DNA of 64,000 bases, taken from Polytrichum commune. Its lineage: Eukaryota; Streptophyta; Polytrichopsida; Polytrichales; Polytrichaceae. The stretch lies in NCBI GenBank assembly GCA_950295325.1, contig OX485805.1, forward strand, positions 31,359,501-31,423,500, written 5' to 3'. The translations under genes and the position numbers were made by a program. Positions 1 to 64,000 of this stretch are shown here, piece after piece (within the stretch, counting starts at the first letter, position 1; every line of letters begins with the position of its first letter). The notes beneath the pieces were generated by a model that did not search any database, had not been told where the DNA came from, and saw only the letters and a list, made by a program, of their open reading frames with translations.

Positions 1-117
1 TAGTTAGGCGAGCAAAGTTTAAACCCTTACATTGCATAGCAACTGTTGCATAATGGAGAGGTAAGCCATCCACACTTTTTTTTTAAACAGTTGATGCTAT
101 CAAGCATGTCTTTCTTG

Positions 118-353
118 CTAAAGAAAGGAACTATTTCCACCTCATGGGAAAGAAATTAGATCACCTTCGCCTCAACGACTTTCTCGCCTATGAATGTGAA
201 TCGTACTTGAAGCAACCATTGACACTATCCCCACACAAATTCATTGTTGCCTACCGCACCTTAAATCATAGAGTTGCCATTGAGATTGGCCGGTGGTTGA
301 CTATCCCAATCTCTAGGGATAAATAATTATCCCAATTTTCTTTTGTAAAGGTG
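118..353 (+). pseudogene. reverse-transcriptase C-terminal (zf-RVT-like) relic, copy 1
   Basis: An open stretch of about 60 codons (144-326) reads through a Y-R-T-L-N-H-R-x-A-I-E-x-G-R-W core and an I-P-I-S-R-D tail. As I recall this family, these residues lie just before the Cys-His zinc-binding knuckle at the C-terminus of plant endonuclease/reverse-transcriptase proteins. Past the stop at 324-326 the frame continues as L-S-Q-F-S-F, a decayed form of the expected L-C-H-F-C-S knuckle. A second copy with the same core lies at about 54.35 kb. The relic has lost its catalytic RT part and cannot be functional. Seen: the shared core and decayed knuckle. Inferred: non-LTR retrotransposon origin. 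Confidence 0.5.
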
Positions 354-390
354 GTGGAAACATTAATGGCATATGGTGCCAATTTCGGTA

Positions 391-1190
391 GACTCTAGGG
401 TAGTACCACTAAGTCAAATGGCAAGCATTTGCCCAATAAAATATGCAATGGAAATGCCCTTACTTGTGTAGCTTGTCTGCATATATAATGGCACCATATG
501 GTTGGTGTATGTTTGCCTTTAAACCCATGTACAATGAAGTCTAGTCTTCTCACTCAAAGCTAACCTAAACACGTCTTTGACTTGTCTCCACATACTCTAG
601 GGTAGTACCACTAGCTTAGATGGCACACATTTGCTCAATGTAATATGCGATGGAAATGCCCTTACTTTGTGTGTCTCGTATGCATAATAACACCGTGTGG
701 TTGGTGTATTATTTGCATTTGAACCTTGTTACAAAAAGTCAAATCTTCCTACCATAGCACAATATGCTCACTCAAAGCCACTCTTAACATGTCTTTGCCC
801 TACCTCTGCAGACTTTGGGTAGTAACACTAACTTAAATAACAAACATTTTGCTCAATGAGATTAGACAACCTAAAATACTCTTATTTTGTATAACATTTT
901 AACACGATGATACCATATGGTTGGCGTATGTCCGCCATTAAATACATGTCCAATCGCCTGCCATTGCATGCTCTACTCACTAAAATGCTCACTCGAAGCT
1001 ACCTTGAACATATCTTCGCCTTACTTTGTTAGACTCTAGGATATTCTCACTTAATTAAAAGAAAAACATTTGCTCAATATGATCCGCAATCTAAAGTGCC
1101 CTTACTTTGTGTGATATGTTGCATAATGGCAACATGTTTGGTGTATCTATGCCTTTAAACCCATGATACAAAAAATCCAATCTTCTCAGG
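391..1190. repeat. four diverged tandem units of ~0.2 kb
   Basis: The phrase GACTCTAGGGTAGTACCACT recurs in diverged form near 391, 592, 811 and 1032. Each occurrence is followed at the same relative place by TTTGCTCAAT (or a close variant), a run ending in GCCCTTACTTTGTGT, a CATATGGTTGGTGTATG block and CCTTTAAACCCATG. Units measure about 201, 219 and 221 bp; the fourth is truncated. Divergence between units is high, so the array is old. No ORF spans units. It could be a minor satellite or an amplified internal piece of a transposon. Confidence 0.75.
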
Positions 1191-1640
1191 ATGAAATTGG
1201 GTGACTTACCAACGAAACTTCAACAATCTAGTTGTTCTAGGTCCCTCAATATATAAGGCATTGCCCCAAGAGGAGTGCACCATGGAAATTGAGGGCCGTG
1301 TTTGAGGACGGGGAGCCCGTTCCAATGTATGACCCGAGGGGCATCCCCCTACATAAAAGTATTTGATTATTTTGGTGCATAAAGACCTTCATGCCTTTTC
1401 CAAGTGTAAGCATATTTGTGCAAGCGTATTGTGGCAATTTGCTTGCGAGTTGCACTTATAATGAGAATGGTACATGCTGGTCTTCTTCACTTTGAATCTC
1501 ACCTTGCATGTCGTCATAACTGCAAAACACAATGCAAACATTGTCATCTCCCCAAAGAAGAAGACAATTTGTAGCTAGTCTTTCAAAGCACAACTTCAAC
1601 CCCCAATGTCATTGTTTTCCATAGGATTTTGATTTTCATC
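1191..1640. other. unassigned stretch
   Basis: No convincing ORF, repeat or structured element seen. The short open frame at 1246-1455 (-) has no recognisable motif and looks like chance. Confidence 0.4.
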
Positions 1641-1647
1641 TCTCGCC

Positions 1648-1821
1648 ACCAATGGATTAGAAGAAATTGACACGGACCTTGTGGACTTCACCCAAACGAT
1701 TACTCATGTTGGTCATTCCTTCTCAAACATGCAAAATTGCAATGTCGATTTTCATATTAATGATGCCAACAGAGTTGCAAAGATAGCGAAGTTTGCATTA
1801 GCTTCCAAGAAGGTGGCCTAA
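1648..1821 (+). pseudogene. possible RNase-H-like (RVT_3) tail remnant
   Basis: Fifty-seven sense codons run to a TAA at 1819-1821. The end reads N-V-D-F-H-I-N-D-A-N-R-V-A-K-I-A-K-F-A-L. This resembles the last strand and helix of plant RNase-H-like domains of retroelements, typically F-x-H-V-x-R-x-x-N-x-V-A-x-x-L-A. Upstream acidic residues could match the central helix. There is no start codon, and the segment is too short to place the catalytic Asp/Glu residues. It is a weak match that could be chance. Confidence 0.3.
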
Positions 1822-2210
1822 ACATAGCACTAAAGTTAGGTAGCGCCATTTTGTTCAACAATACTTACCATTCATTCATATTTACATTTGTCACAACGTT
1901 GATGAAATCATAGATTGAAGAGTTTCTTTTCAAAAATGTGCATTCTGTTGACGACATGACCAACTTATACTCACATTTTCTGGTGCAACAGTCAATGAAC
2001 ATTGGTTCTTGATTCTATTTTGCACCACAACATTATTATTAAGCAATATAATTGTGGGATGCAGGAGCTTAGTATGAATATGAGTCTCCCTGCACAAGGT
2101 TTGTGCATCCCATGGATGTATTCTCAGGGCCACATACAATTGCACACTTGCTCAGTAATATTATAACTGGAAAGGTGTGGTTGTCAATTAAAATTGTTGA
2201 AAGTATGTAA
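1822..2210. other. unassigned stretch
   Basis: Nothing recognisable between the RNase-H-like remnant and the putative NAC gene promoter. The short open frame at 1930-2145 (-) shows no motif. Confidence 0.4.
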
Positions 2211-2229
2211 ATAACGTGTTGGAAGGCAT

Positions 2230-2345
2230 TCTGGCGGTAAGGAATTGCCTGCCCACGCCTGGGAATGCCCTGCCCGGGAAAATTAGGTCATCCAGGCGTA
2301 CTATAACGGAAGAGGTATATAAAACAGGGGAAATATTTGAAGGTC
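2230..2345 (+). promoter_or_regulatory. candidate core promoter of the NAC gene
   Basis: A TATATAAAA box lies at 2316-2324, preceded by about 60 bp of GC-rich sequence with GCCTGCCCACGCC and CCTGCCCGGG blocks that stand out from the AT-rich surroundings. Transcription from here would start near 2350 and give a leader of roughly 900 nt before the first in-frame ATG, unless leader introns are removed. It is the best TATA-like site in the right position, but there is no transcript evidence. Confidence 0.4.
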
Positions 2346-2572
2346 AAGTTTACGTTAAGTTGGGGGGAATGGATCTCTTGTGTCGGAGACTCGGAGCCTG
2401 CAGACAAGTGCTCCCGGAGGATCCAGCCATGGTGGCAATTTCAGTATGATCGCACTTGGCCAGGAGTGTTGTAACTTGTGACCAACCACTTCTTCAGTCA
2501 AAGGTGGGTTGGTCACGAGAAGAATTCGACAAAAGCCATTTGTGTATGTGAAAGAAAATCTGTAGGACTCTA

Positions 2573-3242
2573 TGCCTCTGAAGATAGTACCGACACACAT
2601 ACACTTCACTTAGGGTTTTGCTTCACTTTGTAGAAGCTGTGGGATCGAGTGTTTGATGGTTTGACTCGCACTCTAAGAAGCCATTCTGGAAATCTAAACA
2701 AGTGGACGAACGGGACGAATGTGTTTCACAAGATGTCACTTTCATTTTCTCCTTCACATTTTGTGCCTCTGAAGAAACAGAGACACATACCCTTCACTTA
2801 GGGTTTTTCTTCACTTTGTAGATTGGGGAAGGGGAGGTGGAGGGATGTGTATTAGGGAGTCAAGGTGTAGGAGCTCTGGGATCAGGTGTTTGATGTTTTA
2901 AGTTGCACTGGAAGAAACCATTCTGGAAATTTAAACAAGTGGACGAACTGGACGAATGTGTTTCACATGATGTCACTTTCATTTTCTCCTACACATTTTG
3001 GGCCTCTGTAGAAACGGACACACGTACAGGTCACTTAGGGTTTTGCTTCACTTTGTAGATTTGGAAAGGGGAGGGGGAAGTGGGGGCGTGTATTAGGAAT
3101 TCAAGTAGAAGCTGCGGGATCAAGTGTTTGATGTTTTAATCGCACTTTAAGGAACCGTTCTGGAAATTTAAACAAGCGGACGAATGGGACGAATGTGTTT
3201 CGCATGATGCCACTTTCCTTTTCTCCTTTACATTTTGTACTG
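2573..3242 (+). repeat. three tandem leader repeats upstream of the NAC start
   Basis: Three direct units start at CCTCTG-containing phrases: 2573-2763 (191 bp), 2764-3000 (237 bp) and 3001-3242 (242 bp). Each carries CACTTAGGGTTTTGCTTCAC or a one-base variant, then CTTTGTAG, a TTTGATG-containing block, CATTCTGGAAATyTAAACAA or a close variant, GGACGAATGTGTTTC and a pyrimidine-rich TTTTCTCC end. Unit 1 lacks about 46 bp of purine-rich sequence present in units 2 and 3. The TTAGGGTTTT core is a telo-box in reverse, so the leader holds three. The NAC reading frame begins 27 bp after unit 3, just past an AG that could be a splice acceptor (3261-3262). Confidence 0.85.
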
Positions 3243-3268
3243 AACTGTGTTGGTGTCGGCAGACAACA

Positions 3269-6072
3269 ATGGACTGGGCTAGGTTACCAGCCGGTGTGCG
3301 CTTTGATCCTAGTGATGAAGAACTCTTAGAGCATCTGGCTGCCAAAGTTGGCCGCAGTGGCACTAGGCCACATCCGATGCTTGATGAGTTTATTGTTCCC
3401 CTCGTGGAGGAGGATGGAATTTGTCGCACTCACCCTGAAAATCTTCCAGGTAAGCGTCTTCACGGTGCTCTATTGGATTTGATGCTTCACCTTCTGGTTT
3501 GTAAAGGTTCATTGAGTTTGTTTGTTTGCAACCTCCTCTAGCCTTGTCAATTAGCAACATCAATGTGCGACACCATCATTCTCAAGGTCATCTTAGTTGG
3601 GCCTCGTCTTCTCATTGTGTGGCGCACACACTTAAGAAGTAGTGCATTGCCAGGGGTTAAGAAGGATGGCAGCAGCTGTCATTATTTTCACAAGCCCTCT
3701 ATGGCGTATACGACTGGCACGAGAAAGAGGCGTAAAATACAGACTGATGATGTTGTGGATGGTGGTGCCGATGTTCGTTGGCATAAGACTGGCAAAACTC
3801 GCCCTGTTCAGCAGGTTTGCCTTGAACTCAGTTGTGACTTGCTACTCAAGTAATCATGATCTAAATCTTCAAGACTGTTTAACAATGGGTAGAGAATCGT
3901 GTCTGTCTTGTCAATTGGTGTAAAGTACTTGTGTATAACATGAACATTGCAGAGGCTCTATACATGACGAGAGAGATGAACATCAAGTTCTGACATGTGT
4001 TACAACTATGAACTTTTGCAGGGCGGAAGGGTATTGGGCTTCAAAAAGATTATGGTCTTATACAGAGCTACAGGTAAGAAAAGTAAGAATGTAAAGACGA
4101 ATTGGGTGATGCACCAGTACCACCTGGGCAGCCATGAAGAAGAGAGAGACGGAGAACTTGTTGTCTGCAAAGTTTTTTTCCAAAAGGCACCTCGGAGCTG
4201 TCCAAGCCGCAAAACAGTTCCACAGGATGATGAAGACTGTGATCCCTCAGAGAGTGACATTGGATTCCAGGAACCAAGTGCAGCGGGGTTAAGTGGGGAT
4301 TCACCATCTGTTTCTGCGGTGACCAGAGGAATGCCTCCCGTAACTCCAAAGTCATTTGCCCCATCACGCACTGCTAAGCAACTTTACGCAGAACCAACAG
4401 AGTCTAATTCTGAAATCTTTGACCCTCAGGCTCTTGCTACTCAATCAAAGCAGAGAGCACCTGTTGTAAGTCCCTTCAATTCCCCTTTTCATTTACACAT
4501 TATAGCATCCCTTCATACCTTTATGTGCATGTTCTCCACCTCATAATTCAACTCTTTTCATATGAATATGTACATACAGGAACAACGACGTGCATTGCAA
4601 TTTCAAGGCAAGAAAGTCAATGGCTTTGATGTGAACCAGTCGCCAAGTGGTTCGATCCTTCCCCAACCCCTTACAACCTTGAATGAAATGGAGCCGACAA
4701 CTTTTGAAAACGACCAAAGTCTTCAAATTACTGGTGGGACTGAAAATATGGCCTGTGAGGGAGAAGATGAATCTTTCCATGCAGGGAACCACAATGAGGC
4801 TGTGAGTCTTAGCGAGGTGCATCAGGACTGGGAGATCGACCCTCCTGCACAGCCAGCACAATCAGAGGACCCTACAGTTTCACAACTCCTCTGCAATGAG
4901 CATCTGAATGGCGACCCTCTGGTGCAGGTCTGTATTGTATTGCCATTGATAATTTTTTTGCGTCTATAAAAGTCAAGAAATGACTTGTTTTACCCTTAGT
5001 TGTGACTTGGACTCATGATTGTCAGCTTTAACTGTAAGTTGTCCTAAACCCTAAACCCTATGGTTATTCCATGTGAATTGCAGGATGCTGCCTATGAAGA
5101 CTTCAATTGGCGCAGCTGTGCCTATGCTGTTGGCTGTAGCCTGGAGGAGGAGCCTTACCGATGTGACAGTGGCAGAGGAGAGCAAGCCGAGGTCGACCCT
5201 GCCCTGAATGACCTTGTGCTGGACACTCCTCCAGACATGTTAGAGGTGCGTGATGGTCATGGTTGTCTTCAATGTCTATCTTTTGGCATTCCCTTGTGTC
5301 ATGGATAAGTTTCAAAATGCTTAGGATCAGTACGTTATTGTTATCAAGCTCATCTTGTAAGGTCACCACACCTTAAATCGATAGGATAAGTGCTGAGCAT
5401 AGCATCCATTATAATCGTCAAAATTATATATTTTATTTTTGGCAAGACCAAGAGGACTCTAATGCATTAAAGAATGCACCATTTGGATACCGTATGCAAA
5501 ATTTCCAAGTTTCATTGTAGGCAACCTAAAACTAACACCTATATCAGATGTTCAGGTGGTGTACATCCTCATAATTAATACATACCTATTGCACAAGATT
5601 TCTAGGTGTTGGTTTTGGGGATACTACCAATGTTGGGTGGGAAATAGAAATGGCACCCAACCCCCGCCTGTTATCAAGGCAGTTCTTCAAATTCATAACA
5701 TGGTTCTCAAAATTTCAAGTAACCAGAGTTGATTGTAAGCGTGGGTTTCAGAAAATCAAAACCAAGTCAAATAATCTTCTACAAAACCAATGGTTTTTTT
5801 GGCTAGTTCTTGAAAATCGCTGGTCCTTTGATCATTTTCAAATAACCAGGACTGGAGGTTCTTTTTTTCTAAAACTTTCAAAATCCTAGAGTAACTCTGA
5901 AACTGGAGTTATTAACAAAATCAAATACCTGCCCCAACACTAATACATACCTTGCTTCTGGCTCTTTTGGATACAGGATCCTGTTGTTACATCTCAGGAA
6001 GTGAGAGATTGGCTCGGAACTAGGAAAGATTCTCTTGACCTTGATAACACTGATAGTCAATCAACAACTTAA
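3269..6072 (+). CDS. SOG1-like: SOG1-like NAC-domain transcription factor, six coding exons
   Basis: Exons: 3269-3449, 3654-3814, 4022-4465, 4580-4927, 5084-5245, 5977-6072. All introns are GT-AG and frames join exactly: 463 aa plus TAA. The NAC domain fills residues 5-170: [22 protein letters not shown], the basic TGTRKRRKI block, [17 protein letters not shown] and [12 protein letters not shown]. This is the SOG1/SND2 branch of NACs. PVTPK (220-224), DTPP (425-428) and three SQ sites (363, 438, 459) plus one TQ (254) point to SOG1, the plant DNA-damage regulator phosphorylated by ATM/ATR. Arabidopsis SOG1 is about 450 aa. Its N-terminal extension before the NAC domain (WLID and CPxC motifs) is not seen here. 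Either an upstream exon joins at 3263 in phase 0, or this copy lacks it. The GGRVxGxKK stretch and acidic E-rich tail after HQYHLG resemble SND2 relatives, so an ancestral-type or sister gene is possible. Expected to act in the nucleus. Confidence 0.88.
5043..5060 (+). promoter_or_regulatory. double telo-box in intron 4
   Basis: Consecutive CCTAAACCCTAAACCCTA lies 24 bp before exon 5, giving two full plant telomere-type heptamers plus a partial. Telo-boxes (AAACCCTAA) are known cis-elements near plant replication and translation genes. In an intron it may be a binding site or only chance telomeric sequence. Confidence 0.6.
5628..5940. mobile_element. CAATGTTGGG-end MITE-like insertion in NAC intron 5
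   Basis: Starts CAATGTTGGGTGGG and ends near CCTGCCCCAACAC, an imperfect inverted repeat. Internal sequence aligns along its length with the element at 25227-25578: shared TTCTTyAA...TTCATA or TTTATAG, ATCAAAACC-AGTCAAATAA, and ACTTTCAAAA-CC blocks. It occupies 313 of the 731 bp of intron 5, and its right end sits 36 bp before the exon-6 acceptor, so the branch point may lie at or in the element. No clear target duplication was found. Confidence 0.7.
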
Positions 6073-7035
6073 AACAGGTAAACACACTGCTCCACAATGC
6101 CCCCCCCCCCCAAAATGCACATTCTATTGGAATATTTTGGTAACCAGTTGGAGTCAATGTAGCAATGCAAAACTCCAGACTGTCCTGAATCACTGGATAT
6201 GTCTTCTTGTCCAGGTGTGGGTTTTCTCCAGTGTGTGAGAACATACTCTTTTCGAAATTTCAGGATCAACTCCCCCCCTTACGTGTTATTCCAGTCGCAC
6301 ATGAAATTTGGCAAGTACCCTTAATACTTGCGATGGTTGGATGGATGGATTGTGAAGACTTTGGCCCAAAGTGTGTTGCAGTTGGAGTTGGTGACAGGTA
6401 TAAAGAGCATGCCAAATGGATTTATGTGCAGTTCAACAACATAGATTTGGACATGAGAAGCATGTGTCAACTGCATGATGGCACAATATAATGTTGCCTA
6501 GTGCTGTGATAAAAAAAAGAAAAGAGAAGGAAAGAAAAAGGTTCTACGAAGCAACTCTAAAAGAGAGCTGGAAGAAACACCCTTGGTAGTGTGTTGAGAC
6601 ACTGCTGCTGTATGATTACTAGTGATTGGATGGGAGCACTTCCTATCTGCTGTGTGCAACTTTTTGGTATTGTTCAGGCAGTTATGGTAAAGAGAGTACA
6701 AAGCTATCGTAGGTACATTGACTATTTAAAAATGACCTTGGTTCAAAAAAACATGACTTCCCACTAGGTACCCAAAAACATTTTGAGGTTAAATGCTTAG
6801 AGATAGAGTGGGGAGATTGATTTGGTAGCCCATCTCCTTGGAGCTAACTTACTGATGAATTTTTGTGTAAAGCTGATGAACTTTTGTAAGAGGAAGACAA
6901 GTCCTCTGATGACTTGTACCCATTGCATTGTCCGAGGTGTTAGAACACGGTCTGCCCTCGGTTTTCCAACACTTGGAATGTGCTCTTCTGGGCAATAACA
7001 TTAATTGTTTGCTTCCCAACAAAAAAAATTATATA
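6073..7035 (+). other. 3' UTR and downstream flank of the NAC gene
   Basis: After the TAA (6070-6072) an AACAG/GTAAAC donor at 6077/6078 and a TTTCAG acceptor at 6261-6262 could define a 185-bp UTR intron that contains a 12-C run. The stop lies only 5 nt before that donor, so splicing there should not trigger decay. No AATAAA is seen; CAATAACATTAATTG near 6990 is the best degenerate polyadenylation region. The 94-codon open frame at 6207-6491 has no recognisable domain. Confidence 0.4.
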
Positions 7036-7416
7036 TATGAACTTGGATTTGATGTAGTCGTATCAGATTCACCTGATTTCAGATTGTTTGAATGATTAGA
7101 CACACAAGTGCGTAGTGGTAGACTGTTAGTTGAGAGCTTTGCGAGTTCTTCCATAATGTATGGAACATTTCACCTTAACTTGACTAGTGACAGTGTGCTT
7201 CCACCTAGCACAAGTGTATATTATTCTTCTTCCAATGAATGTCTATCAAGTCGGTCTCCTTGTCTTTGAACTTGAATTTTCCACGAATATCCCATGAACT
7301 TCTGCATCGTGTCTTGCACACATTTCTCCCATTTAGCGCAGACAACTATATTTGCGCTGGGAAGAAGTATCTTCTCGTTTATATGGTCACTCATGTTTAC
7401 ATGTTACAGGTATCCC

Positions 7417-7766
7417 TAAAGCCTCTCAAAAACTCATGGTTTGGGAGGGATTTTGCCCACTTTTGACATTCTATATCCTGGAGTGTTCAAGTGGTGTTAT
7501 GACCCCCATTTTTAGCGAAATGAAGGGAAAGAGATATTAGATAGCTATATGAAAATTAGCTCCTTGTCAAACTTTGGAGATCACCATCATCGGTGTCTTT
7601 AAAAGTTTTCCATGAATTTTGTTTTATATAGCCATCTTTTGGCCAAAAGTCAAACACCTTACCTTTCATTTCGTTGAAGTTAGGGTCATGACACCACTTA
7701 AATACTACTTAAGCTTATAGAATGTCAAAGCTCCCTACCAAACCATGAGTTTTTGATAAGCTTTTA
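7417..7766. mobile_element. 350-bp fold-back (long hairpin)
   Basis: Left arm 7417-7585 and right arm 7592-7766 are imperfect reverse complements over almost their whole length, around a 6-base loop ATCATC between CACC and GGTG. The best matched parts are the outer TCAAAAACTCATGGTTTGG, GACATTCTATA, AAGTGGTGTyATGACCC and CGAAATGAArGG. An inner block (GATrGCTATAT) keeps pairing to the loop. It has no coding content. Such perfect-length fold-backs arise from fold-back MITEs or inverted duplications and can yield small RNAs. Confidence 0.8.
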
Positions 7767-7789
7767 AGGAAAACTCTATTGCCTCAATA

Positions 7790-9700
7790 CTTAGGGATCA
7801 TTCTAGTTGGCGAGATCTATGTGATTGTTTAGAGAGAACATTGACTCTTTACTTTGAACCTTGTAGCCTTTTGCAACTTAAATTCAATCCTGAAATTTGA
7901 AATCACAATCTCAGTGCTTCAAATTTGCAAACTGGATGAGGCAATTCACAATATGATCCAACGGTTGAAATTATTAACGATCTAATCGACTATCTGATTA
8001 ACTATCTAATTGACATCAATGGGTAATAAAGTCAACCCCAAATCAATCATTGATAATGATGACATACCATTGTGTCAATCCCCCCGGATTAATATTTTCA
8101 AATTTGAAGCAACCTATTAATATTCTTCATCATATCCAAATATTCAAACCATGAGGGTTCACATTTGGAAATTAGACAAATCAAAAGTGGATTGGTTCAA
8201 TCCCTATGGAATTGAGTAAGCCAAAAAGTCCATGGATCTCCTATGTACGTCAACCAAAAAGTTTGGATTTTGTAGTTTCATTATCGAGTTTCGTATATTA
8301 ATCTAAGATTGAAGTGAATGTGTTCACATATCCAAATTTCATATTTGAATCGATAGATACTTTCACTTGTTGTGACTAGGGTATTCACAATAGTTGCCAC
8401 TAAGGGTCAAGTTATAATATTATGAATTATGTGATGAAAATGTGTTGATAGAGTGGGAATTGTAAGGCCAAATAAGGTAGAAGAACTAAATTTTATTAGT
8501 GGCCCCGATTCTGACACCTACTTTCCTCCAAAGTGCTGCAACATGAACATTATTTATATAACTCTAAGGATTGAAATGCAACTCGTTGGTTGAAGGATAC
8601 AAAATGTGAACGATGAACACTATCCACTTTGAGGGGGCCTATGTGGCTAGGAAGGATCAAGTAAAGTTTATGAATTTGAACATATAAATACTTTGCTTTA
8701 CGTAATCTTAATGTCATCGTGTTCATAATATAATTGTTACTCCATATATACTACATATTTATAGGTTATATAAGGGACTGTGGTGCTCAAAGTGTCGCAA
8801 TAGGCACTGTTGCCTTAGCATGGGTGATCCAAAATATTTCTGAATACAAAAGCATGAATACCTTGCATACAATAATATGTTTCCTTCTTTTCTACCCACC
8901 TTGATGTATCACACAAACTTTCCAAAATAGGGTAATAATGATAAGTTCCTTCCTAGTTTGGATACTCTTTTGTCGAATACCATAGAGGGCTCTCTATTCC
9001 GACACACAATAATTATGTTCCCTCTCAAATATGCCATGTGTCATGCTCACAATCACTAAGGCCCACTTGTATCCCACATGGATACTACATTCTGGCACAT
9101 GTAAAGATGAAATCCAGAGCTCTCTATGGTACTGCAAATGAAATGCAGACAAACCATCAACAAAGTACCTATACTTAAAACCCTCAAACTCTGAAACAAA
9201 GAATGGAAAATATTGAATTTCTTGTTCCTACTTTAGAAAAGCACAAAGTAATCAAGAATGTTGACAAATTTACGATGCAATTCATGATTCTATACACACA
9301 CACACTAGATGGTTAATAGAGTTGTTCCAAAGAAAGAAAAAAGAAAAACATGTATTGAAGGGAATCTAGACCCTCTAGAGGGTCTATACGGTAAGTTGGA
9401 GTTTATCCATAATGTAAAGACACTTTAGAGATTTCTATATGTAACTTGTGCAACATAAATTATGGAGCTTCTTTTAGACTTGGAATAACATGAGGTTGAC
9501 ATCAACTTGGCAACATGGAGGAGATCGATGTCTAAGGTATGTTGTTGTTGTTGTTGTTGTTGTTGTTGAATGTTAAGGTTTGGTTCTCCATCTTTTTTTG
9601 ACATGTGCCTTTATGGTGTTGGTTCCTTGATCCTAACCTAATCGCACACCGATCAAAATACTTGTGTCCAATTAAGAAAAAATAACCGATCAAATACATG
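7790..9700. other. unassigned intergenic sequence with a (GTT)n tract
   Basis: No ORF of substance and no clear repeat boundaries. A (GTT)9 microsatellite lies at 9541-9568. Confidence 0.5.
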
Positions 9701-9701
9701 T

Positions 9702-9873
9702 TTTAGCAAATCCAAATCAAGGTGGTAGCCACTTTCCTCATAAATTTTGGAGCTTGTATGAATGTTTTATTCATTATCAAAGTGAAGATTCTCATGCTCA
9801 ATAGACAGTCATATAACCCCCATTATGTTGATTATTGAGCCTAAAATGTGTTATCGTATTTTGAGCATGCGAT
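9702..9873. repeat. dispersed repeat (three copies in window), copy 1
   Basis: Shares GTAGCCACTTTCCTCATAAA, then CTATTCATTATCAAAGTGA-type sequence and GATTCTC, with 28853-28945; it shares ATTCATyATCAAAGTGAAG and the following TTGA-GAwTGAAGCC-like part with 31545-31690. Class unknown; possibly pieces of an old LTR element. Confidence 0.65.
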
Positions 9874-9994
9874 ATAATTTCCTTTAACCACATGTCTTTT
9901 AGAATACGTTCTTGAAGCTAGGTCAAATCACATACCACTCAAATATGGGACATATCTTATAAGAAAAATAACCAAATAAGGGTTGTCCACCTTA

Positions 9995-10645
9995 AACTCA
10001 TCCAGTGGTTACTCTCCAATTTCCAGAGACAGCATATTGTGCCACTTTTGGTCTTGCAATGTAATTAAAAAATGAGGCACATTTTGTGCGGGAATGTCTC
10101 CTCTACAATTTTATTGAATTGAGATTTCCTTCCCTATTTCAAAATGTAGCGCTAGGTTATCTTAAGTCTTTCTACCAATTGGATCATCATGTTGATGTTA
10201 ACCATTGTTTCATAGAGGCCATTGCACTTTGTTATTCTAGAGAAGTATATTGAATAGTCCTAATAATGTGGGCCATATTAATTTTCAACTCAAGATTTAT
10301 TTCTAGTAGAAAGTTAGGATGGGCCACATTAATTGTGTTTCTGGAAAAACAAATGTGGGTGCTTATTTTATTTTGTGCTACTTTTGTCCTATAGCTAATA
10401 TTCAATTTTTTGGTTAGAAGTCTTTATGAAAACTTAGGGAAGACCCAAGGCCCTGGAGCCACGTTAATTCCACCTTAACTAGAAAGTTAGTGTGGCCCAT
10501 TTATGTCCACGCTAATTTTCAAACTACACTAATGGGACTATTTGGTGTAGTAATCTGAACCCACCTTGATGCACTTCTATACCTATAAACCTTTTGGCTT
10601 CTTGGACTTTAACACAAATTTCATTATACAACATTTCATTGGGAA
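9995..10645 (+). pseudogene. reverse-transcriptase C-terminal relic, copy 2, interrupted by a short TIR element
   Basis: With one frame slip the sequence reads C-H-F-W-S-C-N-V, then from 10073 N-E-A-H-F-V-R-E-C-L-L-Y-N, and continues F-P-S-L-F-Q-N-V-A-L-G-Y-L-K-S-F-Y-Q-L-D-H to about 10245. This is the zinc knuckle plus C-terminal tail of the same RT-like protein whose upstream part is seen at 118-353, with the fullest copy at 54.34 kb. At about 10246 a 307-bp inverted-repeat element interrupts it. The sequence resumes near 10553 with the 3' region (CCTTTTGGCTTCTTGGACT, CAACATTTCATT) shared with 54.78 kb. Clearly dead. Confidence 0.65.
10246..10552. mobile_element. short TIR element nested in an RT relic
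   Basis: Left end reads TGAATAGTCCTAATAATGTG (10251 on); right end TAATGGGACTATTTGGTGTAG is its approximate reverse complement. The interior carries several GGGCCACATTAAT-like subterminal motifs, as in CACTA-type elements. Body shared with 34758-35121: TTTATTTTGTGCTACTTTTG, GTCCTA, GGTyAGAAG, CCACGTTAATTCCACC-like blocks. Confidence 0.65.
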
Positions 10646-11089
10646 GGTAAAAACAAAGTGAAATATTATGTGACATGAAAATCTATATTTTAGGCTTATT
10701 GGACATCAAAATTGCATTAAAGTTGCCAAATTAGTCTAGTAGGACCACACTAGAACTTGTATTTAATAGAATTATTCCATCTACAATGAATGAGTTTTAG
10801 ATAGACGCCACAGAGCCCAAGCCTAATAGAGTTATCCATAAACCCCTCAAAGAGGAATGAAACCTTGAGTTTGATTCTTTTTTAAGAATACTTTCTATTA
10901 AGAGCTCATTAGCTCATCATGTATTAGAGCGAAAGTTGAGTGAAACTTTTGGGACCTCCTCTTTCCACCACTCAAACTCCAAGAGAATTATAAGATCTAA
11001 AATAAGATATGTGCATGGGTCCCATTGTCTTAAATCTGAGATCAGCCTATGCAAGGCCATCTAGTTGAGAAGTTAACCAAGAATGACTA

Positions 11090-11280
11090 AATTGATTATA
11101 TTGAATATTGTAGGCCACACTAGTAACATGGAATCCACACTAAAAATATTGGGCATGATATTATGGGTGCACACTAATCAACATCAAAGGTTCAACAAAC
11201 AAATCATGATATCTCTTTTACATCTTGCTCATTTTTTACAAACATATGGTCTATTTTGTAGAGATGAGAAATTGCAATCA
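11090..11280. repeat. dispersed repeat pair with 30484-30640
   Basis: Shared TTGATTAT, AATATTGTrGGCCAC, CTAAAAATATTGGGCAT, CACACTAATCAACATC-like and ATGATATCTCTTT blocks. It contains GGCCACACTA motifs like the nested TIR family. No coding. Confidence 0.55.
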
Positions 11281-11289
11281 TTGTAGACA

Positions 11290-12200
11290 CATACTATTGC
11301 CCATAACTCGAACATAGTTTCCTTTTGAGTGTGAATAGCACGCAATGCGATTGTGCTATAAATTTGAAATGTTTGTAAATGTGCAAGCATGTATGTGAGC
11401 ACTCAAAAGAGAAAGAGAGAATGAGATGTATGTGTACCAAGGTACATACATGATGGAAGAGTAATAGACGGAGACAATACGTGGCACAAGAAGACAATGC
11501 GATAGAAACAAACAATAACCTGAAATTTATCTAGACAAGATAGAAAGAGCAAAACTTTTTTTAAAAATTAAAAAAAATCCCAAGATGGAGAGCTTCTAGT
11601 AGCAATACGAGAATATTTAAAGATAAGCATGTATGCAATGGAGATGAGGTCAAAGACAAAGTGCTTGGAAACCATTGTTGTGTTCATTGTAGTGAGCATT
11701 GAAGACCATTGTCATGTGACAATATTGTGGATATAATAGCCACAATGGCCATTACCAAGAAGTTGCCAAGAGCATGTGAGAGGTGAGGTTAGAAGAAACA
11801 GAAGATGAGAGTTAGGATCAAAACTTGAAAAGATGAGAGAGAGAGAGAGAGAGAGGAGTCGAACTCATGATAAGTTGTTGATCCCATTGAGAGGACCAAA
11901 GTTCAAGAAGGGGAGTTTTAGGGAGTTGGGATGGAGATAGTTCTAGACATGATAGGTTGTAGTCATTGAGCCAGAAGGCATATTTATAAATATATTTCAA
12001 TGTTGTGATGATTATTAGGCTAGTCATACCCTATGCTAACAAATATTATAGCTTATATGTATGTTTACCTTGAGTGTTTGCAAGGATTCCAACCTAAGAT
12101 GCATTGTACGATTGTTGATTCATGAATGAGATGAGTTACTACAAATATTGTAAAGAGAACTTAATCTTTTGGCAATGCAATTTGGTCTATGATTGAAGAC
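11290..12200. other. unassigned sequence with (GA)n
   Basis: A (GA)11 tract lies at 11835-11856. No gene or repeat boundary seen. Confidence 0.45.
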
Positions 12201-12206
12201 ACTGAT

Positions 12207-12641
12207 GTAGATACATGGAAAACGGTGCAAAAAAATCGATTCGGCTAGAAAGAGTGCTTGAAATTTGAGTAATGTTTTCTAAAGATTTAGTAGAGGAAAT
12301 GATGAGGAATGCAAGTTGTTTCATAATTTTATTCCTTGTGAATAATTAGTTACTTTTTCCCAAAGAGGCAGGTAAGTCAAAACCCTTATTTGTACACTAG
12401 AGTCTCCCTCATCTAAGCATCAAAAACTCTATTATGCATACAAACACACACAAAATGATCAACTCAATGGCACCCAAAAGTGATCGCAAGTGGTGTGAAA
12501 AACAACTATCCACCCAATCATTGCATCATTTTCAGACCGCCGCTTTACAATTAGCCATTTTGGATCCACACAAGAAGCATTCTACCCATAGTCTACTGCA
12601 CCAATAGTGGTCATTCAACATTTTCTAGTTTTCCTACCTTA
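12207..12641 (+). repeat. 435-bp dispersed repeat, copy 1 (partner 21984-22446)
   Basis: Aligns along its length with 21984-22446: GGAAAACGGTG, GGAAATGATGAGGAATG, AAGTTGTTTCATAATT, AATAATTAGTTAC, CAACTCAATGGCACCCAAAA, AAGTGGTGTGA, CATTCTACCC-TAGTCTA and AGTGGTCATTCA. Both copies have the same orientation, 9.8 kb apart. They could be LTRs of one very decayed element, but no primer-binding site, polypurine tract or polyprotein lies between them. Confidence 0.75.
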
Positions 12642-12644
12642 GCC

Positions 12645-13290
12645 CCAACATGATGAAAATCCTTTGGAAGACTATGGCCACATGTGACAAAGACTATTGC
12701 CCAAACTAAAAGAGCTTCACAACAACCTAAGAAGCATGTCATTAGAGTTTTAGGAGTCTTTATATAGGACAAACTCACTCACAACTAAAATAAGCACAAA
12801 TGAATCCTAAGATGAAAAGTAACAAGTGGAATTGAAATGAGAAAACCTTAAATTATTATAGAATTTCTTGAACCAATGTGACATTAATCCTTATAGACAC
12901 TAGACAAGTCTTCATGGAGACCTAGTGCCATGAATTTTTATTTTTTTTAATCCAGAGAAAAAACCTAACTAGATTAATAGTATGAAACTTACGCAAAAGA
13001 GTCTCACAATGCTAAGAGAAAAAAATAGTTTTTTTTATATTGGAAATATCTCACCGGTGCCTAATTGCCTAAATTGTTTATAGTCGGAGTTACCATATTG
13101 AACTTGAATTTGTCGAACATGGTCTCCATTGAACATCTTATAAACATTGTACACTTACCAAACATAGAATATTCAGAGGCTCGTGTATTACAAAGCACGG
13201 ACGGATAATAGTATGAAATTGCTCAAAAGAATTTGGAAATAGCAATTGGGAAGCAAATGGGTTTTTTTTAATGATACCCATGCCCACGTT
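12645..13290. other. unassigned sequence
   Basis: AT-rich, no ORF, no repeat partner noticed. Confidence 0.4.
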
Positions 13291-13294
13291 TCTT

Positions 13295-13890
13295 CTCATG
13301 CGGAGGTCACTCACATTCAAAACCACCGCATTTGAAATGGAGATCGGGGGGTCAAAGGAAATGAATTTGACCTTGACATGTGCCTAATCTTAAGGAGCTT
13401 GGTTTCAAGGTCAGTCCCTGTTTTATTGGGCATAAACATCTAATTTCAGCTCCAATCCAAGACGGCGGTTTTGTAAGGCCTAAAACCTTGGTTTCTTATT
13501 AGAGTCGGGAATGGACAGTTCAAACCACAAACTTAGAGAGATTCACCTTCAGACCAAACTCCTCAAAGTTACGCACATGTCAAGGTCAAAATTCGTTTAC
13601 CTTGATCCACAGACTTCGTTTTGAGATTGGCGTTTTTCAATGTGTGTGACCTCCCCCTTCAACTACGATCCAAAACGACGGTCTGGGAAGGCCTAAAACC
13701 TTTGTTTGCAATCAAAATTAAAACATGATGTTTGTAGCCCAAAAGATTTTAAAAACAAAAAAAAGGGACTGGCCTTGAACCAAACCAAGCTCCTCAAAAT
13801 CAAACACATTTCAAAGCCAATGCTCTTTTACATTGGCCCACTAATCTCCATTTTGAAACTGGCAATTTCAAACATGTGTGGCTTACCCTT
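13295..13890. repeat. compound inverted plus tandem repeat
   Basis: Arm A (13297-13425, with TTTGACCTTGACATGTG and GGAGCTTGGTTTCAAGG) recurs as reverse complement at 13540-13660 and again at 13770-13885. A second block (CAAGACGGCGGT...AAGGCCTAAAACC) occurs directly at 13454 and 13667. The layout is therefore A, B, A-reversed, B, A-reversed: a roughly 214-bp unit tandemly doubled and faced by an inverted copy. It is capable of alternative large hairpins. No coding. Confidence 0.65.
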
Positions 13891-14044
13891 CACAGGAAGT
13901 GGACAACAATATGGAGTTGGGTTTGAACCGCGAGATAGATGAAGGACGCATAAGTGGCCCACTTTTGCTCTTTAAGGGGGGGGGGGGGGCACGCAAGTTA
14001 TTTAGCCTCTAATAAGGCATTTATACCAAAAAACATGCTCTTTG

Positions 14045-14730
14045 GTCTCGGTATGTTATTTCTCTTTAGTTTGTACATTTAAAACGGCTATCAAAATTCT
14101 GAAGTAAAGGTAGATGTACAATGGGGGCCCTAAATAAGAGACAAAACATGACAATAGATGTGCTAGATTCATCCAATTTATGTTCTCATTCCCTCAAGAG
14201 GGGAGGGGGGGGGGTGGATTGTTCATACCATGTACGAACTCATGTGAGTGTAATAAGAGGTAGTATTTGAGGCATTACCTCAAATAATATACATAAGGAA
14301 GAGGTATTGTGTTTCCTCTAGTGTGCACATTTAAATGGCTTTTAATAATTTTAGGGTAATGTAGATTCACACAAGGGGGCTCCAAGATTGAGAGGAAAAT
14401 TTGACAATGAATGTGCTAGTTTCATCCGATTTACATGTCATTCATCGTTGTCATGAGAGAATAGCCTCCACTGACTTATATGTGTAAGAAAGGCCTAATT
14501 ATTTAATGATTTATATTTTGCGCATGTAGTGGAGACAATTGTCACATTAAAATGAAAAACTCAGTATAAATATATGAATACATTTTCCAGCCTACCATAA
14601 GTACATATTCATTTGTTTTTTCCTATACACTTCTCGTATGTAAGGGGAATTGATTTGCTAGTGACCCTCGAATGTCATTTAGGATTCCAATGAAGAATCC
14701 AACCCTAGGGCCTTTGGTCCCCAATTTGTC
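14045..14730. repeat. dispersed repeat, two adjacent copies (partner 44780-45415)
   Basis: TTTCTCTTTAGTTTGTACATTTAAAA at 14058 and TTTCCTCTAGTGTGCACATT at 14311 begin parallel copies with TAATGTAGAT-like, GACAATrrATGTGCTAG and TTCATCCrATTTA blocks. The second continues to GTAGTGGAGACAA, ACTCAGTATAAA, CGTATGTAAGGGG and GTCATTTAGG-TTCCAATGAAGA near 14690. The copy at 44.78-45.4 kb has the full order with an extra internal segment. The end region looks LTR-like but class is unproven. Confidence 0.65.
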
Positions 14731-14739
14731 CACACTTGC

Positions 14740-15240
14740 TACCTCATAATACTAATGAGAGTTGTAAGTACTAACCTAAAAATTCATTTGGGTGCTTGCG
14801 GTGGGGAGCGGCTTTAGGAGAAATGTTATTTTAATGAAGTTGGTGGAGGCTTTTTCGGTTGTGGGAATTGGACCCGGAGTCTCTAGTAGGATGACTTGTT
14901 GGATGAGAAATGGTCGGCCGTTGTTTGTCGGTTCCGTTCATCGGAGTCGCATCATCCATGAAATAAATGCCGTGTGGGAACTCATTCTAATAAGCGCTTC
15001 GATGAGTCCTTAGAATTTGAAGGTCAAGCGGGGCAAAAGGCAAGGATATCCATGATCTACGTACATTTGAAGCCCCCAAAATCTATGACCCTATTACATA
15101 GTGTGTCGGTCTTAGGTTCAATGTTGGTCTTTGAATACACCAACCTTGCTTATGAAGCTACAACAGGTGTCATCAACTCAAGTGAACATTGTTTCAAATG
15201 GAGTTAACCGTGTTTTTTTTTTTGTTGAAGGACCCTAAAA

Positions 15241-15272
<32 letters not shown>

Positions 15273-15925
15273 CGAATAGCTTGAATAGTTGAGGTGGCAC
15301 CTTACTTGGCACATATGCACATGCACATGATTCCAATCTCTTGTTAATCTTGAAAGACCCAAGAAGGCCATTTATGAAATTTTGGAAAATTTTGGGCAGT
15401 CGGTCTCGGTATCTTCTCCATGCTAGCAAAAAATAATGCATTCATTGAGTGGCAACTAGAGAAAGTGGCCTAGGACACTTGCTACATACAATGAGTCGTG
15501 AAGACTGCTCTAATTAACATGCCACATCAAATTTAATACCACACTTAACAAGATTTACAAAGTAGAGTGCAAATTAATGCTATTAAGTTGAAGTTGATCT
15601 TAGATTCCTAGAAGTCAAAAAGTTTAGGAAACTAAAACACGTCAAGATGGTTTTAGAAAATTAATAATTCCCTAGAGTAACGGAGTGTAATAGCCTCTAT
15701 GAGATAAAGGCTAATATCAACTTGGTGGTGTAAATGGATGATACATATAATCTAAAGATTTTATCTTCAAAATTTATGGTTATACATGATTCAGTCACTC
15801 TATGATTTAATTATACTTGTGCTACCTTTGCATGCACTTTGATTAGCCAAATTGTAGTTTCAATTGTGCATCTATGGAGTCCAACACCCCACACTATTTG
15901 CTTAGTCGAAGGAACATTGAAATGC
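14740..15925. other. unassigned sequence with long A-tract
   Basis: An A-tract of about 25 bases lies at 15246-15270, next to a T-tract at 15211-15222. The A-tract could mark a retroposed 3' end, but no parent sequence is recognised. Confidence 0.4.
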
Positions 15926-15930
15926 CAACA

Positions 15931-16069
15931 AACATTACTCAACTGATGAGTTGTGTTAAGTTGCCCTGACTTCATATTCAGTTTGAAGCACCAGGATTTC
16001 AGCATCCGGAGGCTTTATTCTCAAATCTATTGCGGGCCCATGAACACATCTCATCAGTTGAGTAATGTT
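15931..16069. repeat. hairpin with 20-bp perfect stem
   Basis: AACATTACTCAACTGATGAG (15931-15950) is perfectly complementary to 16050-16069. Pairing continues inward imperfectly through TGTGTT and GCCC, leaving a loop of roughly 70 nt. The size and the 20-bp perfect arm are compatible with a MIRNA-type precursor or a very small MITE. Confidence 0.6.
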
Positions 16070-16214
16070 ATGAGTTTTAATGAAATGTATGTGTTGTCCC
16101 ATGCCGGTGAGTTCTAAATCGATAAATTTCATAGAATAGTTGCAATAATATTAATAATAATCACACAAAACTACATGTAATTATAATTTATACATATTGA
16201 CAATAATATTCTTC

Positions 16215-16330
16215 AGGGCCACTTCACACTAAAGCCAGAGGACCCTTGACATGTGTAAGGTCACATAACGTGATTAGTTGAGAAGTTGGAGATGGTCCAA
16301 GTTCACTTCAAACTTTACAATAGACCCTCG
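16215..16330. repeat. deleted fragment of the AGGGCCACTTCACAC family
   Basis: Starts AGGGCCACTTCACAC, then jumps to GAGATGGTCCAAGTTCACTTC, which in full copies lies near the other end. It reads as an internal-deletion derivative. Confidence 0.5.
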
Positions 16331-16605
16331 AGTCTTGACATACCAAAAACAATTGACTCATGAAAAACCATAATGTTTTCTTGGTCGAATGGATATTACG
16401 TTAGGCCCATCAGAAACATGTGGGTCTAACGCAAAATCAGGGGTTGTGGCAAGCTATTGAATTGCCATTGGCTCCTAGAAATACTATATTGCCATGGTGA
16501 GGGTCCCAACTACCTATTATTTTTAAATGTAAATAAAATATGGTGCAGTCACTTAGAATGATCCGTGTTACACTAAATTTGAGGGCCATTATTTTGCAAA
16601 ATTGG

Positions 16606-16683
16606 TACTGTCTTTGGATGATATTCAAAGATCCTCACAATATAAATGGTCACGGCTCGTGGTCTATGTGTAAAAGTGACCCT
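16606..16683 (-). repeat. reversed end fragment of the AGGGCC family, abutting a full copy
   Basis: Reads CTTTGGATGATATTC, CCTCACAATAT, ATGGTCACGGCTCGTGG and GTGACCCT. This is the reverse complement, with about 20% changes, of the left end of the neighbouring element starting at 16685. A single base separates the two, forming a palindrome with arms of about 78 bp. Confidence 0.7.
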
Positions 16684-16684
16684 G

Positions 16685-17180
16685 AGGGCCACTTCACACA
16701 CGAGCCAAGAGCCGTGACCATGAAATTGTGAGAGCCCAAAAGAAAGTATCCAAAGGCCGTGCCAACACACCTCGAAAATCATGTCGTGTGGTCACAAATC
16801 CTCAAGTGTAGTGTGCAGTCATATGTAACCGGGCCCTCAACCAAATGCTATTTCAATAAATTTCCGTATATGTGGGTCCTCACACATGATAAAATAAAAT
16901 AAACCAACAGTTGTGAGTGTTCAAAATGCCATGGTCTCCCAGTTCGGTGTTATCCAAGAGATGGTTTTTGAAAATAGTCCAAGTGACCATGAAACAAGAT
17001 CCACCCGATGCCATGTAGGAAGCCATGTAGACTTTACATCCATCTTGCATTCACATACTACGTTGGTCCCTCAAGCATAGTGTGAAGTAGCGAACTTGGA
17101 CCGGCTCCGCCTTTTCCACCAATGAGAGTGCTTGAAGTGAAATGGTCACGGGCTCTCAGTCTTGTGTGTGAAGTGGCCCT
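16685..17180 (+). mobile_element. 496-bp TIR element, AGGGCCACTTCACAC family, full copy
   Basis: Ends AGGGCCACTTCACACACGAG and GTGTGTGAAGTGGCCCT, with inverted repeats of about 38 bp including GAGCC-GTGACCAT. The interior has no ORF. Other copies: 18901-19391 (same orientation, left end lost) and 50433-50933 (opposite). Non-autonomous DNA transposon; superfamily not settled because no clear target duplication is visible. Confidence 0.8.
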
Positions 17181-17184
17181 GAGT

Positions 17185-18140
17185 TTGCCAATCCTTTCCA
17201 TGAATTCTATAGTTTTTTTGAGCTTCTTTTCTTTCCATGAACCTGGTCGTGGTCATTTTGTCAGGCCAAGGGTGTAGCCTTTATGGTAATTACACTTATA
17301 ATAGCCCATTAAGCATATGATCATGTAGTTCTTATTATTAGATTTACTTAATTTATATTGGGCCTTGTTGGTAATAAAAAGTGGATTTCCAAGTTTTTGG
17401 ACAATGTAAGATAAGCGGCCCTAAATCATTTACTTATCTTGATCAAACACCTATATTTGAGTGGTAGGTGGTTAGGTGCAAGTCTAAGTGTGAACACAAC
17501 TCTATGGCCAACCTAACTTGGGGGGGGGGGGGGTATGTGGTCTTCTTTTCATTCACTATTAATGAACAATTCAAGATTGGTTCCAAAACTTTATGAGACT
17601 ATACTAAATATTTTTATTTGTGTCATATGGTATTTCATGTCATTGTGGTAACTTTTCTAGTGACACTTCTTATGACTATGTTTACAAGTACTTTCATCCC
17701 AACTTCCTTTTAGTCCATCTAAATGCCAATTATTGCAACAATTATGTTTGTCACATGTTGTCATGGATGATTGAAATTTGGATGAAAAATCACATAGTAA
17801 GTGACAGTAATTGCGATACTGTAGTTTTACATTGTCCAAATGTTTTAACAAGGAATGACAAATGATGTTCAATTTACATTTAATGTTAGTGACACTACAC
17901 GGGTGGTTTACATATCACTATTCAGGAAGACAAATAGAGTTGGTGATGCTAAATATAATATCTAGTGTAGTCTTTGGCTTCTTCATATACATTTGCAGAC
18001 GCACGTAAATTTCAACCTTGCAAATCCAAGCAGTAGAAGGAAGTAAACAACAAATAATCAAATAAGGTCAATTGATCTCACGAAGAAACTATGAGTCTTC
18101 AACTTGTTGACTGTACATTAGGTTTGTTCAAAACCAACCC
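17185..18140. other. unassigned sequence
   Basis: Contains a 14-base G run near 17520-17533. The 81-codon open frame at 17620-17865 shows no motif. A short CACTACACGG-containing stretch lies at 17894. Confidence 0.4.
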
Positions 18141-18149
18141 AAGGTTCTC

Positions 18150-18360
18150 ATGTTCAAATCATCTTCACTTCCATTCAAACATCTTATGGAGGTCGATTTA
18201 GGGTAAGGATCAAAATCAAGTGTATTTACCTTGATTATAAATGTAAAAAGGTAAACTTTCAAAGGCACCTTACTATGAGAAAGGGAACTATCATATACGA
18301 GCATACCTCTCATTCATCCAACAAAAAAAAAACCTTGAAATAGAATGCAACATGAAAACA
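18150..18360 (-). repeat. dispersed repeat, inverted copy (partners 24.2, 46.3 kb)
   Basis: Reverse strand reads CATGTTGCATTCTATTTCAA, GTTGGATGAATGAGAGGTA and a CTCGTAT-TGA block, as at 24217-24290 (+) and 46330-46420 (+). Confidence 0.6.
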
Positions 18361-18729
18361 CAAAAATTAGGTTTAAAGACCCCAAATTAGTTATGTCCAT
18401 GACATTTGGGATGAATCAACAACAACCCTATATGAGAAGGGTCAAGTTTTTATGTTGGATGGATGAATGTACATTTCACTCCACGGATCCCAAGCCCTTA
18501 TTACCTAGCAAGATAAAGTATGGACATTCACAACATACCAAATGGGGTAATTCGGCCTCGGGCCTAAGTTGGGCTTTTTATAGTCTCGGCCCGCTTATAT
18601 CCAAATATGGAGCCGCAATGCAAAGCATGGGTTGCCATCAAATTATTGAAAATTGGCCCATCATGAAACATGTGCCCACTTTCCATTTTTGCATTACGTT
18701 TTGGTCCTTTGAATCCCCCTACCTACCTG

Positions 18730-18756
18730 GACGGATGGGCGGGCGGGCGGGCGGAT
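18730..18756. repeat. (GGGC)n microsatellite
   Basis: GGATGGGCGGGCGGGCGGGC-type tract. Guanine-rich; could form a quadruplex. Confidence 0.8.
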
Positions 18757-18900
18757 GAAAAACATCCAAATAGGAAACACGTGGGCATTTTGGCGACTCG
18801 GCCTATCTTCCACAACACTCAAAATACGACCCACACTCGGATGAGCCCATTCATGTATTGGTCAAAGCTCCCGGCCTTGTGTTCAATCTAGAACTTGGGG

Positions 18901-19391
18901 ACACACGAGCCAAGAGCCGTGACCATGAAATTGTGAGAGCCCAAAAGAAAGTGTCCAAAGGTCGTCCCCAACACACCTCCAAAGTCATGTAGTGTGGTCA
19001 CAGATCCTCAAGTGTAATGTGAAGCCATATGTGACCAGGCCCTCAACCAAATGCTATTTCAATGAATTTTTATTCATGTGGGTCCTTACGCATGATAAAA
19101 TAGAATAAATCAAGAGTTGTGAGTGTTCGGAGTGCCACGGTCTCCCGGTTCTGTGTTAGGCCTACCTCCATAAGATGGTTTTTTGGAAATAGTCCAAGTG
19201 ACCATGAAACATGATGCATTTGATGTCATGTAGGAATCCATGTAGACTTTATTCCATCTTGCATTCACATACTCCGGTGGTCCCTCAAGCGTAGTGTGAA
19301 GCGAACTTGGACCAGCTCTGCCTTTTCTACCAATGAGAGTGCTTGAAGTGTAATGGTCACAGGCATCCAGTCTCGTGTGTGAAGTGGCCCT
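18901..19391 (+). mobile_element. TIR element, AGGGCC family, left end truncated
   Basis: Begins inside the left inverted repeat (ACACACGAGCCAAGAGCC) and ends GTGTGTGAAGTGGCCCT. Very similar to 16685-17180 internally. The loss of the outer 10-11 bases shows it is immobile. Confidence 0.8.
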
Positions 19392-19394
19392 GGA

Positions 19395-20760
19395 TATCCA
19401 ACGTTTGTTGTTTGAGAATCAAACTTACCCCTTAAAGGTCCAAGAGGTCCATCATGGCCCAACCTCAAGATGTTTGTGTGGGTGCGTTTGAAGTACTTGT
19501 CCCATAACCCTGCTCAATAAATTTGATCTAGGCTCATGTAAAAATTTGAAGGTATGATCAAGGTTCTCTCTCTCTCCTTATATAAGTAACCCACAAAACA
19601 ATTGCATTCACTACATTCTCCAACAACACTTTTGTGTTCACTTAATAATCATGGTCTTAGCAACTTCAACTATTTGTATTGAGTGTGAATTCAAAGCAAC
19701 TCATGCATGTCATAGGTTTGCTTCATAGACGTATCCATGTTACTCTTCAACCCATTGACAATTCGGACGAATTGAAGAATGTCATGTTCTTCCAACCGGA
19801 ATATAAAAATCATGGCATATTCGTTCAAGCAACACGATTTCAAAAGCATACAACATATGTCTTATTGCCATTTGTTACCTACATTTATATGTTAACTTCC
19901 TTTTGTAGTAGGTTGTGTTTATATAAAGTTTCAATGTCCTAAACCAAGCATCCTTTGAGATTCATTATTGAGTGCTTGTGTATCTAAATTGCAAAGTTTG
20001 ATATATTGCATGGTGTTGTACACGAGTATTTGGTTTATTGTTACACGTTCGAATACTCCTCGCATAAGAACTTGCATTGTTCATTTGATGTGAAGGTTGA
20101 GATGTTAGAAAACAAAAGACAACCAAAAGCAAAGTTGCTAATATGGACTCTTTTTATATGCCGGTGGTAATATTAACTCCCTCTATACATCAAGATTCAT
20201 GTTGGTAGAGATTTGTGTTAGAGAAGTGTCGTATACCAAGCATGTATCTATCGTGAGATATCACTTTATTATCATTAACTAGGATGGCATGGGTATTTGA
20301 CAATATTCGTGTTTTCAATACTATTCACGTTTATATACCATGCAAGAATCTTCATACATGGGTAAGATTGTTGTAGCATCAATATGGTTTTAGAATGGTA
20401 TTGACCCAAACAAATAATAACTCAAATATACAAAGATTCTCTCACCTTGAGATGCCCACCAAGCATGAGTATTTGACTAGTGTTGAAATTTTGATACCCA
20501 TCCGGATAGATTCTTTGACTTTATTATTGATGTTAATGATTGATACCCATGCATTCACACATATATATATACAAATTCATTGGTAAAAATCCATTTCTAC
20601 CAATTTCCCTTATTACCCTAAGTACATGCAAGCCACGACATCTTCATTCAAGGGTGGACTATCAATTTCTTACACCAATTAAGGTCTATGCAGGTGGGAC
20701 AAGCTCCCATCCAACACCGGTTGGCTGGATGCAAGGCTCCCATATGAGATGGCCTTCGAA
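19395..20760. other. unassigned sequence
   Basis: No recognisable gene. Short open frames at 19679-19942 and 20395-20586 lack known motifs. Confidence 0.4.
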
Positions 20761-20766
20761 TGAGAA

Positions 20767-20823
20767 TCAAGAGCCCTCACAGTTACATAGTCGTGGCCCT
20801 TGGCTTGTGTGTGAAATAATCCT
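20767..20823 (-). repeat. end fragment of the AGGGCC family
   Basis: AGAGCCCTCACAGTT, GTCGTGGCCCTTGGCTTGTG, TGTGAAATAATCC: a reversed left-end remnant. Followed by a run of TAAAGTTA-type short repeats to 20870. Confidence 0.45.
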
Positions 20824-21424
20824 TAAAGTTATAAAGTTATAAAGTCTTAAAGTTAATCATATAAAGTTGAAACATGTCGACGTCTAAAACTTAAAGAAGG
20901 CCCTCCAAAACTTTCCAATTACACTCAAACAAGAACCATTAGGACAATTCACCCCAAATGATCCCCATACATGACTTTATTATACAAGACAAAAATGTGA
21001 ACCAATATCTACAAAAGGCCTCTACGTGCCTTAAAGTTTGGTGGATCTAAATTAAACAAACGGTAGCTTACTAGTACTAGGGGCACCATTAGGGCAGCCA
21101 AAATTTGTTAATAAACTTTTTCTGACTCACTCAGTCGGCCATTACCAAACGGCTGCCAATATAACATTAACCGTTTCAACTTAAAAGTTGAGATCAGTGC
21201 CTTTTGGACAAAGTTAAAGTTTCCCCCAACTTATTGGGCCCTAAGGGCAATCAATACAAACTGCAGGCCCAGGCCCACAGCCAAAGCCCATCTTTTGTAT
21301 TAAAGTTGGATTTGAGATGATAAGGTGTCCCTTAAAAACAAACACTAATTATGACCACCACGTTACATTTTGGACATCATACGGCTTTTTTCATTCGTAC
21401 ACTATTAGGCCGCCCACACATACT

Positions 21425-21800
21425 AAATAATCAATGTTTAAGATTGAAGCCCTCAATATGGGTTCCATTTTGGAGGGTTCTCAAATTTCAGCCCTTCAGT
21501 TGAAGGGTTGGTTCAAATCCAAAATGTCAATCCAAGAATATAGAAATGAAATACCAAACTCATATTAAACTTGTGCATGAATTATCTAGTACATGTTTCT
21601 AGTACAATGTGAAGAATTAAGAACCATCTAACTCCACATCTTGTAGTGACAATGCCCTACGCTTGCTCGTTCTTGTGGGGGGCATATTATATTGAGGACT
21701 TCAAGTGATATCTTCATTTTCAATTCGGGGTTGCATTTTGAAGGGCCAAATCACATTTGAAGGGCATTGAAGACTTCAATCTTGAAACATTGATACTAGT
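21425..21800. repeat. imperfect inverted repeat
   Basis: TCAATGTTTAAGATTGAAGCC near 21431 faces GACTTCAATCTTGAAACATTGA near 21772. Between them GGGTT-CATTTTGGAGGG and AAGGGCC/CCCTTC blocks pair further. A small palindrome ATTAGTTCrTGAACTAAT lies just outside at 21805. MITE-like. Confidence 0.5.
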
Positions 21801-21824
21801 ACGTTATTAGTTCACGAACTAATA

Positions 21825-21975
21825 GTGTCCACTCCAGGAGTTTGTCCCATCCCGGAGTTGGATGGGCAGCACCAGCTCCGGGGGGCCCCGCACCAACCAG
21901 GTTGATTGGGGGCCAACTGGACCCCCAGTGTGGCCCTTGTATAAGTGTGGGCGAGTTAATGAACGTGAGAACTAA
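21825..21975. other. GC-rich patch
   Basis: Unusually GC-rich for the region, with CATCCCGGAGTTGGATGGGC and a CCGGGGGGCCCCG palindromic core. No ORF; unassigned. Confidence 0.4.
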
Positions 21976-21983
21976 CCGCTAAG

Positions 21984-22446
21984 GTAGATATACTGGAAAA
22001 CGGTGAAAATAAGTTGATTCGGTCAAAATTATTTACTTGCAAGTTGTGCAAAAATATTCAAAGATGGAGTGGAGGAAATGATGAGGAATGTAAGTTGTTT
22101 CATAATTGTATTTCATGTAAATAATTAGTTACATTTCCCCAAAGAGGTAAGTACATCAAACTCCCTACTTGTATAGTAGAGTGTCCCTAATTTGAGCATC
22201 AATATATCCTACTTTGCATACGAATGCACACACAAATTGGTCAACTCAATGGCACCCAAAAACCATAGTAAGTGGTGTGAGATAGCACCTATCCGCCCAA
22301 TCACTCCATCCCACCTGTCATTGCATCCTTTTCGGGCCACCACTTTTACCATTAGTCATTTTGGGTCCATTAAAGCATCATTCTACCCCTAGTCTAGTGC
22401 ATTAGTAGTGGTCATTCAGTGGTTTTTTATTTTATTTTCCTACCTT
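21984..22446 (+). repeat. dispersed repeat, copy 2 (partner 12207-12641)
   Basis: Same order of blocks as the first copy, plus a short insertion near 22305 (CATCCCACCTGTCATTGCATC). Confidence 0.75.
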
Positions 22447-22457
22447 AAGTTACAAAG

Positions 22458-22650
22458 ATGAACCGGTGAGTTTGAGAATTAACAGGTTGAACAAGACCTC
22501 ACAAAATTTACCAATCGTTCTAAAGGAATTTAGAGAATATATTTCAAATTAATAAAGAAAACACCGATAGTTCACGCAACATGTAACCTATCATACTTGG
22601 AAAATAATAGAATCTTAACTGATCATGCCAAAAAATGTCCCTGGCCTCTA
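22458..22650 (+). repeat. dispersed repeat (partner 34150-34325)
   Basis: Shared GGAATTTAGAGAAyATA, TCAAATTrATmAAGAAAA, CACmGAwAG, CAACATGTAACC and ATCATGCCmAAAA-type blocks. Class unknown. Confidence 0.6.
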
Positions 22651-22874
22651 CGTAAACTCCCGTATTGCGAAGTTGAAAATGTAGTGAATTATCTCATGCA
22701 AAATTATCTAGTAGTGTGAAATTACCTCGCACATCAACAAACAAAGGAGTGGCAAGACATATACCCCCAATTGATGCCACTACTATAAAGTGTTTCACAA
22801 GTTCAACCCTGCTGGTAGGATTTGTCGACCCACTATAACATCTTATATATATATACCTAGTTATATCATAGCAT

Positions 22875-23264
22875 GTAGCGTAGCACATTCAGAAACTTGG
22901 GATGATAGTTTTGCAAATTCATATGCAAGGGGAAAGTATCAATGTGCATACTAATGGCAAGTGTCATGTGTTTACATTTTAGTATGCAAGACGAACATAT
23001 CCTTGAGCATACTAATGTCAAGTTCCATTTGTGCACACTCTAGTCAACTTGTAGATCATCGTGTAACATAGGCATGCAACTCATAACATTATTGAACATA
23101 CTCATGCCAATTTATTTTATTAGTAAGCACACGTGAACATCAAGTGTCATGAGGTGACACTAATGATGAAGTTGTTGATCATTAGTGTAACCTAGCATAC
23201 GCCTCAAAGTAGGGTAAGTTACACTATTATGCATGTGACACTAAAATCCATAAACGGTGTGGTG
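22875..23264 (-). mobile_element. CACTA-type MITE family, copy 1
   Basis: The right end reads GTGACACTAAAATCCATAAACGGTGTGGTG, the complement of a CACcACACCGTTTA terminus. The interior (GATAGTTTTGCA, GAGCATACTAATGyCAAGT, GTGTAACATAGGCATrC) is shared, inverted, with 26315-26640. No transposase. Confidence 0.6.
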
Positions 23265-23269
23265 CGACC

Positions 23270-24085
23270 CCTCCACCCTTTCACAATGGCCTTAGCCTTA
23301 ACCCTTGATGTTTTTCAAGACCACATTGTAATTTGTGGTTGCCACATCATTCCTCCAGCCCCCCCCCCCCTTTACCATTAGTTGGAGGTCCTTTATGAAA
23401 AGAGGACATCTCTTGTTCCATGTTTATTTCATAATGGTGTTTTGAAAAGTGGATTTGGATATATCATACAAATTATGATTCTCTATGAGATCATAGCCAA
23501 CCATGACGTATTTAAGTAAATATAGACATATTTTCAAAATATGGATTGTTTGGTCGCTCCAATTCTTTTGACAGATCCATCCATACACTTCTAATAGCCA
23601 CAAGTTTATGGAAAATATATGAATTCCTAGTGTTTACTTGAATGTTCTTCTATTAAATATGCTTGGAAAATAAACATATGATTTTAATATTAAATCTATA
23701 TAAATAAATGTTGAATAGTGAAAACACAACAAAAAAACTCTTATTATAATCAACTATGCATATTCTATTGGAGGACCTCACCATAAAATCCTATCATAGG
23801 ATCTTATGATAGAATTTAACATGTCGTAATCATGGACTTGGATTTAGTCCATTTTCACTTAAAGATCACTTAACCCCTAATTGGTACATCATTATGTTCA
23901 TAAACCTATCAACTTTCAATCCTCAAATGATATTCTATCCAAGGAAGAGTTGTTGGGAATACTTTTCTTTATTCACATATATTTCTAAATATATGGAAGT
24001 TGAACTTGTCTTGATTGTAATTTTGAGAGAATCAAAATAAATCATTCATATGAGTTGTATCATTTTTGTTTCAAATTTGGTGTGT
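23270..24085. other. unassigned sequence
   Basis: Contains a C-run near 23359-23370. No gene seen. Confidence 0.4.
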
Positions 24086-24089
24086 GTAT

Positions 24090-24310
24090 GCCATATGTGA
24101 TAAAAACTTGACCCCTGTAGATTTGTGGCCTATTTATCTCAATTGACTTGGACTAGAAGATTTTGGGGCCTTTGAAGCTATTTTTGGTGTCAATCTAACT
24201 AAACATAATAACACCCATGTTGCATTCTATTCTAAGGCTCATATGTTGGATGAATGAGAGGTACCCTCGTATGCAATGACTCCCTCTCCCCCTTAAAGAT
24301 TCAAAGAAAG
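24090..24310 (+). repeat. dispersed repeat (partners 18.2, 46.2, 59.1 kb)
   Basis: TTGACTTGGACTAGAAGATTT and GTTGGATGAATGAGAGGTA blocks shared with the other copies. Confidence 0.6.
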
Positions 24311-24419
24311 CAAAGTTTGTAGAGTTGTCACCGTGCCATAAAATTGGAAAGATGATTGCAAATAAAGTATGTGGTCTTATTATGGGCACTATCAACTCCA
24401 CAAATCACTATGGCCATTG

Positions 24420-25220
24420 TATTAGATAGGGAATGTTTCCTCATGTTTGCAATCGCGAACGACGGAGATTAGGGTTACCCATAAAGTCTTGAGATCAAAC
24501 TCCCAGTTTGTTGGCTAAAACTCGTGTTCAAGAGCTAATTTGTAAAGTCAACCAAGTTTCCTCAAAGTTAGAATCAACACCTCCAAAAGAGTGATGTTTT
24601 GCAATCAAAAACCAACTATCTAGCCTGTCATACTTAGTGGACCAAGCTACTTGCATAGGCTGATCCAAGATTCAAGTTGACAATGCCATGAGCAGACCAT
24701 GTTAGATCCTAAAAGCTCTCTTCAAGTTTTTGGGGTGGCAAGAGGAGCTCCAAAAAAATTCATCAACTTTCAAAATTAACCTCCAACATATGACAAGCCA
24801 ACAAACTCTTTAGTAAGAAAATAAAATATCTCAAAGAGGGACCATAGATGAAGTTTAGTCCCTCTTGAAGGTACTTTGCGCATACCTCTATTGCCATGTC
24901 AAGTTTAGAGTTAATGGTAAGATGTAAAAGCTACAAGAAGTCAAATTGGAGATGTAAAATTTTCTTCTTCTTGTTGGTGTTTTATTTATTTATAGAGATG
25001 TAACGTGAAATGACAAATGCCAAGAATGAATGAGAACCAAGGAGGATGCACCCACTTGGAGGGGAGCACATACCCACCACCACATGGCCACCACACAAAG
25101 CAAGGATAGTGACTCCCATACCACCAAAGCAACCGTAACCATCACCCTTTATTCCTTCACAATCTTTTAGTGCCACTTGACCACTTATGTTTCATTGTGT
25201 CATACGGCTCTTTGAATTGT
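24420..25220. other. unassigned sequence
   Basis: No recognised gene or repeat. Confidence 0.4.
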
Positions 25221-25226
25221 TGTTAT

Positions 25227-25578
25227 CAATGTTGGGTGGGTATTAAGATTGGCACCAAACCCCCTTTAGTAGTTAGGGCGATTCTTTAAGTTTATAGTTG
25301 TGGTTCTCGTGTTTTCAAATAAGCGGACTTGATACATAACCGTGGTTCTCAAAAAATCAAAACCTAGTCAAATAACCTTTCAAAAAGACCACCGGTTCTA
25401 TGTTAATTCTTCCATGAAACCACCAGGTCATTAAATTATTCTTTAATAACTAGGACAAAATGTTTTTTTATTACACTTTCAAAACCCTTGGACCAAAGGC
25501 TTGTTGCTTCTAAGTTGTCTTCAAAAACTAGAACCCAAAGTTAGTAACAAAATTAAAAAAAAAACCCGCCCAACATTG
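25227..25578. mobile_element. CAATGTTGGG-end MITE, best-preserved copy
   Basis: Ends CAATGTTGGGTGGGT and ACCCGCCCAACATTG-like, a 15-bp inverted repeat with one mismatch. 352 bp, no ORF. The same element sits in intron 5 of the NAC gene. Confidence 0.8.
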
Positions 25579-25837
25579 GTTCTAACCCTCAACCCCAACC
25601 CCACGATTTCAATAACGAATCGATTTCAACTTGGATTTCAAAAACATCTCAATATCGATGGATTTCCCTCCTTTTCAATCCCATGAATCAAACTCTAGAG
25701 GGGGATTATGTGTTGTCACCCCCCCCCCCTTGAAAGTGCCACAATGGTTGGTAGGCCCCATGATTTTCACAACAAATCCGTGTCAAATTTGATTCCAAAA
25801 TTTCATTTTTTTTCCAATATTCATGAAATTCCCTCAT

Positions 25838-25932
25838 AACATTATTCAGATCCATAACAATGTTATGTGGAACTGAGATATATTGTCAGTCCCACAAAAC
25901 ATTGTTATGGATCTGATTAATGTGATGCTCCT
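25838..25932. mobile_element. 95-bp palindromic MITE, CATAACATTATTCAG family
   Basis: ATAACATTATTCAGATCCAT, then AACAATGTTATGTGGAACTGA, faces GTCAGTCCCACAAAACATTG, TTATGGATCTGA-TAATGT: nearly a complete fold-back. Another copy at 35726-35857. Confidence 0.7.
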
Positions 25933-26314
25933 CTACAACCCAGTGGAATCAAACTCTAAGGGAGGGGGGTGTTGTGTACATGGCTTAAAGGCAAATCTAA
26001 TTGCCCATCAAAAAATTAAGACTTCTACAATGCCAAGAATATTCTCCAATTGTCCGATATCACTTAAAAAAAGCTCACCGAGAGAGTGATTTCTCCAGGG
26101 TTGCCAACCTATATGTCTTTCGTGATGAGTACATGTCCATTTTCAACATAACCGTTTTCAATTATACTATGGTCCTTCCAATCACTACATCTTGGAATCT
26201 CAAGGCCATAGTCTATTCATACATGCTAAAACAATCAATTCTAGTTCATATCGTGGTGTATTCTCACTTAATTTCTAACAATTTCTAACTGAGCAAGAAA
26301 AAACAAAAAATCAA

Positions 26315-26790
26315 CACCACACTAGGTTAGACTACACTAATGATCAGCAACTTCACAATTAGTGTCACCTTACAACATTATGCATTCCAATGCACTTACT
26401 AATACCTTGGCATGGGCATGTCAATAGTGTTATGAAGTGTATGCCTATGTTACACAATGGTTTACAAGTTGACTAAAGTGCACACAAACGATACTTGAAA
26501 TTAGTATGCTCAAGAAGATCTTCCTATTGCATACTCAAATGTAAGCACATTACACATGCCATTAGTATGCTCAATAAAGTCTTCATATTGCATACCAAAA
26601 ATGCAAAACTATCATCTCAAGTATCCTGATGTACTATGCTAAATGTCATAATGAAAATATTATCTTATTTTTAAAAAAAAATCATGATGTTCACGAATAA
26701 TAAACATACCGATAATTAGTGGATATGACACTTTGAGACCTCTAGGCATTTAATTTACGCTTTATGGAAATAGTGTACAACACACTAAAA
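26315..26790 (+). mobile_element. CACTA-type MITE family, copy 2 (inverted to copy 1)
   Basis: CTAATGATCAGCAACTTCAC, GTGTCACCTTA, TATGCCTATGTTACACAATG, GTTTACAAGTTGACTAAAGTG and CATTAGTATGCTCAA match the reverse of 22875-23210. Beyond 26610 it shares CATCTCAAG...GCTAAATGTCAT, ATATGACACTTTGAGACCTC-like and CTAGGCATyTrrTTTA blocks with 31890-32050. Confidence 0.65.
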
Positions 26791-26794
26791 ACCA

Positions 26795-28850
26795 TGAATA
26801 CAAATTTCTTTACATAACCTAGCTAAAAATGATCAAATGACAACAATCTAGTTACAAACCCCTTGCTCCAACTTAGCCTTACTTGAGCAATTCACACCCC
26901 CTTTTTTTCTTTTTCTTTTTCTTAGACTTCACCAAAGCACGGATGTTACAATATTTTGGTTGCTAATGTCTCCATAACTTAGCCAAAAAGTGAAGCCATG
27001 GGGTTTGGATCTCCAAACTTCATGAACGTAAAGTCCTCCTTGGTAGATTCGACCAACATCTCTTATAGTTGCTTTCATAGCAAAATTTCCAACAACAAGA
27101 TTACTCTTCAAAGATAATAAAATAGATGAAAGGCAACCGTTCAAAAATAATCCTACATGCTAACAACATTAACAAATATGAGGGACTTTTTCTCCATTAC
27201 ATGACCCAAATTAGATATAGTTAGAAACATTAGATACAAAGCATTTGGAGTTGTGGTTGTTGTGTTGTCGCTTTTGATGTTGTCGTCAGATGTTTTGTCT
27301 CCAGAATCCCTTATTATATTTGGACAAGTGGTAAGTCTAAATATACCTAAATGTTGGTTACATTTCTTGTCACCATTGTCACATATGATTGTATTTTCAC
27401 TTGAATTTGTAACATGTTGTGCTACATAGAATTTACTAGGATTTATTGCCAAAGTTTGTGTAAGCCTGATCAATTGGTGAATCACTCATAAAGTTGTGGT
27501 TACATAGTCCCATTTGCTTCATCACTTATCCCATTTACAACCACCTCACACCATGAGTCTGTAGCACATCCAAACGATCTTAAGCAAACTCATTCATTAA
27601 GTTGTTCATCTTTCATCTATGATTTCATGACTGACCCACCCACACATAGGCCTTGTAAGAAAAATTACCTAGAACCAAATAACTTTGTTGTATCTCTAGC
27701 ATCCTCTCCAACTACCAAAGGGTGAAAGCAAGCTAGAGTATCCATTTTTTGGGAAATTTTGGAGTCCCTTTAAGTACTTCCATAGTTTAAGCATGTTGTA
27801 GGCGGATGAACCCTACACATGCTTAAAATCCTATTCACCGCATATTCAAGACCAAAACCCTATCTATTATGTGTGTACCCAAACTAAATGCCTTATCCAC
27901 CACATACGCCATAATGTGTTTTTGTTTTGTTTTTGATTTTGCACAAATTGTAATTCTCAATTGCAAGAGAACCACCGCAACCCGAGGGGAAATCAAGAAA
28001 TAATACCCATCTAAGGTCTAACCTTCCAAGTGACCACTAAGTTGCTACAAGTCACAATACGACCTTTGACACCCCAAATCGAGTCAAATTCTTTAAGGCA
28101 CATACGCCATAGTGTTGACATCATCATTGTATAGAATAAATGTAGAATATATATATATAAGCTGAGTACTTAGAACCATGTTTTTCATCATATAATATAA
28201 TTTCAATGAAAAAAACACATGAAAAAAACATGTTTATGAAGATATTTAGGACCTTATTGGTGTTTGTTGTTATTGGGCATTTGGAAAAGTCCTATGCCTT
28301 CAAACATGTTCTCAAAATTGTCTACAAACATCAATCATATAACACATATTACATTCATGAATTTTGAAGAGACTATTGTACATTTTTACTACACAAGTTG
28401 AAAATAATAAGTCCATATACATGTTTCATAGGGATTGTGACTTTGGATATGAATCTGAAACAAAAGTTCCCTATATGATGTAAACATTTGTTAAGACACT
28501 ATCCTATTCTCTAAACCTCTTATTATTAAGATTATATCATATACATGAGTACTATTTTATATAATGCAAAGATCATTGAGGGTAGATTTATTGTAACTTA
28601 TCAATGGGTTGTAAAAATTACAGCATGACATCAAAATAAGGACATTGTAGTTTGCTTGCTTACACCCCAAAACCTACTTGACTATGAAAAGGGGAAGTGG
28701 GCCATGTGAGGAAGGTTGGCCAGGGCATGATTGTAGTGACATTATTTTAAACTCACCTAAGGCATGCAAGTCTTATTACTTACGTGGACAATTTTATTTC
28801 CATGCCCCAATTCTTGTAGGACATGAAACACACGTTTGTTGCAAGATGAC
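26795..28850. other. unassigned sequence
   Basis: A 110-codon open frame at 27153-27485 (-), followed in line by 26929-27144 (-), has no motif I recognise; the first is Thr/Asn-rich. No repeat partner noticed. Confidence 0.35.
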
Positions 28851-28852
28851 TA

Positions 28853-28945
28853 GCAGATCCAAATCGTGTTGTAGCCACTTTCCTCATAAATTCTTGGGTT
28901 TGTAAGAATATCCTATTCATTCTCAAAGTAAGGATTCTCTAAGTT
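28853..28945. repeat. dispersed repeat, copy 2 of the 9702 family
   Basis: AGATCCAAATC and GTAGCCACTTTCCTCATAAA shared with 9702-9795. Confidence 0.6.
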
Positions 28946-28949
28946 ATTA

Positions 28950-30480
28950 AAGTGATGGGAAATCCCATGTTGGATAAATTGCAATCATGTAGGGTTTAAT
29001 GGGCAGAGGTGGACATGACATGGCTAGGGAAGATTCTTGCCAACAAGTGCATGACAACATGCCCACACTAGGACCAACGAATAGCCCACAACAGTGAGAA
29101 AGTTTCCATTTTGATGGGAGTTTTTGTCTTGCATGCAGTAAAGTGAAGCGGGAAAAATTGTAGTTTACCACATCCAGTGAGGTTACTATGAGCAGGACAA
29201 AAATTCCATACGAATAGAGTTCCGTTTCGAAAGAAAACTAGAATAATCTTCCCTGTTAGCAGTCAAGGAGCAGTGATTGGCCTTAGTGTGGGCAAGGCAT
29301 GACGCAAAATTAAAGTGAACATTAATTTGAGGCTATCTAGTCACGATCTGGCGGCCAGGGCTAGACCCACCTCTTTGAGTTGGGCCCCTACCCCTGACAC
29401 CTGAGATGAAAATGCATGCAATTATACTGAAACATGTAAGTTGTTTTCTTCTCTGTTTTTGGATCATTTGATCTTGAAATCAGCATTAGGTATCCCGAAT
29501 TAAACTTGGATGAACTTAATTAAGATGAATGTTTACGACAAACTTGTGGAGCCAATGTTGTTAATTACTAGGCCTCCTTTACCTTGGTAATAGTGGTGGA
29601 GCCCCATAAAAGGCCCTTAGGGCTATTAGGCCAGCTTGGCCAACCCTACGCATTAGAAGCAAAGTCAAAAAGTGGCCCATGGCACAACAACCAATCACCA
29701 CCTCCTACCGCCATGATGCGACCAATGGGAGGCCGCCACGTATTCCTTTGTGTGCCAGAGGAGCCAGCTTTATTTTGCATGGTCGGTAATTAAATGGTCT
29801 GTTGGGGTGTGGGGGCTAGGTTCATCCATCCATTTCTCATCCATGCCTACCAACAATGAAGTCCAATTCAAAGCTTTTGGGGGAAAAAAAGGTTCATGAA
29901 TGCACTTCTTCAAACCTCCGAGTCAAGAGATCCTTCAAAGTAGAATTATATATAACTACACTAAATCTACATGCAATGGAAGATGTGGTGGTCAGAGTCC
30001 TACTGTTTTTCACCCTTCTTGCCTGGAAAATGAAAAGAAAACGAAAGAAGAATGCAAAGAAAAAGGGTCACATGCCAAAGATTCTGACAAAAGACATGGG
30101 AAACCGTTGTAGACAGGTGGGAGGACTACGAATGTAGAAGCTGGGAATGGTGGGGAGGGGGGGGGGGGCTTATGAGAATAGGCATGGCCATATAGATGCA
30201 TGGCATATGCAGCGGGGTTGTCCCATCACCCAATATATCAATTCATAAGCATTGGGAGCAACAGACTGTACCAGAACGGGTCCAAGCTAGTAATATTACA
30301 TGTAAATTTGCAATTTGTATGAACCTTGAATACATGTTGATTTCGTAGTATGTGAACTGGGACTGTTGGGTTCCATTAATGTATCATCCGTCAATTCATC
30401 TACATATTACCATCCAAATTTATCAACGATAAGTCATGCTTGAAGTCTTTGCATAAGAGATCCTAAGTGATTACTATGAA
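28950..30480. other. unassigned sequence
   Basis: Contains an 11-base G run near 30158. Short open frames (28947-29171, 29584-29793, 29856-30137) show no domain; the last is Lys/Arg-rich from an A-rich tract. Confidence 0.35.
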
Positions 30481-30483
30481 GTA

Positions 30484-30640
30484 CATTGATTATGGTAAAT
30501 ATTGTGGGCCACGCTAAAAATATTGGGCATAACATTGTGGATGCGGTTTTTTACCAACCCACACTATATAACATCGGAGGTCCAAAAACAAATGATGATC
30601 TCTCTTTCAATCATGGTCCATATTTTCACAAACAAATAAT
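30484..30640. repeat. dispersed repeat, partner of 11090-11280
   Basis: TTGATTAT, AATATTGTGGGCCACGCTAA, AAATATTGGGCATAACATT and ATGATGATCTCTCTTTCAAT correspond to the 11.1-kb copy. Confidence 0.55.
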
Positions 30641-30644
30641 AAAT

Positions 30645-31480
30645 CTTATGAAGCTTCTTGTGTCTTAAATCTTATTTTGATACTTTCTCCCTTCATCCTT
30701 GAACTTAGGAAGTGATTGTATGCTCTTTAGATTCACAGTCTTAATTGCTTTCAATTGATACCTTACCCACAACTAGAATAAAAGAACGAGAACATAGTGA
30801 GTAACTAAGGATTCAAGTGTAATTAACATTGCAAGATAGTTTCATGCATGGTGGTGTATATATTATGGGCCACACTATAGGGTTGCAGAGGGTAACTCAC
30901 AATGTACATATGCCCACACTATTTATTGTAATTAGCATGTTAAGATCAACTACACTTGGATCAATTTGGCAAATTTACACTAAATAATATAACATGTTGT
31001 ACAAACTTGTAATTTCTCCTTTTGTATGCAGTTGAAGATTAGGTATAGAGGCTCATTACATATGGTTGTGCCCATTGGTTCCAATGGGATTTCATCTCAA
31101 CCCTAAATGTCTAGACATCTTATCTTACACAACCATGCTCACTTGCTTATAAGAAAGCCACATGTCCATAAGAACAATGTTGATATTTAAGTAAAATTGG
31201 ACCAAGGGCCAAGTCCAAATTACAACTTCTTGAATTCTATGTTAGACTCATCCCATGGCATTATATAATAACATCCTCGTATACAACATGCAAAGATGAT
31301 TATGAAAACAATAATTTATTCTCTTATTTTCAACATTTTAAAATAAAGAAATGACGTAATTAAGTATGTTGTTTTTTCTATCATATTTTCATACCCTAAA
31401 ATTCAACTAATCATCCCATGAAATTAAGATATAGTGAAAGTATATAGACATAGAATTGAAGGTACCAAGAACTCCAGATT
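30645..31480. other. unassigned sequence
   Basis: No gene. A GGGCCACACTATAGGG motif at 30869 recalls the subterminal motifs of the nested TIR family. Confidence 0.35.
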
Positions 31481-31486
31481 ATGGAA

Positions 31487-31514
31487 ACTACTACTACTAC
31501 TAATAATAATAATA
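31487..31514. repeat. (CTA)n(ATA)n microsatellite
   Basis: Five CTA triplets followed by five ATA-type triplets. Confidence 0.8.
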
Positions 31515-31544
31515 TGATGCATTTGCATGTTAATCTTTAGACCT

Positions 31545-31690
31545 TACATGACTATCTTATTCATCATCAAAGTGAAGATTCTCGTGCTCATGAAGTGGTC
31601 AAATAGGTCCCCCTCCCCAAATTGTGTTGAGAATGAAGCCTAGAATGGTTAGCGTATGTTAAGCACATAGTCCAATATCCTTTGAGCACA
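31545..31690. repeat. dispersed repeat, copy 3 of the 9702 family
   Basis: ATTCATCATCAAAGTGAAG, ATTCTCGTGCTCAT and TGTTGAGAATGAAGCCTAGA blocks match 9765-9840. Confidence 0.6.
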
Positions 31691-31779
31691 AGCTTTGTTG
31701 GTGTCCATTCTTGGATCCACACCTAACCATTCACCACTCAGATACATGTGTCCAAATTCACTTCAATATTGGAATTAGG

Positions 31780-32090
31780 CACGTCTCCATTGACGCAGTT
31801 GAACATACATGTAAACACAAGACATTTGGCATTGACATGTTCAATAAATTCTCCCACTTGTAAACTACAACAACAACCACAAAAAAAACTACATCTCAAG
31901 AACTCCAATGTGCTACACTAAATGTCATACCATAAACAATGAATGTACTTAAAAAAACCACCCGTGGTAACAAATAGTGTCATGTTCATAACTCAACAGA
32001 CATGACACTACTAGGTCTCTAGGCATCTGGTTTAGTCGGTTCGTCAATAACGTGCGTGACACTAAATACCGTACACTAAACGGTGTAGTG
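31780..32090 (+). mobile_element. CACTA-type MITE family, copy 3
   Basis: Right end GTGACACTAAATACCGTACA, then CTAAACGGTGTAGTG: its reverse complement begins CACTACACCGTTTAG, a classical CACTA start. The left boundary is not clear. Confidence 0.65.
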
Positions 32091-32349
32091 GACCGTGGGA
32101 TCCAATGGGAATACATTGGCGGTTGTCAACTTATTTAGGGCACTTGTTTTTGCCCAAAAAGAGAAGTTTGAATAGAGACCACAAACTCAACTATTATTAG
32201 CCTCCTTTTACACCGTTGTTGTTATTAACGGTCGTCAATGAAAGAATAAGTAAAGGGGGGGGGGGGTAAAGGATAACTTGTAAGGGGGAAGTTGATGTCA
32301 AAATATGTTATTAAAATAGGGAAATGGAATTTTTGGATGGCCCCGGGTG

Positions 32350-32530
32350 GAGACAAGGAAGAGCTTTTCGATTTTTGCGGGCGGGCGGGTGGGCGGTGTG
32401 TGTCAACTTCTGGCAGCCTGGCTTATAATGTCGTGTCCCGCCTTCCCATGCACTCAAGCCAGCTGGTGGGTCAGCTGCCCGCTGCCCGCCTCCCTCTGCC
32501 CGCTGCCCGCTGCCCCACCCTCGAGAAAGT
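32350..32530. other. GC-rich patch with GGGC and CTGCCCG short repeats
   Basis: GCGGGCGGGCGGGTGGGC near 32380 and several CTGCCCG copies at 32476-32515. The 102-codon frame across it is a product of the repeats. Confidence 0.55.
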
Positions 32531-32675
32531 GCCTCGCCTGCTTCCCAAATGCCACATTATAAACCCTCCCGTGATTTTTTTTCCCCCTTCCCGAAAGTAG
32601 CCGTAATTGTTTTCCTTTCCAAACCAATTTCCACATTTAGTGCCCACACCCCCCCCTAAATAAAAAGGCTTAGGG

Positions 32676-33126
32676 CATCACCGTTTATGGTATTTAGTGT
32701 CACCTACACTATTTGCAAGGGTCGAAACGGTCTAAACGGTTCCCATCCATTAATAGTCGACACGATACTCTTCGTCAACATAAGTAAGTTTTGGGAGTGA
32801 ATTTTTTCTTCCCATTACGACATTTAGCGTAGTAAATTGAGATATTGGAGGTGATGATTTTGCGTTTCAGGTTTGTGAGGGGGACGACGTTGTCGAGGTA
32901 CATACTGATGGCAATTGTTGCGTGCTTCTGTTACAGTGAGCAAGAGGACGATACTCTTGAACGAACTGATGCCATGCTACTGATGCCAAATGTCATTTGT
33001 GTTACACTTTTAGTCGACTTATAGACCGTTGTATAACTTTCATTTCATAGCGAGAATTGATTATGCGGTGGCATAAATTGCCAAGGGTAAGTGACACTAA
33101 AATATATACCGTAAACCGTGTAGTAG
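32676..33126. mobile_element. CACTA-type MITE, complete 451-bp copy
   Basis: Left end CACCGTTTATGGTATTTAGT followed by GTCAC; right end GTGACACTAAAATATATACC, then GTAAACCGTGTAGTAG. Interior shares TGCCAAATGTCATTTGTG, AGTCGACTTATAGACCrTTG-type blocks with copy 1. CpGs are numerous, suggesting a younger insertion than the other copies. No transposase. Confidence 0.7.
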
Positions 33127-33335
33127 CAAAACTTCTTTTTCTTTTTCTTTTTTTGTTACGAGAGACATGTGCTCATGAAGAAATTGGTTAGTATAAAGGC
33201 TCCGGGAAAGGAATGGAATAGCTTGGGTGGCATTCTTCTCTCGAGGTGGGAATGATGGGACCTGTGAATAGGCGGAGTAAGTTAGGGGTAATGATTGAGC
33301 CTTATTACAAAACTACAGTTACAGCTCAGAGTCGG

Positions 33336-33375
33336 TATAGTAGTAGTAGTCGTAGTAGTAGTAGTAGTCGGCCCT
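33336..33375. repeat. (TAG)n microsatellite
   Basis: TAGTAGTAGTCGTAGTAGTA-type tract; its translated frame is a run of valines. Confidence 0.8.
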
Positions 33376-33379
33376 TTAT

Positions 33380-34145
33380 TTATAGTATCACGACGACTGT
33401 TGTTAGTAGTCGACCACTATAGGTTGTTTGGCATTGAAATAAAAGGCTCCAATCGTCTAAAACGAGAAAGTAGTCAACCGTTATTTATAGCGTCGCAACC
33501 GTCTTAATTTCTTCCATGATGTGGAGGTAGGGCGTCCGTAACCGACCACTTGAGAGACTTTGCGTCATATAAATGGAGAAGTAGAAGGCGGTGCAAGGTT
33601 TTCGTGTGTGGGAAAGTAGAAATCACGAGGATTGTCAATTTGTTTGATAATTTCGTTCCTTAGATTGAAACTACTGCCGAGTTTTTGAAGTCAAAAAGTC
33701 GGTCTGAACACATCACCAATGTGTTCGTCCTCACTCTAGCACTCAAAATCAGGGACATGTGTCATTGTACTATTGATTCCATGACGATATCATTAGCGCA
33801 GTTGGAGACTTAGGGTTAGTTTCCATGTAGGCCGATTCACCCACCGGATTCTAGTGCAATTGTAGATTTCACATGGCGGCATCTTCGTTTTCACTAGGAT
33901 TTGGTGGGCAAGTGGCCTAAGTGGAAACTAACCCCTATAACTGTGAAATGTGGAACCTCATTTTAACCACTCACAGAAGAAAAATTGTTGAAATCAGTCC
34001 CAACATGATTGAAACTATGGTACCCTGTAGATTCCCATCGATGGGGTCCTGGCTGGGAATAGGTGCCTCTACTCTACTAATTTGTAATGCGCGCAATGGA
34101 CACCCCATTAGAGTCACAACATCCAATGAACGGGGAGAACTGATT
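33380..34145. other. unassigned sequence
   Basis: CpG fairly frequent around 33.4-33.7 kb. The 79-codon frame at 33921-34160 has no motif. Confidence 0.35.
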
Positions 34146-34149
34146 GCTA

Positions 34150-34325
34150 GTTCCAGATGAGTTATAACCGGTTGAAGTTCAAGACTTTAGGATTATCACC
34201 AGTCATTTGATAGGAATTTAGAGAACATACCTCAAATTGATCAAGAAAAACCGAAAGATGTCAACATGTAACCGGTTGGACTCGGACACACTAGGATCTC
34301 GACCAATTATGCCCAAAACCTCCCC
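34150..34325 (+). repeat. dispersed repeat (partner 22458-22650)
   Basis: GGAATTTAGAGAACATACCT, TCAAATTGATCAAGAAAA and CAACATGTAACCGGTTGGAC blocks. Confidence 0.6.
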
Positions 34326-34494
34326 ACACACTAGCAACATCACAACCACCGTTGGTGTAATCACCAACATACAATCTTTCTCTTGATATTCAATTAGATG
34401 AATGCATGTATGTGTATGTGTATGTAAGGTTTGGATTGTGAATATGGGTCAAAAAGTCAATTATAGGTGGAATTCTAGACAATATTTATTTTCA

Positions 34495-34642
34495 TGCCAT
34501 ATATTACAATGGCCCGTACTAATTTCCTACTAGAGACTTAGTGTGGGTTGAAAATTAATGTGATCTATATTTATTCTCATTGTGATGATTAGCATGGGCT
34601 CTAGAACAATGGCCCATAGTAATATGATTGTTTAGTGTAGTT
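34495..34642. repeat. end fragment of the CTACAC..AATAG TIR family
   Basis: Ends in TTTAGTGTAG and contains GTGTGGGTTGAAAATTAATG and GATTAGCATGGGC motifs, as in the neighbouring full copy. Confidence 0.5.
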
Positions 34643-34757
34643 GTGTGTAAGTACTTCAGGCATGTGGGAAGTGATTGAGATTAATCTAGGGAGGGTTACA
34701 AACAATTAGCAACCCTAAATCCCTTTCAACAAAGTTTAGAGGGAAAACGTGCCCATA

Positions 34758-35121
34758 CTACGCTAAATAGTGCTATTACTGTGGACCACAATAATTTCTA
34801 GAGCCCAACCTAATTCTCTTAACGAGAATTAGCACGGGCCACATTAATTTTCAACCCACGCTGAACTTCTTGTAGAACATTAGCATGGACCACAGTAAAT
34901 GTTCTTCCTAGACAAATATTGTGGGCACTCATTTCATTTTGTGCTACTTTTGTCCTACAAGTGATACTCACTGTGTTGGTCAGAAGACTTCATGAGGACT
35001 TGGCGAAAGACTCAACGTCTTGGACATTAATTCCACCTCGACTAGAATATTAGTGTAACCCACACTAATTATTGCCACGCCGATCTTCCACCCACACTAA
35101 TAAGAGGAGTATTTGGGGTAG
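34758..35121. mobile_element. 364-bp TIR element, sister of 10246-10552
   Basis: Left end CTACGCTAAATAGTGCTATTA-like faces right end TAATAAGAGGAGTATTTGGG-GTAG. GGGCCACATTAAT and CCCACACTAAT motifs recur below both ends. Non-autonomous, no ORF. Confidence 0.65.
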
Positions 35122-35316
35122 CGTTGATTGAATGAGGTGAGGGACGAATGTACGTGGGGTGAAATCCGAGTTGGTAAAATTTGGTTTTGTGGAGATTGTG
35201 TGGGTGGGTGGATGTGTGAGGTAGTTACGGGGTTGTACTTTGTGGGGGCCATAAGTTTCTTTTTTGGGTCCGTTGGGATTCTTCATACGGTTGAGGATAT
35301 AAAGAAATGAATGCCA

Positions 35317-35780
35317 CACATCTCCCATGGCAGGCACAAATCCATCGATTTTTCTAGTGGAATTTCGACATCGTAAATGGGTCCGAAATTGTTGGCCCCT
35401 CCACATGCATGTTGCAAGAGAGGTTCCGAGCCTTTACTAGGAGGCTCCCGTCACTTGTATTGCCCTATGATGATCTTAAACATATAACATTATTCAGATC
35501 CATAATAGTGTTCTGTGGGACTAACAATATTCCATAATATTCCTCACATCTCACATGGCAGGAACAAATCTATCGATTTTTCTAGTGGAATTTTGACATC
35601 GTAAATTGGTCCGAAATTGTTGGCCCCTCCACATACATGTTGCAAGAGAGGTTCCAAGCCTTTACTAGGAGGCTCCCGTCACTTGTATTGCCCTATGATG
35701 ATCTTAAACATACAACATTATTCAGATCCATAATAGTGTTATGTGGGACTAACAATATTCCACATAATATTCCTCACGTT
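35317..35780. repeat. recent 228-bp tandem duplication
   Basis: Unit 1 35317-35544 and unit 2 from 35545 are nearly identical (scattered single-base changes), including CGATTTTTCTAGTGGAATTT and GGCTCCCGTCACTTGTATTG. Each unit ends in the left arm of the CATAACATTATTCAG MITE. Confidence 0.9.
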
Positions 35781-35857
35781 CAATCTGAATGTGGGGAATG
35801 TTTGGAGTAATGCCAGTCTCACGTAACACTATTACGGATCTGAATAATGTTATGCAC
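35726..35857. mobile_element. palindromic MITE, CATAACATTATTCAG family, copy 2
   Basis: ACATTATTCAGATCCATAAT, GTTATGTGGGACTAAC faces CCAGTCTCACGTAACACTAT, GATCTGAATAATGTTATG. Overlaps the end of the 228-bp tandem unit. Confidence 0.7.
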
Positions 35858-35859
35858 AA

Positions 35860-37735
35860 CTATTTGGTCATCCTCCTATAGTTTATGGTGATATTGATTT
35901 TTATTTTATGTACTAAAGTTTTCCAGCTTTGTTTTTTGCCACTTGCTATACATTCATTGGTGTGTGGATTTCAAAGCCCATTTGTAAATCATAGTCCAGC
36001 GTCAAAGAACATGAACCTGGAAACACCGCATGGCGTTCTATTAATCGTATCAAATTGGGGATGGGCATCTCATTGACATGTTGGGTACCCTCACATTATA
36101 TGAGCCAAGGTTTGTCAACGTGAAAAGGTGAACCAACCCCTACCAGCTATGGCAACTGGTGGGGCTTTACCTTGTTATCCGCGGTGAGCAGTCCAAAGTC
36201 TGACAGCACCACTCCCCTAACACCCGTGACCCGGTGTACGAAACCCTGACCCACTACCTGGACACATGTGTTCTGGTTGCAAAAGAAGCATAAATTTTGT
36301 GGAACATAGATGTCCATGTGGCATATCAACTGGCACATGTATGTACCGGAATTGTGTCATGCATGACCCATAGGTATGACATGATGGGACATGGACATGC
36401 CATACATGGATATGACATGATGTCATGTTCCGATAATGCTTTACACAACCTATAAAGCCGGATGTTTTGTCATGGCTTCTCATCATCACCTTGAGATTCA
36501 ACTCATTCATTGTGAGGCAATGTGAGGCATCTTCTCCATGTTGCCCAAGTGTATAGTAAATATCGAATGGGTTGCCATCATTCAACAAGGATAGCAGAAG
36601 TTAGGCATCTTTGATTTCCTTGGCATAGAGATCGTAAGGTTAGAGTTCGGACATTTTTTGATGCACCTTTAAGATCATTGTGTCTAAGATCATTTGCGGT
36701 ACTTGACGAGGGAATCAATAGTGGACAGTTTGGAGCACCAACCTCCTCTTTCTCTCTTTACAAATTTGTAAGTCCCACACATTGATGTTTTTGTTTTTGT
36801 CATTGTTTCAATGGTTGTAAGGGTTTTTTTTTTTTTTTTTTTGATTGTTTAGGGTTGTGCTTATGCCCTCTTGCCCTATTCTCTAGGATATGAAGCTCGA
36901 TTTTTTTTAATTGACTTTCTCTTCCAACTTGGAGTCAAGGTCCAAGGTCTGATATTGTACATCTTCATCGTTCAAGGCAAAACTTATTGTAGTTGAATCA
37001 CATCCCTTAATGTAGTTTTTCTACTCCTAGTTTCAACCTTTCATTGCTCAGTATGTCCTTGGTCAATGTCCAATTCCAAACAAATGAATGATGAGCCAAT
37101 GACAATTTGACCATAACCTTTCCTTTCCTTCAATCCTTCTCTTTCTTACTTTCTCGGCTTCCTTTTTTTGGTTGGTTGATGGGAGAGAGAGTAGCCAGGA
37201 ATATAGGAGAGGTTGTGGTTAGGCCAGTATCTAGATATTCTCTAATTATCAAACAAATGCCGTCAAACAAATGCCATGTTCGTTGGGAACGAAATTGTCA
37301 AAGAGACACCCCTAGTTTGTTAAAATTTCCCATTCATGTGCGGGAATTTATGAGGAATCCCATATTCTCAATAATTTCACTCCTTTTTGTTTAGGTGTTT
37401 GCCACTTTTTGTTTTGAGCTCATGTTTCGTCCATTTTAAAAATGCAATTGTATTTTTGCATGTAAGGTTCTTCTCTTCCTTTAAACACCTCCTAACCTCT
37501 TTGTCCACTTCATTTTTGCATGATCCTAGACTTTAGGGTTTCCATACTCCCTTTTGATGCTCCATTGTAGCTCATGGGAGCCATTCCTAGTTTCTTCATT
37601 ATGGCCATCCACAACCACCCTTTATGCTTACAATAATGTTGAGCATGCCTAATATATTGATTGTGATAAGTATTCCTAGGTCCTATCCAATTTTCAATAT
37701 GTCAAAGAGATCCCCATTTTTTTTAAGAAGCCTTT
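35860..37735. other. unassigned sequence
   Basis: Short ATGACATGATG-type repeats at 36375-36425 and a T-tract at 36822-36841. No gene recognised. Confidence 0.35.
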
Positions 37736-37739
37736 TGAT

Positions 37740-38411
37740 GAACACACCAAAGTTGGTCACAATTGGCGGGCAATGAAGGCCCGGTTGGTGGGACCAACGT
37801 ACTTTGGGGCCATGTCATTGTCGGTAGATTGTTGAAATGTAGGAACTTTACATTGCATGCAGGTTTGGAGCAACCTGGACGTGCCCTGCTCTTAGCCACA
37901 CTTGTGCACCCATTTGTGCATTCCATGGTATTTGCTGCCAATAAAGACATGACCCCACCCAATGATCTATGCACATTCTGGGTCCCCTGGGAATTTGGCA
38001 TTTTACATGGAGTTGAAGGTGGAGCTCAATGACATTAGGATATGTTTTGATGGCAAGGCTATAGATATCCTCCCATGTAGATTTTGCAGTGACTAGTGGA
38101 GCAATAAGAATCGTTTCAACTTACAGGGCATAGGGGTGCCCTCGCAGACCAAATGATCTGTTGGAAATTATATACCCTGCATATTTTTCCAAACCCTAAG
38201 AATTCCGTTGAAAGTCCGGAAGAAGGTGCTAAAAAAAAATTGCAAATCTTGGCTGGATGGGGTAGCTAATGAAGTCGTTATCTACAAAATGCACCTGGAG
38301 CTTCAATCACATACAACATGTACTAACGAAATGGAGTGCTTTCTGGAAACCATCGACATTCTTCTTCCAACTGGAAATCCTTTAGCACCGCTCCCTTCCC
38401 ATTGCAGATGA
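37740..38411 (+). pseudogene. coding-like segments upstream of the Ulp1 ORF
   Basis: Two open stretches, 37763-38032 and 38208-38411, have amino-acid make-up less random than the surroundings (for example C-T-F-W-V-P-W-E-F-G-I-L-H and K-N-C-K-S-W-L-D-G-V-A). They lie in order before the protease ORF at 38830 but in different frames. They may be the decayed 5' part of the same transposon-borne protease gene. No family recognised. Confidence 0.25.
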
Positions 38412-38832
38412 ATTGCAAAGGCCAAGCATGCAAAGGTTATAACCTTATTTGTCAATGTTGATGCAAGTGTGCAAAAAACATTCTAGTGTCCAAAACAACT
38501 TAAAAATAACCTCTCAAACTTGTAGACATTTTGCATGAATAGGTAGAAGTGAGAAAGGTTATCAATACCATCATTGGTGCCTCCGACGACAACTCAACCC
38601 TATAGGTGTGCAAACACATAATAGGGCACATGTGAAGAAGGATAAAGCCCTCAAAACTCTTGATGAACAACTGGGGTAAGCTTGAATGTGTAAGCTTCCA
38701 ATCTTGGATGCTTGTGTTCTTCAACTATGTCACCCTGAATAGCAGGTTAGGGTGCACCTAACTTATTATTGTTATGGTTGTTGTATAATAGTTGAACTAA
38801 TTAAAGGTGTGCGTGACGATGGGTCTTGATAA

Positions 38833-39636
38833 GCCAACTACAGTGTTTTCTACAAAGGGCTAATTACATGCGAGTACCACATCCACATGCAAACTATAGT
38901 GTCCACATATTTATTGGAGTATCTCCAACTTTTTGATGTTGAACCCAATGTTCTTTTAACCCACATTTGGTTGAAATACTCGACAACATCTATGTCCCTA
39001 TACTTCATCCTTGATTGCCATACAATTCCCAATATGATGAAAGCCATTAAATTTGACAATACCCACTTTGGCCTGGAGGAATGGGCCCAAAAGACCTTCA
39101 AGACATGTTCCACTAACATCAAGGTTGTTGTGGTTGCCTATGGACAACAACTCCATTGGCGTCTAGTTGTCGTAGATGACACATCAACCTTACACATGGA
39201 CTTTGTCTACCGCTACTTGCAGTATGTGAAGACATTCTCTGTTTGTGTGGATAACACTTGGGCTTGGTGGAGAGGGATATTGAAAGGCAATACCTTGTAT
39301 GATGCAATTGTTTATGTGCATGTCCATCAATGTCATGTATCCATACAAATTGATGGGTGGGAGTGTGGAATTCATAATGCTATGAAATTCAAGCACTACG
39401 TACAAATGAGAGCATTTGTGGGAGGGCACAAACATCACCAACACAATGACAATGATATATCATTTCATAACAAGTTGGTTTTAGGTTCATTTCGTGTCAT
39501 TTACCATGTGTTGTTGACCTCCTTGTACCGTTTTTCCCATGCTCCGCATGTTAAATGGCCCTTTATTTTTGTTGGTAGCGCAAAATGTGTGTTGTTGCGA
39601 GTGATTGCATGGGAGTTTTGTGTAGAAGATGAGTAA
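38833..39636 (+). pseudogene. Ulp1-type (C48) cysteine protease ORF, transposon-associated
   Basis: An ATG at 38887 opens 249 codons; the frame is open back to a TAA at 38830-38832. Numbered from that ATG, the C48 layout is visible: His90-Trp91 (L-H-W-R-L-V-V-V-D), Asp105 (H-M-D-F), Gln154 and Cys160-Gly161 in Q-I-D-G-W-E-C-G-I. This is the His-Asp-Gln-Cys set of SUMO-specific and transposon-borne Ulp1 proteases. The W-L and N-terminal strand region is present but loose. Plant MULE and CACTA elements often carry such domains, and a MULE transposase relic lies 0.8 kb downstream on the other strand. The expected longer N-terminal region is missing, so this is probably a fragment even though the catalytic residues persist. 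Host SUMO protease is less likely. Confidence 0.7.
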
Positions 39637-39639
39637 GGT

Positions 39640-40390
39640 AGGTACAATAGACCATTCATTACGTCGATTCCTCCATCGTCTCCAACTGACTTCATTCTAG
39701 TTGATACTCCATGTGCCTAGTCAAACTGGAGGTCACACGCTCGTAAATTTGCTATGAGTTGAGACATTGGATTGGAGTCTTACGGTTACTTGAAAGTATT
39801 GGAAACTATTGATACATGCAATGGTCCTCATGACATGTCTTGGTACTCAGCAAACGTGGTGGTTCAGTTGACATGTGGAGGTTCTCTGGATGTGGTGGTT
39901 CATTTGACATGATCGATTGATCCATGATAATTATGTATCCATAAGTATTGTAGATTACGGTCGATTGTGAATGAGTTTTAATATGAAAAACTAACACATA
40001 CATAGATTTTCAAGGTGTCAGATCCCTAAAACCTTGACCCTAAACCATATGCGGACATTCAAAAAACATCCTTCAAATTTTTAGTTGAAAAGAAATCATG
40101 CAACATCTTGAACAATGGGGATGGGCCCAAACAACATATCAATGCCTATGTCCAAATGGTGCTACCATGTACCAACTTGGGTACTAGAGTCATATACAAT
40201 CAAAATCTAATGTCTCAACTAATCGTTGACCTAACCATTGACACGAATAATTGTTTGTAACTTTAACCATGTCTTTGAAACCATGTAAATGCAACCATGT
40301 TCCTGAACCCATGTACCAAAACCCAAAACTATGTACTAGAAATCACTCCACATATTATTATACAATGCATTCATGTTTGTAGGGGAACTT
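39640..40390. other. spacer between protease ORF and MULE relic
   Basis: No ORF. An AACCATGT-type short repeat lies around 40264-40315. Confidence 0.4.
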
Positions 40391-40393
40391 GAA

Positions 40394-41189
40394 TTATGGC
40401 CAAAGGACAACAAAAGAAGAGGAGGACAAGGACATAGACATGTTACAAAAAAACAATTCATTGCTAAAATACTTACTAAATGCCATTGATTTCTGCTTGA
40501 GCGCAGTCAGTGATGAAATCATTAGGATTCCAATCCGGCTAGATACTTCTAAGAAGGTTGTTGAGAGCCACGTCCATGGTGATAGATCACTTTGACGGCG
40601 CTTTGATGTAATGCAATACACTTTTGGGACACCGTTGTACCAATCATCAAACACCACGAGAATGTATAGGGGGGATTGCAAAGAATAAGATAGAAATTTT
40701 AATGAGCTATGTAAGATTAAATAATACAACAAGAAACATGGAAATCATTACGACACACCTTGTATTCATTGGTACCAAAAGTTGGGTCAATGGCAACTCC
40801 TTTCATGTGCATGTGCCGCAGCATCATGTCCCTTTGCCATTCGGTTTGAATACCCAATGTAAATGACATGTCCCGCATGTGAGATTGCCCATAACCGAGT
40901 TATTATGGTCTTGCACGAAGAAAACGTTGTCATTATTTTCATATGCACTCATTCGAATATTTTTGGCATCATTAACATATATTTTGTATGTTTCCTTCAC
41001 AAGCTTGCCATATATGTTTTGCACATCTTCCTCAAAGATGAAGATGAATCTTCTTAGTTCTCGTCTCATGTCCATTATCTCTTTGACACAATGTTTGTGC
41101 TTAATCATGATTTGGCTAACACCTAAGCCCAATCGAAGTTGTTTTTTAACCCACTGGACCATGTCCCAAGAGAGGGGATTCACAAAGCA
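40394..41189 (-). pseudogene. MULE/SWIM-type transposase relic
   Basis: Reading right to left: W-D-M-V-Q-W-V-K-K-Q-L near 41165, G-K-L-V-K-E-T-Y and N-D-A-K-N-I-R-M about 40950, L-G-I-Q-T-E-W-Q-R near 40855, then I-D-P-T-F-G-T-N-E-Y-K (first catalytic Asp). After a gap of about 90 bp comes Y-I-L-V-V-F-D-D-W-Y-N-G-V-P and I-T-S (40666-40600), and P-N-D-F-I-T-D-C-A-Q-A-E-I-N (second Asp) near 40530. These are in order the hallmarks of Mutator-like transposases of the plant SWIM-domain type. The segments fall in at least two frames. The gap begins AAG/GTGTGT on this strand and could be an intron whose acceptor decayed. Catalytic Glu and SWIM zinc finger not found. Confidence 0.75.
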
Positions 41190-41194
41190 TCATG

Positions 41195-42200
41195 TGTCCC
41201 CTTCCATCCCACAACCATGTACAATCTAGCCCTCCTTGCTAACATGATTTGCTTCATAAAAGGATATTTGAGCAACGTCTAGAAAAAGTAGAGGTGTTTT
41301 ACTATGAATCCACAAAGACAACCTCTCTTTTGAGTTTCTCCCTTCTTCATGGAGGATATGTGAGGTCATGCATGGCCTCCCTAATTTGGAACGAACTTAG
41401 CCTTCTTGTTGAGCTTCCTCATTGGATGTGGCAAAGCTGGAGTTATGGGTTTAACATAAGTGTTTTTGTTCTTAGGGCCAAATTGACAATGGTATGTACA
41501 ATAGGGAATATGAATATTTAACATAGTGGCAGTAAGAATGAGGAGCACATTTTTGAAACATGAAAAAAACTTAGAAGAATAACATGAAGTGAGTATGTAG
41601 GGGAAGGTAAGAAACCTGGCATAGTCGCTAAAGCTATACCACCTAGGTGATTCTAGTGAGTTGGCACTATTTTTTTTTATGTGGCTTTTGACAAACGACA
41701 CTAAACACCTCCACGGGCTTGTTGTCCATGTGGGAAATCATGCGCACATGCCCATGGGATGTATGTTGTATCCATGTTTATAGCTGGTTGTTTGTGTTTA
41801 CTAGTGGTTTGACAATTCTTTGGAACCCACTGTAGGGTGGAGTGGTGGAATGGTCTTGAAAAAATCTCTTGGTGGTTGTTGAATGCACGTTGCATTCCTC
41901 CAAGATTATCGTTTCAAGAGAAATGGCTTGACATTTTTGCAATCATTTGGTATCTGCATGTAACTCACAACAACTAAATATCACATGTTAGAGTGTGTTA
42001 ACAAAATTAGGGAGAAGTTGTCTTAGTACAAGAAAAACTAAACGGTATTTGCTAAACCACCATCTACAACAACTTGTTTGGTGATGGCATCCTCAATTTG
42101 AAACATTGCACAAAATAAGATGTCAAGATTTGCACATGGACAAAGCCAATAACAATGACTCAAATCAACACCAAGCCGGTTCATCAAAGAAAAAAGACAA
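41195..42200. other. unassigned sequence, possibly outer part of the MULE
   Basis: Open frames at 41249-41521 (+), 41381-41701 (-) and 41701-41895 (-) have no recognised motif. Terminal inverted repeats of the putative MULE were not located. Confidence 0.3.
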
Positions 42201-42215
42201 AGTATATTAAAAGGA

Positions 42216-43069
42216 TCACATGAATGAGCATAGCGAATATCTAAAAGGCTTCAAGTCAATAGTATAACAAGTAGGATCTCTCAAAGTGAGTGTTGCAAGT
42301 GCATTGGGTCCAAAGTATGGCCTTAAAAACTCAGAAGTCCTCAAACTAACGAGCAAGTCTACAATCATATCTGTCTCAAAAAACAAAACAAAAAAAACAA
42401 AAAAAACAATGACATTTCTAGCTAACCTCATGGTTAAATTTTGTTTTTTCACCTCCTTAGGTCAAGCCCAATAGGCCTTTCCTTGTTCTCATGATGCTAC
42501 GATATCCAAAGGGAGTCTTCACCATCTTTTGGATTCTCAGATCTCGTCATCTTGAAGTTGCTTTGGTCCTCTCCAATTTCACTAAAATCGATTTCAATTT
42601 CTTTGCATGCAAATTTTTCATGTTTTCGATCTCTCTATATCCACATTTTGTAGCTCCATTTAAAAGCATTTTTTTAGTATCATCAGCTAAACCAACTTCT
42701 AAATTTTGGATTCTCTTGCAGACCATATAATTCACTCTTAAACAAATTGTTGGATAAAAGAACAGCTCTTCTTTGTTCCACAACGGACTCTCTACCAAAG
42801 ATCTTGGAATGAGCCAAATGTAGTAGGCTATTGTTTTCCTCAATCACATGTATTGATTTTCACAATTGCTCGAAAAGCACTTTTGATTCCTTTTGAAGCT
42901 CATCGAATTTGAATTGTAAGGAGTTGTTGAAAGAGCACCCAACTTTCAATATACCCAAATAAACCATGCTTCCTTCTCCTACAAAGTTCAACAATTCACT
43001 TACAATACGGCAGTGTGACCGACTATGTGACACATGAAGCACATGACATATCATTCTATCAATCCACAT
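42216..43069 (-). pseudogene. unassigned coding-like region
   Basis: Three open stretches follow one another on this strand: 43069-42860, 42843-42547 and 42452-42216. The middle one ends in a Lys/Glu-rich, probably helical stretch (E-N-M-K-N-L-H-A-K-K-L-K-S-I-L-V-K-L-E). The first ends F-D-E-L-Q-K-E-S-K-V-L-F-E-Q-L, so a coiled coil is plausible. Frames change between segments. No family recognised; could be another ORF of a mobile element or a decayed host gene. Confidence 0.3.
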
Positions 43070-43079
43070 TTGTTACACC

Positions 43080-44560
43080 AACTTCTCTCAATGCTCGAAA
43101 TTTTGATTCTTGAGTTTGCTCATGCAACATACGACTATGATTTATTATTGGTGCATATTTTGAGACTATAATGGCCGACAATTTGTAAGCCTTCTCTGCC
43201 AATTTTCACAATTAAGTTTGTTACTGACACAACTACAAAATATACATAGCGAAATTGCTACAACAAAAAACGAAGTCTAACAAGCCAGTCAACAAGAACA
43301 ACGCCAAGGAAAAACACATGGGAAAGCGAAAAGGAGGAAAAGTTGAATCTGACAATACACATGGACAACATTCTCAAACTTACAACTCTACATGTTCCAT
43401 AGCAAATTGTGGTTGTTGTTTTTGAGGGAGGCGACATACTTCCATTATTTTGTATTGCATGCCCAATATTCCTACTCGGATTTCACGAAAGGTAGGCGAC
43501 CTTCTTTTGGCCTAGTTCTTCACCTAATGTAAACATCTCTTTTGATACTCTCTAAGTTTGAGAGTGTTAAGTGCATCGTAAGTGAAATTAATGATGTCTA
43601 TTATTTTTATTATGTTGGGATATCAACAATAACATGTGAAGACTATCCACTGAACAAATATCATATGTTTGAATAATGCACTACACAAACACATAAACCT
43701 TACAAGATTGCAAATCATTATAGTATTTTTATATTATGAGACAACATGAACAAACAATCAAAAAGGGACTATGATGTTGTCACTCGTGCGAATTATGGGG
43801 ATGCTTCGTTTTGTGTTAGTCTAAATGTGTTTATAATTTTAAAATTAAATAATTATATTTTAGAAATAAACTTATAATATTGTAGACTGTATATAAGAGA
43901 AATTTTATGAATTCTTAATTATTAGCATAAAATAAGGCGGGCGATATATGCATATATATGCAGAGAACCTATAAACCAATATTAAAGATATAGGCTTATT
44001 TATTGGTACTAAGTGAAGCATAAATATTACAGAAAAACAATGTCAAATCCAAGTATCATTACATAATAGTGCATGGTTGGGGTATCAAAATTACAACTTA
44101 CACTAGAATAAAGCACAATGGTGTTGTAAACATTAGGTTAGAATATGGAGCAGTGTGATTATAGTTAGGATATCACATGTAACATATGCTCACGGTATGG
44201 ACCCGCAGTTAGGGTATCAACCGAGTGGATTGTAATTTCACAATTCCATTTAATAGTAATCCACATGATATTATTAAAGTTTTGATGTTTATTATAATAA
44301 TGTAATGATTTTAATTTAGGTGACTAGATTGCTCCAATTAAGATCATAATTTTCTAGAAGAATATATATATATATGCATGATTTTCAACAAAATGAAGAT
44401 TAAAAAATTTAATGTATTCCTAAATATTTGAGCAATCCAACAAGCGAGGTGGATTGTCAACAAAATTTAGTTGATGCAAGTTAAAAAAAAATGTGAACTT
44501 GTTGCCAAATTTAAGAAGAAGGATCCAAAGATATATCATGCACACCCTCCCTCCCATTCT
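43080..44560. other. AT-rich unassigned sequence
   Basis: TATATATGCATATATATGCA-type stretch at about 43947 and an (AT)n tract near 44362. No gene. Confidence 0.4.
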
Positions 44561-44779
44561 GCCACAATAATTATGGAAAATAGCAATTTGAGATCATCAT
44601 GTGCATGAGCTCTTTTATTTTCTTTGAAATCAGTACATAGGGGACAAGGAGGGCCTTCCCGCCAATTTGCAACCCACCCTCTAAAACAATCTCCATGCCA
44701 CTCATCCAAAATTTGTTACCAGTTGAGCTTACGTAAACGTTGCAAATTTCCAGCCAATTAACACCCCTTATTACATTCA

Positions 44780-45415
44780 TGTCATCCTTTCTCTAGTGTG
44801 TACATTCAAAATGAGGCATTAAGATTTTGAAGTAAATGTAGGTGTGCAAAAGGAAATCATAAGGTTTAGAGTAATAATCGACAACAAATGTGTTAGTTTC
44901 ATCCAATTCACGTTTTCGTCCATTATTGTCATATGGTAATAGTCCTCAATGACCACCATATCCATTCTTGGTAGGGTTTGCATTTGGGTTCTAAGTTTTT
45001 GCAAATTGGCAGCTCTTGGACAACTCATGAACTCCCTTGAGTTTTGTTTCCGCATTGTGGCTAAGTTATTGTGCTCTACTTTTTGTTTGTTCAATGCAAT
45101 TGTTAAATTTACATGCTACGGATGAAAAAAATTCAATGACTTTCTAATTGGAGAGTGAAAGTGGATTCTATATGTAATAAGAGCATGATTTAATCACGAT
45201 TCATACTTTGTATATATAGTGGAGAGACATCTATCACATTCAACTGAACATAAACTTAGTATAAAAACACGAGTCCCTTTTTTAACATGCCAGTAACACA
45301 TATACATTTAATTTCTTTCCATAAAGTTCCCGTATGTAAAGGGTTTAATTTCATAGTGACCCACTCACGTCATTTAGGTTTCCAATGAAGAGTCCACCCC
45401 AGGGATAAGGGAGTC
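44780..45415. repeat. dispersed repeat, longest copy (partners 14.05, 14.31 kb)
   Basis: CTCTAGTGTGTACATTCAAA start, AAATGTAGGTGTGCA, AATGTGTTAGTTTCATCCAA, GTAGTGGAGAGACA-like (45219), CTTAGTATAAAA and CGTATGTAAAGGGTTTAA, then CATTTAGG-TTCCAATGAAGAGT end. Possibly an LTR. Confidence 0.6.
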
Positions 45416-45419
45416 CAAG

Positions 45420-46165
45420 AAGGTAAGAAAAAAGTTACCCATAGCCGTAGTAAGCAATGTTAGTTCCCTCAAATTTCATTATCACCATCTCCGACATCTT
45501 TATAGGGAAATCCAATCCCGCGTGAGTGAGTGAGTGTGAAGTTGATTCCAATACACAACTCGAAAGGAGGTGGGTCGCCCCATCCCACCAATTCAAGGAG
45601 GCGGGTCCTCACATTTCCCCCTTTCATTGGGCGGCTTTGAATGTGTGTGCCAACGTCTCACGTAAAAGACTACCCTTCCCGGAATAGGCCATGCTTGCCG
45701 AAAGCCTACCAACCTTAACTTATCCCTCACACTCCCAATCACCATGCAAAACTTCCGGAACTCCCCATTCGCCACGTACTAAACTCATCCTATGCGGAAC
45801 GTGAGAATACGGTCAACTATCTCATACCCTAGAATCTTAACACATGCCATCTCTCCTTTGTGCAATTTAATATATATGTGTGTGTGTATATGTATGTAGG
45901 TATGTATATTAATATCTATTAACTATACAATGGCATGGGCGGTTGTCATGTTGCCCGTCGACAACGTTTTCATTCATGTTTCTATTTCTATTTCCATATT
46001 AACTCCTAGACTTCACAAGTGAAGTTTTGCTTTTCCCACCATACCAAGTAACATGAATAGTTAATGTAACCTAATCAATGGGTAGAGTAAGACTCGATAT
46101 AACATAGTTTTGGAGCTAACAAGTTGGTTTAATGAGCCCATGTAACGATTGGGTGAATGGGGAGA
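45420..46165. other. unassigned sequence with TG/TA microsatellite
   Basis: TATATATGTGTGTGTGTATA-type tract at 45871-45912. No gene. Confidence 0.4.
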
Positions 46166-46169
46166 GAGG

Positions 46170-46460
46170 GAATTACCACATCTAAGCGTATCCCTCATCC
46201 ATCCAACATAAGGACTTGATTCCTTCTAGATTGGTGGCCGATGCATCTCTAATGACTTGAGCTTGGATAGTTTGAGACTTCATAAGCCAATTTTGAAGTT
46301 AAATCAACTATGAATAGTCAACTTCAAGCTGCATACTATTTCAAGGTTTTTCATGTTGGATGAATGGTAGGCACACTCATATGTGATAATTCCCTCTCTT
46401 TGCTCACTGGAGAGTGGAATCCACACCACTTATTGCAAGTTGTATATAAGTCTGAACCAT
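46170..46460 (+). repeat. dispersed repeat (partners 18.2, 24.2, 59.1 kb)
   Basis: ATCCCTCATCCATCCAACAT, TCTAATGACTTGAGCTTGGA, TACTATTTCAAGGTTTTTCA and GTTGGATGAATGGTAGGCA blocks. Confidence 0.6.
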
Positions 46461-46469
46461 TGGGTATTT

Positions 46470-47590
46470 GGTTTCATGGTTTATGTTATTTTGAAATAAT
46501 AGTTTATAAATTCATAGTAATTTGTTTATTTTACGTTATGACATACAACATACTCATTTGGCAATTGATCATTCAAGCGATAATGAGAGGATAGGAACCT
46601 ACCGTTTATGGTAAGCTTAAGTAGGCCAACTTCGGTCAATTATCTTCATCATACACCTATACTTTAGTGGTGCGTGGTTGGGTGTGGATCTAAGAATGGA
46701 CACCAAAACAACATGCGTCGAAAGAGATTGGACTACATGCTCCAAATGTGTTAGTTGTTGCATTTTAGTAGTCGACAATGAGGGATAATTTAAGGAGGAA
46801 GGAAATCTTTACTTAAATAATGAAGCAGACATCCATTTGAGTGGAATTAACAAGGAAAATGGCTCCACCGTTTGGTTTCCTAACCACATACTGAAAGAGT
46901 CATAATAAAAACATATCCCTTATAAGTTAGTTGTTGGTTCATCCCAATTCACATTTAAGAAACAACTTCATGATCTTTCACCCCACTCTAAGGGTCAATT
47001 AATCTAAAGTAGAAACATCCGGGATATGCAATAATAAACACAATGTTTTCACCTTGCCCCTCCCCTCGGTAGATGTCGTGAACATTCACCCATGGCTACA
47101 ACTTCAATGTGGAAATGCTAAATCGTTTTGTACTAATTATGGGTCTAACATCATGTAAGAGATCTTAGAAGTGGGCTAATTAGAACAAGGGGCACAAAGG
47201 GGAGGGGGAATATTGTAAGAACCAACCTACCTTAGTGTGAGTTGTGGTATGGATGTGTTAGGTGAGGATCAAAGCATACACACCACGCAAAAACACATGT
47301 TTGAACACATATCAGACTATGACTTCAAAGTTGATTAACTACTCGGCAGTCAATATTGAACACAACTAGGAGGACCTATGTATTCAGTCAAGAAAACACG
47401 CACTTCGGATACCCTTATAACTATACTAGAACGGGTCCAAATTTCTTCTCTCTAAAAAAACTTGTTTCATCAACAAATTTGAAACCGTAAATCAGGTCAA
47501 TAGAAGATGAACAACAAGGCAAAAAAAAAACTAACCAAACAACGCATGCATACCTTAGTGCACGACGTTGTGTCGTTGCATGCTTTTCCA
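46470..47590. other. unassigned sequence
   Basis: No gene or repeat recognised. Confidence 0.4.
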
Positions 47591-47599
47591 AGTTCGCAC

Positions 47600-48780
47600 T
47601 CCACAACCACCATGAACCCTAGCGCCGACAAAAATGAGGAATAGGCATGCCACCACACGCCTTTGGTGTCCAAGTAAGTGGCCACGGTGGCTAGGAAGTG
47701 AATCTTGAGGTGATCCTCACGTTTTACCCACCCCCCAAACCCACCTTCGACCCGCCTTCCTTTGACCCCGCCCCTCTTTGGAAACCCTCAAGGACCGGAC
47801 TCCAATTCAACTTCCGCGTCCTCCTCCTCCTCCCACTTCTCCTTCCTAATACTACTAAGTTAATAAAGTCGAGCTTTAAAAAGATCAAGCTCATGGGTGG
47901 ACTTCAAACCCGCTCTCTTGGATGCGTGACCCACCGGGCACACTCAAAGTGCCAAAAGCCGATCGGACCCACCCGTCCCCGGAATCTTCCTCAAATCCGG
48001 GATTCTATTTCGCATGAAGTTTACCATGAAACAAGTAGGAAGTAGGAGCTTCTACTCCTCCTCCTTCTTCTTCTCCGTGTCCGGTGAGATTTTGGGGCGA
48101 AATCGGTCAAAACCCTAATGATGATTTTCAAGTCCGACCGGTGTACATGTCGTGATCTTTCGGTGTTTCTCTTTTTCGATCGATTCGAGGTATGTTCCGT
48201 AGACTCCTATACAATGTCCGGTAAGTTTCGTGAAGTCTTGAACTTCAACTAGTCATTCCTCAACAAACTTAACCGGTTCACGTGTAACTACCGGTCCGTT
48301 GTTCTTCGTTTTTTAAGAGCGGGCAAATGAACATTTATATTTCCTTGTTCTTTTTTGAGTTTCGGTCTCGGGCGGGCAAAATTTTAGGTCGGGGTCCGCA
48401 CTTTTGGAAGCCGGACAATCATTCGTTCCATGATTGCAAACTCAGCGGGTGTCCTTATGAGGGCATGGATTCCGGCCTCCAAAGTACTCCCATTCCTTGC
48501 GGACCCTACGGAATTGGAGACGAATTTCGTAGTATATATAGCTAGGCTTCAAGACTTTCGCTTGTTTCTCTTTGCTATTTTGTTTTCCCCATTTTTTTTT
48601 AATTGCATAAACGTTTCCACCAAATCTAATTCGTGCTTGCCACCGTGGGTTTGCCTCACAATAGGGTCCGGGGTCAAAGAAAACTTGGGGTCCAAAACAC
48701 CCCCGTCATTGAAGGAATCCATGGGACCCGGAAATTTTCTCTCGTGACCGTTCGCTTTTGAGGCATGTAACGAACGGTAT
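47600..48780. other. CpG-preserved stretch without recognised gene
   Basis: CpG is conspicuously frequent (for example CTCGGGCGGGC, AGGTCGGGGTCCGC, GTCCGACCGG), unlike most of the window. Open frames at 47698-48045, 48327-48545 and 48430-48747 contain no known domain. It may be a young insertion not yet eroded by methyl-C deamination, or an unmethylated regulatory region. Confidence 0.4.
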
Positions 48781-48797
48781 GATAGGGTGTTTATATC

Positions 48798-48812
48798 CCC
48801 CCCCCCCCCCCC
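48798..48812. repeat. poly-C tract
   Basis: About 15 consecutive C. Confidence 0.85.
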
Positions 48813-48814
48813 TC

Positions 48815-50105
48815 CAATTCATAATCATGATTGTTCATTTTCTAGTGATTGTGTAACTCGGCCTCTTTTTGGAGGTCATGCTTGAACAAACGGTCTCATA
48901 TTTTGTCCAATCAAGGTTTTTTAAGAAACAGAAATCTCTATAACATACCAACAGGACAATAAGAAACCTTTGTTATATATGAATGGGCAAACATGTCGTC
49001 TTACCGTAAAAAAACTTCAACATACGATGGTAATGAGATAATTTGGTCGATCTAGTTGGCTTGCATTCAACCTCCCCCTGCTCATGTTAAAAATTCAAGT
49101 TCATAATTGTGACATTCCCCGGATTCAATGTTTCAGGTTCATTTCTAACGATTTAAATGTTGGTTCACCAACCGTGACAAATAGTTTTTAAGAAATTCAC
49201 AACGTCGATTTGTTGAACCGTAAGTACATGTGGCTAGGTGTCAATGGTTTGATTGTGAAAAGAGTAAATGTAAAATATGGATTTTGAAATAAAATGAAGA
49301 GCCTCTTTGACCTAGATGCTAGTGTCACCTTTTGGAGTTATAAGATGTTCATCAAAATATGTATCATGTAATAACGATGTTACTTGTTCAACGTCGTTTC
49401 CAATTTTCACCAAACCCTAGAACTTGAGAATGATAGCGAATGAAACCAAATCAAAGGTGATGTTCATGAGTTTATGTGATGCTTTTTTTCCCTAACCTTC
49501 AAAGGCCCAAAGGCTACTAATGCATTATCTAAGATTATGATTGAATAACAATTGCAATGGTTGCTTAAGAACTTCCTCAAAAGAGAAGTTTCGAGACACA
49601 ATCAAAAGATCCCATTTATACTATTCTAATTTCATAAAGAGATTTCCTTTCACTCCTAATATATTTGAAATTCGTCACAATCTCACATCTCAATTTCGTT
49701 TCTTCATAGAAACTTGGTAAGATGGATTCAAATCACAAATTCTATAGTTTGGTGGAAACTTGCAAGCATAGAATCATCTTGAAGTGATCAAAACTATTGA
49801 AACGTCTCTTTTATATGTAAGCACCTCGTGAGGTCTATAAGATAACCACGCACATAATCTCATGATTGAGCCTTTGAATACGATATGCACCTTGATTATA
49901 TATATGTCTAGGAAGTAAATTCTCTTAACATCACTTAATTATGGGTCAAGTCCAATCATTTGAAACTGATAGTCCTATTGTGGAAGTTAAGGTCATTAAG
50001 GGGTTAACATTTGACCTTCAAAGTCTCTTTGGTGAAGGTTGATATGAATATCAATACACCGCAAGAGCATTGATAAGATTGAATACATCACAATATTTTC
50101 ATGGA
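48815..50105. other. unassigned sequence
   Basis: No gene or repeat recognised. Confidence 0.4.
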
Positions 50106-50124
50106 TTGGCATTTTTAATCCTAT

Positions 50125-50390
50125 TTTTTAAAAATAAGAGATAGATTTCCTCCCCTGTTTCAAGATGTAGTACTAGGTAATTTTAACTCTTTTTTCCAGT
50201 GGGACTACCAAGTCGATTTTCAACCTTTATCTCACAGAGGCCATTGCACTTCATTACTCTAGGGAATGAGCCATATCGTCATTATCTTAATTTGTTGATT
50301 TTAGTCCCATGGGCCTTTGAGCCTACCGCACTTTTAAAATAAATTTCACTTCATTTCATGACACAATGTATACATGGCCTTATCATGTTG
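50125..50390 (+). pseudogene. reverse-transcriptase C-terminal relic, copy 3
   Basis: Reads R-D-R-F-P-P-L-F-Q-D-V-V-L-G-N, then S-F-F-Q-W-D-Y-Q-V-D, matching the C-terminal tail seen at 10.1 and 54.66 kb. The 3' region TTTTAGTCCCATGGGCCTTT and TTTCACTTCATTTCATGACA also matches 54.77-54.83 kb. The knuckle region upstream is missing. Confidence 0.6.
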
Positions 50391-50432
50391 CTAACTTGCC
50401 ACTATTGAAACCACCACAACACATGTTAACTC

Positions 50433-50933
50433 AAGGTCACTTCACACATAGAGTATGAGAGCTTGTGACCATTACACTTCAAGCACTCTCATTGGTGGAA
50501 AAGGTGGAGCTGGTCCAAGTTCGCTTCACACTACTCTTGAGGGACCAGTGGAGTACGTGAATGCAAGATGGATGTAAAGTCCACACGGATTCCTACATGG
50601 CATCAAATGGATCATGTTTCATGGTCGCTTGGACTATTTTCAAAAATTACCTCTTGGAGGTAGACCCAACATAAAACCCGGAGACCATTGCACTCCGAAC
50701 GCTCACAACCGTTGATTTATTCTATTTTATCACGTGTAAAGACCCGCATGAATAAAAATTCATTGAAATAGCATTTGGTGGAGGGCCTGGTCACATATGA
50801 CTTCACACTACACTTAAAGTCCGTGACCACACTACATGATTTTGGAGGTGTCTTGGGACGGCCTTTGGACACTTTCGTTTGGGATCTCACAATTCCATGG
50901 TCACGACTCTTGGCTCGTGTGTGAAGTGGCCCT
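50433..50933 (-). mobile_element. AGGGCC-family TIR element, inverted full copy
   Basis: Ends AAGGTCACTTCACACA and GTGTGTGAAGTGGCCCT. Interior is the reverse of 16685-17180 and 18901-19391, about 500 bp. No ORF. Confidence 0.8.
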
Positions 50934-50939
50934 TACTAT

Positions 50940-52900
50940 GTCCTTCGAACCTATGTCAAACTTGCCGGCCGTCACTTGCCACTAGTCCACATTTGATTGA
51001 GTGGGGCCTAAACGACTCCAACTCATAGGTGCATGTGTTTGAGATCCTTTGCAATAACTTGGCGGTTTTGTAGATTTCACAAATATCTATGCACGGTGTA
51101 GATACTCGGGGAGGATCTAAGGACAATGTATTGTGCACGTACCTTTAAGATCCTCATCTTTTGGTACCCTTACAATCATAGGCAAAAAGTTGGGCCTAAA
51201 CCTTTGGGTGGAGTCACGACTCACTACCAATACAATTATGCTCTAGTTTATTCGGTTGACGGTGCCAAACAAACAAATAGTACTTCCTTGGAAATGTTTA
51301 AAATCTTTGTCATTTCTTCAATATGATTGGGTGGGCCACGTGTGGGAGAGAGTTTTTGTGGAGGAGTTAGCCACTTGATTCATTTGTGAATGGAACCCAA
51401 AAAAACGGTTACGCTCAGTTGGCTACGAATCGTTGGGGCAACAATGTTTAGTCCCTTAAAAGGTTGGGGGGTTATAACGTTATCAAGCAATCCGACAATG
51501 TTCTATGTATATATACATGAGGAAGCTTTTGTTAAGGGGTAGCTCTTAAGATTTAGTGTTGAATCTTAGCTCAGCTTGTGTATTCGTAGTTGTAATTCTT
51601 GATAGATGGGGGGGGGGGGTCCACAAAGATCAATTGGGTTGCTTATGGTGTTCGGCTCAAATATGTGTCCTGAAAAATAATGTGAATACCTAATTAGGAG
51701 TTGACTCTAGTGGGCACTCTATCATTGACATTACGAACATACATTTTATTCATGTCAGTCTTGAAAGAGATCCAGAGTTTCTATCTATCTAGGAGTTGAC
51801 TCTTACCATTGATCATCATAAAAACAAACACCGGCTTCTTTTTATTTTTCCAAATATGATTGTTTCTCTAATAAGGATTGAAATCACTTCAAATTTGATT
51901 TGATATGCTAAAACTTGAAACTGTATAATGTTGGGAAAAAATCACCATTCCCAAAACCACGCTTTTACAATTTGTGTAACAAAGAAAATTTCAAGGGTCA
52001 TCGAAGCAACTCGCCCTTTTAGAAATGCTAAGTGGTTTGATGCTATATATAACGATAATAAAAATATCGTAGACTATGTATGCAAGAAATTGCATATAAC
52101 GGCAAAAGACTTTGTGTGTATAAATGCAATGAAGATAGAAAACACATTGCATTTTGAATGCAAATATGTGTGCATTCAATGTATGAAAATATAGCTCCTC
52201 ATGAAATGAAATGACTGCCAACTTTCGTGTAGATGCCACAAGTCCATCAATTTGCAAGCAAAGATTTCATTGGTCTAAGTGTAACAATGTTACCATCTCT
52301 AAATTATAATAATGGGTACTCATAATAAACAATATACATTTAAAAACGTGTACAAATGATTACGCTTCTCTACAAACCAATCATATGCATAACATGGTGG
52401 TCTGAAAATTTATAAACATGGAGAGGAGAAATACATAGTTTAGTATGGAAGACTACAAAGATGTCTTTGAAGATGATTTTATGTGCATTACATGCATTCA
52501 TACTACAACCACTACAATGACAATCATGAATATAAGTCCATGTAGAGGACAATAGTAATGAAAACAAAAATGAACAAGCAAAAATAAGTTATAATACAAA
52601 AATTACAATGTGTGGAAATGAGCCACATATGAATGCAATTGCATTTAGGTTAATTGTTTCAAGTTCATAGACCCTTGATACAAATGTATAGGAGGGTAGG
52701 ATATTTCTTCCATGCATATCTCCAAAGGCACATATCTATTCGTGAGCTGCACCTTTGTAGACGTATAGTTGAAGATAGGTCATAGGTGTATGCCACTTTT
52801 TGCCCCCGTTCAAGGTATTCATCTTTGAGATAAATTCATAGTTGGTGGGAATGTGTATGAATTTAGACCAACTCAAATGTGAAGCAACATCCAAATCCAC
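50940..52900. other. unassigned sequence
   Basis: A 12-base G run near 51607. The 88-codon frame at 51928-52194 (R-P-F-R-N-A-K-W-F-D-A-I-Y) is of unknown origin. Confidence 0.35.
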
Positions 52901-52921
52901 GCCAGTGGTAACATTGGAGTT

Positions 52922-52992
52922 CTCTTTAGTTTCATCTTTAATTTCATCTTTAATTTTCTCTTTAATTTCATCTTCAATTCCCTCTTTAATTT
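52922..52992. repeat. 12-bp minisatellite
   Basis: Repeated CTTTAATTTCAT-type units, six copies with drift. Confidence 0.75.
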
Positions 52993-52999
52993 GTGAGGT

Positions 53000-54330
53000 A
53001 AGATGTTATGGCCATGCATGCCATGAGACCTAAACCAACAATGTAGCAATTATTATCGTTGACAAACAACCACCTAACCCAAAGATGTTACACGAAAGTC
53101 GGACATGAAAGGCAGGTGGTGAATGCACATCACATGTCGGGGTAAAAGACTATGATGTTCCTTTTTCTCTCTTTTTTCATTTCTTTCTTACACAAAAGTC
53201 TCAACCTCAGACGCCCTTTATAACAATAACCAACGCATCAACCAACAACCTATTGGACAAAATAGTGTGGTATGATCACACGCTTTTGAACATATGAAAG
53301 ATTTCGAATAACATAACCAATAAAATGGAACCCTTCCGTAATATTTTCATTCCATATTAGGTTTTTTTGGTCCAAATTTAGTAAAAATATGAATGCAACA
53401 AGCGTTTGAAGTTGTCAAAACCCTAAATGCATATCTTTACTATTCCATTTGTTTCACATTCCTAGTGTATCACATATCCAACCAAACTCTATATAGTGAG
53501 GTACCTTCTTGAGTCTTGTGACCCAAGGAGGTTGTTGAACAACCCGTTGAAAGGCTTTACACTATTGACCACTATGGGCCCCTCCTCCCTATTATTTTCC
53601 CGGCTTCTAACTAACTCCATCCACCGGGCTTTGTCACCTATAGTGCACGTACTTGCACCAAATTCTCATCGAGACCCTTTAGTAATGTTGAACAATGATA
53701 AAAATGTAGGAGATGTCTTTCTTTGTTCTCCAATCGCATATAGCATTGGATGTCATTATAGTCAATCATGACGGTGGGGAGAGGGGTTGTGATCCTCCAT
53801 ACACATGAAGACTTTGAATAGGTTGTGTTGGGTTCTTTTGGTCCACTTTGGCGTGTCATTTCACCTTCTTCTTCCTTTTTTCCCCGTTTTCTCCTATCGT
53901 AATTGTAGGCAATTGCAATATGTACCTAGGAACAAAGAATCTATATACATAAAATGATATTTTTTGAAAGGGTTACTAAAAATAAACTTGGGCTATTTTC
54001 AGTAATTTAATGCAATATGGTTCTAACCCTTGAAGGAAGTGGAGTCTCAATACAAGTCCATCTTCACAATTTACACATGCCTTGGCAAGTTTTAAAATGA
54101 TATTTTATATATAGGTGGGTTTGAATCCTCATTTAATACATTATCTCATGTCAAGAAGAAAAAGAAAAAGTTGTATTCATACTTGGCATTGATGATCAGA
54201 ATACAACACATGTATTCACATCCAAGGGCACTTGTGTTGTGTATTTGAGCTTAAATATTCAATAGCATCAAGATATTTCACCAATTCAAAAAGCACGCTT
54301 GAAGAATAAGGTCATTTATATGTAAGGAGG
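53000..54330. other. unassigned sequence
   Basis: No gene recognised; the 91-codon frame at 53496-53771 has no known motif. Confidence 0.35.
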
Positions 54331-54339
54331 CTTTTCTTG

Positions 54340-54840
54340 TTAAAGAGTGGAATTCTTTCCATCTCTCGTGGAAGAAACTAGATAATTTCCACTCAAGGGT
54401 TTTCTCTACTACGAATGTGAATTGTACTTGAAACAACTATTGACATCACCACAATGCAAGATCATTGTGGCTTACCGCACCTTGAATCATAGACTTGCCA
54501 TCGAAACTGGACGGTGGCTGACTATCCATGTCCCTAGAGATGATAGATAATGCCATTTCTTCACTTATTGAAAAAAAAATATAGGCACTTTTTGTGTTGG
54601 AATGTCTCCTATATAACCCCATTACAAATAAATTTTAATTACTATGTGAGAACGTAGTATTAGGGAGTCTCGAGTCTTTCTTTTAATTGGACCATCAAGT
54701 TGACATTAGCCTCTACCTCACTCCGCCACTCCAGGAAACTAGGAATTAGTTGATTTGACACAATCATGATGTACTCTTAGTCCCATTGGACTTTTGGTTT
54801 TGTGGACTCAAACAATTTCATTTCATTTCATTTCAATGCA
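54340..54840 (+). pseudogene. reverse-transcriptase C-terminal relic, copy 4, longest
   Basis: Covers the whole tail: Y-E-C-E-L-Y-L-K-Q and Y-R-T-L-N-H-R-L-A-I-E-T-G-R-W, then P-R-D-D-R followed by a stop, and C-H-F-F-T-Y where C-H-F-C is expected (a stop and a Cys to Phe change in the zinc knuckle). After that come E-C-L-L-Y-N-P-I and N-V-V-L-G-S-L-E-S-F-F, stop, L-D-H-Q-V-D-I-S-L-Y-L. It links the part seen at 118-353 to the parts at 9995 and 50125, showing that all belong to one protein family. Several stops: dead. Confidence 0.7.
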
Positions 54841-54929
54841 ACAACACACACGCTCGCACGCGCACACATATGCCCAACCTACAAAAAAAAAACTTATACA
54901 AAACAATACATTATTTCTATCTATATAAA

Positions 54930-54968
54930 TAGATATACTATGTATGTATGTATGTATGTGTATGTATT
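54930..54968. repeat. (ATGT)n microsatellite
   Basis: TATGTATGTATGTATGTATG-type tract. Confidence 0.85.
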
Positions 54969-55249
54969 TTTTGGGTCACATGCAGCTTGGGCATCATATG
55001 GGATGATATCCTTTTGGGCTACAAACATGGCACGGCACATGCATCATGGGATGGGTTGGTACCATGCACATCTTCCATAAATTCAGTTAGAAGTGACTTT
55101 GTTGCTAAACAATTACAAAACATATACTAATGTGGCCTTCAAATATCAAGGACTTGCCCAAAATTGCACCCATCCACAAAAACTTCACGAGAAAACACAA
55201 TTCAAAACTATAAAATCAAATAAAATCAAATAACTCAAGGTGGCCGAAA

Positions 55250-57040
55250 GAGTTTAAATGGAAGTCAATGTGCTTACATCTTCATTAGTGTTTTGCCTCA
55301 TGCACCGCCGGATCATAGAGTGGGTTACACATACAATTAATATAGTATCCTCCACAATGCATGATAACAAACCCACCTCCTTCATTTGAGCCCGCCCTCG
55401 CACACATAGATCACTTAGCCTTCTACAAATGTTGTCGTTATTGGAATGTCGATTAGTAGTTGCCAAAAGTTGAGAATCGAAGTGCGGGCCTAGCTTCCTC
55501 CTCCCTCATTCAATTGGATGTACCTTAAGAGCCAAGTCGGTCATTCTAATTGGAAATTGGAGATGGCTCAATGCTAGCCAAGCTTGGGCAACTCTAGACT
55601 AGTACCCGTGCACTCTTTACGTGGTATCCAACTATTCCCGGTTGTAGTGTCCAACATGAAATGAACATCCTCATAAGTTATGCCACCCTTTGTGACAAGG
55701 AAGTTGCCAACAATAGCGTCCTTTTAGTTGATCCGTGAAGTCAATATCACGCATAAAAGTGGTGGTGTATTGCAAATGTATTGGCGTGTGTTGACCATAA
55801 ACTGCACCATTGCATTTTAAATACGGCCACAACTCCACCCGGAGTTGTTGTAAGGGACATGTGAGTTGACAACAATTGTATTGTTTGTTGTCCATCCATT
55901 CCACCGATTTAATCTTACGGCCATTTTGCATTTGCCAATCAAGTGTAGGTATTGTAAGTTGTTAAGTTTTTTATTTTATTTTATTGGATTGGAGCAATGC
56001 TTTTGGGTAGGCCACTTTGATTGAAGCGCTCGGTCCCTATAGTGTAGATGCCTCTCCTCTCCGAGTCTCGGAATGACTCAAACTTGCTAGTAAAGAAATT
56101 CTCCATCGTGCATGTATGCACGGGGAGGTCACTTCATTGTCAAGTTGACACCACGTGTGGACAAAGTTTGCAACCCCTATATTATATGCCATATATAATT
56201 TTAAAATTTATGATATTTTTTCTACATATACATAACCATTGATAATATCTTTTGTATACTTTTTTGAAATTTTTAGTCATCTTTATTTATTTTTTTAGTT
56301 CAATTCTGTGTCAGTCTAGTTAGAAACGGTATGTTTTATGAAAAGAACAAATCATCAAAATTAGTTACCACTTTTGACTATGTCATAGGTACTGTGTATA
56401 TCTACTCATGAAAAAAATTTGATAAAATTTTGACCCATTTTGGTGGTGCAACTTACCAAAAGAAGATTTTTTTTGGTCACACGTGGTGTTCAACTTGACA
56501 ATGGAGTGATCTACCCGTGCATGTATGAGCTCTATCATCAAGCCCCTCTACAAGTTCTTTCTTGTCACATTTGTGCAATGCGTGGCATCCCCTATGAAAG
56601 AAGGCACAATCTTCCACACTTATAGAGGCTCCGTAAAAAACATCAAAATACCATACATACTTTGACTTGCAATTTGTCAAACATCACAATTTCAAATCCT
56701 TCTTTGTTAGCTTACCTAACATGTATTGTCTAGCTAGACAATAACAACATTTGGTAGTGAACAATCATCTCTTCTACAATAATTTATTCCCCAATATTTC
56801 AATGTTCTTGCAACAATCTTTAAATTCATGGAGTAGCCAACAAGTTCTTTACCATAGGTGTTCTATCACTGCAAATCGTTTTGGTTTGCACTAAATGCAA
56901 GCACCTATAAATGGCCAAATACCTATCTCTCCCCATATTATTATAAATTATTGGACACCAAAACATAGACTCGCTATTGGCCCAATACAATTCCACATTT
57001 GGAGATTTTCTCATGCCCATTGTCGCAACCCAAACCCAAA
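55250..57040 (-). pseudogene. piggyBac-type transposase pseudogene
   Basis: Read right to left: M-G-M-R-K-S-P-N-V-E-L-Y-W and G-R-D-R-Y-L-A-I-Y-R-C-L-H near 57020-56890; a K-S-K-Y-V-W-Y-F-D-V block and G-L-D-D-R-A-H-T (56680-56530); then, after a 401-bp insertion, M-E-N-F-F-T-S-K-F and R-G-I-Y-T-I-G-T (56100-56010); then V-E-W-M-D-N-K and M-R-D-I-D-F-T-D-Q-L-K-G-R-Y with H-K-G-W-H (55900-55680); then L-D-T-T-T-G-N-S-W (about 55650). A frame-shifted Cys-rich tail with H-C-G-G-Y-Y-I-N-C-x-C-N-P lies near 55370-55290. This is the order of the DDE_Tnp_1_7 domain and the C-terminal zinc finger of piggyBac transposases. Frameshifts and a stop after the I-G-T region show it is inactive. TTAA-flanked ends were not located. 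Confidence 0.75.
56119..56519. mobile_element. hAT-like non-autonomous element inside the piggyBac relic
   Basis: 401 bp beginning CACGGGGAGGTCACTTCATT and ending with its near-complement AATGGAGTGATCTACCCGTG; inverted repeats run about 45 bp to CCACGTGTG. It is flanked by a perfect 8-bp direct repeat CATGTATG (56111-56118 and 56520-56527). An 8-bp target duplication and CA...TG ends are hAT features. Skipping the element and one duplication restores an unbroken A-H-T-C-T-M-E-N-F-F-T junction in the piggyBac frame, which confirms the boundaries. Confidence 0.88.
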
Positions 57041-57044
57041 CTTA

Positions 57045-58800
57045 GTTTGAAGGTGGTATGTTGTGTAACACTGGCAGCCAATACTAACAAGGCCCTGAGT
57101 TGAGAGACACCCTCATTTGTGGTCCTAAGGACATGCCTCCAACTCCCTGCAAGTTATGGTTACCACTCACTAGCCTCATGACCCTCTCCCGGTAGTTCAA
57201 CACATGCCCTTATTAATGTGGGTGAGCTCAAATGGCTCCGCAAGGACTAGCCCCATGAACATGGAAAGTCCCATGATACCACCCCATGACTTCACTACCT
57301 TCCCCCACTCCTATTAGTTAGCCTATGGTCTATGTGGAGGGTCTCACCTCACCAACAAATAATGGACTCTATGTAGAATATGTTGCATAATTTGCAGTTG
57401 CATGAATTAAAGACAATCAAGAAAATTCAGCATGGTGTGTCGGGTGTGGCTTTGGTGGGTCCGTCATGCTCACCCTCTAAACATTACTAATTCCCAAACG
57501 AATAGCTCCACACATTGACGTCTAGAGTGAAACCCATATCGCACAACTTTAGCCGTTTCCCATGTTGTCAAGCTGGACTGAGGATCATGCAATCAACGCA
57601 AGGAATCATCATCTAATTAAGAGGACCCATGTCCATAGACCTGGGCACAATGCATGCCAATATCAACTCCTTGAGGCATTTCTTCCCTTTTCGTTCTTGG
57701 TAGCCCTATACAACGTTGACCCAAGAGACGCCCTTTGGATGTCATTAGCGCCCACCATGGGACGTGGCGTGTTGGGATAGGTACTTAGACAACCTTGGCC
57801 CCATAAATTTTGGTATATGCAAGTACGGGGATCAATGTAAGGTACATTAACGTAAGTATGTTGTAGGGGTGAAACAAAAAAACAAAAAATGTAGGGATCG
57901 AAGCTCATTAAGAAGTTACACACAAGTGGTTGAAATTCGAGGTCACCGAGGTTGATGAAAGTTTATGCGAGGCCCGAATCGGGCCTTGTAGTCCTTTAGG
58001 AGTTAATCGGACATTTTAGCACACATGAATAAATGTGCTTAAAAGCTTGTAGGGTTCTCATATTCTCCACAACATCTATTTCACGTTCAGTTAAATATCA
58101 CACTACCGAGTATAATCACAATTGGGACACCTCCAACGTTTACTCAAATATGGATTGAGTATAAATAATTTTCATTGATTGTTGGAATTTGGGATGGAAG
58201 AAGAGAATCCAACCACAAACTTAAAAGGAGAATGCATGTTCCTCTCATACCCCTTCATAGCTCAATGGCTTGGACGAAAAGAATGTAGATTTACATCCAA
58301 TATCATAAAAAATCCTTTGAAATATATTAGGTTTGGTGTGTCAAAGCTCTCATTGTTACTCGTAACAATTCAGTGGCTACTTGGAAGATCAAGCCTTGAA
58401 TGGATGTTATTTCTTGAGTCCCCTTGACTCACGATTTCTCCGAAGGTGGTTGTTTTTTTCCCTTACGATTCAATTTTTAAAATAAAATTGAATTGTGTGT
58501 GTGTGTGTTGAGGAAGGGGGGGGGGTGATGGTGAAGAAGCAAAGGGCGGGGGTTGAGTTCCATGTGATGTGATGCCGGGGGCTAATTACTCCAAAAGAGG
58601 TACCAAATCCTTTTATGTTGCCAAAGTGGTACCTAAGCTAATTGGCTTGATGATCCTCCGTGTCCTTGAATGCCCTTGACGGGCCCCCTCCGACCCCCCC
58701 CCCCCGGCTCACGCCATCCTATTGGCCCACGAAGATCCACCTACACTTGATAAGTTCCTTTTGAGGGCCTTTTTGACCCTAAGGCATTCAAGAAAACCAT
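57045..58800. other. unassigned sequence
   Basis: Open frames at 57562-57780 and 58179-58427 show no motif. G and C runs at 58516 and 58696. Confidence 0.35.
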
Positions 58801-58844
58801 TTGGATCGGACGCCAATGATGAACAAAATTGAAACACATTCTAT

Positions 58845-58884
58845 TTGGGATTGGGATTGGGATTGGAATGGGAATGGGAATCGG
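58845..58884. repeat. hexanucleotide TTGGGA/TGGGAA tract
   Basis: Six units of TTGGGA drifting to TGGGAA. Guanine triplets at regular spacing make a quadruplex possible; it is not the plant telomere heptamer. Confidence 0.75.
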
Positions 58885-58933
58885 AAGAGCCCCATTATAC
58901 TACCACTTGCCCAATCTCATCAAAAACTCACCA

Positions 58934-58960
58934 AATCTCTCTCTCTCTCTCTCTCTTTCG
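58934..58960. repeat. (CT)n microsatellite
   Basis: About eleven CT units. Confidence 0.85.
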
Positions 58961-59039
58961 GGGAGAGAAGAGGGGAACTTTCTTACGTGAAATATGTGTG
59001 TTGTCCAACGGAGAGAAGGAAGTTAATAATGAAGGCATT

Positions 59040-59160
59040 TAGTGTACCTTATCTTATCCCATCTAACATGGAAACTTGATCCCTTTAGGTTTGTGGACGA
59101 TGTGTCTCAAATGACTTGGACTATATTAATTTAGAGTCTTTGAAATCACTTGTCGAAGAG
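59040..59160 (+). repeat. partial dispersed repeat (partners 24.1, 46.2 kb)
   Basis: CCATCTAACATGGAAACTTG, GATCCCTTTAGGTTTGTGG and CAAATGACTTGGACTATATT blocks. Confidence 0.5.
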
Positions 59161-59164
59161 TAAT

Positions 59165-59935
59165 AAGAGATGTGCACTTGTGGGAAAAAAACATCAAATG
59201 ACAAGTGCAAAGGCAACAACACAACAACCATGACTTTCGAATGTTTCTCTCCCCCTTTTGCCAACGGTTGTATTTGTGTAGTTTTGCAATCGAGTGTACA
59301 TGATCATATTGGCGGTTGGAACTGTCCGAAATTCGTACAAAAGTCCAAATTTACTTAAATCCTAGTATGTAAACTCATCCTAGGTCTGAGATGACCCTAA
59401 ACTACCATGTGATAGTGGAGAGGTACCCATTTCAAAATGGAATGGTTGGCGGTTCAATTCCCGTTGTGAAATCTTCTCTCTACTTGATGGAAAAGAAGAA
59501 GAAAAAAAAACTAGCTAGGTATGTAGGAAGCCAAGAGCCCGCTCCTGCAAGGTAGGCAATAAACCCCACCTTGTACCAAGATGATTCTTGAGTAGGGTAG
59601 GACCAACGGGCTCAAATTCACGTCAGATTGCCCGATATTGGTTATTTATTTATAAACTCGTTCCTCATGGATGAAGGGGCTTTGGTATAAACAAGCCCCC
59701 CTACAACGTTGAGGGCCGATTCATTCCATCTCGATTCCAATGGACTAGTTGAAGGTATCTCATACCATTTCCGAATTAAATTGATCTTAAACGATTTTTT
59801 AAATTTTTTTATAAAAAAACTACTAAACAACTGCTTTGTGTTTTCACCTTGTTGAGAAACGGATGAGGTTATATAGACGACACCACGAACCTCTAGCCCC
59901 AAAATTTCCACCGTCCGTCTCAAAGTGCAAATACC
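59165..59935. other. unassigned sequence
   Basis: No recognised gene. Confidence 0.35.
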
Positions 59936-59942
59936 GAATAAC

Positions 59943-60250
59943 TACACTAAAAGTGATATTTAGTGTTCGATTACATTTAATGTTGTTACCACCCTACCCT
60001 GCTCAACACTAGTTTTCAATTCCTCGACAACTAGTGTTAGACATAAATGTGCCGCTACCTCCCTTACTGCCACCTCCCTTATTACATCCTTCTTTCCATA
60101 TCCTTACTAACCCTAAACTTAGACATGTAACTTTCACATATTACCAGAGTTGATATTTTAGTGTTGGAGTTTACATTGAATGTTACTTACTTTCATAGGG
60201 TTAGTGACGTTTAGTGTATGCGTTCGTATTTAGTGTATCAAACACTAAAC
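59943..60250. repeat. possible MITE rich in ACTAAA/TTTAGTGT motifs
   Basis: Starts CTACACTAAAAGTGATATTT and ends TTTAGTGTATCAAACACTAA, with AACACTAGTTTTC/ACAACTAGTGTT pairs inside. The ends are only loosely complementary. Confidence 0.35.
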
Positions 60251-60617
60251 CTCCTATTTCGTGTGCTTCTTAGTAGTAATTATAGGAGTGGTTTCGGAGA
60301 CGGTCGATAAGTTAAGTGGAGGGGATCGAGGTTGCTTTTGAAGGTGTTACTCATTCCAGTACACAAAGCATGCAGATGGGCCTGTGAAGCTTAATTGGAA
60401 TCCTTTGCAGGTGATTGGCATGATTGGCTCCTAAAATTTTAGTCCAATCCATACACTTTCCTCCACTTGTATATTATTAATACCCCCCCCCCCACACACA
60501 ACCTTAACTTAACATGGGGCCCAACTTTAACTTAATTCGCCTCGCACCCAATCCCCTACCACCATGCACAATATCTATCATTTGTATCGGATGACATACA
60601 TAACCCCAACAAATAGT

Positions 60618-60655
60618 TCATCCATCCATCCACCCACCCATCCGTCCGTCCACTC
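60618..60655. repeat. CATC/CGTC tetranucleotide tract
   Basis: Repeated TCCATCCATCCACCCACCCA-type units passing into CCGTCCGTCC. A similar degenerate tract lies near 63385-63415. Confidence 0.7.
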
Positions 60656-61021
60656 GTTTCCGTTCATTGCTTTGGAAGTAAGGGGCCGACTGACTTTGTG
60701 CCGAGCTTCACCGTTAACTTCCCCAAGGCTTACGAAAAGGGTTGTTTGGAGTGCATTTCACACGTGATGTTGGTTGTGGAGTTTTCGTGGACGAGTTTGG
60801 AGGTTAATTTGGGATTAATACGTGGGATCTTGAAACATGGAAGATGAGCTATTTCAAGGGGAGGGGGGGCGTGAATAATAACATGTGGGGTGTTTTATAT
60901 TATAACAATTGAAGGGGAAGGTTGATGCACAAAGAAATGTCATGTTTTATCCCCCTCTAAAAAAAGTCCTTTGACCCATCACATTTGCTTGGAAAACTGA
61001 GCGGAGTGCTTGTGAGATCCG

Positions 61022-61666
61022 CTATCGTAGACATGCTACTAACCGTGCATATTTGGGTTTCAAATGGTTTTCCACAAGGTGGGTTAAACCTTTTTTTTTA
61101 AATAAATAAATTATAATTAGTAAATGAGATGAGAGTATTGTGGTAAAATGAAATGACAATTGTATTTGAAAAGTTGTAACCTTTCTACAATCAAGCTCAC
61201 AACTATATGCATCAATGTGTGATCAATGTGCCATTCACTAACCGTGCATGTTAGGTTTCACTAAAGGAGCTACAAATGTTGCCCTCTTCTTTGTAGGCAT
61301 AGGAAATTGATGAGGTTTTGATATTGTCCTTTTGACTTGTGTAGCCATTTTCTTCTCAAGTTGTTGTTGAATTTTTGCTTCTTTTTTGGCCCTGGCAAGG
61401 TCTGCTCTTTTCATCTTCATCAAATTGCTACATCTACACCTTGCTATGTGATTTAACTGAAGGAAACTCCATGATGAGTGTGAGTTGACAGTGATGTTTT
61501 AGGTCATTGGCGCGGTCATGATTGAGTTTGAGAGACATCGGACGGTTGAGATTGCATGTGATATAATTTGACGGCCGAGATTAAAAGTACACGGTAAGTG
61601 GCATGGTGGAGTATCGTGACATGCACGGTAAGTGGTGTTGCACGGTTAGTAGCATGTCTACGATAG
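61022..61666. mobile_element. 645-bp segment bounded by a 28-bp perfect inverted repeat
   Basis: CTATCGTAGACATGCTACTA followed by ACCGTGCA (61022-61049) is exactly complementary to 61639-61666. A second ACTAACCGTGCATrTT copy in direct orientation lies at 61239-61254. Perfect ends suggest a recent event. The interior has a 61-codon minus-strand ORF rich in Lys (61238-61423). Confidence 0.7.
61238..61423 (-). CDS. small basic ORF inside the inverted-repeat segment
   Basis: 61 codons: M-K-R-A-D-L-A-R-A-K-K-E-A-K-I-Q-Q-Q-L-E-K-K, then a Pro/Lys-rich tail. The N-terminal half would form a charged amphipathic helix. It ends within the second ACCGTGCA motif. No family recognised; it may be a captured gene fragment or chance. 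Confidence 0.25.
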   Translation of the reverse strand: MMKMKRADLARAKKEAKIQQQLEKKMATQVKRTISKPHQFPMPTKKRATFVAPLVKPNMHG

Positions 61667-61669
61667 ATG

Positions 61670-64000
61670 GGAACGACTCGATGGTTGAGAACCTCTGCGA
61701 ACCATAACAAGCGAGCCACCCAGTGTTTGGAGTGTGTAAAGTGTCCCATGTTTCTAACCACTTGGTATTGAATCCCTTGAAAAATAGAGAGTGTGCAAAT
61801 GTTGAGTTGAATGATCGACGCGATCACAGAAGGTTGTTTTAACGTGAATATGATAACAATAACTTTCACCGTGATAAACAACGTTGATGGTCATGCAAAG
61901 TTTGCATTGGAGTGACAACGATTGCCTGGAATCTACACCCTCACATGAGCTTCCAACACAACCAAAACATGACCACCCTCCACTCTCACACTCTTTTCCA
62001 CGTTCTAATCAACTCCAAATTGCATTGCTCATGTGCACATGGGTTGATATCCATGTCGGCTTGATGTTTATAGATATTTCGATTGCATATCATTGAGTAA
62101 GGTGGGGTTAATGCAGGGAAGCAACAATCCATCAACTCATAATTGGTGGCCTGGGAAGTTAGGGTTCATGTAAATTTATGTGGACCTTATGGTCACACTT
62201 TTTTTTCTAATTGGAAACCCACATTCAAGTGGTGCAATATGACACGGTTGCGTTTAGGACTTGGACATCTTAAAGACACATGTCACAATGACATTGGATT
62301 GTGTGCTCAAAATTATTAAACCATGTTCTAGGTTCAATGGCGTTGTCACAATTTTAGTATGGCCACTTCACGACCAAGACGATCTTCACCTACACCTCTC
62401 ACAAACGTTTGTAACTCAACTTCAATTTTGAAAGTCGAAAGGACAACCTTTTCTAATCGCAACCACCACTCAACGAATGAGACAATTTTGATTCGCCCCA
62501 ACAACCAAAATTGTAAGGGTGGTGTGTTGAAGTCGGTTACTTATCTTAATCTTACACCTTATCGAGTGGCATGTGATAAGGCGTGGCTCCAAGAACTAAT
62601 CCTAAAAAAGACACGGAATTGAAAGAGATTTGACCACGTGCTTAGAATATGCCAACCATTCTAGACTCAATAGTCAACATACAAGAAAGAAGCGGAACAC
62701 TCTACGCCTATTTAATGAGCACGAGAATCTTTAGCTTGATAAACACACGAAATTTTCAAATGAGCTCCAACGTAATTAGCAAAGCGACTACAACGACCTC
62801 GATTTGGCTTTGGCTTGGCTAACCATCTCGTACTACATAAATCACGTGTTTTGAAAACACTAGGAGAAGTGGGCTAGGAGGAGGAGAAGGAGTAGTAACC
62901 ATTTTAAGACCGCCCACCCAAGCACACGGAGACGGAAGCGCCACACATGAGGGCCACGTATGTTGGTGACTTGAAGCCTATGATTAGTGGGGCCCGCGTA
63001 CACTCACGTGGCCCCCACCCCGAGGTTAAGCTCGTCCCATAGGCTCCTTAGGCGAGGTTGAACCAAGGGAAGCCATATAGTATAGTATAGTATAGTGTGG
63101 GTTTGTTGACCCGGTGCCATGCGTTTGACGGTAAACCATGATTGTGGGAGACACGTTATTGGCCGTGCCACCATGTGGAACCCTTGGTTGAAACTCTATG
63201 GAACCCACTTTCACGGCACGCCATTGGTCACCCAACGCCGTGTAAGCTCCGGCTCACCACGAATTATTCCTAATTCATCCAACATGCTCACTCTTTTCCT
63301 ACAAAGTCCTTGTGGTAGTACTACACCACAACCCACATCACATAAGCGTGTGGATGATGTCGATTTATTATCAAATATCGATCTGTCCATCCGTTCGTCC
63401 ATCCGTCTATTCGTCTCTTATGCCCAGATCGCACCAATTTTTTCGTCCGGTCTGAGCCATGAGATCGCTGGGGATGGTGTTGAGAAGTAGACGTTGGCCC
63501 ACCACTTTTTCACACTATGGCAAAACTGGAGCACGGGTAGATCACTTAGTGCATTTTAAAAACGACGTGCGGCATAATATAGAGAGGATTAAAATCATTT
63601 GAAATAAAAATTATAAAGGAATTCCAAATAATGAAAGGGCCATTAAATGTAGACAATCCCATTATAAGTAAGTTAGATGGACATAAAACGTGGGCCATTA
63701 TTTTTTTGTAAAATTAATGTAGGGGCTGAAGATAAGGATCTTAGAAGGTATGTATGGTATGTAAATGGATTTAGGACTCATGGGGATAGATGATAATTGG
63801 GATTTCCGTCTGTCCAAAACTACTTAAAAGGAATATAGAGTACAAAAAATTGTAGTGACTTGGACAATATAAGTAATGGAAGGGTGCAAACAAATGGGCC
63901 ATTTTTGAAATTTAAGTAATTATAGGGAGGCTTTAATTCAACCCTTGAAGGTAAATAGCCCCAAAACAAAAAAAAACCTAGCCGCACGTGGTGCACAAAA
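61670..64000. other. unassigned sequence, CpG richer than average
   Basis: Open frames at 62359-62622 and 63119-63490 show no known domain. A (TATAG)n tract lies at 63078-63098. No gene recognised. Confidence 0.35.

Follow-up and report, generated by a model that had tools for sequence, protein, structure and literature searches.

The window analysed here, a stretch of 64,000 nucleotides, carries on its minus strand (57041-55254) what profile matches and motif order indicate is very probably a piggyBac-type transposase whose catalytic domain has eroded, hereafter the relic. Its reading passes through three frames and contains stops, and it is interrupted by a nested insertion, as befits the relic that had been originally predicted. 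Two ORFs near the start of the window match the NAC domain. The coordinates of all features are collected in Table 1.

Table 1. Features of the window discussed in the text, with the basis on which each was assigned
Feature	Position	Strand	Basis
NAC-domain gene exons	3140..4543	+	PF02365
Putative transposase piece 1, best-preserved stretch	56826..57041	-	PF13843 profile 50-103, unedited ORF above cut-off
Eroded link from piece 1 to piece 3, frame unclear	56684..56825	-	all three frames with stops; unpicked-frame PF13843 match crosses to profile 162
Putative transposase piece 3, ends at nested insertion	56528..56683	-	with piece 4, PF13843 profile 160-246
Target-site duplication CATACATG, copy 1	56520..56527	.	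direct repeat
Nested non-autonomous DNA element, terminal inverted repeats	56119..56519	.	inverted repeat
Target-site duplication CATACATG, copy 2	56111..56118	.	direct repeat
Putative transposase piece 4, ENFFTS and GTERFN	55981..56110	-	PF13843 profile 207-246 on ORF 55981-56133; motif counts
Putative transposase piece 5, WMDNK and IDFTDQLKG	55671..55961	-	motif position and order; weak profile support
Possible continuation beyond catalytic domain	55509..55670	-	visual reading alone; Pfam search negative; alignment to solved piggyBac chains not significant
Proposed Cys-rich tail, not a distinguishing feature	55254..55505	-	no zinc-finger match; Cys count commonplace

Eight ORFs were given to the Pfam search, and two of them matched PF13843 (DDE_Tnp_1_7). 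The unedited minus-strand ORF of piece 1 did so with an E-value of 1.2e-5 and 25.2 bits over positions 50-103 of the 349-position profile, above the curated cut-off of 22.4 bits, and the unedited ORF 55981-56133 gave a weak match below that cut-off but in the right order (E 0.098, 12.4 bits, profile 207-246). When the whole frames of 55200-57100 were searched with stops read as X and without any picking of frames, PF13843 was found in one of the six (E 1.4e-5), and in two further frames unrelated families were matched at chance level (E 0.19 and 0.019). A frame-picked read-through of the relic reached 4.6e-10, a score that is inflated by the frame picking and is not leaned on here. No transposase family other than PF13843 was matched in the Pfam searches of ORFs, frames and joined pieces. 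The original prediction, which had named a piggyBac-type transposase and proposed a six-frame search with this profile, was thus borne out, with a significant PF13843 match and no better match to another DDE family. The first 49 positions of the profile and an N-terminal domain were not recognised in the relic. A search of the PDB by sequence with the read-through returned no matches; piece 1 alone returned four, all dehydratase subunits at chance level (E 0.45-1.9), which were rejected. A 20-base stretch of the relic (56724-56743) is an exact match to its own reverse complement.

The insertion between pieces 3 and 4 is 401 bases long. Its inverted-repeat ends start with CACGGG and are identical in 42 of 48 aligned columns, and it is flanked by an 8-base direct repeat, CATACATG, whose boundary with the element can be placed only to within a few bases, since the two overlap in sequence. 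Once the element and one copy of the repeat are removed, pieces 3 and 4 share one frame, and the joined sequence matched a contiguous stretch of PF13843 (profile 160-246, E 2.9e-4; its 20.7 bits fall short of the 22.4 cut-off), while the reversed control gave no match. The insertion is defined by both the duplication and the shared frame. An 8-base duplication and ends that start with CA would presumably suit an element of the hAT type; the six frames of 55200-57100 held no transposon domain besides the PF13843 of the surrounding relic.

The motifs follow one another on the minus strand in the order that had been claimed, with first bases at 56103 (E-N-F-F-T-S), 56037 (G-T-E-R-F-N), 55898 (W-M-D-N-K) and 55745 (I-D-F-T-D-Q-L-K), and with H-K-G-W-H after the last of these. 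When the whole window is read in six frames, the corresponding classes occur once ([DE]N[FWY][FY][TNS]S), twice (GT.R.N), seven times (W.D.[KR]) and once ([VIL]D..DQ). One of each lies in the relic, collinear within a span of about 360 bases, and the first and fourth classes are unique to it in the window. The fifth class, [KRH]K.W, says little, being found 18 times in the same six frames. Classes one, two and four also occur in the solved chains of Trichoplusia ni (T. ni) piggyBac (6x67) and piggyBat (9c0f), and W.D.[KR] (W.D.K) we take to be a piggyBac motif as well. In the second catalytic motif, ENFFTS, an E stands in the place of D346 of 6x67 (6x67 numbering), and the third catalytic D is retained in IDFTDQ, T. 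ni D447 having been placed from the solved chain. The first catalytic residue, D268 in T. ni piggyBac, has no identifiable position in the relic owing to a frame change. A dead transposon copy need not retain the catalytic D, D, D.

The C-terminal third is weakly supported at the sequence level and is the weakest part of the piggyBac case. When added unedited to the joined middle piece it contributed 1.3 bits (22.8 versus 21.5 with the stretch reversed), and with picked frames it contributed 5 bits (26.8 versus 21.8 for the reversed control). The WMDNK/DFTDQ stretch matched no transposase model in Pfam when searched alone, nor did it give a match together with the end of piece 4. In pairwise alignments of pieces 4, 5 and 6 to the two solved piggyBac chains, piece 4 was of borderline significance (equalled by 22 and 51 of 1000 shuffles), and pieces 5 (252 and 423 of 1000) and 6 (260 and 837 of 1000) were not significant. 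The Cys-rich tail that had been offered as a further feature was rejected as distinctive: no Pfam zinc-finger model matched in the relic, and its content of at least five Cys is equalled by 394 of the 9,214 stop-free 47-residue windows in the six frames of the whole stretch.

The TTAA-flanked ends that the original prediction had proposed to look for did not emerge either. Among the 14 x 20 pairs of TTAA sites in 52000-55260 and 57030-60500, none had inverted ends above the null, the best pair being identical at 10 of 16 positions and a best of at least 10 occurring in 289 of 500 null draws. The ends of the relic may have been eroded. No second copy was found within the 64-kb window (best non-self match, E 0.051), and no transposon domain was found in the six frames of 53000-55200 or of 57100-59000, the three minus-strand frames of the latter giving no Pfam match at all. 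Pattern scans with queries derived from the relic, able to find only close relatives, gave 5 matches in IMG/VR viral contigs and 11 in GTDB genome contigs, none of which was confirmed. Less than 1 kb downstream of the relic, 54333-54527 is one copy of a dispersed repeat whose other copy lies at the window start (111-306; 79% over about 200 bases).

A plant host is supported by the window's own sequence. The ORFs 3140-3538 and 3980-4543 matched PF02365 with E-values of 5.3e-6 (27.4 bits, above the cut-off of 27 bits) and 1.4e-5 (26 bits, below it), and they cover profile positions 1-49 and 93-122, the opposite ends of the NAC domain. NAC factors are known only from plants. A tandem repeat at 2629-3237 (237-base unit, 2.6 copies) extends into the first of these exon ORFs. 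The second line of support is compositional. The observed/expected ratio of CAG/CTG (CWG) is 1.42 in the NAC exons (3140-4966), 0.40 in the window as a whole, 0.21 and 0.19 in the flanks of the relic and 0.06 in the relic itself; leaving out the nested element, the relic has 2 sites where about 33 are expected (4 versus 66.9 when both strands are counted). Values as low or lower occur in 6 of 627 windows of equal length, some of which may overlap the relic. We infer that this loss arose because CHG sites in silenced repeats were methylated and then deaminated. The nested element has 3 CWG sites against about 6.6 expected, small numbers that are nonetheless richer than those of the relic, as expected of a later arrival. 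The claim of a land-plant genome thus stood as far as a plant is concerned, by the NAC gene and the CHG-type decay, and a land plant rather than a streptophyte alga is likely.

CpG fits this picture less well. Its observed/expected ratio is 0.54 in the relic, 0.48 in the NAC exons and 0.49 in the window, and a relic no lower than the exons is a misfit because methylation at CG in silenced repeats would be expected to deplete CpG as well. Outside the NAC region in general, CAG/CTG depletion far exceeds that of CpG. One idea for this excess of CHG over CG loss is a different repair of the two contexts.

Taken together, the locus is in all probability a silenced and decayed piggyBac copy in a plant nuclear genome that was later hit by the nested element. 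A cut-and-paste transposon of the piggyBac superfamily would have inserted into the nuclear genome of the plant, its transposase, going by superfamily membership, excising the element and re-inserting it at TTAA sites by DDD chemistry. The copy would then have been silenced, very probably with CHG methylation, and it has decayed by point changes and small indels, as the three frames, the stops and the near-total loss of CAG/CTG display. Later, a small non-autonomous DNA element jumped into the transposase gene and left the 8-base target duplication seen there. The present copy would be unable to make a working transposase, and the relic today is non-functional DNA. Counting against this explanation are the absence of TTAA ends, the weak C-terminal third, the E at the second catalytic position, the lack of a PDB match and a CpG content that is not lower.

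The relic could instead descend from a piggyBac-derived gene that the host had domesticated and that was subsequently pseudogenised, and not from a transposon copy. Such an origin would account for the failure to find terminal repeats, a TTAA duplication or a second copy in the window (best other E 0.051), but erosion is to be expected at the ends of an old insert, copy number cannot be judged from 64 kb, and the relic's CAG/CTG loss resembles that of the window's non-genic sequence and not that of the NAC exons; we consider it improbable. Still less credible is contamination or mis-assembly, by which an animal or fungal piggyBac fragment would have been joined to plant sequence. The superfamily is, as part of a 2025 beetle paper has it, reported mainly from animals (PMC12732532), and the IMG/VR and GTDB scans found no relative by which to place the relic. 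However, the relic shares the CAG/CTG loss of the window in extreme form (0.06, with flanks of 0.21 and 0.19), which fits a long stay in a CHG-methylating nucleus, and it carries a nested DNA element; contamination is thus unlikely given both the NAC gene in the window and the CHG-type decay. Least probable of all is that the relic stems from a different DDE family or that the match is due to chance, for which the modest single-piece scores and the inflated read-through score might speak, since PF13843 was the sole transposase family matched, the reversed control gave nothing and the motifs are collinear.

piggyBac is a widely used genetic tool that has been studied mostly in animals. The relic resembles T. 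ni piggyBac (PDB 6x67/6x68) and piggyBat (PDB 9c0f) in the profile of its catalytic domain and in the motif order DN[FWY][FY].S, GT.R.N, W.D.K and D..DQ. In contrast to both, it is dead and has E at the second catalytic position; no N-terminal domain, terminal repeats, TTAA duplication or zinc-binding tail can be recognised in it, and its sequence is too distant from their solved chains for a PDB match. Among plants, the repeat table for the fern Ceratopteris richardii lists 1,230 PiggyBac copies totalling 122,417 bases (PMC6890710), a land-plant example under the same superfamily label, which is there an automatic repeat annotation. The corresponding tables for a feather grass and a Metrosideros tree list one PiggyBac of 75 bases (PMC8319324) and 201 bases (PMC13084152), respectively; all three are repeat annotations and not studies of elements. 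Passages of other papers place PiggyBac among the superfamilies present in all taxonomic groups studied, land plants included (a 2015 compilation; PMC4438587), name insects, fungi and plants as the sources from which piggyBac was isolated (2023; PMC10813416) or mention occasional occurrences in plants, for example red algae (the 2025 beetle paper; PMC12732532). No study devoted to land-plant piggyBac was among the matches listed in the literature search, in whose coverage subscription journals are mostly not included; a paper on the moss Niphotrichum was discarded, as it contains just the word 'piggybacking'. For a land plant, such a relic is therefore unusual, yet with precedent.

The relic is accordingly best described as ordinary, an old and dead representative of a known superfamily in a group of hosts from which reports are few. 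Having aged inside a plant nucleus, it supports past piggyBac activity in plants and argues against contamination here, and it suggests a general test, in that CHG-type decay could authenticate old plant transposons. It is one data point on where the piggyBac family has lived, and its value lies in that question of distribution. A bolder reading, which we entertain only tentatively and regard as doubtful, is that the family had genuine activity in a lineage of land plants from which the superfamily is considered almost missing, through horizontal acquisition or inheritance from a green-algal ancestor, and later died out under CHG silencing.

Other mobile sequence is present in the window. An element some 500 bases long occurs three times (16685-17185, 18901-19392 and 50428-50933), in copies that are 85-89% alike, one of them inverted, and that make up a non-autonomous DNA transposon family; matching inverted ends (GGGCCACTTCACACA.. 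and ..TGTGTGAAGTGGCCC) are found in two copies and are worn in the others. The longest stop-to-stop ORF of the window (38833-39633, plus strand, 267 residues) had no Pfam match at E 0.1, and by eye it recalls the Ulp1-like proteases that are carried by some plant transposons.
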